Assembly (NCBI RefSeq): GCF_017996735.1
Contig: NZ_JAGOGJ010000023.1
Location: forward strand, 1-64,000
Reading direction: 5' to 3'
Length of the DNA stretch: 64,000 bases
DNA from: Niveispirillum sp.
GTDB taxonomy: Bacteria > Pseudomonadota > Alphaproteobacteria > Azospirillales > Azospirillaceae
The position numbers were made by a program, and so were the translations under genes. The notes beneath the pieces were generated by a model. It saw nothing but the letters and a program-made list of their open reading frames with translations, had not been told where the DNA came from and did no database searches. Shown here piece after piece: positions 1 through 64,000 of the stretch; the first letter of the stretch is position 1; the number at the start of each line of letters is the position of its first letter.

Positions 1-1221
1 ATGTATGACGGGGCCGCGATGGCGGCGCGGGGGGTGATGGTCGTTTCAATCAACTACCGGCTGGGTGTGCTAGGTTATATGGCGCATCCGGGATTGAGCG
101 CGGAGAACCCGGACGGCATCTCCGGCAATTACGGCTTGCTGGACCAGATCGCCTCCCTACGCTGGGTCCGCGACAATATCGCGTCCTTTGGCGGCGATCC
201 CGACAATGTCACCATTTCGGGGGAATCCGCCGGGGCGCTGTCGGTCATGTATCTGATGGCCTCTCCCCTGGCCAAGGGCCTGTTCGCCAAGGCCATCGTG
301 CAGAGTGGCTACATGATCTCGGGCCCCGAACTGAAGAAACCCAACCATGGGGAGTTCGCGGCGGAGGCCATAGGCGCCTATATGATGGCCCAGGCCGGGG
401 CCAATGATGTGGCGGCGATGCGTGCGGCGGATGCCCAGGCCCTGGTGGATGTGGGCGCCCGGCTGAATTATTTCCCGCTGGGTACCGTGGATGGCAAGGT
501 GCTGACCGGGCAACTGGTCGATATATTCGACCGGGGCGAACAGGCGCCCGTCCCCGTGCTAGCCGGGTTCAATGGCGGCGAAATCCGCACCCTGCGCCAC
601 CTGTTGCCGCCCAAGCCGGCCGATGCCAAGGCCTATGAGAAAGCCATCGCCGAGAAATATGGCGACCTGGCCGACCTGTTCCTGCGGCTTTACCCCTCCG
701 ATAATCTGGAGGAAAGCATGCTGGCCGTGTCCCGCGATGCGCTGTACGCCTGGACGGCGGAACGGCTGGTGCGTAGCCAGACGGCGTTGGGGCAGGGTGG
801 CTATTCTTACCTGTTCGACCATGCCTATCCGGCCACGGCGGAGAAGGGGTTGAACGCCTTCCATGCCGCGGAAATCCCCTATGTCTTCGGCACCATGGAC
901 CGCACGCCCGCCTATTGGCCCAAGGCGCCGGACAATCAGGTCGAACGGACCCTGTCCGCCGCCATGACCGATTATTGGGCCAGCTTCGCCAGCACCGGCA
1001 GGCCGGTGGCGACGGGGCAGCCGGACTGGCCGGTCTTTGGCAAGGATGAGGGCTACATGGCCTTCATCGATGCGCCACAGCCGGGGCGGCGCCTGATGCC
1101 GGGCATGTTCACCCTGCACGAAACCGCCATGTGCCGGCGCCGGGCTGCGGGAACGATGCAGTGGAACTGGAACGCCGGCCTGATTTCCCCGGTCCTGCCG
1201 CCCAAGGGGAAGGATTGCTGA
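1..1221 (+). CDS. Type B carboxylesterase, 5'-truncated by window edge
   Basis: Serine hydrolase of the carboxylesterase/cholinesterase (COesterase) family. The nucleophile elbow GESAG is at residues 74-78 of the visible part and the probable catalytic histidine is in NAFHAAEIPYVFG (about residue 288). The first visible residues (YDG) align with YDG at residues 156-158 of the paralogue at 7591-9258, so roughly 154 N-terminal residues, including any signal peptide, lie before base 1; the ATG at base 1 is an internal methionine. The paralogue has a signal peptide, so a periplasmic or secreted location is likely. The gene converges on the minus-strand catabolic operon and probably belongs to the same ester-degrading island. 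The substrate cannot be read from the sequence. Confidence 0.9.
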   Translation: MYDGAAMAARGVMVVSINYRLGVLGYMAHPGLSAENPDGISGNYGLLDQIASLRWVRDNIASFGGDPDNVTISGESAGALSVMYLMASPLAKGLFAKAIVQSGYMISGPELKKPNHGEFAAEAIGAYMMAQAGANDVAAMRAADAQALVDVGARLNYFPLGTVDGKVLTGQLVDIFDRGEQAPVPVLAGFNGGEIRTLRHLLPPKPADAKAYEKAIAEKYGDLADLFLRLYPSDNLEESMLAVSRDALYAWTAERLVRSQTALGQGGYSYLFDHAYPATAEKGLNAFHAAEIPYVFGTMDRTPAYWPKAPDNQVERTLSAAMTDYWASFASTGRPVATGQPDWPVFGKDEGYMAFIDAPQPGRRLMPGMFTLHETAMCRRRAAGTMQWNWNAGLISPVLPPKGKDC

Positions 1222-1300
1222 TCACGTCGCCGTTATTTCACCCTGGCGTGAAGGGGCGGCAGTCGAATTTCAGGAACAATCTGCGCCCCCGAAGCCCGCA

Positions 1301-2605
1301 TCATGCTGCACCTACAGCCGGCCGACGCCGGGCACGGCGGCCCAGCGCCACGATGGAGAAGAAGGACACTGCACACATGGCGCAGAGATAGAGGGAGATG
1401 GACAGGGTCGACTGGTAATGCGCATAGAGCGCCGTGGCGATGATCGGTGCGAAGCCGCCGCCCACCACCGACCCGACCTGATAACCCAGCGAGGCGCCGG
1501 AATAGCGCACATCGACGGGGAACAGTTCCGCGAACAGGGCCGCCTGCGGCCCGTACATCATGCTGATGAACAGCATCTCCACCGCGATGGCCAGGACGAT
1601 CAGGGGGGTGGAGGCGGTCTCCACCAGCGGGAACATGGCAAACGCCCATAGCCCGCTCAACACCGCGCCGATCATGAAGATGCCGCGCCGCCCGTAGCGG
1701 TCCGACAGGCCACCGAAGATGACCAGCACCGGCAGCATCATGGCGCTGGACGACATCACCGCCAGCAGCATGGTTTCCTGCGCGATGCCCAGCGTCGCGG
1801 TGCCATAGGCGACGATATAGGTGATGGCGATGTAGAAGCAGGTATTATTGGCGACAAACGCCCCGCCGGCCAGCAGCACGTCGGGCAGATGGTCGCGCAG
1901 CACCTTGGTCAGGGGCAGTTCCCGGGGCTTGTCCGGGGTGGTGGGCACCGCCTTGTCGAATTCCTCCGGCTCCTCCAGATGGCGCTGCACATAGGTGCCG
2001 ATGGCGACCAGGACGACCGACAGAAGGAAGGGCACGCGCCATCCCCAGGATTGGAACGCGTCCGGCGATACCGCCTCGCTGACCAGCAGAAAGACGGTAT
2101 TGGCCAGGACCAGCCCGACCGGCACCCCGATCTGCACGAAGCTGCCATAGTAACCGCGCCGGTTGGCGGGCGCGCTTTCGATGGCCATCAGCGCGGCCCC
2201 GCCCCATTGCCCGCCCACGGCCAGCCCCTGGGCGAAGCGCAGCAGCACCAGGGCCAGGGGCGCGAAAATCCCCGCCTGGGCATAGTTCGGCAAAAGGCCG
2301 ATGGCGGTGGTAGCGATGCCCATGATCAGCAGGGCGATGGACAGCGCCCGCCTGCGCCCGAACATGTCGCCCAGATGCCCGAACAGGATGCCGCCCAGCG
2401 GCCGCACGATGAAGCCGACGGCAAAGGTGCTGAAGGCCGCGATCTGTGCCACGAAGGGCGGCATGTCGGACGGGAAGAACTGGCCCGGAAAGACCAGGGC
2501 GGCGGCTGTGCCATAGATGAAGAAATCATACCATTCGATGGAGGCGGCGGCCCCCGCCGTGGCCGCCACCTTGGTGGTGGACCGGGATTGTGCTGTCGCT
2601 GTCAT
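1301..2605 (-). CDS. MFS transporter, metabolite:H+ symporter (MHS) type
   Basis: A 434-aa inner-membrane transporter with many hydrophobic segments. The major-facilitator loop motif GHLGDMFGRRRAL is at residues 76-88, and RFAQGLAVGGQWGGA matches the MHS branch (ShiA, ProP and KgtP relatives), which imports organic acids or betaines with protons. The start at 2605 has GGAGG seven bases upstream. It is the last gene of the minus-strand operon, only 14 bp after the DUF3089 hydrolase. Context suggests uptake of the acid or aglycone freed by the exported esterases and glucosidase. Substrate specificity is an inference from neighbours only. Confidence 0.9.
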   Translation of the reverse strand: MTATAQSRSTTKVAATAGAAASIEWYDFFIYGTAAALVFPGQFFPSDMPPFVAQIAAFSTFAVGFIVRPLGGILFGHLGDMFGRRRALSIALLIMGIATTAIGLLPNYAQAGIFAPLALVLLRFAQGLAVGGQWGGAALMAIESAPANRRGYYGSFVQIGVPVGLVLANTVFLLVSEAVSPDAFQSWGWRVPFLLSVVLVAIGTYVQRHLEEPEEFDKAVPTTPDKPRELPLTKVLRDHLPDVLLAGGAFVANNTCFYIAITYIVAYGTATLGIAQETMLLAVMSSSAMMLPVLVIFGGLSDRYGRRGIFMIGAVLSGLWAFAMFPLVETASTPLIVLAIAVEMLFISMMYGPQAALFAELFPVDVRYSGASLGYQVGSVVGGGFAPIIATALYAHYQSTLSISLYLCAMCAVSFFSIVALGRRARRRPAVGAA

Positions 2606-2619
2606 GGCCTGTCCTCCGG

Positions 2620-3795
2620 TCAGCGGTTGGCGGCGGCGAAGGCGGCACCCTGCCGGCCCACGACATCGACCAGATCACCGATGCCGATATGCATGTCGAT
2701 GCGATGCAGGCCCCAGTCGGGGAAGGTGCGGCCCTTCACGACCACGTCGCCCGGCACATCCTGTGTGCGCACATCATCCTTTCCGGCCTCCACATGCACC
2801 GCCAGATAGTGGCTGTCGCCATCGGTCACGCAAGCCGCGCTGAGCAGGCCCGGTGTGGTGACGAAGGGCGTGTCGATGCGCTGTCCGTTGCGGGTCCAGG
2901 CGAAGCCGTCGCGTGCCCAGGGGCCCAGATCGGTCTGAAAATAGGCGCGCAACGGCGCCGACCCGCCGCCCAGGCTGGCGGGATTGGTGCAGAGCCCGTG
3001 GGAATTGGGGAAGGCCTGCATGGTCATCGGCTCCACCCCCCGCCCGAACAGGCTGTTGGCCGACGGCGGGACAGTGTCGCGGAAGGAGGCGTAGGAGATG
3101 ACGCAGCCCGTCTGGTCCGCCGCCCGACAGGCGGGGATATGTTTCAGCGATCCGCCGACATCGGCCCCGTTCGGCACGACAACATTGGTGCCCGGCAGGA
3201 TGGCGGCGACGAGTTGCTTTTGCACCGGTTTGCCGTCGATCTCCGCCTTGATCAGGGACAGCAGCACGGCGGCCCCCTGGCTGTGCCCGATCAGGACGAC
3301 GCCCCGGCCCTTGTTGTCATGCGCCATGTAATGCCGCCACGCCGCCAGCACGTCATTATAGGCCAGCGCACGGTCGGCGACAGGCCCGGCCCCGCCATTC
3401 ATGCGGGCATGCAGGGAGGTCAGCGTCGCCTGACGGTAGAGCGGCGCAAAGGTCCGGCACTTGGCCCCGAACCGCGCGAACTGCACCGCCGCCACAAAAC
3501 TTTCCTCTGGCCCTGCCTTCAGGTCGCTATTGCCGCCGGGATCGGTGGAAACGGTGGGATAGACATAGAAACAGTCGATGGCCGGGTCGGCGGCGCGCGT
3601 GAACGGTTCCCGCACCATGCTGCCATCGGCCTGGATGATGGTGGCCGTCAGGTCGATGGCGCAGGCATCGTCCCGGCCGGGACGGCACAGCCAACTGGCA
3701 TCGTCCGCGTAATCGGCCGGTACTGTCTCTGCCTGCGCCGGGGTCAGCCCCAGCGACAGGACAGCCCCCAGCAGCAGCCGTTTCAGTCCACGCAT
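2620..3795 (-). CDS. DUF3089 family alpha/beta hydrolase, exported
   Basis: A 391-aa protein of the DUF3089 group of lipase/esterase-like alpha/beta hydrolases. It begins with a signal peptide (MRGLKRLLLGAVLSLGLTPAQA). The nucleophile elbow GHSQG is at residues 170-174 (Ser172). A C-terminal FPNSHGLCTNPA segment and several cysteines fit a folded periplasmic enzyme. The start at 3795 has GGAGG five bases upstream; a longer open frame upstream overlaps the GH1 gene out of frame and is not credible. It lies 46 bp after the GH1 gene in the same operon. Ester or lactone hydrolysis is likely; the substrate is unknown. Confidence 0.85.
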   Translation of the reverse strand: MRGLKRLLLGAVLSLGLTPAQAETVPADYADDASWLCRPGRDDACAIDLTATIIQADGSMVREPFTRAADPAIDCFYVYPTVSTDPGGNSDLKAGPEESFVAAVQFARFGAKCRTFAPLYRQATLTSLHARMNGGAGPVADRALAYNDVLAAWRHYMAHDNKGRGVVLIGHSQGAAVLLSLIKAEIDGKPVQKQLVAAILPGTNVVVPNGADVGGSLKHIPACRAADQTGCVISYASFRDTVPPSANSLFGRGVEPMTMQAFPNSHGLCTNPASLGGGSAPLRAYFQTDLGPWARDGFAWTRNGQRIDTPFVTTPGLLSAACVTDGDSHYLAVHVEAGKDDVRTQDVPGDVVVKGRTFPDWGLHRIDMHIGIGDLVDVVGRQGAAFAAANR

Positions 3796-3841
3796 TGCAT
3801 CCTCCCAGATCATGTCGTTGGTGCCCCGGCGACGGGGTCGT

Positions 3842-5143
3842 TCATGTGCCCTTGATAAGCCCGGCCAGATGGCGGGCGCTGGGCTTGGGTGTCCGTGTGA
3901 AACGCTCGCGGTCCACGGACACCAGACCGAAATGCTGGCCGTATCCCTGCGTCCATTCGAAATTGTCCAGCAGGGACCAGTAGATGTAGCTGCGCACATC
4001 GATACCGTCGCGCAGGCATTGCTCCACCTCCGCCACGCTGTCATTCAGCCAGGCGACGCGGCGGCTGTCGTCGTCGGTGGCGATGCCGCTTTCGGTGACA
4101 TAGATGGGCTTGGCTGTCTTTGCGGCGGCCAGACGGATCACCGATCCCAGGGCCTTGGGGTAATATTCATACCCCGCCGCCGTCATCTCCACCCCTGCCG
4201 GGGCCGCCATCGGCCCCTTGGCATCGACACGGATGCGGGTATAGGCCTGGACGCCGACAAAATCGCTCTGGTTCACCGCATCCCACCAGCCGCCATAGAG
4301 CGTGTTTTCCACCTGTGGCGCCAGGCTGTTCTCCCCCACCGCTTCCACCGCCTGGGTGGTCAGGGTGACGCCGACGGGGAAATCACCGGGGCCGGCCTTG
4401 ATCGCCTGATAGGCCTTGGCGTGGGCGGCCAGCAGGTTGGGCTCGATCCGGTCGGGTTCCGCGAACAGGATGGAGGAGAAATGCGGCGACCCCGTCGCAC
4501 GCCCCGCCGCCGCGATCATCGTGGCCCGCTTGGCGCGGTATTCCGGTGTCGCGGCCATGCGGAACACTTTCACCAGCAGGTGGATATTGGCCTCGTTGAA
4601 GGGCGAGGCCATGCCGATCTGATCACCCAGTGCGCGGGTCGCGCGCTCACAGAACCGGGCGAACAGGTCGGAACTGTCCGCCGCCTCCCACCCGCCCCGG
4701 CTGGCGAACCAGACCGGTACCGTAAAATGGTTGTAGGTGACGATGGGCAGCAGACCATGGTCGCGGCAGGACGCCAGCACGCGGACATAATGATCCAGTT
4801 GCGTCTGGTCGAACCGGCCTTCCTCCGGCTCGATCCGCGCCCATTCGATGCCGAACCGGTAGCAGTTCAGGCCGATGTCGCGGGCGATGGCGAAATCCTG
4901 CGCATAGCGGTTATAGCTGTCGCAGGCGCTGCCCGACGGTTCCTTGTAGACCGTCTCCGGCAGATGTTCGAGCAGCCAGCTATCGGAGTTGGTATTGTTG
5001 CCTTCGCTCTGATGGGCGGAAATGGCGGAGCCCCAGAGAAAGCCCTTGGGCGGCGCCCGGCGGGGTGCGGCCCGCGCGGCCGCGGGCCCGAGTGTGGCGG
5101 CCATGGCCATGCCCGCCAGCACCTGGCGGCGTGTCGTGCTCAT
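3842..5143 (-). CDS. Glycoside hydrolase family 1 (beta-glucosidase-like), exported
   Basis: A 433-aa GH1 enzyme. The N-terminus MSTTRRQVLAGMAMAATLG looks like a twin-arginine (Tat) signal, although the arginine pair is imperfect. The acid/base region reads PFNEAN (Glu184), where most GH1 enzymes have TFNEP. The nucleophile region reads YVTESG (Glu351), against the usual TENG. SLLDNFEW near the C-terminus is the family's glycone-binding segment. Both catalytic glutamates are present, so activity is expected despite the variant motifs. Its place between a CoA ligase and an esterase-like hydrolase suggests that it removes glucose from a conjugated acid or aglycone. The sugar and aglycone are not readable from sequence. 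Confidence 0.9.
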   Translation of the reverse strand: MSTTRRQVLAGMAMAATLGPAAARAAPRRAPPKGFLWGSAISAHQSEGNNTNSDSWLLEHLPETVYKEPSGSACDSYNRYAQDFAIARDIGLNCYRFGIEWARIEPEEGRFDQTQLDHYVRVLASCRDHGLLPIVTYNHFTVPVWFASRGGWEAADSSDLFARFCERATRALGDQIGMASPFNEANIHLLVKVFRMAATPEYRAKRATMIAAAGRATGSPHFSSILFAEPDRIEPNLLAAHAKAYQAIKAGPGDFPVGVTLTTQAVEAVGENSLAPQVENTLYGGWWDAVNQSDFVGVQAYTRIRVDAKGPMAAPAGVEMTAAGYEYYPKALGSVIRLAAAKTAKPIYVTESGIATDDDSRRVAWLNDSVAEVEQCLRDGIDVRSYIYWSLLDNFEWTQGYGQHFGLVSVDRERFTRTPKPSARHLAGLIKGT

Positions 5144-5183
5144 CCGATCCTCCCTGACTTGTTTCTTATGGGGAAACTAAAAA

Positions 5184-6785
5184 TCAGCCGTAGTCGGCGC
5201 GCAGGCGTGTCTTGTCGATCTTGCCCGTGGCGGCCAGGGGCATGCTGGCCACGCGCACAACGGCATCGGGCAGCCACCAGGACGGCACGCGGGGCCGCAG
5301 GGCATCCAGCAAGGCCTCATCCGCGATTTCCGTTCCCTGGTGCGGTTCGATCACCAGCACGGGGCGTTCACCCCATTTGGGATCGGCCCGGCCGACGACG
5401 GCGACCTGTGCGACCTGCGGCAGCGTGCCGATAACACTTTCGATCTCGCCGGGATTGATCCACTCGCCGCCCGATTTGATCAGGTCCTTGGCGCGGCCCG
5501 TGATGGTGATGTTGCCATCCAGATCGATGCGGGCGAGATCGCCCGTGTCGAACCAGCCATTTTCATCGACGGCCCCCTGTTCCTGGCCGAAATAGCGCTG
5601 GACCACGGCGGCGCCGCGCACCCGCAGGCGGCCTTCCTGTCCCCGCTGCTCGGGCAGGGCCACGCCGTCGGCATCGGTCAGCAGCAGATCCACGCCCATC
5701 GTGGGGCGACCGGATTGTGCCGCGTTGCGCATCGGTGCCTCTGGGGCGGCGGCGGTGCCCAGGGGCGACAGTTCGGTCATCCCCCAGCTTGTCTGGATGG
5801 TGACGCCCAGCCGCCGTTCCAGCCGGTCCATCAGGGCCTGCGGCATGGCGGCACCGCCCACCATGACGCGGCGCAGGGTGGGTGTTTCCCCGCCCGTGCG
5901 GTCCAGATAATCGGCCAGCCCCAGCCAGACCGTTGCCACCCCGGCCGCCACCGTCACGCCCTCCCGGTTGATCAGGTGGGCAAGGCTGGCCCCATCCTGG
6001 TGACGGCCGGGCAGCACCAGCTTCGCCCCCGCCGCCGGCCCGGAAAAGGGGAAGCCCCAGCCATTGGCATGGAACATGGGCACGGCGACCAGCACGCAAT
6101 CGCGCGAGGTCAGTCCGCAGGCATCGGCTTGAAGCTGATGGACCGTGTGCAGATAGTTGGATCGGTGCGTATAGGTGACGCCCTTGGGCGCACCCGTCGT
6201 GCCCGACGTGAAGCAGAGGCCGGCGGGCGCATTCTCGTCTGCCCACTCCCACCCGACATCCCGGCCCAGGGTGGCCAGAAGATCGTCATAGGCCCAGACC
6301 TTCACGCCCCCGCAATCGGGCGGCGGGTCGGATGCGCCCGGCTCGTCCAGTACCACGACACACTCAATCCCGGGGCACAGTTCGACCAGCGTGCGGGCCA
6401 GTTCCGTCAGGTCGGGGCTGACGGCCAGTACACGGTTGCCGGCCTGCCGGATCATGCCGGCCAGATGGGCCGGCGACAGGCGGGGGTTCAGCGTGTGGCA
6501 GACGATGCCCACACCGACAGCCCCGTACCAGCATTCCATATGCGCCTGACTGTTCCAGGCCAGCAGGCCCAGATTGTCCCCGGCGTCCAGGCCCAGCGCC
6601 TGAAACGCGCCGGAGAGGCGCCGGGCGCGGTCGCGCAACGCCGCATAACCGATCCGGGTGGTGACCCCGCCGCCACCGGCCGTCACGACCTCCGTGGCGC
6701 CATGCCACTTGGCCGCATGCTCGATGAAACGGTCCAGCGTCAGCGCATAGGGCTGCATGGCGCCGGCTTGTAAGGGGGTAGTCAT
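5184..6785 (-). CDS. AMP-forming acyl-CoA synthetase
   Basis: A 533-aa member of the ANL superfamily, which activates a carboxylic acid to its acyl-CoA through an acyl-adenylate. The AMP-binding P-loop (TSGTTGAPKG) starts at about residue 193. The C-terminal hinge GRAKDLIKSGGEWI and the catalytic lysine in PLAATGKIDK are intact. Overall form resembles medium-chain fatty-acyl-CoA ligases and DmdB-type enzymes. The start at 6785 is chosen because MTTPLQ begins the conserved protein; the open frame upstream overlaps the TetR gene. It is cytosolic and 26 bp after the TetR gene in the operon. It probably activates the acid released by the operon's hydrolases for the dehydrogenase at 11752-13554. 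Confidence 0.9.
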   Translation of the reverse strand: MTTPLQAGAMQPYALTLDRFIEHAAKWHGATEVVTAGGGGVTTRIGYAALRDRARRLSGAFQALGLDAGDNLGLLAWNSQAHMECWYGAVGVGIVCHTLNPRLSPAHLAGMIRQAGNRVLAVSPDLTELARTLVELCPGIECVVVLDEPGASDPPPDCGGVKVWAYDDLLATLGRDVGWEWADENAPAGLCFTSGTTGAPKGVTYTHRSNYLHTVHQLQADACGLTSRDCVLVAVPMFHANGWGFPFSGPAAGAKLVLPGRHQDGASLAHLINREGVTVAAGVATVWLGLADYLDRTGGETPTLRRVMVGGAAMPQALMDRLERRLGVTIQTSWGMTELSPLGTAAAPEAPMRNAAQSGRPTMGVDLLLTDADGVALPEQRGQEGRLRVRGAAVVQRYFGQEQGAVDENGWFDTGDLARIDLDGNITITGRAKDLIKSGGEWINPGEIESVIGTLPQVAQVAVVGRADPKWGERPVLVIEPHQGTEIADEALLDALRPRVPSWWLPDAVVRVASMPLAATGKIDKTRLRADYG

Positions 6786-6810
6786 CTTGTTGCTATGCTC
6801 CCGCGCATCG

Positions 6811-7518
6811 CTAGGGGGATGTCTGTCGTTTCCGGGCCGCTTCTTCCCGGCAGATGGCTTCGAACCCGGCGGCCATGAATTTCGCCATGTGCCGCCGGAT
6901 GGAGACAAAATCGTCGGAGGAACAAAGACCGTGGGACAGTTCGTCCAGACGGCCCGTGCGGGCCATGTTGTGCGTCATGGCGCCGGACACGAAATGGTAG
7001 CCCCAGAAGATCGTTTCCTCGTCACAGTCCGGCATGGCCTTTTTCAGCAGGTCGATCAGGGCCAGGACGACCGGGTTGAAATATTTGGTCATCTTCTCGG
7101 CACCCCAGCCGGCCGCGCTGTTGGCCTGCGCCGCGATCTTGCCGAAGGCCCGCCACTGGTCCGTCTCATCGATCTGCACATTCAGGTCGGCATCGATCCA
7201 GGAGGCCAAGGCCCCTTCGACCGTGATCTTGTCGCCCGCCTCCTCGGCATAGCGGCGCATGGATTCCAGGCGGTTGCGGGCGGAAATCGGCGCCTTGCGG
7301 GCCCATACCGCCTCGCAGATGCTGTCCTTACCGCTGAAATGGTAATGGATCAGGGTTGAACTGACGCCGACCTTGGCCGCCACATCCTTCAGCGTGAAGC
7401 CGTGATAGCCGAATTCGGCGAAGAGCTGCTCGGCCGCGTCCAGGATGCGTTCGATGGACGCTTCCCGGACACGGGCCTTGTGGTTCTTGCCACGGGCAGG
7501 TTGTTCAACGTCGCTCAT
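6811..7518 (-). CDS. TetR family transcriptional regulator
   Basis: A 235-aa regulator with the TetR N-terminal helix-turn-helix at about residues 41-62 (FTLKDVAAKVGVSS, then HYHFSGKD), followed by a helical ligand-binding region. The start at 7518 has TTTGGAG four bases upstream. It lies inside the seven-gene catabolic operon between the esterase and CoA-ligase genes, so it is a good candidate for pathway-specific repression. Its operator may be the perfect inverted repeat at 11583-11610. The ligand is probably an acyl-CoA or a pathway acid; this is inferred from its neighbours. Confidence 0.9.
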   Translation of the reverse strand: MSDVEQPARGKNHKARVREASIERILDAAEQLFAEFGYHGFTLKDVAAKVGVSSTLIHYHFSGKDSICEAVWARKAPISARNRLESMRRYAEEAGDKITVEGALASWIDADLNVQIDETDQWRAFGKIAAQANSAAGWGAEKMTKYFNPVVLALIDLLKKAMPDCDEETIFWGYHFVSGAMTHNMARTGRLDELSHGLCSSDDFVSIRRHMAKFMAAGFEAICREEAARKRQTSP

Positions 7519-7590
7519 GATACTCCAAACTCCCGACCTGGGGGCTCCTGCCGGGCGGCGCACTTGCCACCCGGCTCTTTCCCAGTACGG

Positions 7591-9258
7591 TTAAAAGGCG
7601 GCGAACCCGATGTCGAGACGCCAGGCACGTCCCTGCCGCCGCCGGCTTTCGACCAGCGCGTCGGCATGGGCGAAGGGACCGGCCTGCAGCCAGTTCCCCG
7701 CCGCCGGATGCTCGCCAATGTCCAGGTAACCAGCCTCCCCCACCGCATAGCGGGGCCAGGCGGCCTCGCCCTCGGCGCGCGGAACGCCGTCGCGGACAAA
7801 GGAAAGCCAGTAACCCATCATGGCCGCCGACAGCTTTGCCTCATCCCCGCTCAGCGGCGGTTTGGGCCAGTTCGGGCCCAGGGCCGCATCCGGTCCGACC
7901 TGCCCGAACATGTAGGGCAGTTCGCTGGCATGGAAGGCGGCCAGATTGCGGTCCCGCTGGGCCGGCGTGCTGTGCCGGAAATAATAGAGATAGGCCGGCT
8001 GTCCCGCCGCCGCCTGCTGCCGCGCCACATTCTGCGCGGCCCAGCCGTAAAGACCGTCGCGGATGGACGCGGCCGCATCCTCCTTCGGGTCGTCGCCGGG
8101 ATAAAGGGCGAGATAGGCCGAGGCGCCGTCACCGAAGCGGGCACGGATATCCGCCTCATACGCCGCCTTGGTGGCGGGAATATTCTTCGGCATCAGGAAG
8201 GGCAGGGACCGGATTTCCCCCTCGTTGAAGCCGGCCAGGACGGGGACCTTGGCCTGTTCACCCAGGGCGAAACTGTCGGCAAGCTGCCGCTTCAGCACGG
8301 CACCGTCGATCACCGGCTCCGGCGCCCAGCCGGTGGCCGGACCGGCCCTGAACAGGGTCACCAGATCAGCCTTGCGCAGCGACGCCGCATCGCCGACGCC
8401 CGCCGCCTTGCCCAGGGCCGCCCCCATCGCCTCGGCCGAAGGCAGGCCCAACGTCTCCTCCCGCAGGGCGCGGTAGGCCGGCATGTAACCGCTCTGCGTG
8501 ATGGCGGCGCGGAACAGGCCATGGGCCTGCGGGCTGGCCATCAGGGCGATGACGGACAGACCGCCCGCCGATTCACCCGCGATGGTAACCTTGGTCGGAT
8601 CGCCACCGAAGGCAGCGATATTGTCGCGGACCCAGCGCAGCGCCGCGATCTGGTCCATCAGACCGTAATTGCCCGACAATTTGTCCGGCGATTCAGCGCT
8701 GAGCGCCGGATGTGCCAGGAAGCCCAGCAGTCCCAGCCGGTAATTGATGGACACCAAGATCACGCCCTTCTGCGCAATCTTCGTCCCGTCATAAAGCGGT
8801 TCGGAACTGCTGCCCCCCACCAGGGCCCCGCCATGGATCCAGACCATGACGGGCAGGTTCTTTGCATCGTTGGGTGCCCAGACATTCAGGCTCAGGCAAT
8901 CCTCCGCCATCGCGGCCATGCCACCATAATAGAGGCTGGTGGGCACCGGTGGCGGCTGCAGGCAGGCGGGGCCGAAGCTTTTCGCCTCGCGCACGCCTTG
9001 CCAGGGCTGCGCCGGGACCGGCGGGCGCCAGCGCTGGTCGCCCGTCGGTGGCTGGGCATAGGGGATGCCCTTGTAGGACACCACCCCGTCGCTGACGGCC
9101 GTACCTTCCAGCAGGCCGCCGCCGCCGACCTGGACACGCGGCCCCGTGGCGGGTGCGGCCATCGCGGCATGCTGCCAGCCCCCGATGGCGACGGTCAGGC
9201 AAAGGCCTGTCGCCGCCATCCAGGCCCGCCACCCGGCGGGCGCGGCCGCCCTTACCAT
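7591..9258 (-). CDS. Type B carboxylesterase, exported
   Basis: A 555-aa carboxylesterase/cholinesterase-family enzyme with an N-terminal signal region (hydrophobic stretch about residues 14-35). GESAGG holds the nucleophile Ser230. EDCLSLNVWAP at about 119-129 is the family's second signature, with the cysteine pairing C99/C121 expected for this fold. The ATG overlaps the stop of the TonB receptor gene (ATGGTAA), so translation is probably coupled. It is paralogous to the truncated esterase at the left edge. It probably cleaves an ester in the periplasm after TonB-dependent import. The true substrate is unknown. Confidence 0.9.
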   Translation of the reverse strand: MVRAAAPAGWRAWMAATGLCLTVAIGGWQHAAMAAPATGPRVQVGGGGLLEGTAVSDGVVSYKGIPYAQPPTGDQRWRPPVPAQPWQGVREAKSFGPACLQPPPVPTSLYYGGMAAMAEDCLSLNVWAPNDAKNLPVMVWIHGGALVGGSSSEPLYDGTKIAQKGVILVSINYRLGLLGFLAHPALSAESPDKLSGNYGLMDQIAALRWVRDNIAAFGGDPTKVTIAGESAGGLSVIALMASPQAHGLFRAAITQSGYMPAYRALREETLGLPSAEAMGAALGKAAGVGDAASLRKADLVTLFRAGPATGWAPEPVIDGAVLKRQLADSFALGEQAKVPVLAGFNEGEIRSLPFLMPKNIPATKAAYEADIRARFGDGASAYLALYPGDDPKEDAAASIRDGLYGWAAQNVARQQAAAGQPAYLYYFRHSTPAQRDRNLAAFHASELPYMFGQVGPDAALGPNWPKPPLSGDEAKLSAAMMGYWLSFVRDGVPRAEGEAAWPRYAVGEAGYLDIGEHPAAGNWLQAGPFAHADALVESRRRQGRAWRLDIGFAAF

Positions 9259-11501
9259 AGATTGTACCCCAGGCGCACACCGACGGTCAGCGGCCTTGTC
9301 ACGGCATAGCGGCTATAGACGAACGCTTCGGGATGCACATAGGTGATGGCGTTGCGGTTGGTCAGGTTCTCGCCATACAGCGTGACGGTCAGATCGTTGA
9401 AGGTGATGCCCGTCTGCAGGTTCAGCAGCGTATAGGCGTCGGTGCTGTCATAGGTCGGGCGCGGCACGGTGGGCTTGCCCGGCGTGTTGGGGAACCCGAC
9501 CGGGAACGACCCGACATGCTGGATCTGGAAACTGGTGAAGGCGGGCCGGTCGTCGAACAGCGTGTAGCTGTAGCTGCCGAAGAACGATCCCTGCAGATGC
9601 GGGGAGGCCAGACGTGACCCGTCCACGGCTCCGGAAACCTGCGCCTGCTGCGTCGACAGTTTGGTCACCTTGGCATCGTTCAAGGCGGCGTTCAGACCCA
9701 GGGTCAGGCCGCGTGTGGGCCGCACCGTGACTTCCGCTTCCAGCCCCTTGCTGACCGCCTGGCCGATATTGGTGGCGAACTGCACAGAGTCCGACACGCG
9801 GTTGGCCTGGACCTGCAGGTTCGACCAGTCGATGTAATAGGCGGCCAGATTGGCCGTCAGCTTGCCGTCCAGCCAGGTGCCCTTGATCCCCGCCTCGTAA
9901 TTGGTCAGATCGTCGGAACTGGCGCCGCCGGGAATGACCAGATCGCTTGGGGTAACCGTGCTGACACTGCCGGCCCGCACATTATAGACGGGTGTGCGGT
10001 AACCCGTGGATACCGTCGTATAGAGCGTCATGTTGCGCGACGGCTCATAGGACAGGCTGGCCTTCCAGGAGGATTTTTCGGTCGACGGATAATCGCGGGT
10101 CACCGGTGCCGTGGGCACCAGCGCCAGCGGTCCCCGGATGCCGCCCAGCGCATAGGTGAAATAGGCCGAGTTGAAGCCCGACAGTACATCCACCGTCGTC
10201 TTGTACTTGCCATAGCGCAGGCCGCCGATGGCCGACAGCTTGTCGGTGATGTGCCAGGTCAGTTCCCCGAAGCCGGCCAGTTCATAGGATTCTGCATCCG
10301 TCACATTCGAATAGAAGGTGCCGTCCGGCATCAGGCCGGTGATGCCGCGTGCGGCCAGGAAGTCAGGCCGCGACGCCTGACGCGCATCCAGGAACTGGTC
10401 GCGATGCAGGTAATAGCCGCCCACCGTCCAGTCGAACCGCCCGCCCGTGGCGGAGACCAGCCGCGTTTCCTGCACCAGGGTCTTCCAGACGCCAGTGTTG
10501 AACAGGTCATAGGGGAGTGCCAGATTGAAGGTGCCGGACAGATCGACGTCGAAATGCCCCTTCTGGTGCCCATAGCTGGTCGAGCTGGTCAGGTGTGCCC
10601 AGTCGAAATCATAATCCAGCGTCGCATTATATTGCTGGGTTTGCGACGTATAGAGGTCCGGCATGGTCGTGTAGCGCTTGCGCTTGCCCAGCGACGGGGT
10701 GACCAGCGAGGCGTCTTCCGGCTGGCTGTCCTCATACAGCGCCATCAGCTTCAGGCTGAGCCGTTCGGTCGGCTGCCAGAGCAGCATGGCCCGGCCGCCC
10801 ACACTTTCCAGCGTGTTGGCGTGTTTCTTCCCGGTACCGGTATTCTCCACATAGCCATCTTCGTGCCGGTAGAAGCCGACAACGCGCAGGCCCAGCTTGT
10901 CCTCCACCAGTGGCACGTTCACCATGCCGTTATAGCGCTGGCGCAGACCGTTGGAGGCCGGCGTATAGCCGCCATCCACCGACAGCGACTTGTCGGTCTG
11001 GGTCAGGTCCGGACTTTTGGTCAGGATGCGCAGGGCGCCCGACAGCGAACCCGATCCGAACAGCGTGCCCTGCGGCCCGCGCAGGAATTCCACCCGCTCC
11101 ACATCAAACAGGGTGGGGTCCAGCGTCACCGAATTGCCGATGGTGGTCAGCGGCAGGTCGTTCAGATAGATGGTGGTCGTGCTTTGCAATCCGGCATCAT
11201 AGCCATTGACCGAGATGCCGCGCGTCGTGACGCTGAGATTGTTGCTGCTGCGGTTATCCATCACCACGCCCGGCGTCTCCTTGGCGATGCCTTCGACGCC
11301 GACAATGCCCTTCTGGGTCAGTTCGGTCTGGGTGAAGGCCGTGATGGACAGCGGGACATCCTGCAACCGTTCGGCACGACGGGTCGCCGTCACCACGATC
11401 TCTTCCAGTACCACCGCGTCGTTCGACGGGGTCTGGGCGACAGCGGCGGACGCCGCCGCCAGCAACGCCGTTGCCGACGCCGCGCAAGCTAGGTTTCTCA
11501 A
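9252..11501 (-). CDS. TonB-dependent outer-membrane receptor
   Basis: A 749-aa receptor with a signal peptide (cleavage likely after AVAQ, residue 23), a TonB box around LEEIVVTATRR (residues 32-42), a plug domain (RLQDVPLSITAF to about residue 160) and a C-terminal beta-barrel ending in VGVRLGYNLW. The start codon is TTG, supported by AGGGAGG five bases upstream; no ATG fits the signal peptide. It is the first gene of the minus-strand operon and has an inverted repeat in its promoter region. It lacks an FecA-like N-terminal signalling domain. Because it sits with esterases, a glucosidase and a CoA ligase rather than siderophore genes, import of a conjugated organic substrate is more likely than iron uptake. 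Confidence 0.93.
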   Translation of the reverse strand: MRNLACAASATALLAAASAAVAQTPSNDAVVLEEIVVTATRRAERLQDVPLSITAFTQTELTQKGIVGVEGIAKETPGVVMDNRSSNNLSVTTRGISVNGYDAGLQSTTTIYLNDLPLTTIGNSVTLDPTLFDVERVEFLRGPQGTLFGSGSLSGALRILTKSPDLTQTDKSLSVDGGYTPASNGLRQRYNGMVNVPLVEDKLGLRVVGFYRHEDGYVENTGTGKKHANTLESVGGRAMLLWQPTERLSLKLMALYEDSQPEDASLVTPSLGKRKRYTTMPDLYTSQTQQYNATLDYDFDWAHLTSSTSYGHQKGHFDVDLSGTFNLALPYDLFNTGVWKTLVQETRLVSATGGRFDWTVGGYYLHRDQFLDARQASRPDFLAARGITGLMPDGTFYSNVTDAESYELAGFGELTWHITDKLSAIGGLRYGKYKTTVDVLSGFNSAYFTYALGGIRGPLALVPTAPVTRDYPSTEKSSWKASLSYEPSRNMTLYTTVSTGYRTPVYNVRAGSVSTVTPSDLVIPGGASSDDLTNYEAGIKGTWLDGKLTANLAAYYIDWSNLQVQANRVSDSVQFATNIGQAVSKGLEAEVTVRPTRGLTLGLNAALNDAKVTKLSTQQAQVSGAVDGSRLASPHLQGSFFGSYSYTLFDDRPAFTSFQIQHVGSFPVGFPNTPGKPTVPRPTYDSTDAYTLLNLQTGITFNDLTVTLYGENLTNRNAITYVHPEAFVYSRYAVTRPLTVGVRLGYNLW

Positions 11502-11751
11502 TTTTTCCTCCCTGTTTCGGCGGCGTCTTGGCGACGCTTTTGCGCGAATGGACTGACGTTCTCATACCGTCCGGCCATCGTCAATACTGACTGACACGGA
11601 AGTCAGTATTAATTTTCCGGTCAGAGGCGTCGTGGCATAAAAATGGTACGATCGATCAAAATATGTTGACCGCCATCAGGGGCATCCCGTATTCGATGCC
11701 ATCGTCAAGGGACTGTGCGTCCCGCCCCGGAACCTGACAGGAGTGGTTCTC
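11502..11751. promoter_or_regulatory. Divergent promoter region with perfect 10-bp inverted repeat
   Basis: This 250-bp gap separates the TonB receptor (minus) from the acyl-CoA dehydrogenase (plus). It contains AATACTGACT at 11583-11592 and its exact reverse complement AGTCAGTATT at 11601-11610, with an 8-bp spacer. The size and symmetry fit a TetR-type operator. The two candidate regulators are encoded at 6811-7518 and 13630-14874. One site here could control both directions. The assignment to a regulator is inference. Confidence 0.6.
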
Positions 11752-13554
11752 ATGTCCCTGGTCGTGCATCGCCGGAACCTGGACTTCTTGCTTTATGAGA
11801 CCTTGGGCTTTGGGACGGTGCTGTCGGCCCCACGCTTCGCCGGCTATGACCGCGCGGCGGTGGATGCGGTCCTGGATACCGTCCAGGCCATTGCGGAGAA
11901 CGAATTTCTGCCCTGTGCGGCCGATCTTGACGCGCATGAGCCGCATTTCACCGAGGGGCGGGTGCAGGTCGATGCGCGGGTCAGACGGGCGCTGGGGGCC
12001 TGCGCGGAAGCCGGTCTTTTCTCTGCCGGTTTTGATCATGAACTGGGCGGGCTGGGGATGCCGGCCACGGTGACGATGCTGATCAACGGCATCCTGGCCG
12101 CCGCCAATATCGGCATCGCCAATTACCAGCTTCTGACCGTGGCCGGCGCCAACATGCTGGCGTCTTTTGGTACGGATGAACAGAAATTGCTGTTCCTGCG
12201 GCCCATGATGGAAGGGCGCTGGTTCGGCACCATGTGCCTGTCGGAGCCGCAGGCGGGGTCGTCGCTGTCCGATATCCGCACCCGCGCGGAACCGCTGGAA
12301 GGACGCCTGCACCGCATCACCGGTACCAAGATGTGGATTTCCGGCGGCGATCATGACCTGACGGAAAACATCGTCCATATGGTTCTGGCGCGCCGTCCCG
12401 ACGGGCCGCCGGGGGTGAAGGGCCTGTCCCTGTTCATCGTGCCCAAATACCGGGTCGGGGCGGATGGCACGCCGGGGGAATTCAACAATATCGCGCTGGC
12501 CGGCCTGAACCATAAGATGGGGCAGCGCGGGACCACCAACTGTCTGTTAAATTTCGGGGAAGGCGGCGACTGCCTGGGCTATCTGCTGGGCGAGCCGCAC
12601 CAGGGCCTTGCCTGCATGTTCCATATGATGAACGAGGCGCGGATCGGCGTCGGTGCCAATTCCGCCATGTCGGCACAGGCGGGATATCTCTATTCCCTGG
12701 ACTATGCCCGCACCCGGCCCCAGGGGCGTCCCTTGCGCAACAAGGACGCCACCACGCCGCAGGTGCCGATCATCGAGCATGCGGATGTGCGCCGCATGCT
12801 GCTGGCCCAGAAGGTGGCCGTGGAGGGGGCGCTGGCCCTGTCCTGCTATTGCACGATGCTGGTCGACCGGATGGCGACAGCCACGGACGAGACGGAACGG
12901 CGCGACCTGCACCTGCTGCTGGAACTGTTGACCCCGATGGCCAAATCCTGGCCCGCAGAACATTGCCTGGAAGCCAACAAGCTGGCCATCCAGGTGCTGG
13001 GCGGATACGGCTATACCCGCGATTATCCGGTGGAGCGCCATTACCGCGACAACCGCCTGAACGCCATCCATGAAGGCGCCTATGGCATCCACGGGCTGGA
13101 CCTGCTGGGCCGCAAGGTGCGGATGGAAGGCGGATGGGCTATGGATCTGCTGGTGCTGGAGATCGGCCAGACCCAGGACGCGGCAGAGGCCCAGGGCGGT
13201 TTCGGTGACGAGATCGACGCCCTGCATGGTGCGCTGGCGGGGCTGGGCCGTGCCACCCGCGCCGTGCTTGCCTGCAAGGACCCTGAACATGCCCTGGCCA
13301 ACGCCACCCTGTACCTGGATGGTTTCGGCCAGATTGTGATTGCCTGGCTGTGGTTGAAGCAGGCCGTGGCCGCCAGCCGGGCGCTGGAAAGCGGGACCGG
13401 TGCGGGGGAGACGGATTTCCACCAGGGCAAGATCGCCGCCTGCCGGTATTTTTTCCGCTACGAACTGCCCCGCGCCCTGCCCTTGCTGGTTCTGGTGGAA
13501 CGGCTGGACAGCACCTGCCTCGACGTCACGCCGGCGCAGTTCCTGGGTGACTGA
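11752..13554 (+). CDS. Acyl-CoA dehydrogenase, large (about 600 aa) type
   Basis: A 600-aa flavoprotein of the acyl-CoA dehydrogenase superfamily, longer than the usual 380 aa because of a C-terminal extension as in DmdC-type enzymes. Visible landmarks are MCLSEPQAGSSLSDI (flavin and substrate binding), KMWISGGDHDL, the NEARIGVG helix and the C-terminal QVLGGYGYTRDYPVERHYRD segment. The ATG at 11752 is preferred over an in-frame GTG at 11743 because AGGAG lies eight bases before it. It introduces the alpha-beta double bond in an acyl-CoA, the expected step after the ligase at 5184-6785. It is divergent from the receptor operon. Chain type is not determinable. Confidence 0.92.
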   Translation: MSLVVHRRNLDFLLYETLGFGTVLSAPRFAGYDRAAVDAVLDTVQAIAENEFLPCAADLDAHEPHFTEGRVQVDARVRRALGACAEAGLFSAGFDHELGGLGMPATVTMLINGILAAANIGIANYQLLTVAGANMLASFGTDEQKLLFLRPMMEGRWFGTMCLSEPQAGSSLSDIRTRAEPLEGRLHRITGTKMWISGGDHDLTENIVHMVLARRPDGPPGVKGLSLFIVPKYRVGADGTPGEFNNIALAGLNHKMGQRGTTNCLLNFGEGGDCLGYLLGEPHQGLACMFHMMNEARIGVGANSAMSAQAGYLYSLDYARTRPQGRPLRNKDATTPQVPIIEHADVRRMLLAQKVAVEGALALSCYCTMLVDRMATATDETERRDLHLLLELLTPMAKSWPAEHCLEANKLAIQVLGGYGYTRDYPVERHYRDNRLNAIHEGAYGIHGLDLLGRKVRMEGGWAMDLLVLEIGQTQDAAEAQGGFGDEIDALHGALAGLGRATRAVLACKDPEHALANATLYLDGFGQIVIAWLWLKQAVAASRALESGTGAGETDFHQGKIAACRYFFRYELPRALPLLVLVERLDSTCLDVTPAQFLGD

Positions 13555-13629
13555 ATTGTCCGACCGGGGGCTTGCCGCGCGGGCTTACGGGGCGGTAGTT
13601 TTGCGCCACCGAACAGCGCCGTGGGTGCC

Positions 13630-14874
13630 ATGAGTGAGCAAGCCGCATCCGGGCCGATCGAACGACGTCGCGGAGAAAAGCAGGAACGATCCCAGCAGCG
13701 CCGGGCCCGCATGGTGGATGCCATTGTCGCGCTGCTGGCAAGCCATGGCATCGCGGGCCTGACGCACCGGCTGGTGGCGCGGGAGGCCGGTGTCTCGTTG
13801 GCCGCCACCACCTACTATTTCGACAGCAAGTTCGACATGGTTGCGGCCGCGTCGAACCGGATATTGGACGGTTACAGGTCGGCGTTCCAGCGCGCAGCCC
13901 GATCCGGTCGCCATGTGTCCGTCCATGATTATGTTGTCCGGCTGCTGATCAACGCCGTGGAGCGCGATCGGACGGGTTCCGTCTGCTGGACGGAGATCAT
14001 GCTGGATGCCCCGCGCCATGCGGAAAGCCTGGCCCTGGCCCAGGAATGGTTCGCCGGCCTGCCGATGATCTGGGAAGGCATCGCCGGGGCGACGGGTGTG
14101 CCGACCCCGCAGGCGGCCGCCCGTTCGGCCGTCGATACGGTCATCGGCCTGATGCTGATGGTGCTGGGCTTGGGGCTGACGGAGGCGCAGGTCGCCGCCG
14201 TCTTCCTGCACGGTGCCGCGCCACAGCACGCCTGGGCGCCGTCCTCTGCCGTTGCCGTCCCACCGGCGGCCAAGCCCGGGCGTAAATCGGCCGAAACGCG
14301 CGACAGGATCATTGCCGCCGCCATCGCCATCCTGACGCGGGACGGCAGCGCCGCCGTCAGTTACCGGACGGTTGCTGTGCAGGCGGGGTTGGCCCCGGCG
14401 GGCCCGGCCTACCATTTCCCGACGGTGGAAGGCCTGCTGGCCGCTGCCCAGGCGCAGTTGTTCGAGAATTCGAAGCAGCGTTACCGGCTTGCCGCCGCCA
14501 TGGACAGTGGCCCGCATGATCTGGAACGCCTGATCGACCGGACCGCCGTCGTGTTCCTGCGCGAAGTGACGGCCTTCGGTGATCAGAACCTGGCCAATTT
14601 CACCATCTGGCTGGAGGCATCGCGGCGACCGGAGCTGCGCCCCATGATCTGGAACAGCGTCACCGACCAGATCAGGGCCTGGAATCATGTGCTGGAAACC
14701 ATGGGCGTTGCCTTGCGCCCGTTGGATGCCCTGTTGCCGCAATGTATTTTTATCGGAAAGCTGGTGCGGCTGCTGGCTGTCGGTGCCCCGTTGCAGGAAC
14801 TGGAAAATGTGCGCCGCGACTTTGCCGCCGACCTGACTGCCTTGGTGGAAAGGCGTTTCTGGCTCTCACCGTGA
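13630..14874 (+). CDS. Tandem (double) TetR family regulator
   Basis: A 414-aa protein containing two complete TetR-type modules in one chain. The first helix-turn-helix is at about residues 42-65 (LTHRLVAREAGVSLAAT, then YYFDSK). The second is at about 242-264 (VSYRTVAVQAGLAPAGP, then YHFPTVEG). A hinge rich in Ala and Pro (about residues 197-220) joins them. Typical TetR proteins are about 200 aa and dimerise; this one could act as an intramolecular dimer or read two half-sites. The ATG at 13630 is used; an in-frame GTG at 13621 is possible and neither has a strong ribosome-binding site. It is 75 bp after the acyl-CoA dehydrogenase, on the same strand. Confidence 0.85.
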   Translation: MSEQAASGPIERRRGEKQERSQQRRARMVDAIVALLASHGIAGLTHRLVAREAGVSLAATTYYFDSKFDMVAAASNRILDGYRSAFQRAARSGRHVSVHDYVVRLLINAVERDRTGSVCWTEIMLDAPRHAESLALAQEWFAGLPMIWEGIAGATGVPTPQAAARSAVDTVIGLMLMVLGLGLTEAQVAAVFLHGAAPQHAWAPSSAVAVPPAAKPGRKSAETRDRIIAAAIAILTRDGSAAVSYRTVAVQAGLAPAGPAYHFPTVEGLLAAAQAQLFENSKQRYRLAAAMDSGPHDLERLIDRTAVVFLREVTAFGDQNLANFTIWLEASRRPELRPMIWNSVTDQIRAWNHVLETMGVALRPLDALLPQCIFIGKLVRLLAVGAPLQELENVRRDFAADLTALVERRFWLSP

Positions 14875-15005
14875 TGTCGATGCAGGTTTTCTTCACCCCG
14901 CAGGTCAGCCGGGTGCCATACAGGATCAGCAGCAACCGGGCGCCGCGACGCCGAAATGGGCGCGGCCATCTGGTGATCACGATGTCGCGCGTTGAAGCGC
15001 TCCGG

Positions 15006-15030
15006 CTTCTGGGGTAGAAGCGGATATAAT
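15006..15030 (+). promoter_or_regulatory. Candidate promoter and operator of the Gal-like gene
   Basis: A consensus -10 hexamer TATAAT lies at 15025-15030, 24 bp before the ATG at 15055. No good -35 element is spaced to match it. Instead an inverted repeat CTTCT-GGGGT-AGAAG occupies 15006-15020, where an activator or repressor could bind. This is motif reading only. Confidence 0.4.
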
Positions 15031-15054
15031 ATTATTAAATGGGATCATGCGCGG

Positions 15055-15972
15055 ATGATCAGACTTGGACTTGTCGGGGTCGGTAAGATCGCGCGGGATC
15101 AACATGTCCCGGCCTTGTCGAAAAGCGCTGATTTCGTGCTGACGGCGACGGCGAGCCGTCAGGGCACTGTGGACGGCGTCGCGGGGTACGCATCGGTTGA
15201 AGAGATGCTGGCGGCCCGGCCCGACATCCAGGCCGTGTCGCTCTGCACCCCGCCCGGCGGGCGGTTCGAACAGGCGATGGTCGCCATCCGGGCCGGCAAG
15301 GATCTGATGCTGGAAAAGCCGCCCGCGGCCACGGTGTCGGAGGTGGAGGCGCTGGCCCAGGAAGCGCGCAAGCACGGCACGGTTCTGTTTACCACCTGGC
15401 ATTCCCGCGAGGCGGCGGAGGTCGATGCCGCCCGCGATTGGCTGGCATCGCGCCGGATTGATGCGGTGCGCATCCGCTGGATGGAGAATATCCGGCAATG
15501 GCATCCCGGTCAGGATTGGATCCTGGCAGCCGGTGGTTTCGGTGTCTTCGATCCGGGCATCAACGCGCTGTCCATCGCCACGCGCATCCTGCCGGAAGCG
15601 CTGACAGTGCTGGATGCGGAGCTGGAGGTGCCGTCGAACCGCGTCAGCCCCATTGCCGCATCGATCCGGTTCCGCACCGGTGACGCGCCCGGCGACGTCC
15701 GCCTGGATTTCCTGCAGACCGGCCGGCAGACCTGGGACATCGAGGTCGACACCGATGCCGGCATGCTGCGCCTTGGCATGGGCGGCAGCATCCTGGAACT
15801 GCCCGGCCAGCCGCCGGTGAGTGGCGCTGACGAGGAATATGCCCGTCTTTACAAGCGGTTCGCAGAACTGGTGCGCACGCGCCAGAGCGATGTGGACTTG
15901 CGCCCGCTGCTGTTTGTGGCCGACAGTTTTATGATCGCCACGCGCCATCTGGTGGCCCCTTTCGACTTCTAG
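15055..15972 (+). CDS. Gfo/Idh/MocA oxidoreductase, D-galactose 1-dehydrogenase-like
   Basis: A 305-aa NAD(P)-dependent dehydrogenase. The Rossmann motif GLVGVGKIA is at residues 5-13, EKPP at 87-90 carries the family lysine, and HPGQDWI and GVFDPGINALSI match the galactose 1-dehydrogenase (Gal) of pseudomonads as I remember it. That enzyme oxidises D-galactose to galactonolactone at the start of the De Ley-Doudoroff route. The start at 15055 (MIRLGLVG) is chosen from the fold; the upstream in-frame codons overlap the promoter. No other galactose gene is adjacent, so another aldose, such as one freed by a nearby glycosidase, is also possible. Confidence 0.8.
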   Translation: MIRLGLVGVGKIARDQHVPALSKSADFVLTATASRQGTVDGVAGYASVEEMLAARPDIQAVSLCTPPGGRFEQAMVAIRAGKDLMLEKPPAATVSEVEALAQEARKHGTVLFTTWHSREAAEVDAARDWLASRRIDAVRIRWMENIRQWHPGQDWILAAGGFGVFDPGINALSIATRILPEALTVLDAELEVPSNRVSPIAASIRFRTGDAPGDVRLDFLQTGRQTWDIEVDTDAGMLRLGMGGSILELPGQPPVSGADEEYARLYKRFAELVRTRQSDVDLRPLLFVADSFMIATRHLVAPFDF

Positions 15973-16066
15973 ACCGGTTTTCGGTTGAGGGGGAACTGTT
16001 CCGGCCATGCCTTATGCCGAAAAAATATCAGATAAATAAGATGTAATCGTGATGGTCCGCGTACCG

Positions 16067-16099
16067 GGGGCATAAGTGAATTTTTACTTTTAGCCCCCT
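16067..16099 (+). promoter_or_regulatory. Hairpin in the kdp leader region
   Basis: GGGGGC (16067-16072) pairs with GCCCCC (16094-16099), and inside it AAGT pairs with ACTT around an AT-rich loop. It lies about 85 bp before the small ORF at 16183 in the 210-bp gap between the Gal-like gene and kdp. It could be a terminator of the preceding gene or a leader structure; there is no clear U-run after it. Confidence 0.35.
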
Positions 16100-16182
16100 G
16101 AATCCCCATCGAACATTGAGGCCCGCTTGTTTTCCAATGCATCCGATGCCGTGCGTCCGCGCGGGGAACGATGTGGGAAACC

Positions 16183-16266
16183 ATGACAGACATTTTGATG
16201 ATCGCGCTGGTCCTGGGGCTGTTCGCCCTTGGCATCGGCTACGCCTACGCTTGCGAGGGAGTGTGA
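16183..16266 (+). CDS. Small membrane protein ahead of kdpF
   Basis: A 27-codon ORF, MTDILMIALVLGLFALGIGY followed by AYACEGV. It is one hydrophobic helix with short polar ends. It ends 4 bp before kdpF. Similar tiny membrane ORFs ending in a short Cys-containing tail occur upstream of kdpF in other alphaproteobacteria as I recall, so this is probably a real gene and not a leader peptide. An in-frame ATG at 16171 would add four residues and has a better placed GGGGA. It may be an accessory peptide of the Kdp K+ pump. Function is inferred from position only. Confidence 0.55.
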   Translation: MTDILMIALVLGLFALGIGYAYACEGV

Positions 16267-16270
16267 GGCG

Positions 16271-16357
16271 ATGCTGGATTTGATCCTGGGGATCGTCACG
16301 GCCGTGGGCCTTGCCCTCTATCTGATCCATGTCCTGTGCCGGCCCGAGCGTTATTGA
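16271..16357 (+). CDS. kdpF: K+-transporting ATPase small subunit KdpF
   Basis: A 28-aa single-helix peptide, MLDLILGIVTAVGLALYLIH then VLCRPERY. The RPE motif after the helix is the hallmark of KdpF. GAGGCG directly precedes the ATG. It stabilises the KdpABC complex in the inner membrane. It is followed by kdpA after 27 bp, the standard kdpFABC order. Confidence 0.88.
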   Translation: MLDLILGIVTAVGLALYLIHVLCRPERY

Positions 16358-16384
16358 ACGCCGCCGGATAGCGGAGTTTCCGAC

Positions 16385-18094
16385 TTGACCCTGATTGGCT
16401 GGATACAGATTGCGCTGTTCTGCGCGATCATCATTGCCGTCACGCGGCCGCTGGGCGGCTACATGACGCGCATCTTCGCGGGTGAACGCACCCTGCTTTA
16501 CCCTGTGCTGCGGCCGGTGGAGGCGGGCTTCTACAAGCTGGCCGGTGTCGATGACCGGACCGAACAGCATTGGCTGACCTATGCGGTGGCCATGCTGCTG
16601 TTCAATCTGGCTGGTGTGGCCTTTCTTTACGCCGTTCTGCGGTTCCAGGACCTGCTGCCGCTCAACCCGCAGGGGTTGCCGGCAGTGGCGCCGGAACTGG
16701 CCTTCAACACGGCCATCAGCTTCGTTACCAACACGAACTGGCAATCCTATGGTGGTGAAACCACCATGAGCTATCTCAGCCAGATGACGGGGCTGACGGT
16801 GCAGAATTTTCTGTCGGCGGCGACGGGCATCGCGCTGGCGCTGGCGCTGGTACGCGGCTTTGCCCGCCGGTCGGCGCGGACCATCGGCAATTTCTGGGTC
16901 GATATGACCCGTGCCACGCTGTACCTGCTGCTGCCGATCAGTATCCTGGCCGCGCTTTTCTTCGTCTGGCAGGGTGTGCCGCAGAATTTCGACGCCTATG
17001 CCATGGCCACCACGGTGGAGGGCGCGAAGCAGACCATCGCCCAGGGGCCGGTTGCCAGCCAGTTGGCCATCAAGATGCTGGGCACCAATGGTGGCGGCTT
17101 CTTCAACGCCAATTCGGCCCATCCCTATGAGAATCCCACGGCCCTGTCGAACTTTGTGCAGATGGTGATGATCTTCGCCATCGGTGCCGGTCTGACCAAT
17201 CTGTTCGGTCGCGCGGTCGGCAATGAAAAGCAGGGCTGGGCCATCCTGGGGGCCATGGGCGTGCTGTTCCTGGCGGGCGTCACGGTGACGTGGTGGGCGG
17301 AGGCCGGCGGCAATCCCCTGTTTGCCGGGTTCCATATCGATCAGACCCTGGGCAACATGGAAGGCAAGGAGGTGCGGTTCGGCACCGCCATGTCGGCGCT
17401 TTTTGCCGTCATCACCACCGCTGCATCCTGTGGCGCCGTGAACGCCATGCATGACAGTTTCATGCCGCTGGGCGGCATGGTGCCCATGGTGAACATGCTG
17501 CTGGGAGAGATCATCGTGGGCGGCGTGGGGGCGGGCCTGTACGGCATGCTGCTGATGGCCGTCATTACGCTGTTCGTGGCTGGCCTGATGGTGGGCCGCA
17601 CGCCGGAATATGTCGGCAAGAAGCTGGAAGCGCGGGAAATCAAGATGACCGTCCTGGCCATCCTGGCCATGCCGGCCATGATCCTGGCCTTCACGGCCGT
17701 GGCCCTGGTCATTCCCGATGGCCTGTCGGGTATCCAGGATGCGGGGCCGCATGGCTTTTCCGAAGTCTTCTATGCCTACAGCTCCGCCGCCGCCAACAAT
17801 GGCAGCGCCTTTGCCGGCCTGACCGCCAGCAACGTCTGGTACACGGTGACGCTGGGCATCGCGATGTTTGTGGGGCGTTTCCTGATCATCGTGCCCATGC
17901 TGGCCGCTGCCGGGTCGCTGGCGGCGAAAAAACTGGTGCCCCCCTCGGCCGGCAGCTTCCCCACCACGGGGCTACTGTTCGTCGGGTTGCTGGTGGGTGT
18001 GATCCTGATCGTCGGCGGGTTGACCTATTTCCCCGCCTTGTCGCTGGGGCCGGTGGTCGAGCATCTGATGCTGACCGCCGCCGTGCAACCCTGA
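16385..18094 (+). CDS. kdpA: K+-transporting ATPase subunit KdpA
   Basis: A 569-aa inner-membrane K+-channel-like subunit of the high-affinity Kdp pump. The start is TTG (16385), with GCGGAG eight bases upstream. Selectivity-filter-like loops are visible: [27 protein letters not shown], and [15 protein letters not shown]. Length and N-terminus (polytopic, [12 protein letters not shown]) are normal for the family. It selects K+ and passes it to KdpB. The gene is in a tight operon with kdpF and kdpB. Confidence 0.97.
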
Positions 18095-18111
18095 GCGGCC
18101 GGAGAAAAATC

Positions 18112-20202
<2,091 letters not shown>

Positions 20203-20214
20203 GGAGTTGCCATC

Positions 20215-20781
20215 ATGTTGAAGGAAATGCGCCCCGCGCTGGTCCTGCTGGTCCTGTTCACCCTTCTGTGCGGGATTGGTTATCCCCTGGCCGTGACCGG
20301 CATGGCCAAGGCCCTTTTTCCCTGGCAGGCGTCCGGCAGCCTGATCCGCGGTGCCGATGGTGCGATCGTCGGCGCCGAACTGATCGGTCAGGATTTCAAG
20401 GGTGAACGCTATTTCTGGCCGCGCCCGTCGGCGGCGGGCGGCGGTTATGATGCCGGCGCCTCCTCCGGGTCGAACCTGGGACCGACCAGCGGTCCCCTGA
20501 TCGAGCGGGTCAGAAACGAGGCGGAGCGCCTGCAGGCTGGTGAGGCCGACAAGGTTCCCGTTGACCTTGTCACGGCGTCGGGGAGCGGCCTTGATCCCCA
20601 TATCTCTCCGGCTGCCGCCCGGTATCAGGTGGCCCGCGTCGCCCAGGCCCGGGGTCTGGGCCGGGCGGAGGTCGGGCGTCTGGTTGACGCGCATGTGGAA
20701 CAACCGCTGCTGGGACTGTTCGGGGAACCGCGCGTCAATGTTCTGAAATTGAACCTGGCCCTGGACGCACTGGCCCGCTAA
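20215..20781 (+). CDS. kdpC: K+-transporting ATPase subunit KdpC
   Basis: A 188-aa subunit with one N-terminal transmembrane helix ([20 protein letters not shown]) and a periplasmic domain. Family landmarks are GEDF-type [27 protein letters not shown] and the C-terminal [16 protein letters not shown] precedes the ATG. It assembles the KdpABC complex and raises ATP affinity. It follows kdpB by 12 bp. Confidence 0.97.
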
Positions 20782-20794
20782 GCCGCCTCTGCCC

Positions 20795-20863
20795 GCAGGA
20801 CAGGGCCTTCACGTCATGCGCCGACACCACCGGGTCGGCCGTGACATGAAGGCCCTGTCCTGC
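20795..20863. terminator. Long hairpin between kdpC and kdpD
   Basis: GCAGGACAGGGCCTTCA (20795-20811) is perfectly repeated in inverse at 20847-20863. A second inner stem (GCCGAC/GTCGGC) lies within the loop. There is no U-run after it. It could attenuate read-through from the pump genes into kdpDE, protect the kdpFABC mRNA 3' end, or act as a processing site. Confidence 0.6.
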
Positions 20864-20897
20864 GCATCTTGTTCACCAACCCCATTGGACCGGCCCC

Positions 20898-23633
20898 ATG
20901 TCGCCCAGCAACGATCCCCCCCGTGATGACCGCCGCCCGTCGCCGGATGCTCTGCTGGCGGCGGCGTCGGCCGAACGGCGGGGCAAGCTGAAGATCTTTC
21001 TGGGGGCCGCTCCCGGCGTGGGCAAAACCTATGAGATGCTGCGCACGGCCCATGCGATGATGGCCGATCACGTCGATGTGGTGGTCGGCGTCGTCGAAAC
21101 GCATGGCAGGGCGGAGACCCAGGCCATGCTGGCCGGGCTGGAATTGTTTCCGCGCCGGGTGGTGGATTATCGCGGGCAGCAGCTTCTGGAGATGGATCTG
21201 GACGGCTTGCTGGCCCGCCGTCCGACGGTTGTGCTGGTCGATGAACTGGCGCACACCAACGCGCCGGGCGGCCGCCATGCCAAGCGCTATCTGGATGTGG
21301 AGGAACTGCGCGATGCGGGCATCGACGTTCTGACCACCCTGAATGTCCAGCATGTCGAGAGCCTGAACGACATCGTTGCGCGCATCACCCGCATCCGCGT
21401 GCGGGAGACGGTGCCCGATCAGGTGATCGACAGCGCCGACGAGGTGGAGGTGATCGACCTGACACCGGCCGACCTGATCAGGCGGCTGGGTGAGGGCAAG
21501 GTCTATGTCCGCGATGATGCGCAGCGGGCGCTGCGGCATTATTTCTCCCCCGGCAACCTGACGGCCCTGCGGGAACTGGCGCTGCGACGGACGGCACAGC
21601 GTGTCGATGACCAGATGGTCAATTACATGCGCAGCCACGCCATCGCCGGACCCTGGGCGGCCGGGGATCGTATCCTGGTCTGCATTTCGGACGATCTGGC
21701 CACGGGTGGGCTGGTCCGTTATGCCAAACGGATGGCCGATCGCCTGAAGGCCCCGTTCACGGCCATCTATGTCGAAACGGCCCGGCACCAGCGTCTGACC
21801 GAGACGGCGCGCGACCGTGTCGCCGAATCCCTGCGCCTGGCCGAACAATTGGGGGGCGAAGCCCTGACCCTGCCGGGCCGCACGGTGACGGAGGCCATTG
21901 TCGGCTTTGCCCATGGCAACAACATCACCCAGATCGTGATCGGCAAGACGCAGCGGTCCCGCTGGTTTGAGCTGCTGCACGGATCGGTGGTGCATGACCT
22001 GCTGCGGCTGGCCGAAGGCATATCCGTCCATGTCATCGCGGGCGAACAGGCCGATCCGGACAGCAATGCCGCGCGCCGTCCGCCCATGCGGTCCGGCAAG
22101 CGTTCCACATGGCAATGGCGGCCCTATCTTATCTCCTCTCTGTTCGCGACGGCGGCCCTGGCCGCGAGTATGGTGGTGGATGACTGGCTGGGCATGCAGA
22201 ATATCAGCCTGGTTTTCCTGATGGCCGTTCTGGGCAGCGCTGTGCTGTTCGGCTTTTTGCCGGCTTTGTTCACGGCCTTCGTGTCGGTGGCCGCGTATAA
22301 TTTCTTCTTCCTGCCCCCCTTGCACACCTTCACCATCCGCGACCCGTCCAACATCTGGGCACTGGGCTTTTTCCTGGCCGTGGCACTGCTGACCAGCCGG
22401 TTGACGGCGCGGGTGCGTGAACAGGCGGAAATCGCGCGCGGCCGGGCGCGGACCACGGCGCAATTATCTGCCTTTGCCAGCAAACTGGCGGGGATCGGCG
22501 ATCTGGACGACCTGTCCTGGGCCTGCTGTCACCAGATTGCTCTGATGCTGACGCTACGTGTGGTCCTGCTGCTGCCGGACGAGGGGGGGCTGGCGCTGGC
22601 ATCCGCCTATCCGCCCGACGACCATCTGTCCGATGCCGATCACGCGGCCGCCCTTTGGGCATTTGAGAATGGCAAGCCGGCGGGCAGGGGGGCGGCGACG
22701 CTGCCCGGCTCGTCCCGCCTTTATCTGCCGCTTCGCACCGACCGGTCGGTGGTGGCCGTTGTCGGGATCACCAATGACGATCCCACGGCCGGACCTTTGC
22801 TGACACCCGACGAGCGGCGATTGCTGGATGCCCTTCTGGATCAGGCCGCCGTGGCGATCGAGCGGGTGCGACTGGTCCGCGCCATTGATCAGGCCAAGCT
22901 TGAAAGCGAGACGGAACGGCTGCGATCGGCCATGCTCACCTCGCTTTCCCATGATCTGCGCACGCCCCTGGCCGCCATCATCGCCGCCGTGACCAGCCTG
23001 AAGGCCAATGGCGGCGCCTGGGATGGGGAAACGCGCGCGGCGCTTCTGGACACTTTGCACGTGGAGGCCGAACGTATGGGCCGTTTCGTGCGCAACCTGC
23101 TGGACATGACGCGGCTGGAGGCGGGGGCGCTGGAATTGAAGCGTGACGCCATCGATCTGGCGGATGTCGTGTCGGGCGCCGTGCGGCGGGCGGGAACGAT
23201 CCTGGGCCGGCACAGGCTGGAGGTCGACATCCCCGCCGACCTGCCGCTGGTCCTGGGTGACCATCTTCTGCTGGAACAGGCCTTCTTTAATCTGCTGGAC
23301 AATGCGGCCAAATACGCGCCGCCCGGCAGCGTCGTCCGGATCGTGGCCGGACGCAAGGCCGCGCATGTCCGTCTGTCGGTGATGGATGAGGGGCCAGGCG
23401 TCCCGGCGGAATGGCGGGAGCGGATATTCGACAAATTCTCCCGGGTACAGGCCCGCGACCATCAGCAGGCCGGCACCGGCCTGGGACTGGCCATCTGCCG
23501 GGGCTTTGTAGAGGCGATGGGGGGAACCGTCGCGGTCCGTGACCGCGAGGATGGACGCACCGGTGCCTGTTTCGACATAACATTGCCGGTGGACCCGCGC
23601 GGGGACCTGCCGATCGAGGACATGACCGCATGA
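20898..23633 (+). CDS. kdpD: Sensor histidine kinase KdpD
   Basis: A 911-aa membrane sensor. The N-terminal KdpD domain has Walker A GAAPGVGKT (residues 36-44) and DELAHTN. A universal-stress-like (USP) region follows, then four close transmembrane segments (about residues 410-500), a GAF-like region and the kinase core. The phospho-accepting histidine is His685 in SLSHDLRTPL, with N, G1 and G2 boxes (NLLDNAAKYAPPG, DEGPGVP, GTGLGLAIC). It senses K+ limitation and turgor and phosphorylates KdpE. It overlaps kdpE by 4 bp. Confidence 0.97.
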   Translation: MSPSNDPPRDDRRPSPDALLAAASAERRGKLKIFLGAAPGVGKTYEMLRTAHAMMADHVDVVVGVVETHGRAETQAMLAGLELFPRRVVDYRGQQLLEMDLDGLLARRPTVVLVDELAHTNAPGGRHAKRYLDVEELRDAGIDVLTTLNVQHVESLNDIVARITRIRVRETVPDQVIDSADEVEVIDLTPADLIRRLGEGKVYVRDDAQRALRHYFSPGNLTALRELALRRTAQRVDDQMVNYMRSHAIAGPWAAGDRILVCISDDLATGGLVRYAKRMADRLKAPFTAIYVETARHQRLTETARDRVAESLRLAEQLGGEALTLPGRTVTEAIVGFAHGNNITQIVIGKTQRSRWFELLHGSVVHDLLRLAEGISVHVIAGEQADPDSNAARRPPMRSGKRSTWQWRPYLISSLFATAALAASMVVDDWLGMQNISLVFLMAVLGSAVLFGFLPALFTAFVSVAAYNFFFLPPLHTFTIRDPSNIWALGFFLAVALLTSRLTARVREQAEIARGRARTTAQLSAFASKLAGIGDLDDLSWACCHQIALMLTLRVVLLLPDEGGLALASAYPPDDHLSDADHAAALWAFENGKPAGRGAATLPGSSRLYLPLRTDRSVVAVVGITNDDPTAGPLLTPDERRLLDALLDQAAVAIERVRLVRAIDQAKLESETERLRSAMLTSLSHDLRTPLAAIIAAVTSLKANGGAWDGETRAALLDTLHVEAERMGRFVRNLLDMTRLEAGALELKRDAIDLADVVSGAVRRAGTILGRHRLEVDIPADLPLVLGDHLLLEQAFFNLLDNAAKYAPPGSVVRIVAGRKAAHVRLSVMDEGPGVPAEWRERIFDKFSRVQARDHQQAGTGLGLAICRGFVEAMGGTVAVRDREDGRTGACFDITLPVDPRGDLPIEDMTA

Positions 23634-24319
23634 GCAGATTGCACCGATTGCTCATCATCGAGGATGAGGCCGCTATCCGGCGGCTTCTGCGCACCATTGT
23701 CGCCCCGCATGGCTGGGAGGTAGCGGAGGCGACAACCGGGGCGGCGGCGCTTGAGCAGGTGCGCCACACCCTTCCGGAACTGATCCTTCTGGATCTCGGC
23801 CTGCCCGACATGGATGGGCTTGACCTGATCGCGCGGCTGAAGCGTGAACGGCCGGTACCCATCATCGTCCTGTCCAGCCGCGACCGCGAGGCGGACAAGG
23901 TGACGGCCCTGGATCTGGGGGCTGACGATTATGTCACCAAGCCGTTCAGCGAGGGGGAACTGCTGGCGCGTATCCGCACAGCTCTGCGGCACGCGGTCCA
24001 GCAGGTCGGCGGCCGGCCCCATATCCAGATCGGTGACCTGGATATCGATCTTGTGATGCGGCAGGTCCGCCGGTCGGGCGAGCGCGTGCATCTTTCGCCA
24101 CGGGAATTCGACCTTTTGAACCTGCTGGTCCGGCATGGCGGACGTATCCTGACCCATAAGCAGATATTGGAGCAGGTCTGGGGACCGGCGCAGGCCGAAG
24201 AGGTGCATTACCTGCGTGTCTATATCCGGCAGTTGCGGCAGAAGATCGAAGCCGACCCCAACAACCCCGCCCTGATCCTGACGGAGCCGGGGATCGGTTA
24301 CCGTTTCAGCGATCCGTGA
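23630..24319 (+). CDS. kdpE: Response regulator KdpE
   Basis: A 229-aa OmpR/PhoB-type regulator. The receiver has the phosphorylated Asp55 (LLDLGLPD) and conserved TKPFSEGELLARI. The C-terminal winged helix includes LSPREFDLLNLLVRHGGRILTH and VYIRQLRQKIE. Its ATGA start overlaps the kdpD stop, indicating translational coupling. It activates kdpFABC transcription when phosphorylated. Confidence 0.97.
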   Translation: MSRLHRLLIIEDEAAIRRLLRTIVAPHGWEVAEATTGAAALEQVRHTLPELILLDLGLPDMDGLDLIARLKRERPVPIIVLSSRDREADKVTALDLGADDYVTKPFSEGELLARIRTALRHAVQQVGGRPHIQIGDLDIDLVMRQVRRSGERVHLSPREFDLLNLLVRHGGRILTHKQILEQVWGPAQAEEVHYLRVYIRQLRQKIEADPNNPALILTEPGIGYRFSDP

Positions 24320-24356
24320 GCGATATTTCGTGACCGTGTAGACCCGCCCAAAACGA

Positions 24357-24386
24357 ATGGCGGCCCGGATCGCTCCGGGCCGCCAT
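24357..24386. terminator. Bidirectional terminator between kdpE and katG
   Basis: A perfect 13-bp stem (ATGGCGGCCCGGA, loop TCGC, TCCGGGCCGCCAT). Read from the minus strand it is followed by TCGTTTTGG, so it terminates katG best; on the plus strand it follows kdpE by 37 bp. Confidence 0.8.
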
Positions 24387-24407
24387 CGTCATTCAAACCC
24401 GCCCCGT

Positions 24408-26932
<2,525 letters not shown>

Positions 26933-27838
26933 ATGACTAACCTGACGTTGAAGCAGCTTCGCTATTTCGATGCCCTGGCGCGGTTGGGTCATTTCGGGCG
27001 GGCGGCGGATGATTGCGCCATCTCGCAGCCGGCCCTGTCGATGCAGATCAAGGAACTGGAGGAGGCGCTGGGCGCCGCCCTGTTCGAACGCGGGCCGCGC
27101 CAGATCTGGCTGACCGGGTTCGGGGAGGAATTTGCGGCGCGGGTGCGTGAGATCCTGCGGTCGGTGGATGAACTGGGCGATCTGGCCCGTGCGGCGCGGG
27201 ATCAGTTGGCGGGGCGCCTGCGTATCGGGGTGATCCCGACGGTGGCCCCCTATCTGCTGCCCGCCATCATCGGCGATCTGACGCGGATGAATGCCGACCT
27301 GGACATCCATGTGCGCGAAACGGTGACGCCGAAGCTGCTGCATGAACTGCTGGAAGGCCGGCTGGATACGGCGGTCGTGGCCTTGCCCGTCTCCGAACCG
27401 TCACTGACCGAGGTGGCGTTGTTCGAGGAGCGTTTTGTGCTGGTCCGCCCGGCGGAAGAAGAGGGCAAGCCCGTGCCCGGGCCGGAGGCGCTGCGCGAGA
27501 TGCGCCTGCTGCTGCTGGAGGAGGGGCATTGTTTTCGTGATCAGGCCCTGTCCTTCTGCAACATGAACAGCGCCTTGCCGCGCGAATTGCTGGATGGATC
27601 GTCCTTGTCCACCCTGGTGCAGATGGTGGGGGCCGGCATCGGCGTCACCCTGATCCCGGAAATGGCGGTGGCGGTGGAAACCAAATCCGCCGCCGTCTCC
27701 ATCGCCCGGTTCAAGGACCCGGAGCCATCCCGCACCATCGGCATGGTCTGGCGCAAATCCAGCCCCCTGTCGAAACAGCTTCTCGACATCGCTGATCTGG
27801 TGCGCCGGTCGGGGGAGGCGCAGCGGGCGGTGCGGTGA
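26933..27838 (+). CDS. oxyR: Hydrogen peroxide sensor-regulator OxyR
   Basis: A 301-aa LysR-type regulator with N-terminal helix-turn-helix (residues about 19-38, FGRAADDCAISQPALSMQI). The redox pair that defines OxyR is present: Cys200 and Cys209 in GHCFRDQALSFC, with the same 9-residue spacing as Cys199/Cys208 of E. coli. GAGIGVTLIPEMAV also matches the family. Disulphide formation by peroxide would activate katG, which is divergent. GGTGAG lies close to the ATG. Confidence 0.95.
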   Translation: MTNLTLKQLRYFDALARLGHFGRAADDCAISQPALSMQIKELEEALGAALFERGPRQIWLTGFGEEFAARVREILRSVDELGDLARAARDQLAGRLRIGVIPTVAPYLLPAIIGDLTRMNADLDIHVRETVTPKLLHELLEGRLDTAVVALPVSEPSLTEVALFEERFVLVRPAEEEGKPVPGPEALREMRLLLLEEGHCFRDQALSFCNMNSALPRELLDGSSLSTLVQMVGAGIGVTLIPEMAVAVETKSAAVSIARFKDPEPSRTIGMVWRKSSPLSKQLLDIADLVRRSGEAQRAVR

Positions 27839-27842
27839 CCCC

Positions 27843-28286
27843 TCAGCCTGCAAACCGGTTCAGATTGGCCCGCAGCGCCTGGATATTGTCGCGCAGTTCC
27901 GTCAGTTCCTCGACTCCCATGCCGACCGCTTCCATCAAATGGTCGAAAAAGTCGGTGGTCTGGTCCTTCAGGGCGCGGCCGCTGTCGGTCAGGCGGATCA
28001 GGACCTGGCGTTCGTCGGCGGGGTTGCGTTCACGCCGCACATGGCCCGCCGCTTCCAGCCGCTTCAGGAGCGGGGTCAGCGTGCTGCTTTCCAGGAAAAG
28101 CTGTTCGCCGATCTGGCCCACGGTCTGGCCGTCCTTCTCCCACAACAGCACCATGACCAGATATTGCGGGTAGGTCAGGCCCAGCCGGTCCAGCAGCGGC
28201 TTATACACCCGCGTAAAGGCGTGGCTTGCGGAATAGAGCGAGAAGCAGATGAAATCGCCCAGTTTCAGGGCGGGAGCGTCGGACAT
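27843..28286 (-). CDS. ohrR: Organic hydroperoxide sensor OhrR (MarR family)
   Basis: A 147-aa MarR-family repressor. The reactive cysteine is Cys14 in the conserved FICFSLYSA segment, and LLDRLGLTYPQYLVMVLLWE plus the winged helix (SSTLTPLLKRLEAAGHVRRERNP) match OhrR. Oxidation of the cysteine by organic peroxides releases DNA. The expected partner, ohr, is absent from this window; the divergent gene is an exported esterase. Two copies of a palindrome lie between them (28332-28343 and 28390-28401). It ends 4 bp after the oppositely oriented oxyR stop. Confidence 0.9.
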   Translation of the reverse strand: MSDAPALKLGDFICFSLYSASHAFTRVYKPLLDRLGLTYPQYLVMVLLWEKDGQTVGQIGEQLFLESSTLTPLLKRLEAAGHVRRERNPADERQVLIRLTDSGRALKDQTTDFFDHLMEAVGMGVEELTELRDNIQALRANLNRFAG

Positions 28287-28331
28287 GGCGGCACCTGTGG
28301 GGCATTGAACGGAGATGACCCTTCATATTGC

Positions 28332-28401
28332 ATCGTGTGCGATATGATCGCAGGCGCGTTTGCTGCATGGCCGCTATCCGTTTAATTAAATCGCACACGA
28401 T
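28332..28401. promoter_or_regulatory. Paired OhrR-type operators
   Basis: ATCGTGTGCGAT (28332-28343) and its exact reverse complement ATCGCACACGAT (28390-28401) lie between ohrR and the esterase gene, each with ATCG/CGAT half-sites. The 58-bp offset could place one site over each divergent promoter. They are probably OhrR binding sites; the protein-site match is inferred. Confidence 0.65.
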
Positions 28402-28482
28402 CAAATCGTGAGCTACTAATCCGTCCATCGAATGACGGGCACCGAACCGGCGCCCCCCAAACCGGACAGACAGGAGATCATC

Positions 28483-29505
28483 ATGAACAGCCTGCGTAAT
28501 ACCGTCGCCGCCCTGGCCCTTTCCGTTGCCGCCCTGGCCGGGTCGGCCCATGCCGATGCCCCTGTGCTGGAAAACGGCACCCAGGCCTTTGTCGACGCCG
28601 TCGCGGCATCGGGGGCCAAGCCGATCTACACCTTGTCCTATAGCGATGCCCGTGCCGTTCTGGCCGGCGCCCAGGCCCAGACCTTGAAGAGTGCGGCCAC
28701 CAGCGTGCAGGACACGTTCTTCCCCGTCGGTCCCACGGGCAAGGTGGCGGTGCGGATCGTGAAGCCGGAAGGGGCCAAGGGCCCGCTGCCCGTGATCATG
28801 TATTACCATGGCGGCGGCTGGGTGATGGGCGACCGCAACACCCATGACCATCTGATCCGCGAGCTGTCGGCCGCGTCGGGTGCGGCCGTGGTCTTTGTCG
28901 ATTATGACCGGGCGCCGGAAGCCGTCTATCCGGCGCAGAATGAACAGGGCTATGCCGCCCTGCAGTTCGTGGCCAAGAGCGGTGCGCAGTACGGCCTTGA
29001 TGGCAGCCGCATCGCGGTGGCCGGTGACAGCGCCGGCGGCAACATGGCCGCCGCCATCACCCTGATGAGCAAGCAGCGGCAAGGGGCCGCCATCCGCCAC
29101 CAGCTTCTGTTCTACCCCGTCACGGATGACGTGTCGCAGAACAGTTCCTATCAGGCGTTCGGCAATGGCCCCTGGCTGACGGAAAAGGCCATGCATTATT
29201 TCCTGGATGCCACCTACCCGGCCGACAAGCGGGGCGAGGTCACGGCTTTCCCCCTGAAGGCCAGTATCGAGCAGTTGCAGGGTCTGCCCACGGCCACGGT
29301 CATCGTGGCGGAAAACGACCTGTTGCGGGACGAGGGGGAGGCCTATGCCCGCAAGCTGAACCAGGCCGGCGTGAGCGTCACCTCCACGCGGTACAACGGC
29401 ACCATCCATGATTTCGTGATGCTGAACGGTCTGGCCGGAACGCCGGCCGCCAAGGCCGCCATCGCCCAGGGTGCGGCGGCGCTTAAGGTTGCCCTGGCCA
29501 AGTAA
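28483..29505 (+). CDS. Exported alpha/beta hydrolase, hormone-sensitive-lipase type
   Basis: A 340-aa esterase with a signal peptide (MNSLRNTVAALALSVAALAG, cut likely after AHA). The oxyanion motif HGGGW is at residues 109-113 and the nucleophile is Ser183 in GDSAGG. The acid and histidine are in the C-terminal ENDLLRDEG and GTIHDFV segments, as in acetyl-esterase/lipases of the HSL family. AGGAG is six bases before the ATG. It is divergent from ohrR with two dyad sites between, so it may be induced by organic peroxides and act on oxidised or peroxidised lipids or esters. That role is inferred. Confidence 0.9.
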   Translation: MNSLRNTVAALALSVAALAGSAHADAPVLENGTQAFVDAVAASGAKPIYTLSYSDARAVLAGAQAQTLKSAATSVQDTFFPVGPTGKVAVRIVKPEGAKGPLPVIMYYHGGGWVMGDRNTHDHLIRELSAASGAAVVFVDYDRAPEAVYPAQNEQGYAALQFVAKSGAQYGLDGSRIAVAGDSAGGNMAAAITLMSKQRQGAAIRHQLLFYPVTDDVSQNSSYQAFGNGPWLTEKAMHYFLDATYPADKRGEVTAFPLKASIEQLQGLPTATVIVAENDLLRDEGEAYARKLNQAGVSVTSTRYNGTIHDFVMLNGLAGTPAAKAAIAQGAAALKVALAK

Positions 29506-29523
29506 TCCGAAGCCGGAAAACAG

Positions 29524-29562
29524 CCCGCCCGCGCACGGTGTCCCCGTCGCGGGCGGGTTTTT
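29524..29562 (+). terminator. Rho-independent terminator of the esterase gene
   Basis: Stem CCCGCCCGCG (29524-29533) with CGCGGGCGGG (29548-29557), followed by TTTTT. It lies 18 bp after the esterase stop and just beyond the end of the convergent M20 operon. Confidence 0.85.
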
Positions 29563-29572
29563 GCGTCTCTGG

Positions 29573-30901
29573 TCAGTGGCTGTTCAACCAGGCCACACTC
29601 AGGCTGGCCATGGCTTCCGCACCGATGGCAAGGCTGCTTTCATCCACCTTGAACAGGGGGGAATGGTTGGAGGGCACCTTGTCCAGCGGGATGTCGGGGG
29701 ATGTCGCGCCGACCCAGAAGAAGAAGCCGGGGATCTTTTTCTGGAAAAAGCTGAAATCCTCCGCTCCCGTCGTCTTGCTGCCTTCCACCAGATTGCCCGG
29801 CCCCGCCACCTGTGCCAGCACGGGGACGGCCCAGGCGGTCAGGTTGCGGTCGTTGTCGGTGACGGGATATCCGGTTTCGATGGTCACCGTCGCCGTGGCC
29901 CCCGCGCTTTCGGCGATGTTCTGGGCCACCCGGCGGATGCGCTCATGCACCTCCTGCCGCATCCCTTCGTCGAAGGTGCGGATGGTGCCCACCATTTCCG
30001 CCTTGTCGGGGATGATGTTGGAGCGCACGCCGCCATTCAGGGCCCCCACCGTCACCACGGCCGGTTCCTTGATCACCTCCATATTGCGGCTGACGATGGT
30101 CTGCAGCCCGACCAGGATCTGGGCCGAGGTGACCAGCGGGTCCACCCCGGTCCAGGGCCGGCCGCCATGCGCCTGTCGCCCCTGCACCACGATCTTGAAC
30201 ATGTCGGCCGCCGCCATGGCCGGGCCGGGACGATAGGCGATGGTGCCGGCATGATAGGCGGAACCCAGATGCAGGCCGAAAATCGCCTGTGGCTTGGGTT
30301 CCGTATCCAGCACGCCCTGCGCCACCATCAGTTCGGCACCGCCTTGCTCCCCCTCCGGCGCCCCTTCCTCCGCCGGCTGGAAGATGAACTTCACCGTGCC
30401 GGGCAGGTCCGCCCGCCGCTTGGCCAGCAGTTCGGCCACGCCCATCAGGATGGCGACATGCCCGTCATGGCCACAGGCATGCATGACGCCCACATCCTGG
30501 CCGTTATAGGTGGTGCGCACCTTGGACGCGAAGGGCAGGTCCACCTGTTCGGTCACGGGCAGGGCATCCATATCGGCGCGCAAGGCCAGCACGGGGCCGG
30601 GCTTGCCGCCTTTCAGCACGGCCACGACGCCGGTATGGGCCACGCCGGTCTGCACCTCCAGCCCCAGCTTTTTCAGGTGGTCGGCCACCAGCTTGGCGGT
30701 GCGCGTCTCCCGGTTGCCCAGTTCCGGATGCTGATGGATGTCGCGGCGCCAGGCGATGATCTTCGCCTCCAGCGCCTTGGTGTCGGCTTTCACAAAGGCG
30801 GGTACCGTGGGGGCATCAGCGGCCCACACCACCGGGGACAGCAGGGTCAGGGCCGCTACGGCGGCACCGGCCATGCGCAGGGATGTCTTCAGCGTCATCA
30901 T
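29573..30901 (-). CDS. M20D family amidohydrolase, exported (copy 3 of 3)
   Basis: A 442-aa zinc aminoacylase/carboxypeptidase of the M20D (hippurate hydrolase, IAA-amino-acid hydrolase) group. It has a signal peptide (hydrophobic about residues 10-27), metal ligands in MHACGHDGHVAI and in QPAEEGAPEGEQGG, and a dimerisation domain from about residue 200. The protein ends in LNSH. Together with two upstream paralogues it forms a tandem, same-strand array. Exported M20D enzymes cleave N-acyl amino acids or amide conjugates. Two adjacent ATG codons (30901, 30898) are possible starts. Confidence 0.92.
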   Translation of the reverse strand: MMTLKTSLRMAGAAVAALTLLSPVVWAADAPTVPAFVKADTKALEAKIIAWRRDIHQHPELGNRETRTAKLVADHLKKLGLEVQTGVAHTGVVAVLKGGKPGPVLALRADMDALPVTEQVDLPFASKVRTTYNGQDVGVMHACGHDGHVAILMGVAELLAKRRADLPGTVKFIFQPAEEGAPEGEQGGAELMVAQGVLDTEPKPQAIFGLHLGSAYHAGTIAYRPGPAMAAADMFKIVVQGRQAHGGRPWTGVDPLVTSAQILVGLQTIVSRNMEVIKEPAVVTVGALNGGVRSNIIPDKAEMVGTIRTFDEGMRQEVHERIRRVAQNIAESAGATATVTIETGYPVTDNDRNLTAWAVPVLAQVAGPGNLVEGSKTTGAEDFSFFQKKIPGFFFWVGATSPDIPLDKVPSNHSPLFKVDESSLAIGAEAMASLSVAWLNSH

Positions 30902-30913
30902 CGCAACCCGCCG

Positions 30914-32227
30914 TCAGTGGGAGGAAAGATAGGCGACGGTCAGGGCCGCCATGGACTGTGCCCCGACCAGCAGGCCGCGTTCATCCACCTTGAACAAGGG
31001 TGAATGGTTGCTGGGCGCCTGATCCAGCGGCACATCGGGATCGGTGACACCAATGAAGAAATAGAAGCCGGGGATTTTCTGCTGATAGAAGCTGAAATCC
31101 TCTGCCGCCAGCCCCTTGGGCGCCAGGCTGACCTTGTCCTTGCCGGCCACCTGTTCCAGCACGGGCACAGCCCAGGCGGTCAGGTCCCTGTCATTGACGG
31201 TGACGGGATAGCCCAGGTCGATCTCCACCTCTGCCGTCGCGCCATGGGCGACGGCGATGCCGGTCGCCACTTCCTTCAGCCGGCGGTGGACCTGTTCGCG
31301 CATGCCGGGGTCCAGCGTCCGGATAGTGCCAGTCAGATCGGTTTCGTCGGGGATGATATTGCTGCGCACCCCGCCATTGATGGCACCCACCGACACCACC
31401 GCCGGTTCCTTGATCAGTTCGACATTGCGGCTGACGATGGTTTGCAGACCCGTGACGATGGCCGATGCCGCCACGATCGGATCGGTCCCGGCCCAGGGAT
31501 AGGCCCCGTGCGTCTGCTTGCCCTTCACCTTGATGCGGAACGTGTCGGACGCCGCCATCACGGGGCCGGGCCGGTAGGAGACTTGGCCGATATGATCATC
31601 TGACCCGACATGCAGGCCGAAAATGGCCTGCGGCCTGGGATCGGCGGACAGCACGCCCTGCTTGATCATCAGTTCAGCCCCACCTTCCTCTCCTGTCGGC
31701 GCGCCCTCTTCCGCCGGCTGGAAGATGAACTTCACCGTACCCGGAAGCTCCGCACGGCGTTTGGCCAGCAGTTCGGCCACGCCCATCAGGATGGCGACAT
31801 GGGTGTCGTGCCCGCAGGCATGCATCACTCCCACTTCCTTGCCATTATAATTGGTGCGCACCGTCGATGCGAAGGGAAGATCCACGCGTTCGGCGACGGG
31901 CAGCGCATCCATATCGGCGCGCAATGCCACCACGGGTCCGGGCTTGGCCCCCTTCAGGACGGCCACGACACCGGTATGGGCCACCCCGGTCTGCACCTCC
32001 AGCCCCAGCTTCTTCAGGTGATCGGCCACCAGCTTGGCGGTCCGCACCTCCCGGTTGCCCAGTTCGGGATGCTGATGGATATCGCGGCGCCAGGCGATGA
32101 TCTTGGCCTCCAGCGCCCGTGCATCCTCCATCACATAGGTGGGGACGGGCGGCGCGCCGGCGGCGTGGGCACGTGGCGGCAGGGCCAGGGCGGCCAGCGC
32201 CGCGCCTGTCAGCAGGATGGTGCGCAT
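30914..32227 (-). CDS. M20D family amidohydrolase, exported (copy 2 of 3)
   Basis: A 437-aa paralogue of its neighbours, sharing long blocks such as IIAWRRDIHQHPELGNRE and LVADHLKKLGLEVQTGVAHT. Metal motifs MHACGHDTHVAI and QPAEEGAPTGEEGG are intact. The signal peptide is MRTILLTGAALAALALPPRAHA. The ATG at 32227 is preferred (GAGG six bases upstream); a GTG at 32239 adds four residues. It ends 12 bp before copy 3 and starts 13 bp after copy 1, so the three are one operon. Sequence differences in the lid (NHSPLFKVDERGLL) suggest diverged substrate range. Confidence 0.92.
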   Translation of the reverse strand: MRTILLTGAALAALALPPRAHAAGAPPVPTYVMEDARALEAKIIAWRRDIHQHPELGNREVRTAKLVADHLKKLGLEVQTGVAHTGVVAVLKGAKPGPVVALRADMDALPVAERVDLPFASTVRTNYNGKEVGVMHACGHDTHVAILMGVAELLAKRRAELPGTVKFIFQPAEEGAPTGEEGGAELMIKQGVLSADPRPQAIFGLHVGSDDHIGQVSYRPGPVMAASDTFRIKVKGKQTHGAYPWAGTDPIVAASAIVTGLQTIVSRNVELIKEPAVVSVGAINGGVRSNIIPDETDLTGTIRTLDPGMREQVHRRLKEVATGIAVAHGATAEVEIDLGYPVTVNDRDLTAWAVPVLEQVAGKDKVSLAPKGLAAEDFSFYQQKIPGFYFFIGVTDPDVPLDQAPSNHSPLFKVDERGLLVGAQSMAALTVAYLSSH

Positions 32228-32240
32228 CGTCTGCCTCACC

Positions 32241-33584
32241 TCAATGGCTTTGCAGATAGGCGACCGTGACAGCGGCCAGTGCCTCCGCCCCGGTCAGCAG
32301 CGAGGCCTCATCCACCTTGAACAGGGGCGAATGGTTGCTGGGTGCCTTGTCCAGCGGCACATCGGGCCCGGTGGACCCCACCCAGAAATAGAAGCCGGGG
32401 ATCTGCTGCTGGAAATAGCTGAAATCCTCTGCCCCGCCGGCCTTCGGCCCGACGCTGACATTCTCCGCCCCCGCCACCTTTTCCAGGATGGGGGCGGCCC
32501 AGGCGGTCAGGCCCGGATGATTGTCGGTGACGGGATAGCCCAGGTCGATACGCACCTCTGCCGTGGCCCCCTGGCTCTCGGCGATATTCTCAGCAATCTC
32601 CTTGATGCGGCGATGGATCTGCTCGCGCATCTTGGGATCGAAGGTACGGATGGTGCCGATCATTTCCGCCTTGTCGGGGATGATATTGTTGCGCACGCCG
32701 CTGTTCAGCGCGCCAACCGACACGATGGCCGGTTCCTTGATCAGTTCGACATTGCGGCTGACGATGGTCTGCAGGCCCATCACGATCTGGGACGCGGTCA
32801 CGATGGGATCGACGCCGGCCCAGGGATAGGCGCCGTGCGTCTGCCGCCCCTTCACCGTGATATGGAAACTGTCCGCCGCCGCCATGGCGGGACCGGAGCG
32901 GTAGCTGATCGTGCCGGCGCGGCCGGCGGAGAACAGGTGCAGGCCGAAAATGGCTTCCGGTTTCGGGTCCTTGGACAGGACGCCTTCCTTCACCATCAGT
33001 TCCGCGCCACCTTCCTCCCCCTCCGGCGGGCCTTCCTCCGCCGGCTGGAAGATGAACTTCACCGTGCCCCGCAATTCCCCCTTGCGCTTGGCCAGCAGTT
33101 CGGCCACGCCCATCAGGATGGCGACATGGCCATCATGGCCACAGGCATGCATGACGCCCACATCCTGGCCGTTATAGGTGGTGCGCACCTTGGACGCGAA
33201 GGGCAGCTCCACCTGCTCCGTGACGGGAAGCGCGTCCATGTCGGCCCGCAGCGCAACCACGGGACCGGGCTGGGCCCCTTTCAGGATGGCCACGACGCCG
33301 GTATGGGCCACGCCCGTCTGCACCTCCAGCCCCAGCTTTTTCAGATGGTCGGCCACCAGCTTGGCCGTGCGCGTCTCCCGGTTGCCCAGTTCCGGATGCT
33401 GGTGGATATCGCGGCGCCAGGCCACGATCTTGGGTTCCAGCGCCTTCACGTCGGATTTGATATAGGCGGGGATGTCGGGGGTCGTGCTCTGTGCCACAAC
33501 CGGTGGAACAAGCAGGGGCAGCGTCAGTGCTGCCAGCAACCCGAGGGCTCCCCGCCCGAACCCGATCCGACCTGTCACCCGCAT
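32241..33584 (-). CDS. M20D family amidohydrolase, exported (copy 1 of 3)
   Basis: A 447-aa first member of the tandem array. Signal peptide about residues 8-27 (GALGLLAALTLPLLVPPVVA). Metal motifs MHACGHDGHVAI and QPAEEGPPEGEEGG are present, and the C-terminus LQSH is shared with the other copies. The ATG at 33584 has GGAG seven bases upstream. Being the promoter-proximal gene, it carries the operon's 5' end; the 120 bp to the next gene holds no obvious palindrome. Confidence 0.92.
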   Translation of the reverse strand: MRVTGRIGFGRGALGLLAALTLPLLVPPVVAQSTTPDIPAYIKSDVKALEPKIVAWRRDIHQHPELGNRETRTAKLVADHLKKLGLEVQTGVAHTGVVAILKGAQPGPVVALRADMDALPVTEQVELPFASKVRTTYNGQDVGVMHACGHDGHVAILMGVAELLAKRKGELRGTVKFIFQPAEEGPPEGEEGGAELMVKEGVLSKDPKPEAIFGLHLFSAGRAGTISYRSGPAMAAADSFHITVKGRQTHGAYPWAGVDPIVTASQIVMGLQTIVSRNVELIKEPAIVSVGALNSGVRNNIIPDKAEMIGTIRTFDPKMREQIHRRIKEIAENIAESQGATAEVRIDLGYPVTDNHPGLTAWAAPILEKVAGAENVSVGPKAGGAEDFSYFQQQIPGFYFWVGSTGPDVPLDKAPSNHSPLFKVDEASLLTGAEALAAVTVAYLQSH

Positions 33585-33704
33585 TTGATTTCTCCGTATG
33601 GATGATGCTTGCGGGCAAAGGTGACAGGGGACGGCAGGCGGCGCAATGATATGGTTGAACCGCACGTCAGGATTGGTCAGGCGACCGAGCGGCTTCTGCC
33701 GGTG

Positions 33705-34430
33705 TTACGGGAACCGGCAGACCTCGCCCGTGACCTCGACGAAGGAGCGGGCGCCGGCACCGACCGTCAGGCGCACTTCCTTGTCGGCGGTGATCAGATT
33801 ATGGGTCAGGGGCAGGGTGCCGTTCATTTCTTCCGTCTTGCCGGCGGCATCGGTGAAACGGAGTTTCACGGGCTTGGTCGGATCGTACCAGGCCTCGGGA
33901 CTGCCCCCTTCATTGCGGGCGGGCACGCCCTCTCCCGTCACGATGATGGCGCCATCGGCAAAGGCGACCTGGGTGTTCGACCCTTTATAGATGGGGGTGG
34001 GCAGAACGAACCGTTTGGTCTCCGGCCGGGCGCAGGAACGTGGATTGCTGGTCTGCTCGATCACGAAGGCGATGCGCTCGGGATTGACGCCTTCCGCCAG
34101 CTTGCGGGCCATCATTTCGGTCAGCTTGGCCAGATCGCCACCGGGTACTTCCCGCTGCAGGCGGATTTCCAGCTCATTGGCACGGACCTCCTGGGTCTGT
34201 GCGATCTGCTGCAACTGCTGGGCGCGGCGTTCGGCCTTGTCCTTGGCCGCGATCATGTTCGCCAGTTCCTCCTGCATGGAACCTTCGCGCGATTTCAGTT
34301 GCTCCACCCCCACCAGATAGGAGAAGCCGGCCACGCCGCCCAGCAGGATCAGCCATAGCGCAACCTTGCCCACACGGGCCCAGATGCGACGGCGGTAGCG
34401 GCGATGGTGATCGTAAAGGCCGTAGCTCAT
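33705..34430 (-). CDS. Membrane-anchored coiled-coil protein, unknown function
   Basis: A 241-aa protein I do not recognise. It has a basic N-terminus, one transmembrane helix (about residues 22-41), a heptad-like helical segment (about 46-93) and a soluble C-terminal domain of short strands (about 135-241) containing Cys132 and Cys238. This is a bitopic inner-membrane protein with a periplasmic domain. It stands alone, with gaps on both sides and no operon partner. A scaffolding or envelope role is possible but not shown. Confidence 0.7.
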   Translation of the reverse strand: MSYGLYDHHRRYRRRIWARVGKVALWLILLGGVAGFSYLVGVEQLKSREGSMQEELANMIAAKDKAERRAQQLQQIAQTQEVRANELEIRLQREVPGGDLAKLTEMMARKLAEGVNPERIAFVIEQTSNPRSCARPETKRFVLPTPIYKGSNTQVAFADGAIIVTGEGVPARNEGGSPEAWYDPTKPVKLRFTDAAGKTEEMNGTLPLTHNLITADKEVRLTVGAGARSFVEVTGEVCRFP

Positions 34431-34537
34431 GTCTTCACAAGGCGAATCAAGGGGATGGGACGGGCCGACCCTGCGGTGACCACAGGGTTCGACCCTACCC
34501 AGCCTGTAAGTGAATTACAAGCGTCAGCCCCGTGACT

Positions 34538-35113
34538 TCAACCCTTGGGCAGCGCCTTCTCGATCGCGGCCGTCAGTTCGGCGGAGTCAGGGGTGACCTT
34601 CGATCCATAGGCCTCGATCAGGGTGCCGTCGGTACCGATCAGGTATTTATGGAAATTCCACTTTGGTTCGCCCTTCTGTTCGGCCATCCACTTGTAAAGC
34701 GGGTGGGCGCTGGCACCCTTCACCGGCTCCTTCGTGGTCATGGGGAAGTCAATGGCGAAATTGACCTCGCAGAATTCCTTGATTTCCTTGGTGGAGCCGG
34801 GCTCCTGCCCGCCGAAATCATTCGACGGCACGCCCAGGATGACAAGGCCCTTGTCCTTGTACTTCTCCCACAGGGCCTGCAGGCCCTTATATTGCGGGGT
34901 GTACCCGCACATGGAGGCGGTGTTGACCACCAGCACGGCCTTGCCGCGATAGCTGTCGAGCTTCAGCGGGCCGCCTTCGATGGCGGTGAAGCTGTAATCA
35001 TAGGCGTTGGCCGCCTGCGCCGTGCCCGTCATGCCCATCACCCCCGCCATCATCGCCAGCCCGCCGGCCAGCGCCAGGAAGCCCCGCCGGCCCGTGAACG
35101 CCATGTTACCCAT
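34538..35113 (-). CDS. Glutathione peroxidase family protein, exported
   Basis: A 191-aa thiol peroxidase with a signal-like N-terminus (MGNMAFTGRRGFLALAGGLA, then a long hydrophobic run to AQA, residue 34). The catalytic residue is Cys69 in NTASMCGYTPQY, where vertebrate enzymes use selenocysteine. LVILGVPSNDFGGQEPG and the W in PKWNFHKYLIG complete the Gpx site. The ATG at 35113 has GAGG seven bases upstream. A periplasmic peroxide-detoxifying role fits the katG/oxyR/ohrR neighbourhood, although it is 7 kb away. Confidence 0.92.
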   Translation of the reverse strand: MGNMAFTGRRGFLALAGGLAMMAGVMGMTGTAQAANAYDYSFTAIEGGPLKLDSYRGKAVLVVNTASMCGYTPQYKGLQALWEKYKDKGLVILGVPSNDFGGQEPGSTKEIKEFCEVNFAIDFPMTTKEPVKGASAHPLYKWMAEQKGEPKWNFHKYLIGTDGTLIEAYGSKVTPDSAELTAAIEKALPKG

Positions 35114-35176
35114 GATGCACCCTCGAAAAAGAAACTAAGACCAGAATGTAGTACGGGCGGGGCGCGCGTCCAGTGA

Positions 35177-35410
35177 TCAAAGCCGGGTCGCCACCTGACG
35201 GCCGCCCGTATTGTTCTCCAGACAGCGTTCAAGCGCCACCGCGCGGCGACCATCGGCCCCCTCTCCGGGCATGGAGGACTGGATATAGGTGGCGCAATTG
35301 GCGAAATGCGGATGTTCGTCCGCCACCTGCAACGGCGGGCTGACCGTGCCTGGACCGCCACAGGCGGACAGAAGGAGAAGCGGAAACAGGATCAGGGCCA
35401 AGCGGCGCAT
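35177..35410 (-). CDS. Small lipoprotein
   Basis: A 77-aa protein with a clear lipobox (LLSACGG, Cys about residue 17) after a hydrophobic signal. The mature part is short and has two further cysteines (NCATY and ERCLE) that could form a disulphide. GGAGG lies five bases before the ATG at 35410. No family recognised. It is 63 bp upstream of the Gpx gene on the same strand. Confidence 0.7.
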   Translation of the reverse strand: MRRLALILFPLLLLSACGGPGTVSPPLQVADEHPHFANCATYIQSSMPGEGADGRRAVALERCLENNTGGRQVATRL

Positions 35411-35529
35411 CGCCGCCTCCATCATTGGTTCATGACTAAGCTGTCACGCACTATCGGCCCGTCACCTCTTGCCCGAATGTGATCCGCCGCACAGATTGAT
35501 GGGCATGGCAGCCGACAGGAGAGAATGTG

Positions 35530-36081
35530 ATGACCGACACTGCCCCGCCCGACTGGCTGCTGACGTCCGACAGCCGTCTGGTCATCATCGATGTGCAGGA
35601 CCGGCTGCTGGCCGCCATCGACGGCGCCGACGGCATTGTCAGCAATTGTGAAAAGCTGGTGCGGGCGGCCCAGCGTCTGGGTATCCCCGTGGCCGCCACC
35701 GAACAGAACCCCGTTGGCATCGGCCCCACCACGGCAGCGCTGGCCGCCCTGATCCCGCTGCGCTTCGGCAAGGTACATTTCTCCGCCACGCGGGAGGCGG
35801 ACTTCCTGGCCTGGGCGGCGGGTGGCGGCACTCTGGTCCTGGCCGGAACGGAGGCGCATGTCTGCGTCCTGCAGACCGCCCTGGGTCTGAAGGCGCTGGG
35901 GCTGCGGGTTGCTGTGGTGATGGATGCCGCCGGGTCGCGGCGGGAGGAAAGCCGTCAGGCCGCCTTCAACCGGCTGCGCGCGCACGGGGTGGAACTGGTG
36001 ACGGTGGAAATGGCGTTGTTCGAATGGCTGGAACGCTATGACCGGCCGGAATTCCGCGAAGTGCTGCGTCTGATCAAATAG
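35530..36081 (+). CDS. Isochorismatase-family cysteine hydrolase
   Basis: A 183-aa cytosolic hydrolase of the isochorismatase/nicotinamidase-like fold. The catalytic triad is visible as Asp21 (VIIDVQD), Lys (FGKVHFSA) and Cys112 (TEAHVCVLQT). It is close to the YcaC-like single-domain group. AGGAG lies eight bases before the ATG. It has no operon partner. Substrate is unknown. Confidence 0.88.
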   Translation: MTDTAPPDWLLTSDSRLVIIDVQDRLLAAIDGADGIVSNCEKLVRAAQRLGIPVAATEQNPVGIGPTTAALAALIPLRFGKVHFSATREADFLAWAAGGGTLVLAGTEAHVCVLQTALGLKALGLRVAVVMDAAGSRREESRQAAFNRLRAHGVELVTVEMALFEWLERYDRPEFREVLRLIK

Positions 36082-36085
36082 CGGC

Positions 36086-36796
36086 TTACCCCGCCTCGGC
36101 GATCCGGGTCAGGGCATCGATGTCGCATGTCACCCGCCCATGGCCCAGATCGGTGATGGCCCCGCCGCGTTTGAAATCGGAAATCGTCCGGCTGGCGGTT
36201 TCCAGGGTGATGGCCAGAATGGCGCCCATATCCTCCCGCGTGAACAGGCGCACGGGCGCATAGGGCGTTTCATCGGCCAGCAGCAGCAGCAGGCGGGCCA
36301 CCCTTTGCCGCGCATTGCCCGTGGACAGGTTGGCCAGGAACCCGTCGGCCGTGCTCAACGCCTCATGCCATTTTTCCATCAAGCGCTGATGAAGGCGCGG
36401 GGTGCGTTCTTGAAGCTGGCGTATGGTCGCGACGGGGATAAGGCAGAATTCCACGGGCTGCAAGGCGACCGCGATATGATCGTATTGCGGCTTCACCAAT
36501 GCTTCCAGCCCCGCGACGCCGCCCACACGCACCAGCCGCACGATGCGCTGCGTGCCGTCGGGCAGCAGCGTGACCAGCTTCACCAGACCGCGACGGATGG
36601 TCAGGATCGACGAGGCAACATCGCCCATGCCGTAAAGCTGGGTGCCGGCCTCGACATGCACCTCCTCGATGGGGGTGTGGATATGGGCAAAATCCGCAGC
36701 CTCCAGGTCGGCGAACAGGACCAGATGGCGCACGCCGCAGCTATGGCAGGCGGCGGTGCCCTTCCATGCCGCGTCGATCTGTGTCGCCTTCACCAT
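36086..36796 (-). CDS. Crp/Fnr family transcriptional regulator
   Basis: A 236-aa regulator with an N-terminal cyclic-nucleotide-fold domain and a C-terminal helix-turn-helix (MGAILAITLETASRTISDFKR). The N-terminus has only a Cys-X2-Cys pair (AACHSCGVRH), and one more cysteine sits in VEFCLIP, so three of the four Fe-S ligands of classic Fnr are possible but not the full set. The start MVKATQ at 36796 has GGAGG a short distance upstream. It could still sense redox or nitric oxide. It is convergent with the isochorismatase gene. Confidence 0.88.
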   Translation of the reverse strand: MVKATQIDAAWKGTAACHSCGVRHLVLFADLEAADFAHIHTPIEEVHVEAGTQLYGMGDVASSILTIRRGLVKLVTLLPDGTQRIVRLVRVGGVAGLEALVKPQYDHIAVALQPVEFCLIPVATIRQLQERTPRLHQRLMEKWHEALSTADGFLANLSTGNARQRVARLLLLLADETPYAPVRLFTREDMGAILAITLETASRTISDFKRGGAITDLGHGRVTCDIDALTRIAEAG

Positions 36797-36874
36797 TGCC
36801 CTCCCGAACGGTCCGGGCCGCACTATGCGCCGGCTGGCGTGTCGGGCAAATGCGACCTTTCGCCGTTCGGGAGA

Positions 36875-37363
36875 TTACCATACGGCCTGCTGGACCAGGT
36901 CATGCTTCACCCGCTGCGGGCCGTCATCCTCCCGTCTGGGGATATATTTATATTCGACAGCTCCATAGGAAAGGGTGACCGTCTCTGTCGGGATATCACC
37001 GGTGCCGCCACCGATGGACACGTTGGAGACGATGATCGTCTCCAGCACGATTTCCAGATATTTCACCTCCCTGCCATCTCCGCTGGGGCGATAGGCACAG
37101 AAGATGCCTTTGGCGATGCTCTTGCCGCTCCAGCACAGTTTCAGAAGGTCGTCGGTCGAGGCATCGGTATATTTGGTGAAGGAGAAGTCCGAATGGCTGG
37201 CCTGCTCCACCGTACCGCCGCTGGCGCCGTTCCGCGTCGGGGAGGTGGGCTGGTTGAAGGAATGGTTCCAGGACAGGACCTGGATTTCACCCTCATGCCC
37301 ACTCGCCGTTGCCTCTCCCTTCACCAGGGGGTTGATCAACTTAAGGAACATGCCGCCGGCCAT
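36875..37363 (-). CDS. hcp: Hcp family type VI secretion tube protein (orphan)
   Basis: A 162-aa Hcp1-type protein. MAGGMFLKL, a G-E-A core and VLSWNHSF, then SFTKYTDASTDDLLKLCWSGK and the C-terminal YKYIP fit Hcp, which forms the hexameric inner tube and carries effectors. The ATG at 37363 has AGGA eight bases upstream. No other T6SS gene (VgrG, TssB/C, ClpV, TssM) is in the window, so it is an orphan copy that would depend on a main cluster elsewhere. A near-palindrome overlaps its leader (37373-37390). Confidence 0.85.
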   Translation of the reverse strand: MAGGMFLKLINPLVKGEATASGHEGEIQVLSWNHSFNQPTSPTRNGASGGTVEQASHSDFSFTKYTDASTDDLLKLCWSGKSIAKGIFCAYRPSGDGREVKYLEIVLETIIVSNVSIGGGTGDIPTETVTLSYGAVEYKYIPRREDDGPQRVKHDLVQQAVW

Positions 37364-37372
37364 GATCACCAT

Positions 37373-37390
37373 CCTATAAATATCTATAGG
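37373..37390. promoter_or_regulatory. Near-palindrome in the hcp promoter
   Basis: CCTATAAATATCTATAGG, with 6-bp arms CCTATA/TATAGG and matching inner ATAT, lies immediately upstream of the hcp ribosome-binding site. The AT-rich centre could serve both as -10 region and operator. Confidence 0.4.
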
Positions 37391-37440
37391 ATATATGACA
37401 GGCCAGGGCGTCGCCAGTCAAACCCGGATTGGACCGTGGC

Positions 37441-38202
37441 TCAGAACGGGCTGATGGCTTCCAGCACCTGCTGGCCCCAGCGCGGGGTCTGCACGTCGGT
37501 CAGGTTGCCGCGACCGCCATAGGAGATGCGGGCTTCGGCGATCTTTTCATAGGAGATGGTGTTGGCGGACGTGATGTCTTCCGGCCGGATGATGCCGGTC
37601 AGGGTCAGTTCGCGTACCTCGTTATTGACGCGGACCTCCTGCTTGCCATTCACCACCATGTTGCCGTTGGGCAGAACCTGCACGATCAGGGCGGCGACCT
37701 GCAGGTTGATCTGCTCCTGGCGCTGGATCTGACCGGTGCCGGCGCTGTTGGTGGTACCGGTGGCGCTCACCAGGGTGGACGGGTTGACGGTGTTGGGCAG
37801 GATATTGTTGGTGCTGGCCTCCAGCCCGAACAGGTTGGGGATGCCGATGCTGTCGCTGCCGTCGCGGGTGCGGCTGGTATTGTTCTGCATCTGGGCGCGG
37901 TCATTGATCTGGATCGTGACCGTCATGATGTCGCCGACCCGTGCCGCGCGCTGATCCTTGAAGAAGGCGCGCGCCCCGGACCGCCACAGCGAATTGGCCT
38001 GCCGTTCCTGCACCGGCGCTTCCGGCATCGGCAGGCGCACGGGGCGGTAATTGGGATTGCGTGAGGGGTCCTCGATGCCCGACAGGGCCGGGGTCTGGCC
38101 GATGGCGGCCAGCTTGTCCGTGACGCAGCCCGTCAACGGCAGCACGGCCAGCGACAGCAGCAGGGTGGTGCGGATGGAACGGGGCAGGGTACGGGCGGAC
38201 AT
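37441..38202 (-). CDS. flgH: Flagellar L-ring protein FlgH
   Basis: A 253-aa outer-membrane lipoprotein (lipobox LPLTGC, Cys26) that forms the L-ring around the flagellar rod. Family segments SLWRSGARAFFKDQRAARVGDIMTV and the C-terminal ISYGGRGNLTDVQTPRWGQQ are present. It is the last gene of flgF-flgG-flgA-flgH, 11 bp after flgA. Confidence 0.97.
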   Translation of the reverse strand: MSARTLPRSIRTTLLLSLAVLPLTGCVTDKLAAIGQTPALSGIEDPSRNPNYRPVRLPMPEAPVQERQANSLWRSGARAFFKDQRAARVGDIMTVTIQINDRAQMQNNTSRTRDGSDSIGIPNLFGLEASTNNILPNTVNPSTLVSATGTTNSAGTGQIQRQEQINLQVAALIVQVLPNGNMVVNGKQEVRVNNEVRELTLTGIIRPEDITSANTISYEKIAEARISYGGRGNLTDVQTPRWGQQVLEAISPF

Positions 38203-38213
38203 CTCGGTTCTCC

Positions 38214-39197
38214 TTACCGGGCCGCCTTCTTGGACGGGCCCGACACTTGACTGACAGGGGTGGGGATCTGGCCCGCGGGACGGACAGCCACCAGATTGGG
38301 GCCGGCCACCACGGCTTCGATCACTCTGTTGGAGGACGTATTCACAATCCGTACCAACTCACCCTGGGCCCCGTCGGACAGCGCCTTTCCGGAGGCGGTC
38401 AGGCTCATCGTTTCGGTCTGGAGAAGGATGGTGACGGCCTGACCCTTGGCCACCACCACGGGTTCCCGCACGTCGCGGGCATTCACGGCCTGGTTCGGGG
38501 CGATGGCCCGGCGCAGGGATTTTCCAACAATTTCAGAGGCTTCGACAACGACACCGGCCTGCATGCGGTCGCGGGGCTGCCGGATCCAGGTGATGTCGGC
38601 CTCCCCCACCAGTTCGCCCTGGGCCATGCGGCGCGACAGGACGGGCAGTTCCACCATGTCGACGACACGGGCGCCCACGGTCTGGCGCACGGCTTCCGGC
38701 CCCTGTGCCGGGGCAATGATTTCCGCCGTCACCCGGCCGCGCGGGGCGTCATAGGCAAGATTTTCCACGCGCACCGTGGCGTCGTTGCCGGCCGGCAAAA
38801 AGAAGGTCAGGCTGCGGTTATCCATCAGCACATCGGCCCCGTCGCCGATGCCCGCCTGTTGCAGCGCCTGGCGCAGACCATCGGCGATCACCTCGTTGCC
38901 CACCTGGACGGAAGCGCGTTCCACGATGATCCGGTCGGCCCCGCCCGACGCACGCCAGTCGATGCCGTTGCTGGCGGCGATGCGCGACAGGGTCGGCGCA
39001 TCCAGGTTGGCACGGCGGCCGGGGGCAGGGGCCATCATCACGGGACGCACCGCCTGATCCCCCGACAGCCCGTCGAACAGGTCGCCCAGCAGAATCTGCC
39101 CATCGGCGACCGTGGCGGCCGGCTTCAGCGTGGCGGCACCGGCAGTGGCGGTACCCAGCAACGTGGCGGCGAACAGCAGGGCGGCGAAGCGGTTCAT
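38214..39197 (-). CDS. flgA: Flagellar P-ring assembly chaperone FlgA
   Basis: A 327-aa periplasmic protein with a signal peptide (MNRFAALLFAATLLGTATAG). The C-terminal SAF domain has RRAIAPNQAVNARDVREPVVVAKGQAVTI and the conserved region ending RIVNTSSNRVIEAVV. It assists FlgI assembly. The ATG at 39197 has GGAG eight bases upstream. It is between flgG and flgH in the operon. Confidence 0.95.
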   Translation of the reverse strand: MNRFAALLFAATLLGTATAGAATLKPAATVADGQILLGDLFDGLSGDQAVRPVMMAPAPGRRANLDAPTLSRIAASNGIDWRASGGADRIIVERASVQVGNEVIADGLRQALQQAGIGDGADVLMDNRSLTFFLPAGNDATVRVENLAYDAPRGRVTAEIIAPAQGPEAVRQTVGARVVDMVELPVLSRRMAQGELVGEADITWIRQPRDRMQAGVVVEASEIVGKSLRRAIAPNQAVNARDVREPVVVAKGQAVTILLQTETMSLTASGKALSDGAQGELVRIVNTSSNRVIEAVVAGPNLVAVRPAGQIPTPVSQVSGPSKKAAR

Positions 39198-39288
39198 GGC
39201 GGGCACTCCGGGGGCGGGCTAGGCAAATTTGTCCCATCACCGGCACGAAGCTGCCGGTGTCGGTCTTAACGGGCGTCAGAAGCCGGGA

Positions 39289-40074
39289 TCAGCGCAACTG
39301 GCTGACCGACTGCATCATCTGATCGGTGGTGGAGATGACGCGGGAATTCATTTCATAGGCGCGCTGGGCGGTGATCAACTGGGTGATCTCGGCCACGATA
39401 TTGACGTTGGAGGTCTCCACAGCACCCTGCATCACACGGCCAAAGCCGGGGGCACCGGGATTGCCGGTGATGGCCTGACCCGAAGCCGGGGTTTCCAGCA
39501 GCAAGTTATCGCCGATGGCTTCCAGGCCGGCATTGTTGGGGAAGGCCGCCAACTGGATCTGGCCGACATTCTGCGGCACGGTCTGGCCATCGATCTTGGC
39601 CAGGACTTCGCCGTTCGGGTTGACGGTGATATCCACGGTGTTCTGCGGCACCACGATGCCGGGCAGCACCTGATATCCGTCGGCCGTGACCAGCGTGCCT
39701 TCGGCGTTAAGCTGCAGCGAACCGGCGCGGGTGTAGGCGGTTTCACCGTTGGGAAGCTGGATCTGGAAGTAGCCCTGGCCGTTGATGGCCAGGTCCAGCG
39801 TGTTGCCCGTCGGGTTGATATTGCCCTGTTCGTTGATGCGGTAGATGGCGGCGGCCTTGACGCCCAGGCCCACCTGGATGCCCGACGGGACGATGGTGCC
39901 GGCGTCGGAGGAGGTGGAGCCCACGCGGCGCTGGTTCTGGTACAGCAGGTCCTGGAATTCGGCCCGCTGACGCTTGTAACCGGTCGTCGTCATGTTGGCG
40001 ATGTTGTTGGAGATGGTTTCGACGTTGAGCTGCTGAGCCAGCATGCCGGTGGCGCCGATGGAGAGGCTACGCAT
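39289..40074 (-). CDS. flgG: Flagellar distal rod protein FlgG
   Basis: A 261-aa rod protein with the flagellar rod N-terminal motif MLAQQLNVETISNNIANMTTTGYKRQRAEF and the C-terminal NSRVISTTDQMMQSVSQLR coiled region. AAGGA lies eight bases upstream. Length is normal for FlgG. It is 26 bp after flgF in the same operon. Confidence 0.97.
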   Translation of the reverse strand: MRSLSIGATGMLAQQLNVETISNNIANMTTTGYKRQRAEFQDLLYQNQRRVGSTSSDAGTIVPSGIQVGLGVKAAAIYRINEQGNINPTGNTLDLAINGQGYFQIQLPNGETAYTRAGSLQLNAEGTLVTADGYQVLPGIVVPQNTVDITVNPNGEVLAKIDGQTVPQNVGQIQLAAFPNNAGLEAIGDNLLLETPASGQAITGNPGAPGFGRVMQGAVETSNVNIVAEITQLITAQRAYEMNSRVISTTDQMMQSVSQLR

Positions 40075-40100
40075 GGTTCCGATCCTTCTTGCTGGCTTGA

Positions 40101-40823
40101 TTACTGAGCGCGGGCGAGCTTGCCGATGGCGCCGCGAATGCGCTCATGCTCGGTATCGATCATCTTCTGAACGTTCTGGTAGGTGCGCAGCACATCGATC
40201 ATCTGCGTCATCTCCACCACGCTCTGGACGTTGCTGCCTTCGATGGCGCCCTGGGTGACCTGGGGCTGTTCGACGGCAATTTCTTCCTGGTTGGCTTCAT
40301 ACAGGCCGCCACCCAGTTCCATCATCTTCTGCTGGTCGGCGAAGGTGACGATCTTCAGCTTGCCCAACGGGCCGGCCTCGGTCGACACCGTGCCGTCGCC
40401 GGCGATCCGGATCTGGGTGGCGTCGGCCGGGACGGCGATGCGCTGGTTGTTGGTGTCCAGAACCGGCAGGCCGGAATGATCGACGATCTCGCGGTTATTG
40501 TTGAGCTGGAAGGCGCCGCCACGGTTGTACCGGGTGCCGGTCAGCGTTTCGACAGCGAAATAACCCTCACCGCGCAAGGCGACGTCCAGATCGTTATTGG
40601 TGACGGTCAGCGGACCGGCATCGACATTGCGCAACAGGCCGTAATCCTGGACGAAGCTCATCCGGTCGCCCTGGCGGTCCGGACGCTCCAGATACTCCAG
40701 GAACAGCATGCGCTGCGACTTGAAGCCGGTGGTGTTCATGTTCGCGATGTTGTTCGACACCACGTCCATCTGCCGGCGCAGCGCTTCCTGGCGGGACAGG
40801 GTGATGTAGAGTGAATTTTCCAT
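40101..40823 (-). CDS. flgF: Flagellar proximal rod protein FlgF
   Basis: A 240-aa rod protein with QMDVVSNNIANMNTTGFKSQRMLF near the N-terminus and the rod C-terminal IDVLRTYQNVQKMIDTEHERIRGAI. It is the first gene of the flgFGAH operon. AGGA lies nine bases before the ATG. The 138 bp to the divergent Mug gene hold its promoter; no sigma-54 or sigma-28 consensus was clear by eye. Confidence 0.96.
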   Translation of the reverse strand: MENSLYITLSRQEALRRQMDVVSNNIANMNTTGFKSQRMLFLEYLERPDRQGDRMSFVQDYGLLRNVDAGPLTVTNNDLDVALRGEGYFAVETLTGTRYNRGGAFQLNNNREIVDHSGLPVLDTNNQRIAVPADATQIRIAGDGTVSTEAGPLGKLKIVTFADQQKMMELGGGLYEANQEEIAVEQPQVTQGAIEGSNVQSVVEMTQMIDVLRTYQNVQKMIDTEHERIRGAIGKLARAQ

Positions 40824-40961
40824 CGCTCGAATTCCTCATGCTGGCCGGTGGCCGTTGCTTGCCGGAATGAAAAGCAAAGGGCGTGCCAACTGTGTGGGGG
40901 TGGCGGATTTCCGCCCTTTCCTGTTGCGCCAAACCGGGGGGCGGCAAATAATGCCGGGACC

Positions 40962-41477
40962 ATGATCCTGCCCGACGTCCTGGCCCCCGGCCTCCACCTC
41001 GTCTTCTGCGGTACGGCCCCGTCCCGCGTCTCCGCGGCCAAGGGGGCGTACTATGCCAACCCCGGCAATGCCTTCTGGCCGACCCTGGTGCGTGTCGGGC
41101 TGGTGCCGGCCGGATGGCGTGCCGCCGACTTTGCCCGCATGAACGATCTGGGCCTGGGTCTGACCGACCTGAACAAGGTGGAGATCGGCAATGATGTCGA
41201 TCTGACGCCGGACGGGTTCGACATTCCCGGCTTCCAGGCCAAGATGCGCGCCCACTGCCCGGCGGCCATTGCCTTTACCAGCAAGAACGGTGCCCGCCTG
41301 TTCCTGGGGTCCAAGGCGCCGCTGCCCTGGGGACGGCAGCCGGCGGATTGGGAGGGGATGGCGCTTTTTGTCCTGCCCTCGCCATCGGGGCAGGCGCGCG
41401 CCAGCTTTTCCCTGGGCCCATGGCAGGAGGCGGCCGCCTTTGTCGCTGCAAGACGGCCGGCACCCGTGCTAGGGTGA
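40962..41477 (+). CDS. mug: Mismatch-specific uracil/thymine-DNA glycosylase (Mug)
   Basis: A 171-aa Mug-type glycosylase, which removes uracil or ethenocytosine opposite guanine. The active-site loops LVFCGTAPS and NPGNAFW are at residues about 12-20 and 33-39, and C-terminal LPSPSGQARA matches the DNA-intercalating loop. The typical Asn is replaced by Thr/Ala in CGTAPS, a variation seen in the wider family. The ATG at 40962 is used for the fold. It lies 30 bp before the FliN-like gene. Confidence 0.85.
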   Translation: MILPDVLAPGLHLVFCGTAPSRVSAAKGAYYANPGNAFWPTLVRVGLVPAGWRAADFARMNDLGLGLTDLNKVEIGNDVDLTPDGFDIPGFQAKMRAHCPAAIAFTSKNGARLFLGSKAPLPWGRQPADWEGMALFVLPSPSGQARASFSLGPWQEAAAFVAARRPAPVLG

Positions 41478-41507
41478 CCGCCAGACAGGTTTGCCGGGGT
41501 GAGGGAC

Positions 41508-41825
41508 ATGCCCGATCAGGACGATATCGATGCCATGTTTGGGGAAATGGCGAATGGCGGTTCCGTTCGCGCCCTTCCTGAACAGCAGGAGATTTCCGCC
41601 GTCTATGATACGGAGGTGGAAATGAGCGTGGTGCTGGGCACCTCCACCATCCGTGTGCGCGATCTGCTGAAACTGGGTCGCGGCGCCATCGTGGAACTGG
41701 ATCGCAAGATCGATGACCTGTCGGACATCGTGGTTTCCGGCCGCATGGTGGCACGGGGGGAAGTGACGATCGTTGAGGACAAGATCGCCGTCACCTTCCG
41801 GGAATTTGCCCGCATCAACCATTGA
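41508..41825 (+). CDS. fliN: FliN-like flagellar motor switch protein
   Basis: A 105-aa protein of the FliN/FliMN C-terminal (SpoA) domain family. STIRVRDLLKLGRGAIVELDRKIDD and ARGEVTIVEDKIAVTFREF are characteristic of FliN, which forms the cytoplasmic C-ring with FliM and FliG. The ATG at 41508 is favoured; an in-frame GTG at 41499 is possible. It is opposite to the flgF operon and 0.7 kb from it, after mug, so it is detached from the other switch genes. It may be the main FliN or a second copy. Confidence 0.88.
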   Translation: MPDQDDIDAMFGEMANGGSVRALPEQQEISAVYDTEVEMSVVLGTSTIRVRDLLKLGRGAIVELDRKIDDLSDIVVSGRMVARGEVTIVEDKIAVTFREFARINH

Positions 41826-41923
41826 CCTTGCTGGCGGCGGGCGCGGGAACAGGTGCCGCCTGTGACCGCCCGCACAGCGCCCTTGTCTGAATTCCGCATG
41901 GTTCATGTCCGACCAGGGGGAAG

Positions 41924-42877
41924 ATGATGGACAAGCTGCAGGCGATGCAGGTTTTTGTGCAGGTGGTGGAACTGAACGGTTTCGCCCGGGCCGCCGACAA
42001 GCTGGGCCTGCCGCGCGCATCGGTGACCACCATCATCCAGAACCTGGAAGCCCATCTGGGCACCAGCCTGTTGCAGCGGACCACCCGGCGCCTGTCCCTC
42101 ACGGCCGACGGGGAGGTTTTCCATGAACGCGCCCTGCGCATCCTGGCCGAGGTGGAGGAGGTGGAGACCGGCTTCATCGAAGGCCGCCGCCATCCCAAGG
42201 GAAGGCTGCATGTCGATATGCCCACTTCCATCGGGCGGCTGGTGGTGATCCCGCAGTTGCGGGAGTTCCATGAACGCTATCCCGATATCGAATTGAAGCT
42301 GGGCATGAATGACCGGCAGATCGATATCGTGCAGGAGGGGGTGGATTGTGTGCTGCGGGTCGGTGACCTGGCCGACAGTTCCATGATCGCCCGCCGCCTG
42401 GGCCTTCTGTCGCGTATCACCTGTGCCAGTCCTGGCTATCTGGAAAAGCACGGGGTGCCGCAAGGGCTGGATGATGTCGCGAGGCATCTGGGTGTCCGCT
42501 ATTTCTCCCCGCATCTGGGCAACCGCTCCTACCCGTTCGACTTCGTGACTGACGGGGTGGAGATCGAAATCCCGCTGAACGGCGCTATCGCCGTCAATGA
42601 CAGCGAGGCCTATATCGCCTGCGGGGTGCAGGGCTATGGGCTGATCCAGCCGGGATTGTTCATGGTGCTGGAACAGTTGCGGCGGGGTGAACTTGTAGAG
42701 GTGCTGCCGGAGTACCGGCCCCGGCCCATGCCCATCTCCGCCGTCTATCCACCCAACCGCCAGCCGTCGCAGAAGGTGCGGCTGTTCGTGGATTGGGTGG
42801 TCAGCCTGTTTGAAAAATGCCCGATCCTGCAGGGCGACGATAAGCCGTTCGCCTGCTATCAGCAGGCGGTGGCGTGA
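41924..42877 (+). CDS. LysR family transcriptional regulator
   Basis: A 317-aa LysR-type regulator. Helix-turn-helix FARAADKLGLPRASVTTIIQNLEAHLG is at about residues 21-47, followed by the effector-binding domain (HVDMPTSIGRLVVIPQL). GGGGGAAG precedes the ATG; a second ATG at 41927 is possible. It is on the same strand and 460 bp upstream of a MexEF-like pump. By analogy to MexT-type control it may activate the pump genes, but it belongs to the broad CrgA/AaeR-like branch, so this is inference. Confidence 0.88.
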   Translation: MMDKLQAMQVFVQVVELNGFARAADKLGLPRASVTTIIQNLEAHLGTSLLQRTTRRLSLTADGEVFHERALRILAEVEEVETGFIEGRRHPKGRLHVDMPTSIGRLVVIPQLREFHERYPDIELKLGMNDRQIDIVQEGVDCVLRVGDLADSSMIARRLGLLSRITCASPGYLEKHGVPQGLDDVARHLGVRYFSPHLGNRSYPFDFVTDGVEIEIPLNGAIAVNDSEAYIACGVQGYGLIQPGLFMVLEQLRRGELVEVLPEYRPRPMPISAVYPPNRQPSQKVRLFVDWVVSLFEKCPILQGDDKPFACYQQAVA

Positions 42878-43337
42878 GGCGGGCGGGCTGGCCGTCCTGC
42901 GCGCACCAGGGATTGTTCGGATAATCCGAATTCTGTTGTCTGAAAATCGTGATTTATTCGTCGCCCTAAATGGGTGATGCTGCAACTGCTCACTGACCTG
43001 CGGACGTTTGTTCGCGGGCCATACTCTATTTTTGTTGGTGGAATATGTTGTTTTCCAAGCCCTTGCGAAATTGCATGGGTGCCAGATGAAAAAGATTTAA
43101 TGCCTGCGACGGCCATCACAGCGGCGATGCAGCAAACCCGATAAACCTGAGAATTGAGGGAGCCTCACCCGACCGGGTGTGGTTCCAAACCCGAAACAAA
43201 GGTGTTGGACAAGGGGCCCGGATCGCCGGGCATCCAAGGGCGGCGCTGTCCCTGACAGGCCAGCCTTGTGTGATCCCCCGTCGATGAACGGCGGCGGGAA
43301 ACCCTGTTCTGCACCCTTCTGGCAAGGAGTGGTACCC
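42878..43337. promoter_or_regulatory. Intergenic region before the RND pump with two palindromes
   Basis: No convincing gene. TTCGGAT-A-ATCCGAA (42916-42930) is a perfect 7-bp-arm palindrome 38 bp after the LysR stop, suited to a terminator stem or operator. CACCCG-AC-CGGGTG (43166-43179) is a second perfect palindrome about 160 bp before the pump adaptor gene. The middle (42930-43120) is poorer in GC than its surroundings. Which of these is the LysR site cannot be decided by eye. Confidence 0.45.
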
Positions 43338-44507
43338 ATGTCGATGACGCGTTCCAAGCTGGCCTGGATGATGGCAGCGGGTGTGTCGCTGGTGGTGATC
43401 TCGCTGGCAACGCTGCAGGGGCAGGCCGAAGAAAAGCCCGTGGCCGTTGCCGCGATGCCCGCCGTGGAGGTCGACGTGGCCCCCGTGGTGGCACGCAAGG
43501 TGGTGGACTGGCAGAGCTATTCCGGACGTCTGGAAGCCGTGGAACGGGTGGATATCCGCCCCCGTGTTTCCGGTACCATCACAGAGGTGCATTTCAAGAA
43601 CGGGGCGCAGGTGAAGAAGGGTGACGTCCTGTTCACCATCGATCCCGCCCCCTATCGTGCCGAGGTGGCGCGGGCGGAGGCACAATTGGCCGCCGCGCAG
43701 GCCCGCGTACGCTTCACGGGCGCCGAACTGGACCGTGCCGCCAAGCTGGTGGCCGACAGCACCATCACCCGCCGCACCCTGGATGAACGCGAGCATAATG
43801 CCCGCGACGCCCAGGCCAGCCTGCGGGCAGCCCAGGCCGAGCTGGACGTGGCGCGGCTGAACCTGTCCTATACGGCGGTGACGGCCCCGATCGCCGGCCG
43901 TGTTTCCCGTGCGGAAATCACGGTGGGCAATGTCGTGGCGGCGGGCGCCACGGGGACGCCGCTGACGACGCTGGTGTCGGTATCGCCGATCTATGCCTCC
44001 TTCGACGTGGATGAGCAGACCTATCTGCGCCATATCGCGTCGGTGAAGGATCAGGCGGGCGTGCCGGTGCAGTTGGGCTTGGCGAACGAGGCGGAATATT
44101 CCCGCGCCGGTACCATCGACGATGTCGATAACCGGCTGGACCCCGTGTCGGGTACCATCCGCGTCCGTGCCCGTTTCGACAATGCTGATGGCATGCTGGT
44201 CCCCGGCCTTTATGCCCGCGTCAAGGTGGGCGGGTCCGATCCGCAGGCAGCGGTGATGGTGGATGAACGCGCCATCGGCACCGATCAGGACAAAAAGTTC
44301 GTGCTGGTCGTCGGCGACGATAACCGCGTCTCCTACCGCCCCGTCCTGCTGGGCAGCCGGCAGGAAGGTCTGCGCATCGTCACCGGTGGCTTGCAGCCGG
44401 GTGAACGCATCATCGTCAACGGCATGCAGCGCGCCCGTCCTGGCGACGTGGTGAAGCCCAAGGCGGTGGCCATGGAGCGCCCGGTGACGCAGGTCGCGGC
44501 GCGGTAA
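43338..44507 (+). CDS. RND efflux periplasmic adaptor (MexE/AcrA type)
   Basis: A 389-aa membrane fusion protein. It has an N-terminal signal or anchor (MTRSKLAWMMAAGVSLVVIS), the barrel-sandwich start (YSGRLEAVERVDIRPRVSGTI), a helical hairpin (about residues 95-170), a lipoyl-like second half (LNLSYTAVTAPIAGRVSRAEI) and a beta-barrel domain ending GLYARVKVGG. It has no lipobox, unlike AcrA. AAGGAG is eight bases before the ATG. It bridges the RND pump at 44735 to an outer-membrane channel that is not encoded here. Confidence 0.93.
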   Translation: MSMTRSKLAWMMAAGVSLVVISLATLQGQAEEKPVAVAAMPAVEVDVAPVVARKVVDWQSYSGRLEAVERVDIRPRVSGTITEVHFKNGAQVKKGDVLFTIDPAPYRAEVARAEAQLAAAQARVRFTGAELDRAAKLVADSTITRRTLDEREHNARDAQASLRAAQAELDVARLNLSYTAVTAPIAGRVSRAEITVGNVVAAGATGTPLTTLVSVSPIYASFDVDEQTYLRHIASVKDQAGVPVQLGLANEAEYSRAGTIDDVDNRLDPVSGTIRVRARFDNADGMLVPGLYARVKVGGSDPQAAVMVDERAIGTDQDKKFVLVVGDDNRVSYRPVLLGSRQEGLRIVTGGLQPGERIIVNGMQRARPGDVVKPKAVAMERPVTQVAAR

Positions 44508-44518
44508 GCCCCCCAATT

Positions 44519-44672
44519 CCGCCCCTCGCCCGCGATAGCGGGAGAGGGAGGGGCCCGGGCGCGCAAGCGTTCGGGAGGGGTGAGGGCTCCCCCCCCATCG
44601 TTGCTCCTTCACCCTCCCATCGGCTGACACCGATGGACCCCTCCCTCTCCCACTGACGTGGGCGAGGGGCGG
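44519..44672. repeat. Large intergenic palindromic element
   Basis: Two 35-bp arms (44519-44553 and 44638-44672) are inverted copies of each other, CCGCCCCTCGCCC-N8-GGGAGAGGGAGGGG on the left and its complement on the right, differing mainly in the central eight bases. They enclose about 84 bp with smaller GC-rich dyads. This looks like a non-coding palindromic repeat (REP or MITE-like). It sits between two genes of one pump operon and would fold in the mRNA. No transposase or target duplication was seen. Confidence 0.65.
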
Positions 44673-44734
44673 CGAATACCCCAATCCGAAGCCCACCCCA
44701 TCCCGTGCGATCCGCGCGGACCCCGAGGCTTGTC

Positions 44735-47700
44735 ATGAACATCTCCCGTTTCTTCATCGACCGCCCGATCTTCGCGGGTGTGTTGTCGGTGATCGTGTTC
44801 CTGGCGGGGTTCATTTCCCTGTTCCAGTTGCCGGTCTCCGAATATCCGGAGGTCGTACCGCCCTCCGTCGTCGTGCGCGCCCAGTATCCGGGTGCGAACC
44901 CCAAGGTCATTGCCGAAACCGTCGCCTCCCCGCTGGAGGAACAGATCAATGGCGTTGAGGATATGCTGTATATGCAGTCCCAGGCCAACAGCGATGGCAA
45001 CATGGCGCTGACCGTGACCTTCAAGCTGGGCACCGACCCGGACAAGGCCACGCAGTTGGTGCAGAACCGTGTCGCCCAGGCGCTGCCGCGCCTGCCGCAG
45101 GATGTGCAGCGGTTGGGCGTGACGACGGTGAAATCGTCGCCGACCCTGACCATGGTGGTGCATCTGCGCTCGCCCGACGACCGCTATGACATGACCTATC
45201 TGCGCAACTACGCCGTCCTGAATGTGCGCGACCGGTTGGCCCGCATCTCGGGTGTGGGTGAGGTATTGCTGTGGGGTTCGGGCGATTACGCCATGCGTGT
45301 CTGGCTGGACCCGCACAAGGTGGCCGAACGCGGCATGACGGCCAACGACGTCGTCAATGCCATCCGGGATCAGAATGTCCAGGTGGCCGCCGGCGTCATC
45401 GGCGCCAGCCCGTCCGTGCCCGACGCGCCCCTGCAATTGTCGGTGAACGCTCAGGGCCGTCTGAAGTCGGTCGAGGAATTCCAGGACATCGTCCTGAAGA
45501 CCGATGGCGGTGCCGTCACCTATCTGCGCGATGTGGCGCGGGTGGAACTGGCCGCGTCGCAATATGGCCTGCGGTCGCTACTGGATAACCAGCCGGCGGT
45601 GGCCATCGCCATCAACCAGGCGCCCGGCGCCAACGCACTGGCCATTTCCGAAACGGTGCGGGAGACGATGGCCGAGCTGCGGGCCGACATGCCCGACGGC
45701 GTGGAATATTCCATCGTCTATGACCCGACCCGCTTCGTGCAGGCCAGCATCGATGCCGTGATCCATACGCTGCTGGAAGCCATCGCGCTGGTCGTGCTGG
45801 TGGTGATCGTCTTCCTGCAGACCTGGCGTGCCTCCATCATTCCGCTGCTGGCCGTGCCCGTGTCCATCGTCGGCACCTTCTCCCTGATGCTGCTGTTCGG
45901 CTTCTCCATCAATGCGCTGTCGCTGTTCGGCATGGTGCTGGCCATCGGCATCGTGGTCGATGACGCGATCGTGGTGGTGGAGAATGTGGAACGAAACATT
46001 GCCGAGGGACTGTCGCCCAAGCTGGCCACCTACAAGGCCATGCAGGAGGTGAGCGGCCCCATCATCGCCATCGCCCTGACCCTGGTCGCCGTGTTCGTGC
46101 CGCTGGCCGCCATGTCCGGCCTGTCAGGCGAGTTCTACAAGCAGTTCGCGATGACCATCGCGATCTCCACCGTCATCTCCGCCTTCAACTCGCTGACCCT
46201 GTCCCCGGCCTTGTCGGCCCTGCTGCTGAAAGGTCATCACGACAAGCAGGATTGGCTGACCAAGGCCATGAACAAGGTGCTGGGGGGCTTTTTCCGGGGC
46301 TTCAACCGCGTATTCCAGCGCGGGTCGGAAGGATACGGCAAGGGTGTGGGCGGCGTGGTCCGGCACAAGGGGGCGATGATGCTGCTCTATGTGCTGCTGC
46401 TGGGTCTGACCGTGGTTCTGGGCCGTGCGGTGCCGGGTGGCTTCGTGCCGGCGCAGGATAAGGAATATCTGATCGCCTTCGCACAGTTGCCCACCGGCGC
46501 CTCCCTGGATCGGACGGAGGATGTGATCCGCGCCATGACTGACATCGCCCTGAAGCAGCCCGGCGTCGATCATGCCGTGGCCTTCCCCGGCCTGTCGGTG
46601 AACGGCTTCACCAACTCGTCTTCCGCCGGCATCGTCTTCGCCACCCTGAAGCCCTATGAGGAGCGGCAGAAGGACGGCCTGTCGGCCAACGTCATCGCCA
46701 TGTCCCTGCAACAGCAGTTCAATGGCGTGAAGGAAGCCTTCGTCGCCGTGTTCCCGCCGCCGCCCGTCATGGGCCTGGGTACGCTTGGCGGGTTCAAGAT
46801 GCAGTTGGAGGATCGCGGGTCGCTGGGGTACGAGGCCCTGGCCAAGGCCGCCAATGATTTCGTGATGAAGGCACGCCAGACCCCCGAACTGGGGCCGACC
46901 TTCAGTTCTTATGAAATCAACGTGCCGCAGTTGGATGTGGACCTGGACCGTGTGAAGGCCAAGCAGTTGGGCGTGCCCGTCACGGACGTGTTCGAGACGA
47001 TGCAGGTCTATCTCGGCTCCCTCTATGTCAACGACTTCAACACCTTTGGCCGCGTCTATCAGGTGCGGGTGCAGGCGGACGCCCCGTTCCGTGCCCATGC
47101 CGATGATATCGGCCTGCTGAAGACCCGCAACGACCAGGGCGTGATGGTGCCGCTGTCGTCGCTGGTGCAGGTGACACAGAGCTACGGCCCCGAAATGGTG
47201 GTCCGCTATAACGGCTACACTGCCGCCGACATCAATGGCGGCCCGGCCCCCGGTTATTCCTCCGGTCAGGCCGAGGCGGCGGCGGAGCGGATCGCGGCGG
47301 AAGTGCTGCCGCGCGGGATCAAGTTCGAATGGACCGACCTGACCTATCAGCAGATCCTGGCGGGCAACGCTGCCCTGTGGGTGTTCCCCATCTCCGTCCT
47401 GCTGGTCTTCCTGGTGCTGGCCGCCCAGTATGAAAGCCTGACCCTGCCGCTGGCCATCCTGATGATCGTACCGATGAGCCTGATGTCGGCCCTGGCCGGT
47501 GTCTGGATCACGGGTGGGGACAACAACATCTTCACCCAGATCGGCTTCATGGTGCTTGTGGGCTTGTCAGCGAAGAACGCGATCCTGATCGTGGAATTCG
47601 CCCGTGAGCTGGAAACCCATGGCCGTACCGCGGTTCAGGCCGCGATCGAGGCCAGCCGGTTGCGTCTACGCCCCATCCTGATGACCTCCATCGCCTTCAT

Positions 47701-47914
47701 CATGGGCGTGGTGCCGCTGATCACCTCCACGGGGGCAGGCGCGGAGATGCGTCAGGCCATGGGTGTGGCCGTGTTTGCCGGCATGCTGGGTGTGACCGTG
47801 TTCGGCCTGCTGCTGACCCCGGTCTTCTATGTCCTGTTGCGCTTCATGGTCGGTGCCAACCGCCGGCAGCCGCAGCCGGCGGTTCCGGCGGGCATGGTGG
47901 CCGCCGGGGACTGA
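44735..47914 (+). CDS. RND multidrug efflux pump, MexF/AcrB type
   Basis: A 1059-aa inner-membrane hydrophobe/amphiphile efflux pump of the RND family with 12 predicted transmembrane helices and two large periplasmic loops. Proton-relay residues are in the fourth helix region GIVVDDAIVVVENVERN (two adjacent aspartates). N-terminal MNISRFFIDRPIFAGVLSVI and repeated halves (GLSAKNAILIVEFA) match the MexF/AcrB family. GAGG is six bases before the ATG at 44735. It works with the adaptor at 43338; the palindromic element separates the two. No TolC-type partner follows, since a strong terminator comes next. Confidence 0.96.
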   Translation: MNISRFFIDRPIFAGVLSVIVFLAGFISLFQLPVSEYPEVVPPSVVVRAQYPGANPKVIAETVASPLEEQINGVEDMLYMQSQANSDGNMALTVTFKLGTDPDKATQLVQNRVAQALPRLPQDVQRLGVTTVKSSPTLTMVVHLRSPDDRYDMTYLRNYAVLNVRDRLARISGVGEVLLWGSGDYAMRVWLDPHKVAERGMTANDVVNAIRDQNVQVAAGVIGASPSVPDAPLQLSVNAQGRLKSVEEFQDIVLKTDGGAVTYLRDVARVELAASQYGLRSLLDNQPAVAIAINQAPGANALAISETVRETMAELRADMPDGVEYSIVYDPTRFVQASIDAVIHTLLEAIALVVLVVIVFLQTWRASIIPLLAVPVSIVGTFSLMLLFGFSINALSLFGMVLAIGIVVDDAIVVVENVERNIAEGLSPKLATYKAMQEVSGPIIAIALTLVAVFVPLAAMSGLSGEFYKQFAMTIAISTVISAFNSLTLSPALSALLLKGHHDKQDWLTKAMNKVLGGFFRGFNRVFQRGSEGYGKGVGGVVRHKGAMMLLYVLLLGLTVVLGRAVPGGFVPAQDKEYLIAFAQLPTGASLDRTEDVIRAMTDIALKQPGVDHAVAFPGLSVNGFTNSSSAGIVFATLKPYEERQKDGLSANVIAMSLQQQFNGVKEAFVAVFPPPPVMGLGTLGGFKMQLEDRGSLGYEALAKAANDFVMKARQTPELGPTFSSYEINVPQLDVDLDRVKAKQLGVPVTDVFETMQVYLGSLYVNDFNTFGRVYQVRVQADAPFRAHADDIGLLKTRNDQGVMVPLSSLVQVTQSYGPEMVVRYNGYTAADINGGPAPGYSSGQAEAAAERIAAEVLPRGIKFEWTDLTYQQILAGNAALWVFPISVLLVFLVLAAQYESLTLPLAILMIVPMSLMSALAGVWITGGDNNIFTQIGFMVLVGLSAKNAILIVEFARELETHGRTAVQAAIEASRLRLRPILMTSIAFIMGVVPLITSTGAGAEMRQAMGVAVFAGMLGVTVFGLLLTPVFYVLLRFMVGANRRQPQPAVPAGMVAAGD

Positions 47915-47928
47915 CCCCACGCACAAGC

Positions 47929-47967
47929 AAAACCCCCGCCGGAGCGATCCGGCGGGGGTTTTTGTTT
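47929..47967. terminator. Strong bidirectional terminator
   Basis: A 15-bp stem (AAAACCCCCGCCGGA, loop GCGA, TCCGGCGGGGGTTTT) with a T-run on the plus side and A-run on the minus side. It ends the RND gene and the convergent DedA gene. Confidence 0.92.
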
Positions 47968-48617
47968 CAGGTCTTCCGCTTATGCATCTTGTGCCACAAA
48001 AACAGGCCGCCCAGGCCCAGGATGGCCAGGATGATCACGGCATCGAACCGGTGCAGCCAGGTGCGCAGGGTGGGGTCGTTGTTCCACTGTTCCCCCAGCA
48101 TCACCCCGACATAGGCCAGCGCAAAGCACCAGGGCCAGGAGCCAAGGAAGGTGTAGATATGGAACGGTAGCTTCTTCATGCCCACGATGCCGGCGGGCAG
48201 CGCAATGAAGGTGCGGATGACGGGCAGCAGCCGGGCAATGAACACGGCGGCATTGCCGAAGCGGGCGAAGAACCGGTCGGCCATGTCCAGGTCATGTGCA
48301 TCCAGCAGCACATACCGGCCCCAGCGCAGGATGGCTGCCCGACCCCCATATCGCCCCACCAGATAGGCCACTTCAGACCCGATATTGCAGCCGATGGCGC
48401 CGGCGGTGGCCACCAGCATCAGGTTCAGCGTGCCCGTGGAAACCAGATAGCCCGCGAACGGCATGATGATTTCCGACGGCAGGGGGATGCAGGCGGACTC
48501 GATCCCCATCAGCAGGGCCACGCCGGCATAGCCCATGGCGTCGATCACGCCGACAATCCAGCCGGCCACCAGTTCCAGAATATGCGCAATCAATTTCGGC
48601 TCCGCTCGCGGTGACAT
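47967..48617 (-). CDS. DedA family membrane protein
   Basis: A 216-aa inner-membrane protein of the DedA/SNARE-associated group, probable phospholipid flippases. The E-x-x-x-x-P signature is in GIESACIPLPSEIIMPFAGYL, the conserved arginines are in FFARFGNAAVFIARLLPVIRTFIALPAGIVGM, and GSEVAYLVGRYGG is present. Several hydrophobic spans cover residues 10-70 and 135-215. It is transcribed toward the RND pump and shares its terminator. Confidence 0.92.
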   Translation of the reverse strand: MSPRAEPKLIAHILELVAGWIVGVIDAMGYAGVALLMGIESACIPLPSEIIMPFAGYLVSTGTLNLMLVATAGAIGCNIGSEVAYLVGRYGGRAAILRWGRYVLLDAHDLDMADRFFARFGNAAVFIARLLPVIRTFIALPAGIVGMKKLPFHIYTFLGSWPWCFALAYVGVMLGEQWNNDPTLRTWLHRFDAVIILAILGLGGLFLWHKMHKRKT

Positions 48618-48683
48618 TCAGCCCTTGGTCGCGGCAGAGACCATGAATGACGCCCGCACCGCAAGGGGGCGATGGGACAGGAG

Positions 48684-48760
48684 GGCCCGTCACGATCCGG
48701 CGCGGTCGGGGAGAACGCGAGCGCCTTGGCGTGACGGGCCTTCGGGGGACAGGGCCCCCG
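48684..48760. terminator. Two nested-size hairpins between the GH2 and DedA genes
   Basis: GGCCCGTCACG (48684-48694) pairs with CGTGACGGGCC (48730-48740), and directly after it CGGGGG (48743-48748) pairs with CCCCCG (48755-48760). On the minus strand they follow the GH2 stop by about 15 bp. There is no long T-run, so they may terminate or stabilise the GH2 mRNA. Confidence 0.55.
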
Positions 48761-48774
48761 GCAGAAGCGCCCCG

Positions 48775-51700
48775 TCAGGGGGTGATGGTGACGCTGGTGC
48801 TGGCCGGCTGGACGTTCCAGCCACGGACCGCCACCTTGGGCGTGCCCGACCCGGCCGCATCCGCCGGATAGGTGACGGTGACCTGTCGTGTCTCACCCGG
48901 CAGCAGCGTCACGTAATTGTCGCTGATATAGGCGGGCAGGATGCGGCTGCCATCCGCCTTTTGCGGGGTCAGCTTGGCCAGCAGGGCCGGGGACGTACCC
49001 TGGTTGGTCAGGCTGACATCCCAGGCCACCTCCCCATTACCGCCGACCTTGCCCTTGGCGGACAGGGCGACTGGTGTCGCGGGCAGTTCGTTCAGGCGCT
49101 GGTGCGACGGGGCGTCGGCCGCCACCCAATAATCATTGCGCGACAGCACCGCCCCGGCCCCGTCGGTCAGTTCCAGGCTGACCAGCACCAGCTTCTCTGC
49201 GGCCAGCGGCCCCTTCAGGTCCAGCGTGAAGGGGTGGATGGCGATGCCGGCGGCGATATCGACTTTGTCCGTGCGGTCCGACAGGGCCAGGCCTGCCAGC
49301 GACCGTACCCGGGTGGTCAGGCGCAATCCCTGGCGCGGCATCTGGCTGTTATTGATCAGGGTGATGCGATGGTCGGGCAGGTCCAACTGTGCATGCACCG
49401 GCTCCGATGCCTTTTTCACACCATAGAAGGCGCCATGCGTGTCGTAATCATGGGTCAGGATCTGCCACATGGTGCTGGGCCAGGCGGGCTGGGTCATCCA
49501 CAGCATCCGACCGGAATGTTTTGTCCATAGGCCGGCATTCATGCCTTCGAAGATGGCGCGGTAGCCCTCATAATTCAGCATCTGGGCCTTGCGCTCGAAA
49601 TCCTCCAGGCTGGTGGCGGGGCCGAACTTCACCGCCATGGCATCCATGAAGGTCTGGACGGCGCCATTCCCCGTCTGATGCCAGTCGTGATAGGCCCAGC
49701 TATCGGAAATGGGCCACAGCTCCGTTTCCGGCATGGCGGCTTTCAGCGCCTCCACGGTGGGGAAGGACGGGGTGCCCAGTTCCACCGAGAAACCTTGGGC
49801 ATGTTCGGTGAAATAGGTGTCCGGCTCCCGGTAGTTATAGGGGCCGCTGCCGGCCAGGTTCACGCGGTTGGAGGAGCCGGTATAATGGCGGGTGCCATCC
49901 TCCGTCCGGATCATCTCGGCCAGCGCCTCGTTCAGGATCGGCTGCGGCACGCCTTCATTGCGGCCGAACCACAGGACGATGGACGGATGGTGACGATAGC
50001 GGCGGACCGTGTCGGCGGCATTGGCCATGAACAAGGGAACGTCCTGCGGCTCCAACTGATAATCCTGGGTGGAGGCCCAGAAATCGTTCAGCACCATCAA
50101 CCCGTATTCATCGGCCAGTTCGAAGAACTCCTCCTCGGTATTCTGGCCGACCCAGTTGCGGATGACGTTCACATGCGCGTCGCGATGCAGGCGGAAATAG
50201 GGTTCCAGCCGGTCCTTGGCCACCCGTTTGCGCCAATCGTCGGTGCCCCAGTTGCCGCCGCGCGCCGCGATGCGCACGCCGTTTACCTTGATCACCAGAT
50301 GGGGCGACAGGTCGGCGGCCTCCACCGGCTTCACGGCGGGGGAATTCTCGGCACCGGGATAGAGCGAGGCGGCCCAGCCGTCCGGCACCTTGCGGATGCC
50401 TTCATGGCTGACATCGATGATCTTCTCGCCCCGTGCCTTGGCCTCGGTCAGGTCGACCTCCACCCGGCGCAAGGCACCCTTCTGGTCCATCAGTGACAGC
50501 TCATAGGTCACTTCGCGCAGGCCGAAGCGGATATCGCGGCTGTCGGAGGACTGACCATCGGCGGCGACACTGACCGTCATGTCGTGCAGCGCCGGTTCCC
50601 CATAGCCATTGGGCCACCACAGCTTGGGGTTCTTCACGGAAAGCTGCGGGAATTCGGCGGGCGACAGGGTGACGGCACCGCCGCCGGCCGGGATGCTGGC
50701 CTGCTTGGTCACGGTGATGCCGTCAAAGCTGGCCGTCACGGTGGCGTTGATGGCTTTGCCGGACAGGTTCCACATCGGGACCGTCACGGTGACATCGGCT
50801 TGCGACCCGTCATTGCGGGGCAGGGAGGTGATGATCTGGGTATCGCCCAGGCGCAGATCACCGGTTGCGCGCAAGGTCACGTCGCGCCAGAGACCGGTAT
50901 TGCGGTCCCGCACCGACGGTATCCAGTCCCAGCCTTCCGACGCCACGAAGGTCGGCCCGTCCAGCGCCATGATGCCGCCATTCTCGCCCACGGCGGAGGT
51001 CAGGCTTTCCTCGTGGGGCAAGCCGGGGCGGGGCGGGGGGCTGACCCGGATGGCCAGCGCGTTGGGCCGGCCCGGTTTGGCGACGCCCGTCACGTCGAAG
51101 CGGCCCCGGATGAAGGCGCCCTTCATGGCGCCCAGCTTCTGTCCGTTCAGCCAGACCTCTGCCTGATAATTCACGCCGTTCAGGACCAGTTGCAGGCGCC
51201 TGCCCGCCTGATCGGCCGGTACCGTGAATTCCGTGCGATACCAATAATCCTGCTTGTTCAGGCTTTCAGGGATGGCCAGATTGTTCAGCCCATAGTCCGG
51301 GTCGGGATAGACACCGCGATCGACCAGCGTGGTCAGCACCGTACCGGGCACAGTGGCGCTGTACCAGGATTTGGCATCGAAGCCCGGTTGCGACAACGCA
51401 ACTGCACCGGCCGCGGCCTTGGGTGCTTCCACCAGCTTCCAGGCGCCCAGCACCCATTCCCCGGCGGTCTTCGGGGCCAGAGCCGGGGTTTCAACCAGGG
51501 GCTTGGCGACGGGGGTGGAGAATCCGGTCTTGGCCTTGGGCCGGGTCCAGGGGTCCTGGGGGGCGACCTGCCCATACATCTGCCGCACCTGGACGGGCCA
51601 GGTGGGGGCACCGCTTTCGAAATTGGTCAGGTCGACCACCGGCTTGGCGCCGGTCAGGCCCTTCACCTCATCCGCCGACAAGGCGCGGGGCAGGGCGGAG

Positions 51701-52314
51701 AAGCCGGCCAGACGGCCCGCGAAGGGTGTCGCATCTGCGGGCACGAAGGGGGCGCTGCGGCTACGGCGCGGTGCCAACTGGATCTGGGCCAGGGCTGCCG
51801 GGGTCCGGGCGGCGCCGCTGGCCACCTCCTCCCTGCCATCGACATAGAGGCGGACCTTGCCCCCGTCGAAACTGGCTGCCAGGAACACCCATTGGCCGGC
51901 CGCCAGCGCCTTGCCGCCGCTGACCAGCGTGTCCCCCGCCAGCAGGGCCGGCTTGCCATCGGCCAGCGCCAGGAACCAGGCCGGCGCCTTGCCGTCCGCC
52001 GTGGCGAACCCACCCAGCAGCGTACGGCCCTTGGCCGCCACCGCTTCGCCCTGTACCCAGCCATACAGGGTGAAGGGGGTGTTGGCGGGCACGGGTGTGC
52101 CGGGCGATTGTTTTTCATCCAGTTTCGGTTTGGCGATGCCGTCACCGCCCGCCGGGAATTCCGCATCGAACGGGCCGAAGCTGCCGGTCCCCAGGCCGCC
52201 GCTGCCGCCCAGCCCCTGGTGCGCCTGTCCCAAGGCCAGCGGCACCGCCAGCCCCAGAGCCAGCGTGGTCATCAGGGATGTGCGCAGCCAGCGCCGTACA
52301 ACTGCCTTGTTCAT
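48775..52314 (-). CDS. GH2 family glycosidase with N-terminal LamG-like domain, exported
   Basis: A 1179-aa exported glycosidase. The signal peptide (SLMTTLALGLAVPLALGQA) is followed by a concanavalin/LamG-like domain (about residues 40-240), the GH2 sugar-binding and Ig-like domains and a TIM barrel. The acid/base is Glu787 (WFGRNEG) and the likely nucleophile Glu845 (VELGTPSFPT, matching the SEYGMQSFP-type motif of exo-beta-glucosaminidases and mannosidases). Further Ig-like domains fill the C-terminus. The ATG at 52314 has AAGGA eight bases upstream. It is unusually long for GH2. Substrate could be chitosan-like, mannosidic or another beta-linked glycan; not resolvable here. The 279 bp before it show no gene. 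Confidence 0.9.
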   Translation of the reverse strand: MNKAVVRRWLRTSLMTTLALGLAVPLALGQAHQGLGGSGGLGTGSFGPFDAEFPAGGDGIAKPKLDEKQSPGTPVPANTPFTLYGWVQGEAVAAKGRTLLGGFATADGKAPAWFLALADGKPALLAGDTLVSGGKALAAGQWVFLAASFDGGKVRLYVDGREEVASGAARTPAALAQIQLAPRRSRSAPFVPADATPFAGRLAGFSALPRALSADEVKGLTGAKPVVDLTNFESGAPTWPVQVRQMYGQVAPQDPWTRPKAKTGFSTPVAKPLVETPALAPKTAGEWVLGAWKLVEAPKAAAGAVALSQPGFDAKSWYSATVPGTVLTTLVDRGVYPDPDYGLNNLAIPESLNKQDYWYRTEFTVPADQAGRRLQLVLNGVNYQAEVWLNGQKLGAMKGAFIRGRFDVTGVAKPGRPNALAIRVSPPPRPGLPHEESLTSAVGENGGIMALDGPTFVASEGWDWIPSVRDRNTGLWRDVTLRATGDLRLGDTQIITSLPRNDGSQADVTVTVPMWNLSGKAINATVTASFDGITVTKQASIPAGGGAVTLSPAEFPQLSVKNPKLWWPNGYGEPALHDMTVSVAADGQSSDSRDIRFGLREVTYELSLMDQKGALRRVEVDLTEAKARGEKIIDVSHEGIRKVPDGWAASLYPGAENSPAVKPVEAADLSPHLVIKVNGVRIAARGGNWGTDDWRKRVAKDRLEPYFRLHRDAHVNVIRNWVGQNTEEEFFELADEYGLMVLNDFWASTQDYQLEPQDVPLFMANAADTVRRYRHHPSIVLWFGRNEGVPQPILNEALAEMIRTEDGTRHYTGSSNRVNLAGSGPYNYREPDTYFTEHAQGFSVELGTPSFPTVEALKAAMPETELWPISDSWAYHDWHQTGNGAVQTFMDAMAVKFGPATSLEDFERKAQMLNYEGYRAIFEGMNAGLWTKHSGRMLWMTQPAWPSTMWQILTHDYDTHGAFYGVKKASEPVHAQLDLPDHRITLINNSQMPRQGLRLTTRVRSLAGLALSDRTDKVDIAAGIAIHPFTLDLKGPLAAEKLVLVSLELTDGAGAVLSRNDYWVAADAPSHQRLNELPATPVALSAKGKVGGNGEVAWDVSLTNQGTSPALLAKLTPQKADGSRILPAYISDNYVTLLPGETRQVTVTYPADAAGSGTPKVAVRGWNVQPASTSVTITP

Positions 52315-52593
52315 TCGCGGTTTCCTTCCCTGGCCGGCCCCTTGCCAGGGCCTTTTCTCATCATCCGCATCGCCGATCCACATGACCGACAGCGATGTCA
52401 GGATTAATAAATCAAATTTCATAATTCGAAAAGAGCCGATGCACAGGCGCCCCCCATTTCAACCGGCGTCGCGTTCCGGATTGCGGGATGGGCATGCCGG
52501 GCAGGTGCGGTTGGGGATGGACCCGGACGCGCCTGTGGTCCATCCTGCGGCCGCCAAGAAGCGCGCCACCTGCCGCCGGGAGAATTTGGGCAC

Positions 52594-53688
52594 ATGACTG
52601 CCAAGATCGACATCCATCACATCCCCCATGCCTCGCCGACGCCCGCCGATGTCCGGGCAAAGCTGATCGCCGATCCGGGTTTCGGCAAGATCTTCTCCGA
52701 CCACATGGTCACGGTACGCTGGTCGGCGGACAAGGGCTGGCATGACGGGCAGCTTCGGGCGCGGGAGGCGTTCACACTGGACCCGGCCGCCGCCGTCCTG
52801 CATTACGCCCAGGAAATCTTCGAGGGCATGAAGGCCTATCGCACCAAGGATGGTGAGGTCCTGCTGTTCCGGCCGCTGGAAAATGCCCGCCGGTTCAACC
52901 GGTCGGCCGAACGCATGGCCATGCCCGACCTGCCGGAGGAGATTTTCCTGCAGGCCGTGGAAACGCTGGTCCGCGCCGATGTGGACTGGATTCCGGGTGG
53001 CGATGGCGCCAGCCTGTATCTACGCCCCTTCATGTTCGCCGATGAGAGCTTCCTGGGCGTGAAGCCGGCCGGCAGCTATATTTTCTGCGTCATCGCCTGC
53101 CCGGTGGGCGCCTATTTCAAGGGTGGGGCCAAGCCGGTGTCGGTCTGGGCGTCGCAGGATTATACGCGCGCCGCCGCCGGGGGCACCGGTGCCGCCAAGT
53201 GCGGCGGCAATTACGCGGCCAGCCTGATTGCCCAGGCGGAGGCCATCCGCAATGGCTGCGATCAGGTGGTTTTCCTGGACGCGGCGGAAAAGAAGTGGGT
53301 GGAGGAACTGGGCGGCATGAACGTGTTCTTCGTCTTCGATGACGGCACGTTGCAGACCCCGCCGCTGACCGGCACCATCCTGCCCGGCATCACCCGCGAC
53401 AGCATCATCAAGCTGGCCCGCGCCGACGGACTGACCGTGAACGAGGCGCCTTATTCGTTCGCGCAGTGGCAGGCCGACGCCGCCTCTGGCCGTCTGCGCG
53501 AAGTGTTTGCCTGCGGTACGGCTGCGGTGGTTTCGGCCATCGGCACCGTCCGGCACAAGGAAGGCAGCTTCACCATCGGTGGCGGCAGCGACGGGGAGAT
53601 CACCCGCACCCTGCGCACCCGCCTGACCGCCATCCAGCGGGCCGAGGCGCCGGACACGATGGGCTGGCGGCACAAGGTGGCCGTGTAA
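52594..53688 (+). CDS. ilvE: Branched-chain amino acid aminotransferase
   Basis: A 364-aa class IV PLP enzyme that makes leucine, isoleucine and valine from their keto acids. The PLP-binding lysine is Lys202 in AAAGGTGAAKCGGNYA. The family landmarks YAQEIFEGMKAYR, YLRPFMFADESFLGV and EVFACGTAAVV (phosphate and cofactor binding) are present. It is monocistronic, ended by a hairpin at 53709-53741 and unrelated to the RiPP locus. Confidence 0.96.
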   Translation: MTAKIDIHHIPHASPTPADVRAKLIADPGFGKIFSDHMVTVRWSADKGWHDGQLRAREAFTLDPAAAVLHYAQEIFEGMKAYRTKDGEVLLFRPLENARRFNRSAERMAMPDLPEEIFLQAVETLVRADVDWIPGGDGASLYLRPFMFADESFLGVKPAGSYIFCVIACPVGAYFKGGAKPVSVWASQDYTRAAAGGTGAAKCGGNYAASLIAQAEAIRNGCDQVVFLDAAEKKWVEELGGMNVFFVFDDGTLQTPPLTGTILPGITRDSIIKLARADGLTVNEAPYSFAQWQADAASGRLREVFACGTAAVVSAIGTVRHKEGSFTIGGGSDGEITRTLRTRLTAIQRAEAPDTMGWRHKVAV

Positions 53689-53708
53689 CGGGAACGGAAG
53701 CCCGTTCG

Positions 53709-53741
53709 CACCCTCCCGCCGCTACCGCGGGCGGGAGGGTG
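53709..53741. terminator. Hairpin between ilvE and the cyclase gene
   Basis: CACCCTCCCGCC (53709-53720) pairs with GGCGGGAGGGTG (53730-53741), extended by an inner GC stem with a one-base bulge. It separates the convergent ilvE and asparagine-synthetase-like genes. No T-run follows on either side. Confidence 0.6.
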
Positions 53742-53764
53742 GTCCGGCGAGGGGATGACGGCCG

Positions 53765-55660
53765 TCAATTTTCCCGGTTGGCCCAACGAATGAAACGCCC
53801 GGTATTGATGGCGATCTGAAGTATTGAAGCGTATCTCAGCTCCTGATCCCGCGTCGGGATGTCGGGCCATGATTCGGCCAGCCGACGCAGTTTGGGCATG
53901 TCCAGCAGTTCGTTGACGGCGGCCGATGCTTCCAGTCCTTCGATCGCGGCCATCCAATAGGGGCGTGCCCGGGTCATCCGGTGGTGCCATTCCGGGCAAC
54001 TGAGATAGGTGCGGGGCCGCATCCGCACATTATCGGGCACCCGCCCCGCCAAAACCCGCCGGGCAAGGCTGCGGGTGACCCCGTTCTGTAAGAACTGATC
54101 GGCCGGTATGGCCAGACAGAAATCGATCATGCGGCGATCCAGCAGCGGCGCGCGGACATCCAGGCCCAAGGCGTGGAAGGGCGCCCGGTTCTTGTGCCAG
54201 AAGGTCAGGACCTTGGAAATTTCCCGGACCAGGCCCTCCCGATCCGTGCGCCCTTCAAAGGGACGGGTCCATCCCTTCGCTGCGGTGCTGTTGGCCAAGC
54301 CGTAGCGGGCCACAGCCTCCGGCCGGATCAGGTTCATGTCCGACCATTGGTGCAGATCATGGCCGCGCAGTTGCCGGATTTTCCGCCGTAACGACGAGGG
54401 CAAGCCCGGATAGACGGCGCGGCCGAGCAGGTACCAGCGCCACGGACGGCCATCCTTCTCCATCAAGGCGTGAATCTCCCGGCCCAGTGACAGCCACCGT
54501 CCGTTACGGAACAAGGAAGGCAACAGATCGAAGCCGTCGCGGCTGAAGGTCAGGTTGCCGCCAACTCCGCTCAGAATCCGGCAAGGGGCGAGCCGGGAAA
54601 GTGCGGTTTTCCGGCTATGTCCCCATCCCACAGATGACGAGTTGCCTATCCCCATCGGTGACACGTCGAACTGTGATACCGGGTCGATCTCCTCCGGCGC
54701 CAATCCCCCCGCCTCGATCCGGTGCGGGCGCAGGTTGGGATAGGCCGAGGCGGTGGCCAGCACCGCCGGCCATTCATCGCCCGAGTGTCCGGGAATCTCA
54801 TAGGGAATGGGCGCGCCACTCTCGCTCACCGTGGTGAAACAATCGATGGTCAGATGCGGTGCAAGACGGGCGGCGGCGGTGACGATGGCCGTCGTATCCA
54901 ATCCACCTGTCAGATCGGCCGCCAGCCGGCCACCCGCCGGCAGGTGGCAGCCGACCACGCGGTCCAGCACCTCCCGGGCAGCGTCCACATAATCCTGTTC
55001 CCGGCGGAAACGGATCGGCGGCGCGTCACCGGGCCGCCAATACGTCTGTTTGCGGATGCCGGAACGGCTGATCCGCCATAACTGGCCAGGGGGAATCCGG
55101 TCGATGCCCCGAAAAGGCGTGCGCTCCGGAGGAAGATCCCGTTCCCACATCCACAAGGCCATGCATTCCAGATCGGCGGTTCCCCCGTCCCCCTCCAGAT
55201 AGGGGCGCAAAACCCGCGGATGGCTGGCGAAGGTGAAGCAGCCGAAAAGCGAGGCCGTATAGACGGTCTCCTCACCGGTGGCATCGACGGCCAGGACCAT
55301 TTCGGCGGTGGTTGCATCCCACACCGCCAGCACAAAACCGCCAATCAGCCGGGGCAGTGCGCCATCACCCCACCTTTCCCAGGCAGCGGCGGCCAGCGCG
55401 GCATCCGATAGATCGTCGCCGTGCCCCAAGGCGGCGCACACATCATCCCGGTTATCGAGACGGCCGACGAAGGCGACGGGGATTGTCTGGCCAATGGTGT
55501 GGATATGGCCGGGGGGCCGAACCCATAGTGCCCCGCCATCATCACCCACAACATGGTTGTTCAAGGGGGAGATGCCCGGCGCGATACGACGAACCGCCGC
55601 CACCGCGCCGGCGTGGGATCGGGCAGTGGCGCCGACGATGGATAGGTCATGCATGGACAA
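53765..55660 (-). CDS. Asparagine-synthetase-like macrolactam cyclase of lasso peptide type (LasC)
   Basis: A 631-aa protein with an N-terminal glutaminase-like (GATase_6) domain (about residues 1-200) and a synthetase domain (about 215-600). The PP-loop DLTGGLDTT (249-257) would bind ATP. It lacks the Cys2 nucleophile of true asparagine synthetase, so it cannot take ammonia from glutamine; this is typical of lasso cyclases, which adenylate an Asp or Glu side chain for ring closure. The start at 55660 is TTG with AGG seven bases upstream; an ATG at 55654 is nearly as good. It lies 64 bp after the candidate precursor gene, on the same strand. Confidence 0.85.
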   Translation of the reverse strand: MSMHDLSIVGATARSHAGAVAAVRRIAPGISPLNNHVVGDDGGALWVRPPGHIHTIGQTIPVAFVGRLDNRDDVCAALGHGDDLSDAALAAAAWERWGDGALPRLIGGFVLAVWDATTAEMVLAVDATGEETVYTASLFGCFTFASHPRVLRPYLEGDGGTADLECMALWMWERDLPPERTPFRGIDRIPPGQLWRISRSGIRKQTYWRPGDAPPIRFRREQDYVDAAREVLDRVVGCHLPAGGRLAADLTGGLDTTAIVTAAARLAPHLTIDCFTTVSESGAPIPYEIPGHSGDEWPAVLATASAYPNLRPHRIEAGGLAPEEIDPVSQFDVSPMGIGNSSSVGWGHSRKTALSRLAPCRILSGVGGNLTFSRDGFDLLPSLFRNGRWLSLGREIHALMEKDGRPWRWYLLGRAVYPGLPSSLRRKIRQLRGHDLHQWSDMNLIRPEAVARYGLANSTAAKGWTRPFEGRTDREGLVREISKVLTFWHKNRAPFHALGLDVRAPLLDRRMIDFCLAIPADQFLQNGVTRSLARRVLAGRVPDNVRMRPRTYLSCPEWHHRMTRARPYWMAAIEGLEASAAVNELLDMPKLRRLAESWPDIPTRDQELRYASILQIAINTGRFIRWANREN

Positions 55661-55724
55661 AAGATGACCTGCGGAAGTGGCTGATCATCAGGGCGCCGGA
55701 TGCCCTACTCCCGCAGATGCTTCA

Positions 55725-55892
55725 TCAAGAGAATACGCTGTGAGCATCCGAGATATCCTCGTTGCCGGAGGTGCCACTTACCAGGGTTGATTGAGCCAGC
55801 GGCATCACCGTCAGTTTCGGTGCGGACCATGGCCGCCGGGATACGGCAGGCGTGGCGTCTTCGGTACGGGAGGCATCCATAGGGTGCTCCAT
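55725..55892 (-). CDS. Candidate RiPP (lasso-like) precursor peptide
   Basis: A 55-aa peptide starting at 55892, with GGAG nine bases upstream. The leader has W-x-x-P-x-L (PWSAPKL), the counterpart of the Y-x-x-P-x-L recognition motif bound by PqqD-like B1 proteins. The C-terminal part is STLVSGTSGNEDISDAHSVF plus a final Ser. A cleavage before Gly would give GTSGNEDISDAHSVFS, with Asp at ring position 7; starting at Ser would allow Glu7 or Asp8. The usual Gly in the middle of the leader motif is missing (Pro), and no Thr sits exactly two residues before an obvious Gly, except Thr before SG in GTSG. It is flanked by the oxygenase and cyclase genes. The identity is inferred. Confidence 0.6.
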   Translation of the reverse strand: MEHPMDASRTEDATPAVSRRPWSAPKLTVMPLAQSTLVSGTSGNEDISDAHSVFS

Positions 55893-56002
55893 TGAGATAT
55901 TCTCCGAAAACAGGAGGAAGGATTGATAAAGCAAAGTGCCTTAATTATCGATGGTTGTCCAGCCGTGTCCGGCATACCCGAAAACAATCGCCGGGACCGG
56001 CC

Positions 56003-56635
56003 CTATCGGCCTTCCGTTGATTTGGATGCGTAGGGCCACGTCCTGTTTTCGTCTAGCATGATGTTGACCGATACCCGCCAGTAATTAAGTGTCTCGTTTA
56101 CAACATACCCGCCATCATGTTCAGTATTTGACCTGAAAACAACAAATCTTCCGGACTTGTAGGTGATCTTGTGGTCTTTTAAAAAGAATTCGCCGCCGTC
56201 TGCGGCGTTCCAGATCGGATTCAGGAACCCCAGAATTGTCCACACGCCGGCATCGCGCGTGTCGACATGAAAATTTGTACGCGATGTGCTGGACTTCGCG
56301 CCGACATGAATCCGAAAAATATTAGGCGGAAGATGGACGTTATATTGTTTCTTTGCCATGTCCCTGATTCTGAACACGATGGCTCGGAAATATCCACTGA
56401 AGAGCTGGTTGGTTGATTGTCCCCGGTCTTCTATATGCAGTCCCGGAAAACTCATGAACGGGATGTTGGGCAGCGCCGGACTGTTGGATGTCCGGGATAA
56501 TGTCCAGCCATCAGTGTTCAACAGGCTGTGGTAGAGCCAGAGCAATTCCTCGCCGCTGATCACGGAATCGAAGATGTAATGTTCCGGCGGGGTGGCGGCG
56601 GGTGCCCCCTGCGGCCTGACGATATCCTGCGCCAT
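56003..56635 (-). CDS. 2-Oxoglutarate/Fe(II)-dependent oxygenase
   Basis: A 210-aa protein with the 2-His-1-carboxylate iron site His123-X-Asp125 (NFHVD) and His173 (NTEHDGG), and Arg187 (YWRVSVN) for 2-oxoglutarate. The core resembles prolyl 4-hydroxylase-like 2OG-FeII_Oxy domains. GGGGGAAG precedes the ATG. It lies 110 bp upstream of the precursor, on the same strand as the cyclase, so it probably hydroxylates the peptide (Asp or Asn are possible targets). Some lasso clusters carry such tailoring enzymes. Target residue is unknown. Confidence 0.8.
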   Translation of the reverse strand: MAQDIVRPQGAPAATPPEHYIFDSVISGEELLWLYHSLLNTDGWTLSRTSNSPALPNIPFMSFPGLHIEDRGQSTNQLFSGYFRAIVFRIRDMAKKQYNVHLPPNIFRIHVGAKSSTSRTNFHVDTRDAGVWTILGFLNPIWNAADGGEFFLKDHKITYKSGRFVVFRSNTEHDGGYVVNETLNYWRVSVNIMLDENRTWPYASKSTEGR

Positions 56636-57263
56636 CCAACTTCCCCCAATCGTTCTCGTGAACGTTGTCGACTATTGCCGATTGATAGCCCATGAGGATG
56701 CTGAATGCCAGTGGAGGGGCCCGGCTGGTGGCACATCACCCCCTTCCTGCCGTCCTCAATAGTGGTCCTCCCTGTCCTGTGGGTTCGTATCGGGAGCAGG
56801 GACCGATTTTCAGGAAGGGATGGGCATCATGGTTCCCGGGTTGGATATCAATTGGTGTCTATGAGGCGGGCTTGTGCGCAGAAGAAATATTTCCATGTGT
56901 CTGTAAGTTGATGACGCCGTTAAAATTGCACACAAGGTGTCATTTATTTCAAATAATAATAATTCATAAATAAATATTCATTCACATTGACTTGCGATCA
57001 ATTAATGACTTTAAACATATGGATTTATTTTAAATATACATAACATAAACGCCTTCTTTTAATTTCAAGTGTATTCAATTTTCTACGAATATTCTTGTAG
57101 TTGTTACTGATTACAAGTAAAATTGTATATATAAACGGTGACACGACCTAAGATTTAATGATACCGTCTGATCCGCGCTAAATTCCGTCTTGTGGGAACG
57201 CTACCTGTATCCATCGGATCGGGGTCGAGCGATGGCGTTCCCGCATAAGCAAGGGAGGTTCCT
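56636..57263. promoter_or_regulatory. Divergent AT-rich control region of the RiPP/tail-collar locus
   Basis: No gene is credible in this 628-bp gap. Near the oxygenase it has the palindrome CGTTC-TCGT-GAACG (56651-56664). From about 56880 to 57140 the sequence becomes strongly AT-rich, unlike the rest of the window. Two sigma-70-like promoters can be read: TTGACT-N17-TTTAAA (56987-57015) and TTGTAG-N17-TAAAAT (57095-57123). TACAA-N6-TTGTA (57112-57127) is an inverted repeat over the second -10. Such AT-rich tracts are typical targets of nucleoid silencers and of acquired DNA. Confidence 0.55.
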
Positions 57264-57827
57264 ATGGGTGACTATTATATTGGAGAAATCCGCCTTTTCC
57301 CTTATAATAATATTCCCCGAGATTGGCACATCTGTGATGGTACTATACTACCAGTACAAAATAATGCCGCGCTGTTCAGTTTGATTGGTAATTATTTTGG
57401 TGGTGATGGCAGGAACAATTTTGCCCTTCCCAATCTTCAAGGGCGGGTTGTTGTTGGCTCGCATGATCCAAGTCAGCATCTCCCCGCCACGGTGGGTGGA
57501 AGTTTCGGCTCTGATCTCATCACGCTCACTGATGCTCAGATCCCTCCCCACACTCATAATCTGATGGGCGTCGCGGCTCAGGGTTCGCCAACAGTCGGGG
57601 CAAAGGGGGCCTTTATTGGCGAAGCCGCGAGTCCATCTCCAGTCCCGCCAGGGGCGCCGGCGGCCCCGCCGCTCTACCAGAGTTCCTTGACTGCGACCGG
57701 GAAGGTTCTTCTGAACGGGTTCAGCGTTGGGGCAACGGGTGGTGGTGCCGGGCATGAAAACCGACAGCCCTATCTGGCGTTGATGTACTGCATCTCCATG
57801 TCAGGCGTCTACCCGCCGCGCCCATAA
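57264..57827 (+). CDS. Phage tail-collar (MdpB-type) protein 1
   Basis: A 187-aa protein with an N-terminal tail-collar domain: GEIRLFPYNNIPRDWHICDG, LPVQNNAALFSLIGNYFGGDGR and FALPNLQGRVVVG. QIPPHTHNLMG begins the C-terminal half, which ends MSGVYPPRP. This is the microcystin-dependent-protein (MdpB) form, free of phage tail-fibre genes. GGGAGG is five bases before the ATG. It heads a four-gene plus-strand operon and follows the AT-rich promoter region. Function is unknown; a receptor-binding or displayed role is a guess. Confidence 0.88.
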   Translation: MGDYYIGEIRLFPYNNIPRDWHICDGTILPVQNNAALFSLIGNYFGGDGRNNFALPNLQGRVVVGSHDPSQHLPATVGGSFGSDLITLTDAQIPPHTHNLMGVAAQGSPTVGAKGAFIGEAASPSPVPPGAPAAPPLYQSSLTATGKVLLNGFSVGATGGGAGHENRQPYLALMYCISMSGVYPPRP

Positions 57828-57875
57828 TCGGCAACGCCCCTATCAAAAGACAACTATCAAAAGAGGAGAACCAAG

Positions 57876-58409
57876 ATGGATTGGTTCGTAGGCGAAATCC
57901 GTCTTTTTGCTGGCAATTACGCGCCGGAAGGCTGGGTGCTTGCCGATGGCCGGGCCCTTAGCATCCAGCAATTCCCGGCGCTGTATGCGCTATTGGGAAC
58001 ATTGTATGGCGGGGACGGAAGGACATCGTTCAATGTGCCCGATCTGCGTAGCCGGTTGCCATTGGGGACAGGCAAAACCACCTCAAACTCCGCCCATACC
58101 TATATCCTTGCGGAAAAAGGCGGTGTGGAGAGTGTGGCGCTGACTGAAGCCAATTTGCCTGCGCATACCCATGCGCTGCAGGCGACGAGGGATGATGCCG
58201 ATCAGGTGTCGCCTGCCGGCCATTATTTGGCCGATACGCCCGATAATCTGCCCACCTACATTGCATATATCGCCACGGCTACAACCCGTGTTCTGGCTGA
58301 TCAATCGATAACTCAGGCTGGCGGGGGGCAGACCCACGGCAACATCATGCCATGTCGGTCCGTCACCTATATCATTGCCACCAACGGCATTTTCCCAACG
58401 CAAGGTTAG
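57876..58409 (+). CDS. Phage tail-collar (MdpB-type) protein 2
   Basis: A 177-aa paralogue. It shares GEIRLFAGNYAPEGWVLADGR, IQQFPALYALLGTLYGGDGR, FNVPDLRSRLPLG and the ANLPAHTHAL segment. The C-terminus MPCRSVTYIIATNGIFPTQG resembles that of protein 1. AGAGGAG is close to the ATG. It starts 48 bp after protein 1. The three paralogues differ most in the middle, as expected if each binds a different partner; alternatively they form one heteromeric complex. Confidence 0.88.
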   Translation: MDWFVGEIRLFAGNYAPEGWVLADGRALSIQQFPALYALLGTLYGGDGRTSFNVPDLRSRLPLGTGKTTSNSAHTYILAEKGGVESVALTEANLPAHTHALQATRDDADQVSPAGHYLADTPDNLPTYIAYIATATTRVLADQSITQAGGGQTHGNIMPCRSVTYIIATNGIFPTQG

Positions 58410-58514
58410 TATCCATCTGGTGCTTGCAGATGGAGTCGACGCCTTTGTTTTTCGTGTGATGGCCGTCGGGAGGATATCGTTCCAACTGGCCACGCTCTGA
58501 TGGAGGACTGAAGA

Positions 58515-59075
58515 ATGGCTGACGCCTTTGCCGGAGAAATCCGTGCATTCCCCTATAATTTTACGCCCGTCGGTTGGTTGCTGTGCGATGGCAGCGAGCT
58601 TCCGATCCAGCCTTATGCTGCGCTTTTCGCCACGATCGGCAACACTTATGGCGTGCCGCGTGTATCGAGCAATTTTATCCTGCCCGATCTGCGCGGCCTT
58701 GCCCTTGTTGGTGCCGGACAGGGGCCGGGCCTGAGCTTTTATCAACTGGGGCCACACGCCTATGGGGCGCCGTCGGTCACGATCACGACAGCGCAAATGG
58801 CAGCACATAACCACTCCTTCCAGACCCAGGGTGGGGCAACCCGCGTGACCGAACCGTCGTCCGCCGCACTGTTCACCGTGCCCAGTTGGAAGAGCGGCGC
58901 CACCACCGCCAACTACCAGAACTACGTCGCGCCGTCCTCGTCTGTGACGCCGGTGCCGTTGGCGCCGGATTCGTTGCTGCCTGTCGGTGGTGGTCAAGCT
59001 CACAGCAATTACCAGCCTTTGCTGATCTTCAGGGTCTGCATCAACTATGACGGCTATTTCATGCCGCGTCCGTGA
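58515..59075 (+). CDS. Phage tail-collar (MdpB-type) protein 3
   Basis: A 186-aa paralogue with GEIRAFPYNFTPVGWLLCDG, IQPYAALFATIGNTYG and FILPDLRGLALVGAGQGPG. AQMAAHNHSFQ replaces the PHTH/AHTH signature of the other two. It ends INYDGYFMPRP, close to the YPPRP ending of protein 1. GGAGG is eight bases upstream. It is separated from protein 2 by 105 bp and from the GNAT gene by only 6 bp. Confidence 0.88.
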   Translation: MADAFAGEIRAFPYNFTPVGWLLCDGSELPIQPYAALFATIGNTYGVPRVSSNFILPDLRGLALVGAGQGPGLSFYQLGPHAYGAPSVTITTAQMAAHNHSFQTQGGATRVTEPSSAALFTVPSWKSGATTANYQNYVAPSSSVTPVPLAPDSLLPVGGGQAHSNYQPLLIFRVCINYDGYFMPRP

Positions 59076-59081
59076 TCGGCC

Positions 59082-59639
59082 ATGATGCACCTGAATAGGC
59101 AAGGTTGTTCGGAGCTTTGGCTTGACGCGCCCACCGTTCTGGTTCGCGCGGGCTATGGCTTGCGGCGGGAAGGGGAGCAAGATCTCCCCTTCCTGCGCAC
59201 GCTTTATGCCAGCACGCGGGCCGAGGAAATGCGCGCCAGCGGTTGGACAAAAAAGCAACAGGAGGTCTTTCTGGCCGAACAGTTCAGGTTACAGGATGCC
59301 CATTATCGTCGGGAATTTCCCGACACCGTTCGCCAGATCGTCGTAAAGGATGCGCAGCCCGTCGGCCGGCTTTATCTGCGGCGCGTCAATCTGCCGTTGC
59401 CGGCCCGGCCGGAAATCCGGGTGAATGATATCGCCCTGCTGCCTGTCGCGCGGTCTCAGGGTATTGGATCGGCGCTGATGAAGGCGGTGCTGGAGATTGC
59501 CGCCGCAGAGGGGCTGATAGTGTCGCTGACCGTGTATGAGGATAACCGTGCCCTCAACCTCTACCACCGCCTGGGTTTTCACGGGGTGACCAGGGAAAAT
59601 GGTCGGTTGCTGATGCGGTGGCGCCCACAAGCCGGGTGA
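59082..59639 (+). CDS. GNAT family N-acetyltransferase
   Basis: A 185-aa acetyltransferase. The acetyl-CoA loop is LLPVARSQGIGSALM (V/I-x-x-x-x-R/Q-x-x-G-x-G/A), followed by LTVYEDNRALNLYHRLGFHGV. It starts 6 bp after collar protein 3, so they are co-transcribed. Collar protein-GNAT neighbours are a recurring pair in other genomes as I recall. It may modify the peptide, a collar protein or a toxic product. It converges on the B2 gene (9 bp apart). Confidence 0.88.
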   Translation: MMHLNRQGCSELWLDAPTVLVRAGYGLRREGEQDLPFLRTLYASTRAEEMRASGWTKKQQEVFLAEQFRLQDAHYRREFPDTVRQIVVKDAQPVGRLYLRRVNLPLPARPEIRVNDIALLPVARSQGIGSALMKAVLEIAAAEGLIVSLTVYEDNRALNLYHRLGFHGVTRENGRLLMRWRPQAG

Positions 59640-59647
59640 AATGCGGA

Positions 59648-60130
59648 TCAGGACGGGGGCTGGTTTTGTGAAGGGCGGCCCTGGTGATCCATGCGGGCGA
59701 TCTGCGTGAAGCCTTTTGCGGCTTCGACGCCGGTCACCCCCTCGTCGCCGGCGACCAGCCAGGCGTGGGCACGGAAGCCGCCCACCTTGCTGACCCCGAA
59801 ATGAATGGTCGAGGACACGCCGCGACGGCCCAGCATGATCCGGCCAGCGATGGCTTGGGCCAGGCACGCGGGGGCCCATGGCAGCCGGCGCTGGGCCCGC
59901 ATGATGGCCTGCCGCACCGCCTTGATCCGGGCTGTCGATGCGGCGGCGGGCGGTCCGTCGTCCATGCCTTGCGACCATTGGCCAAGGCGATGGGCGACCC
60001 GACGGAACGGCAACAGACGCAATGCCAGATCAGCGATGGTCAGCATCGCGGCTGCTTCGGTGGCCATGACAATTTCCGTTACGGTCCATCGCCGGACACG
60101 CAGCGCAAAACGGGCGGCCATGCGGATCAT
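59648..60130 (-). CDS. Lasso-type leader peptidase B2 (transglutaminase-like)
   Basis: A 160-aa protein matching the lasso peptide B2 domain. The cysteine-protease-like site is Cys89 (PWAPACLAQAIAGRIML), His122 (FRAHAWLVAGDEG) and the nearby Asp129. It removes the leader from the precursor after B1 delivers it. The start ATG overlaps the PqqD stop by ATGA, so the pair is translationally coupled. The split B1/B2 arrangement is usual for lasso clusters of proteobacteria. It is about 4 kb from the precursor, across the collar genes. Confidence 0.88.
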   Translation of the reverse strand: MIRMAARFALRVRRWTVTEIVMATEAAAMLTIADLALRLLPFRRVAHRLGQWSQGMDDGPPAAASTARIKAVRQAIMRAQRRLPWAPACLAQAIAGRIMLGRRGVSSTIHFGVSKVGGFRAHAWLVAGDEGVTGVEAAKGFTQIARMDHQGRPSQNQPPS

Positions 60131-60420
60131 GCCGCGATCTCTATCAGGCGCTCTTCACGCAATCGGGTGAGCAGCGCCAGCACATCCTGTTCGATCTGCG
60201 CTGGGTCGCCATCATAGATTTCCCCCAAGCCCCGGCAGATCACATCGACGCCGACCGGCGATGCCAGACGCCGCCAGATTTCGCTGCCGATTTCGTCGAG
60301 CCCGTAATATTGCCCGTTATCGATGCTCATCAGCATCGTTTCGCCATCCACTTCGGTGCTCAGCGGCGCGTCGCACCGGCGCACCACGCTGTTGACCGTC
60401 AATTCATCCGTCGCCGTCAT
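60127..60420 (-). CDS. PqqD-like RiPP recognition protein (B1)
   Basis: A 97-aa PqqD/RRE protein. MLMSIDNGQYYGLDEIGSEIWRRL and the winged-helix C-terminal half (IEQDVLALLTRLREERLIEI) are diagnostic. It binds the leader peptide and presents it to B2 and the cyclase. GGGGG lies seven bases upstream of its ATG. It is coupled to B2. Its W-x-x-P-x-L partner motif is present in the candidate precursor at 55725-55892. Confidence 0.9.
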   Translation of the reverse strand: MTATDELTVNSVVRRCDAPLSTEVDGETMLMSIDNGQYYGLDEIGSEIWRRLASPVGVDVICRGLGEIYDGDPAQIEQDVLALLTRLREERLIEIAA

Positions 60421-60627
60421 GGCATCGCCCCCGCTTTGAGTCCAGAATGATCATGGTATTTTACGCGATCAATAGCTGCAATCGTGTCCGCAAGGGTTGT
60501 CTTGCCTTGCTTCACCCTCCTGGAATAGGCTGGTCGTAGCGCCCGGATACTTATTCTGGTTGAGGGTGCTAAGACTTTCCAGAAAAAGGAATGCCGGCGC
60601 TGGGCAAGAAAGAAATGTCGGTCTGTG

Positions 60628-62421
60628 ATGGGTGATCGGGATATGCGCGGCGCCGGGTTGACGGCCGGGGGTGATGCCATGGTGCCGTCCGTTCTTGATC
60701 TTCCCCGCCGTCTGGCCGCCATGGGGCGCCGCCGCGCCGGGACGGCGCTTCTGCTCAATGCTGGCGCCGGCCTGACCGAGGGTATCGGGCTGCTGGCCCT
60801 GGTGCCCCTTCTGAAGCTGTTGGGGATCGGCGTCGAGGGTCAGGGCGGCGTGCCCGAACCGGCGTTCCTCGCCCTGGCGCTCGGCGGTTATGTGCTGCTG
60901 GTTGCCACTGCCGCGCTGATCGGGCGTGCCCGGACCCTGGCGGCGCACACGCTGACCATGGAGTTCCTGGATCGCCTGCGGGCCGACCTTCACGCCGCCA
61001 TCCTTGATATGGAATGGCGCGCCTTCGCCAATCGTCGCGCGGCCGACCTGCAACAGGCGGTCGTCGGGGAGATCGGCCGCATCCATGCCGCTATCGTCGC
61101 ATTGGGCGATCTGTTGGGCGCGGCGCTGGCGATACCGTTCCTCGCCGCCGCCGCCTTCGTTCTTTCCCCCGTCCTGACCCTTGCGGCGGTCGGGGTGGTG
61201 ATGGTGGCGGCGCTGGTCACCCGTGGTCTGGGCGCGCGTGGGTGGCGGCTGGGCCGCGAACTGGGCCATGCCAACAAGGCGGCCATGGCCGACCTTGTCG
61301 ACAACCTCGCCGGTTTGCGTCTGATCAAGCTCTTCGCCGCCGAGTCCGCCCGCAAAGCCGGGCTGACGGCGCGCTTTGCCGCCGTGCGCGAAAAACAGCA
61401 TGCCTATCAGCGTGCCCAGTCGACAGAGCGTGCCGTGCTGCAGGTGATCGCTGCGGTGGCGGCGGCGGGTGGTCTGTTCCTGGCATTGTTTGTCCTGCGC
61501 CTGCCGCTGGCCGAAGCGCTTGCCCTCATGCTGGTCTATGGCCGCTTGCTGCAGGCGGCGCTGCGCTGCCTGTCCGCGTGGAGGCGCCTGAACGGCGCGG
61601 CGGCGGCACTCGTCTCCTATGATGAAACGCTGGTGGCCTGTCGTGACGCGGCCGAGGTGCGCGTGGCCGATCTGCCGGCGCCGGTCTTGCGTCGGGAAAT
61701 CCGCCTGTCCGGCGTTGTCGTCCGCCATCCGGGTCAGGACCGTCCGGCGCTGGACCATCTGGATGCGGTCCTTCCCGCCGGTCAGGTCACGGCCCTGATC
61801 GGCCCGTCGGGGGCGGGCAAGTCGACATTTGTCGATCTGGTCCTGGGCCTGACCGCGCCGGATGCGGGCCATGTCGCCATCGATGACGTGCCCCTGACCC
61901 CGGACCGGCGTCGCGCCTGGCGATCCGTTGTTTCCGCCTGTCCGCAAGACCCGTTCCTGTTCCATGATACGCTGCGCGCCAACCTGCTGCTGGCCCGCCC
62001 CGATGCCGTGGAGGCCGAATTATGGTCGGCGCTGGAGGCGGCAGCCATCGCCGATCTGGTTCGCGTCCAGCCCTTGGGCCTTGATACGCTGGCCGGTGAC
62101 CGCGGTCTGCGCTTTTCGGGTGGTGAGCGGCAGCGGCTGGCGCTGGCCCGGGCCTTGCTGCGCGGGCCGGTATTGCTGGCGCTGGACGAGGCCACCGCCT
62201 CCCTCGACGATCAGACGGCGGCGGCGGCGGCAACCGCCATCGACCGTCTGCGCGGCAGAACCACCGTGCTTGTCATCGCCCACCGCCTTAGCGCCGTTGC
62301 CCATGCCGACCATGTGCTGTTGATGGAGGCGGGGCGTGTCGTCGCCGCCGGGACATGGCAGGAGGTGCGCGCCCAGGCCGGGCCGCGTCTGGCCGCCATC
62401 GGCATGCTGGATGATGCCTGA
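60628..62421 (+). CDS. ABC transporter with fused membrane and ATPase domains (lasso exporter type)
   Basis: A 597-aa half-transporter. The membrane domain (about residues 40-330) has four to six hydrophobic helices. The ATPase has Walker A GPSGAGKST (392-400), signature FSGGERQ (Ser497) and Walker B LLALDEATASLD, with IAHRLS as the H-loop. It is divergent from the PqqD gene with 207 bp between, so it is probably the peptide exporter and immunity protein of the cluster. A GTG at 60625 and ATG at 60643 are alternative starts; no good ribosome-binding site decides. No small gene was supported in the 60421-60627 gap. Confidence 0.88.
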   Translation: MGDRDMRGAGLTAGGDAMVPSVLDLPRRLAAMGRRRAGTALLLNAGAGLTEGIGLLALVPLLKLLGIGVEGQGGVPEPAFLALALGGYVLLVATAALIGRARTLAAHTLTMEFLDRLRADLHAAILDMEWRAFANRRAADLQQAVVGEIGRIHAAIVALGDLLGAALAIPFLAAAAFVLSPVLTLAAVGVVMVAALVTRGLGARGWRLGRELGHANKAAMADLVDNLAGLRLIKLFAAESARKAGLTARFAAVREKQHAYQRAQSTERAVLQVIAAVAAAGGLFLALFVLRLPLAEALALMLVYGRLLQAALRCLSAWRRLNGAAAALVSYDETLVACRDAAEVRVADLPAPVLRREIRLSGVVVRHPGQDRPALDHLDAVLPAGQVTALIGPSGAGKSTFVDLVLGLTAPDAGHVAIDDVPLTPDRRRAWRSVVSACPQDPFLFHDTLRANLLLARPDAVEAELWSALEAAAIADLVRVQPLGLDTLAGDRGLRFSGGERQRLALARALLRGPVLLALDEATASLDDQTAAAAATAIDRLRGRTTVLVIAHRLSAVAHADHVLLMEAGRVVAAGTWQEVRAQAGPRLAAIGMLDDA

Positions 62422-62455
62422 GCCCGATCGGGACGCGGCGGTGCCGACCTTGGGG

Positions 62456-63361
62456 TTATGTCAGCAAGGCTGGTCCCGTCATCAGGTGACGAAACCAGAT
62501 GCAGGCGGGGTCCGGTTCCGTTCGCCGGTGCCAGACCAGCGAATAGGGAAAGTCCGGGACCGCGAAAGGCAGGTTGAAGGAACGCAACCCCTGCGCCGAT
62601 GCCAGGGGCGAAAGCCGGGAGGGCAGCGTGGTGATCAGGTCCGTGCCCGCGATTGCCGAAATATTGCTCATGAAGCTGGGTGACCGCAACGCGATGGTGC
62701 GCGCATGGCCGGCATCCGCCAGGACCACGTCCACGGGACTGGGATTGGGGTCGCGGAACTGGGCAATGGCGTGGGGATGCGCCAGGTAATCCTCCGTGGT
62801 GATCGGCTTGTGCCCGGGCCGCACCAGCGGATGCTGCTTGCAGCAGAAGGCCACAAAACTGTCCCGGAAAAGCAACTGGGACAGATAGGGTGCCGATGGC
62901 GGGCGCAGGCCCCAGAAGGTGCAGTCCAGTTCCCCGCTTTCCAGCATGGACAGCGTCTGTTCCCCCACGGGGATCAGGTCCACCGTGACCGCCGGCGCCA
63001 CCTGTCGCAGCTTGCGGATCAGCCAGGGAACGATGGTCAGCGCGGTGAAATCGCTGATTGCAATGCGGAAGGTGCGTTTGCTGCTGATGGCGTCGAATTG
63101 ACCGGCGCTCATCACCGCCCGGACTGAATCCAGGATATCTGTCACGGGCGCGACCATGGCCAGCGCCCGTTCCGTCGGAACCAGCCGGTTATGGCTGCGC
63201 ACGAACAGCGGGTCGTCCATCAATTCACGCAGCCGGTTCAGGGCATGGCTGACCGCCGGCTGGCTGAGGGCCAGTTGCGGTGCAGCATCCTTTACCGAGC
63301 CGGTGCGTGCGACCGCATCAAAAACTACCAGCAAATTCAAGTCGATACGGGTCAAATTCAC
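62456..63361 (-). CDS. LysR family transcriptional regulator
   Basis: A 301-aa LysR regulator of the NodD/LeuO-like branch, starting at the GTG (63361) that begins VNLTRIDLNLLVVFDAVART. The helix-turn-helix SVKDAAPQLALSQPAVSHALNRLRELMDDPLFVRS follows at about residues 20-50. The open frame upstream (to 63544) lies in poorly conserved sequence and is not counted. It is 34 bp after the ABC gene but on the opposite strand. It is divergent from a truncated exported protein; palindromes lie between them. Confidence 0.85.
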   Translation of the reverse strand: MNLTRIDLNLLVVFDAVARTGSVKDAAPQLALSQPAVSHALNRLRELMDDPLFVRSHNRLVPTERALAMVAPVTDILDSVRAVMSAGQFDAISSKRTFRIAISDFTALTIVPWLIRKLRQVAPAVTVDLIPVGEQTLSMLESGELDCTFWGLRPPSAPYLSQLLFRDSFVAFCCKQHPLVRPGHKPITTEDYLAHPHAIAQFRDPNPSPVDVVLADAGHARTIALRSPSFMSNISAIAGTDLITTLPSRLSPLASAQGLRSFNLPFAVPDFPYSLVWHRRTEPDPACIWFRHLMTGPALLT

Positions 63362-63864
63362 AGGACGAAATCCGATCTTCAGATACCTGCATTTTACTAG
63401 ATCACTCACGGAATGTATAGGCGCAAGGGTTTCCCTGACGCTTTCGGTCGGGGAAAAAAGCCCCCGTGCCGGTTCCTCTGGCTGTGACAACCCATCATGC
63501 ATCACCACCGTCAACCAAAAATTGGGTTTTGGTCTTGCAGACAAGGATTTTGATCAGATAGGATAAAGCGCAAAACTTACGAATGTGTGCGAAGAAGTTT
63601 CTTCCAGGTGATGACGTTTCCGTAAGGGTTTCATGTTAACATGTTTGCTGAGCTGGTTGTTTGTCTGGGGGCGGATAGGGGGCTTTGCTTCGAGTTTATG
63701 ACAATGTATTGGAATGGTTAATAAATTAACTTTGTACTTTGCCTTTGTTGACTCGGGAAACCTTGTTGATTGGGAAAACTCGAATCAGCAAGAATAGGTT
63801 GGAAAAATCGGGAAGTTTCTTCTGCGGATCATTCCGCAATGCTGGATGTCAAAAGGGTGGTCTG
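63362..63864. promoter_or_regulatory. Divergent control region with two palindromes
   Basis: No gene is supported in this 503-bp gap. It contains CATGTTAACATG (63632-63643), a perfect 12-bp palindrome, and GTTAAT-AA-ATTAAC (63716-63729). Both share GTTAA/TTAAC cores. They may be operators for the LysR regulator or another factor controlling the gene at 63865. The region is poorer in GC than the coding DNA around it. Confidence 0.45.
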
Positions 63865-64000
63865 ATGATGGGGCATGCATATTTTTCCACACGCCGAACG
63901 TGTGTGGGGGTGTGGAAAACCGCCGCTTGTACGCTGGCGGTGGGGGCTATGTTCGCAGCGGGTGGTGCCTCGGCCCAGGTGGCCGGTGAACCCAAGGATG
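63865..64000 (+). CDS. Exported protein, 3'-truncated by window edge
   Basis: The 45 visible codons begin with a signal peptide: a basic region (FSTRRTCVGVWK), a hydrophobic core (TLAVGAMFAAGGA) and a likely cut site at ASAQ. AAGG lies just upstream and an adjacent ATG (63868) is an alternative start. The long AQ-ending leader resembles those of TonB-dependent receptors, but the mature sequence (VAGEPKD) is too short to identify. It is divergent from the LysR gene. Confidence 0.65.
   Translation, partial: MMGHAYFSTRRTCVGVWKTAACTLAVGAMFAAGGASAQVAGEPKD

Follow-up and report, generated by a model that had tools for sequence, protein, structure and literature searches.

The 55-aa open reading frame beside the cyclase gene in the 64,000-nucleotide stretch of Niveispirillum DNA analysed here (the window) is, as judged from its sequence and that of its relatives, a genuine lasso peptide precursor and the sole good candidate in its locus. 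With a probability of roughly 80%, it is a WxxPxL-type precursor that would be cut after Leu37, closed into a ring between Val1 and Glu8 (or Asp9) and exported by an ABC protein, with a neighbouring 2OG-Fe(II) oxygenase likely hydroxylating it. The precursor is ordinary in kind and adds one lasso peptide of a known type with a redefined core; the interest of the locus lies mainly in the absence of a kinase together with the presence of the oxygenase, and in a cassette of tail-collar genes (Table 1).

Table 1. Features of the lasso locus, with positions in the window.
Feature	Position	Strand	Evidence
Lasso cyclase C, asparagine-synthase type, 631 aa	53765..55660	-	PF00733 4.7e-22; NF033535 4.4e-45 but under cut-off; tree
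Lasso precursor gene A, 55 aa (leader 1-37, core 38-55)	55725..55892	-	translation, RBS, single pattern match, family alignment
Predicted core VSGTSGNEDISDAHSVFS	55728..55781	-	Val1-Glu8 or Val1-Asp9 ring; Ser at C-terminus; register of 31 aligned precursors
Thr36, predicted leader position -2	55785..55787	-	Thr at W+13-15 in 31/31 precursors
Recognition motif W22-S-A-P25-K-L27 (positions -16 to -11), predicted B1 binding	55812..55829	-	motif in 31/31 family precursors; WxxPxL-B1 structure, PMC13381572
2OG-Fe(II) oxygenase, 210 aa, candidate tailoring enzyme, first in apparent oxygenase-A-C operon	56003..56635	-	PF13640 1.4e-5; phrog_274 2.8e-12
Tail-collar protein 1	57264..57827	+	PF07484 1.1e-23
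Tail-collar protein 2	57876..58409	+	PF07484 1.9e-26; T4 gp12 relatives
Tail-collar protein 3	58515..59075	+	PF07484 3.5e-21
GNAT acetyltransferase, cassette end	59082..59639	+	PF00583 1.6e-13; position common to most related cassettes
B2 leader protease	59648..60130	-	NF033537 93 bits (cut-off 33); PF13471
B1 / PqqD-like RRE	60127..60420	-	PF05402 1.5e-17; NF033536 9e-19; best solved relative 9x90_B
ABC exporter D	60625..62421	+	PF00005, PF00664

The cyclase, the B1 RRE and the B2 protease are all encoded near the precursor. On the minus strand the oxygenase, precursor and cyclase genes follow one another in this order, apparently as one operon, and the three collar genes and the GNAT gene stand between them and B1/B2. 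The genome contains one cyclase (search at E 1e-30) and, by family searches, one B1 and one B2. The window cyclase shares about 30-36% identity with its nearest relatives. In a quick tree it groups, on a long branch, with W-type rows from Alphaproteobacteria and other Pseudomonadota in a clade of 25 rows (support 95), separate from the Paenibacillus/Cohnella clade. The closest PDB relative of B1 is 9x90_B, itself a lasso B1 (2e-13); in an alignment to it read by eye, B1 retains three residues of the PbaB1 Trp pocket (PMC13381572), Ile44, Leu65 and Tyr69, and other pocket residues differ. B1 has Met31 in 36 of 43 W-type loci versus Leu31 in all seven Y-type loci, a contrast that is confounded by phylogeny and is left out of the argument.

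The precursor frame translates as MEHPMDASRTEDATPAVSRRPWSAPKLTVMPLAQSTLVSGTSGNEDISDAHSVFS* (55 aa) and has GGAG a short distance 5′ of its ATG; the W-S-A-P-K-L and the later Pro are present as the earlier note described them. It carries both the [Y/W]xxPxL leader motif and a Thr at -2, and by the family register its acidic residues within core positions 7-9 are Glu8 and Asp9. The frame is one among many small ORFs in the window. A strict pattern (WxxPx[LVMIF], then Thr, an acid 8-9 residues on and a C-terminal Ser or Thr) matches it alone in 18 kb, where Markov shuffles give an expectation of 0.017, a figure that describes uniqueness within the locus and is no independent test, because the pattern was devised after the family had been seen; the remaining 46 kb of the window gave no match. 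The idea that the true precursor is another frame of the locus is rejected: of the three further matches of a looser scan, one is the LysR frame and two are stretches open by chance. The original proposal, that a lasso precursor whose leader has WxxPxL adjoins the cyclase, is upheld. A search with the precursor sequence returned only the match to its own genome and no close homologue; the motif and the register are common to the precursor and its relatives, and the sequence is not. That automated finders might miss this family, as had been suggested, holds in part: no Pfam, NCBIfam or PHROG model matches the peptide, and the cyclase and B1 score under their NCBIfam cut-offs (154 against 525 and 67 against 80 bits), but the cluster is detectable because B2 matches NF033537 well above its cut-off.

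The core was assigned from an alignment of 31 precursors from the bacterial family of the window, its own included. A cyclase search of 82 genomes of the order gave matches in 24 genomes (36 in all, with that of the window), and the 35 other loci were fetched; 29 held at least one precursor candidate, two were found in one locus and none in six. In the precursor scans the motif could begin with W, Y, F (and H), and where a locus offered several candidates the pick was made by eye. The first residue is W in all 31 picked precursors. For a wider comparison of cyclase loci, a single-sequence scan of genome contigs gave no matches and a 15-row alignment was too diverse, whereas a 4-row alignment yielded 80 further loci. 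The 62 automatic candidates from the family loci and these further loci, spread over several phyla, divide into 42 with W, 15 with Y and 5 with H, the H-type candidates and a few others looking like chance frames. The W in place of Y, regarded as unusual in the earlier note, is therefore not so, and WxxPxL has already been published as the paeninodin-type leader signature, bound by the Trp pocket of B1 (PMC13381572). Although the same 2026 paper calls paeninodins restricted to Bacillota (PMC13381572), a WxxPxL leader together with a C-terminal Ser and an HPr-type kinase is the rule in a large alphaproteobacterial group.

In the alignment, a Thr stands at W+13-15 in every precursor and at W+13 or W+14 in 29 of 31 (shuffle mean 6.3, maximum 15), a spacing that is partly built in, since one scan demanded a Thr at about that place. 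Two further regularities were not scan requirements: core position 8 or 9 is acidic in 28 of 31 (shuffle mean 7.5, maximum 17), and 29 of 31 end in Ser. By position, acids number 24 at 8, nine at 9 and none at 5, 6 and 11. Homologues next to similar cyclases do fix the core, as the earlier note had expected. With Thr at -2 and the acid at 8 or 9, the register gives the window precursor a leader of residues 1-37 and a core of V38-S55, and the ring probably starts at Val38 and closes on Glu45 or Asp46 (Glu8 or Asp9). Against this assignment, Val is uncommon as core residue 1 (2/31). The predicted first core residue is Asn in 8/31 and Lys in 2/31 of the family precursors (L049, L053, L046, L073, L051, L056 and others); Asn and Lys are rare in this position among lasso peptides. 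In the precursors of L044 and L045 the predicted core contains a pair of Cys (GTNCGNGSDGFITFCLIAPS; ITNCGSGSDGVICQTAGGS), which suggests a disulfide besides the ring.

The C-terminal Ser of the window core is the counterpart of the kinase site of its relatives, and it is here that the locus departs from its family. No HPr-type kinase match was obtained between 46 and 64 kb with a threshold as loose as E 10, or across the rest of the contig, whereas all the other collar-linked cyclase loci of the family have such a match, except the 3.4-kb fragment L065. The cluster holds instead a candidate 2OG-Fe(II) oxygenase, whose identity comes from weak profile matches: the hit to PF13640 lies just below the cut-off, and that to phrog_274 is nearly full length but bears the label ‘DNA endonuclease V’, which we take to be a mislabel. 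A fold model made without an alignment was uninformative (pLDDT 31). The A+T-rich stretch 56636-57263 (G+C 0.43) separates the divergent oxygenase and collar genes and likely holds the promoters of both. A lasso-type HPr kinase gene also occurs as an orphan far from the lasso cluster (G000:C94; L092 4777-5976), beside frames that, read by eye, appear sulfotransferase-like and cupin/JmjC-like.

These features could also be those of a decaying cluster that has lost its kinase, keeps the C-terminal Ser as a relic and acquired the oxygenase as an unrelated recent insertion. Besides the missing kinase, the G+C content of the oxygenase gene (0.52 versus 0.64 for the window) and the failure to find relatives of the enzyme elsewhere in the order (82 genomes searched), in 385 genomes sampled from the class, in plasmids or among PDB sequences agree with such a history. 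It is nevertheless unlikely, since the reading frames of A, B1, B2, C and D are intact and each matches its own family, and the orphan kinase could act in trans.

Two other cleavage sites, which correspond to the rings first proposed for this peptide (Gly1-Asp7, and Ser1-Glu7 or Ser1-Asp8), are misfits in the family alignment. A second Thr, T41, also yields a Thr(-2) site, with a core beginning GNEDISD; cutting the same precursor later, after Ser42, would release GNEDISDAHSVFS with a seven-residue Gly1-Asp7 ring. Gly is among the favoured first residues, 13-residue cores are known in relatives and the accepted ring size of lassos is 7-9 residues (PMC5067487), but the distance from W to Thr would be 19 residues, as against 13-15 in all 31 aligned precursors, and an acid occupies core position 7 in only 3/31, so that this site is quite improbable. 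A core starting at Ser39 would place W at -17, as in BsfA-type leaders (PMC10368454), but is the most doubtful assignment of all, since Thr would then occupy -3 and Leu -2, an arrangement that differs from that of the aligned relatives.

For the preferred core from Val38, the gene set, the leader motif, the register of Thr(-2) and acid(8/9) and the C-terminal Ser are read from the sequence, and from these we infer the following course of cleavage, ring closure, threading and export, with hydroxylation as an early step. B1 would grip the leader via Trp(-16), Pro(-13) and Leu(-11). The candidate oxygenase, whose gene is probably part of the precursor operon, likely acts ahead of cleavage to hydroxylate the precursor, by analogy with CanE in canucin biosynthesis (PMC9266682). 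B2 would then cleave after Leu37, with Thr36 at -2, and the cyclase would close the ring about the threaded tail by linking the amine of Val1 with the Glu8 (or Asp9) side chain. Finally, the ABC protein would carry the product out of the cell.

The tail-collar genes accompany lasso clusters far beyond the window. In the fetched stretches, collar genes were found at 24 of the 36 family cyclase loci, the window counted, mostly as three genes and usually with a GNAT gene. By a rough estimate from the few collar genes that a genome of several Mb contains, about 1-2 per 100 loci would be expected to have one near a lasso cluster by chance; the genome of the window has three PF07484 genes, all within the window. 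Two clusters whose cyclases are more divergent (L080, L082), and two on broken contigs (L089, L090), have the cassette as well. Among the 80 further loci, collar genes were present in alphaproteobacterial or proteobacterial MAGs (L095, L102, L115, L164), in a Sideroxydans MAG (L132, one gene) and in the cyanobacterium Xenococcus PCC 7305 (L172); outside Alphaproteobacteria, most of these loci have none. The link is strong but not obligate, because in some genomes (L078, L079, L081, L083, L085-L088) the cassette stands without lasso genes.

A profile of the collar sequences picks up T4 gp12 and a cyanophage tail fibre, and the alignment contains an invariant HxH, which is reminiscent of the zinc-binding His pair of T4 gp12. 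Foldseek agrees weakly on tail-fibre relatives (best E 1.6e-3) with a low-confidence model of mean pLDDT 58.6, good in the collar part only. No other phage structural genes were seen among the annotated genes around the cassette. Because the association is conserved and a literature search found no published report tying lasso peptides to tail-collar genes, a cassette that travels with lasso clusters may point to the biological role of these peptides. We tentatively propose, at somewhat less than even odds, that the lasso peptides of this family, the tail-fibre-tip-like trio and the GNAT protein might act as a single functional system, such as a trimeric protein, secreted or at the cell surface, that carries, binds or works with the lasso; in the version of the window the 2OG oxygenase would replace the usual C-terminal kinase.

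Among known systems, the cluster shares features with the paeninodin type (PadeA/PadeK, PbaA/PbaB1), namely a WxxPxL leader, split B1 and B2, Thr(-2) and a C-terminal Ser (PMC9266682, PMC13381572). Unlike that type, it has no HPr-type kinase, its predicted ring starts at Val and its cyclase belongs to a separate alphaproteobacterial clade rather than to the Bacillota paeninodin clade. SyanA of Sphingobium yanoikuyae is likewise a proteobacterial lasso precursor with a C-terminal Ser, but that system includes the kinase SyanK (PMC9266682), which has no counterpart in the window cluster. A lasso cluster with a 2OG-Fe(II) oxygenase is also known for canucin A: CanE of Streptomyces canus, beside which the window enzyme is set by description, hydroxylates the linear canucin precursor CanA with the help of B1 (PMC9266682). 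CanE modifies a C-terminal Asp (PMC9266682), whereas the window precursor ends in Ser. The three cassette proteins share the collar domain and a tail-fibre-tip relationship with the receptor-binding end of the T4 short tail fibre gp12, but unlike gp12 they are stand-alone proteins of about 180 aa encoded in a lasso locus.
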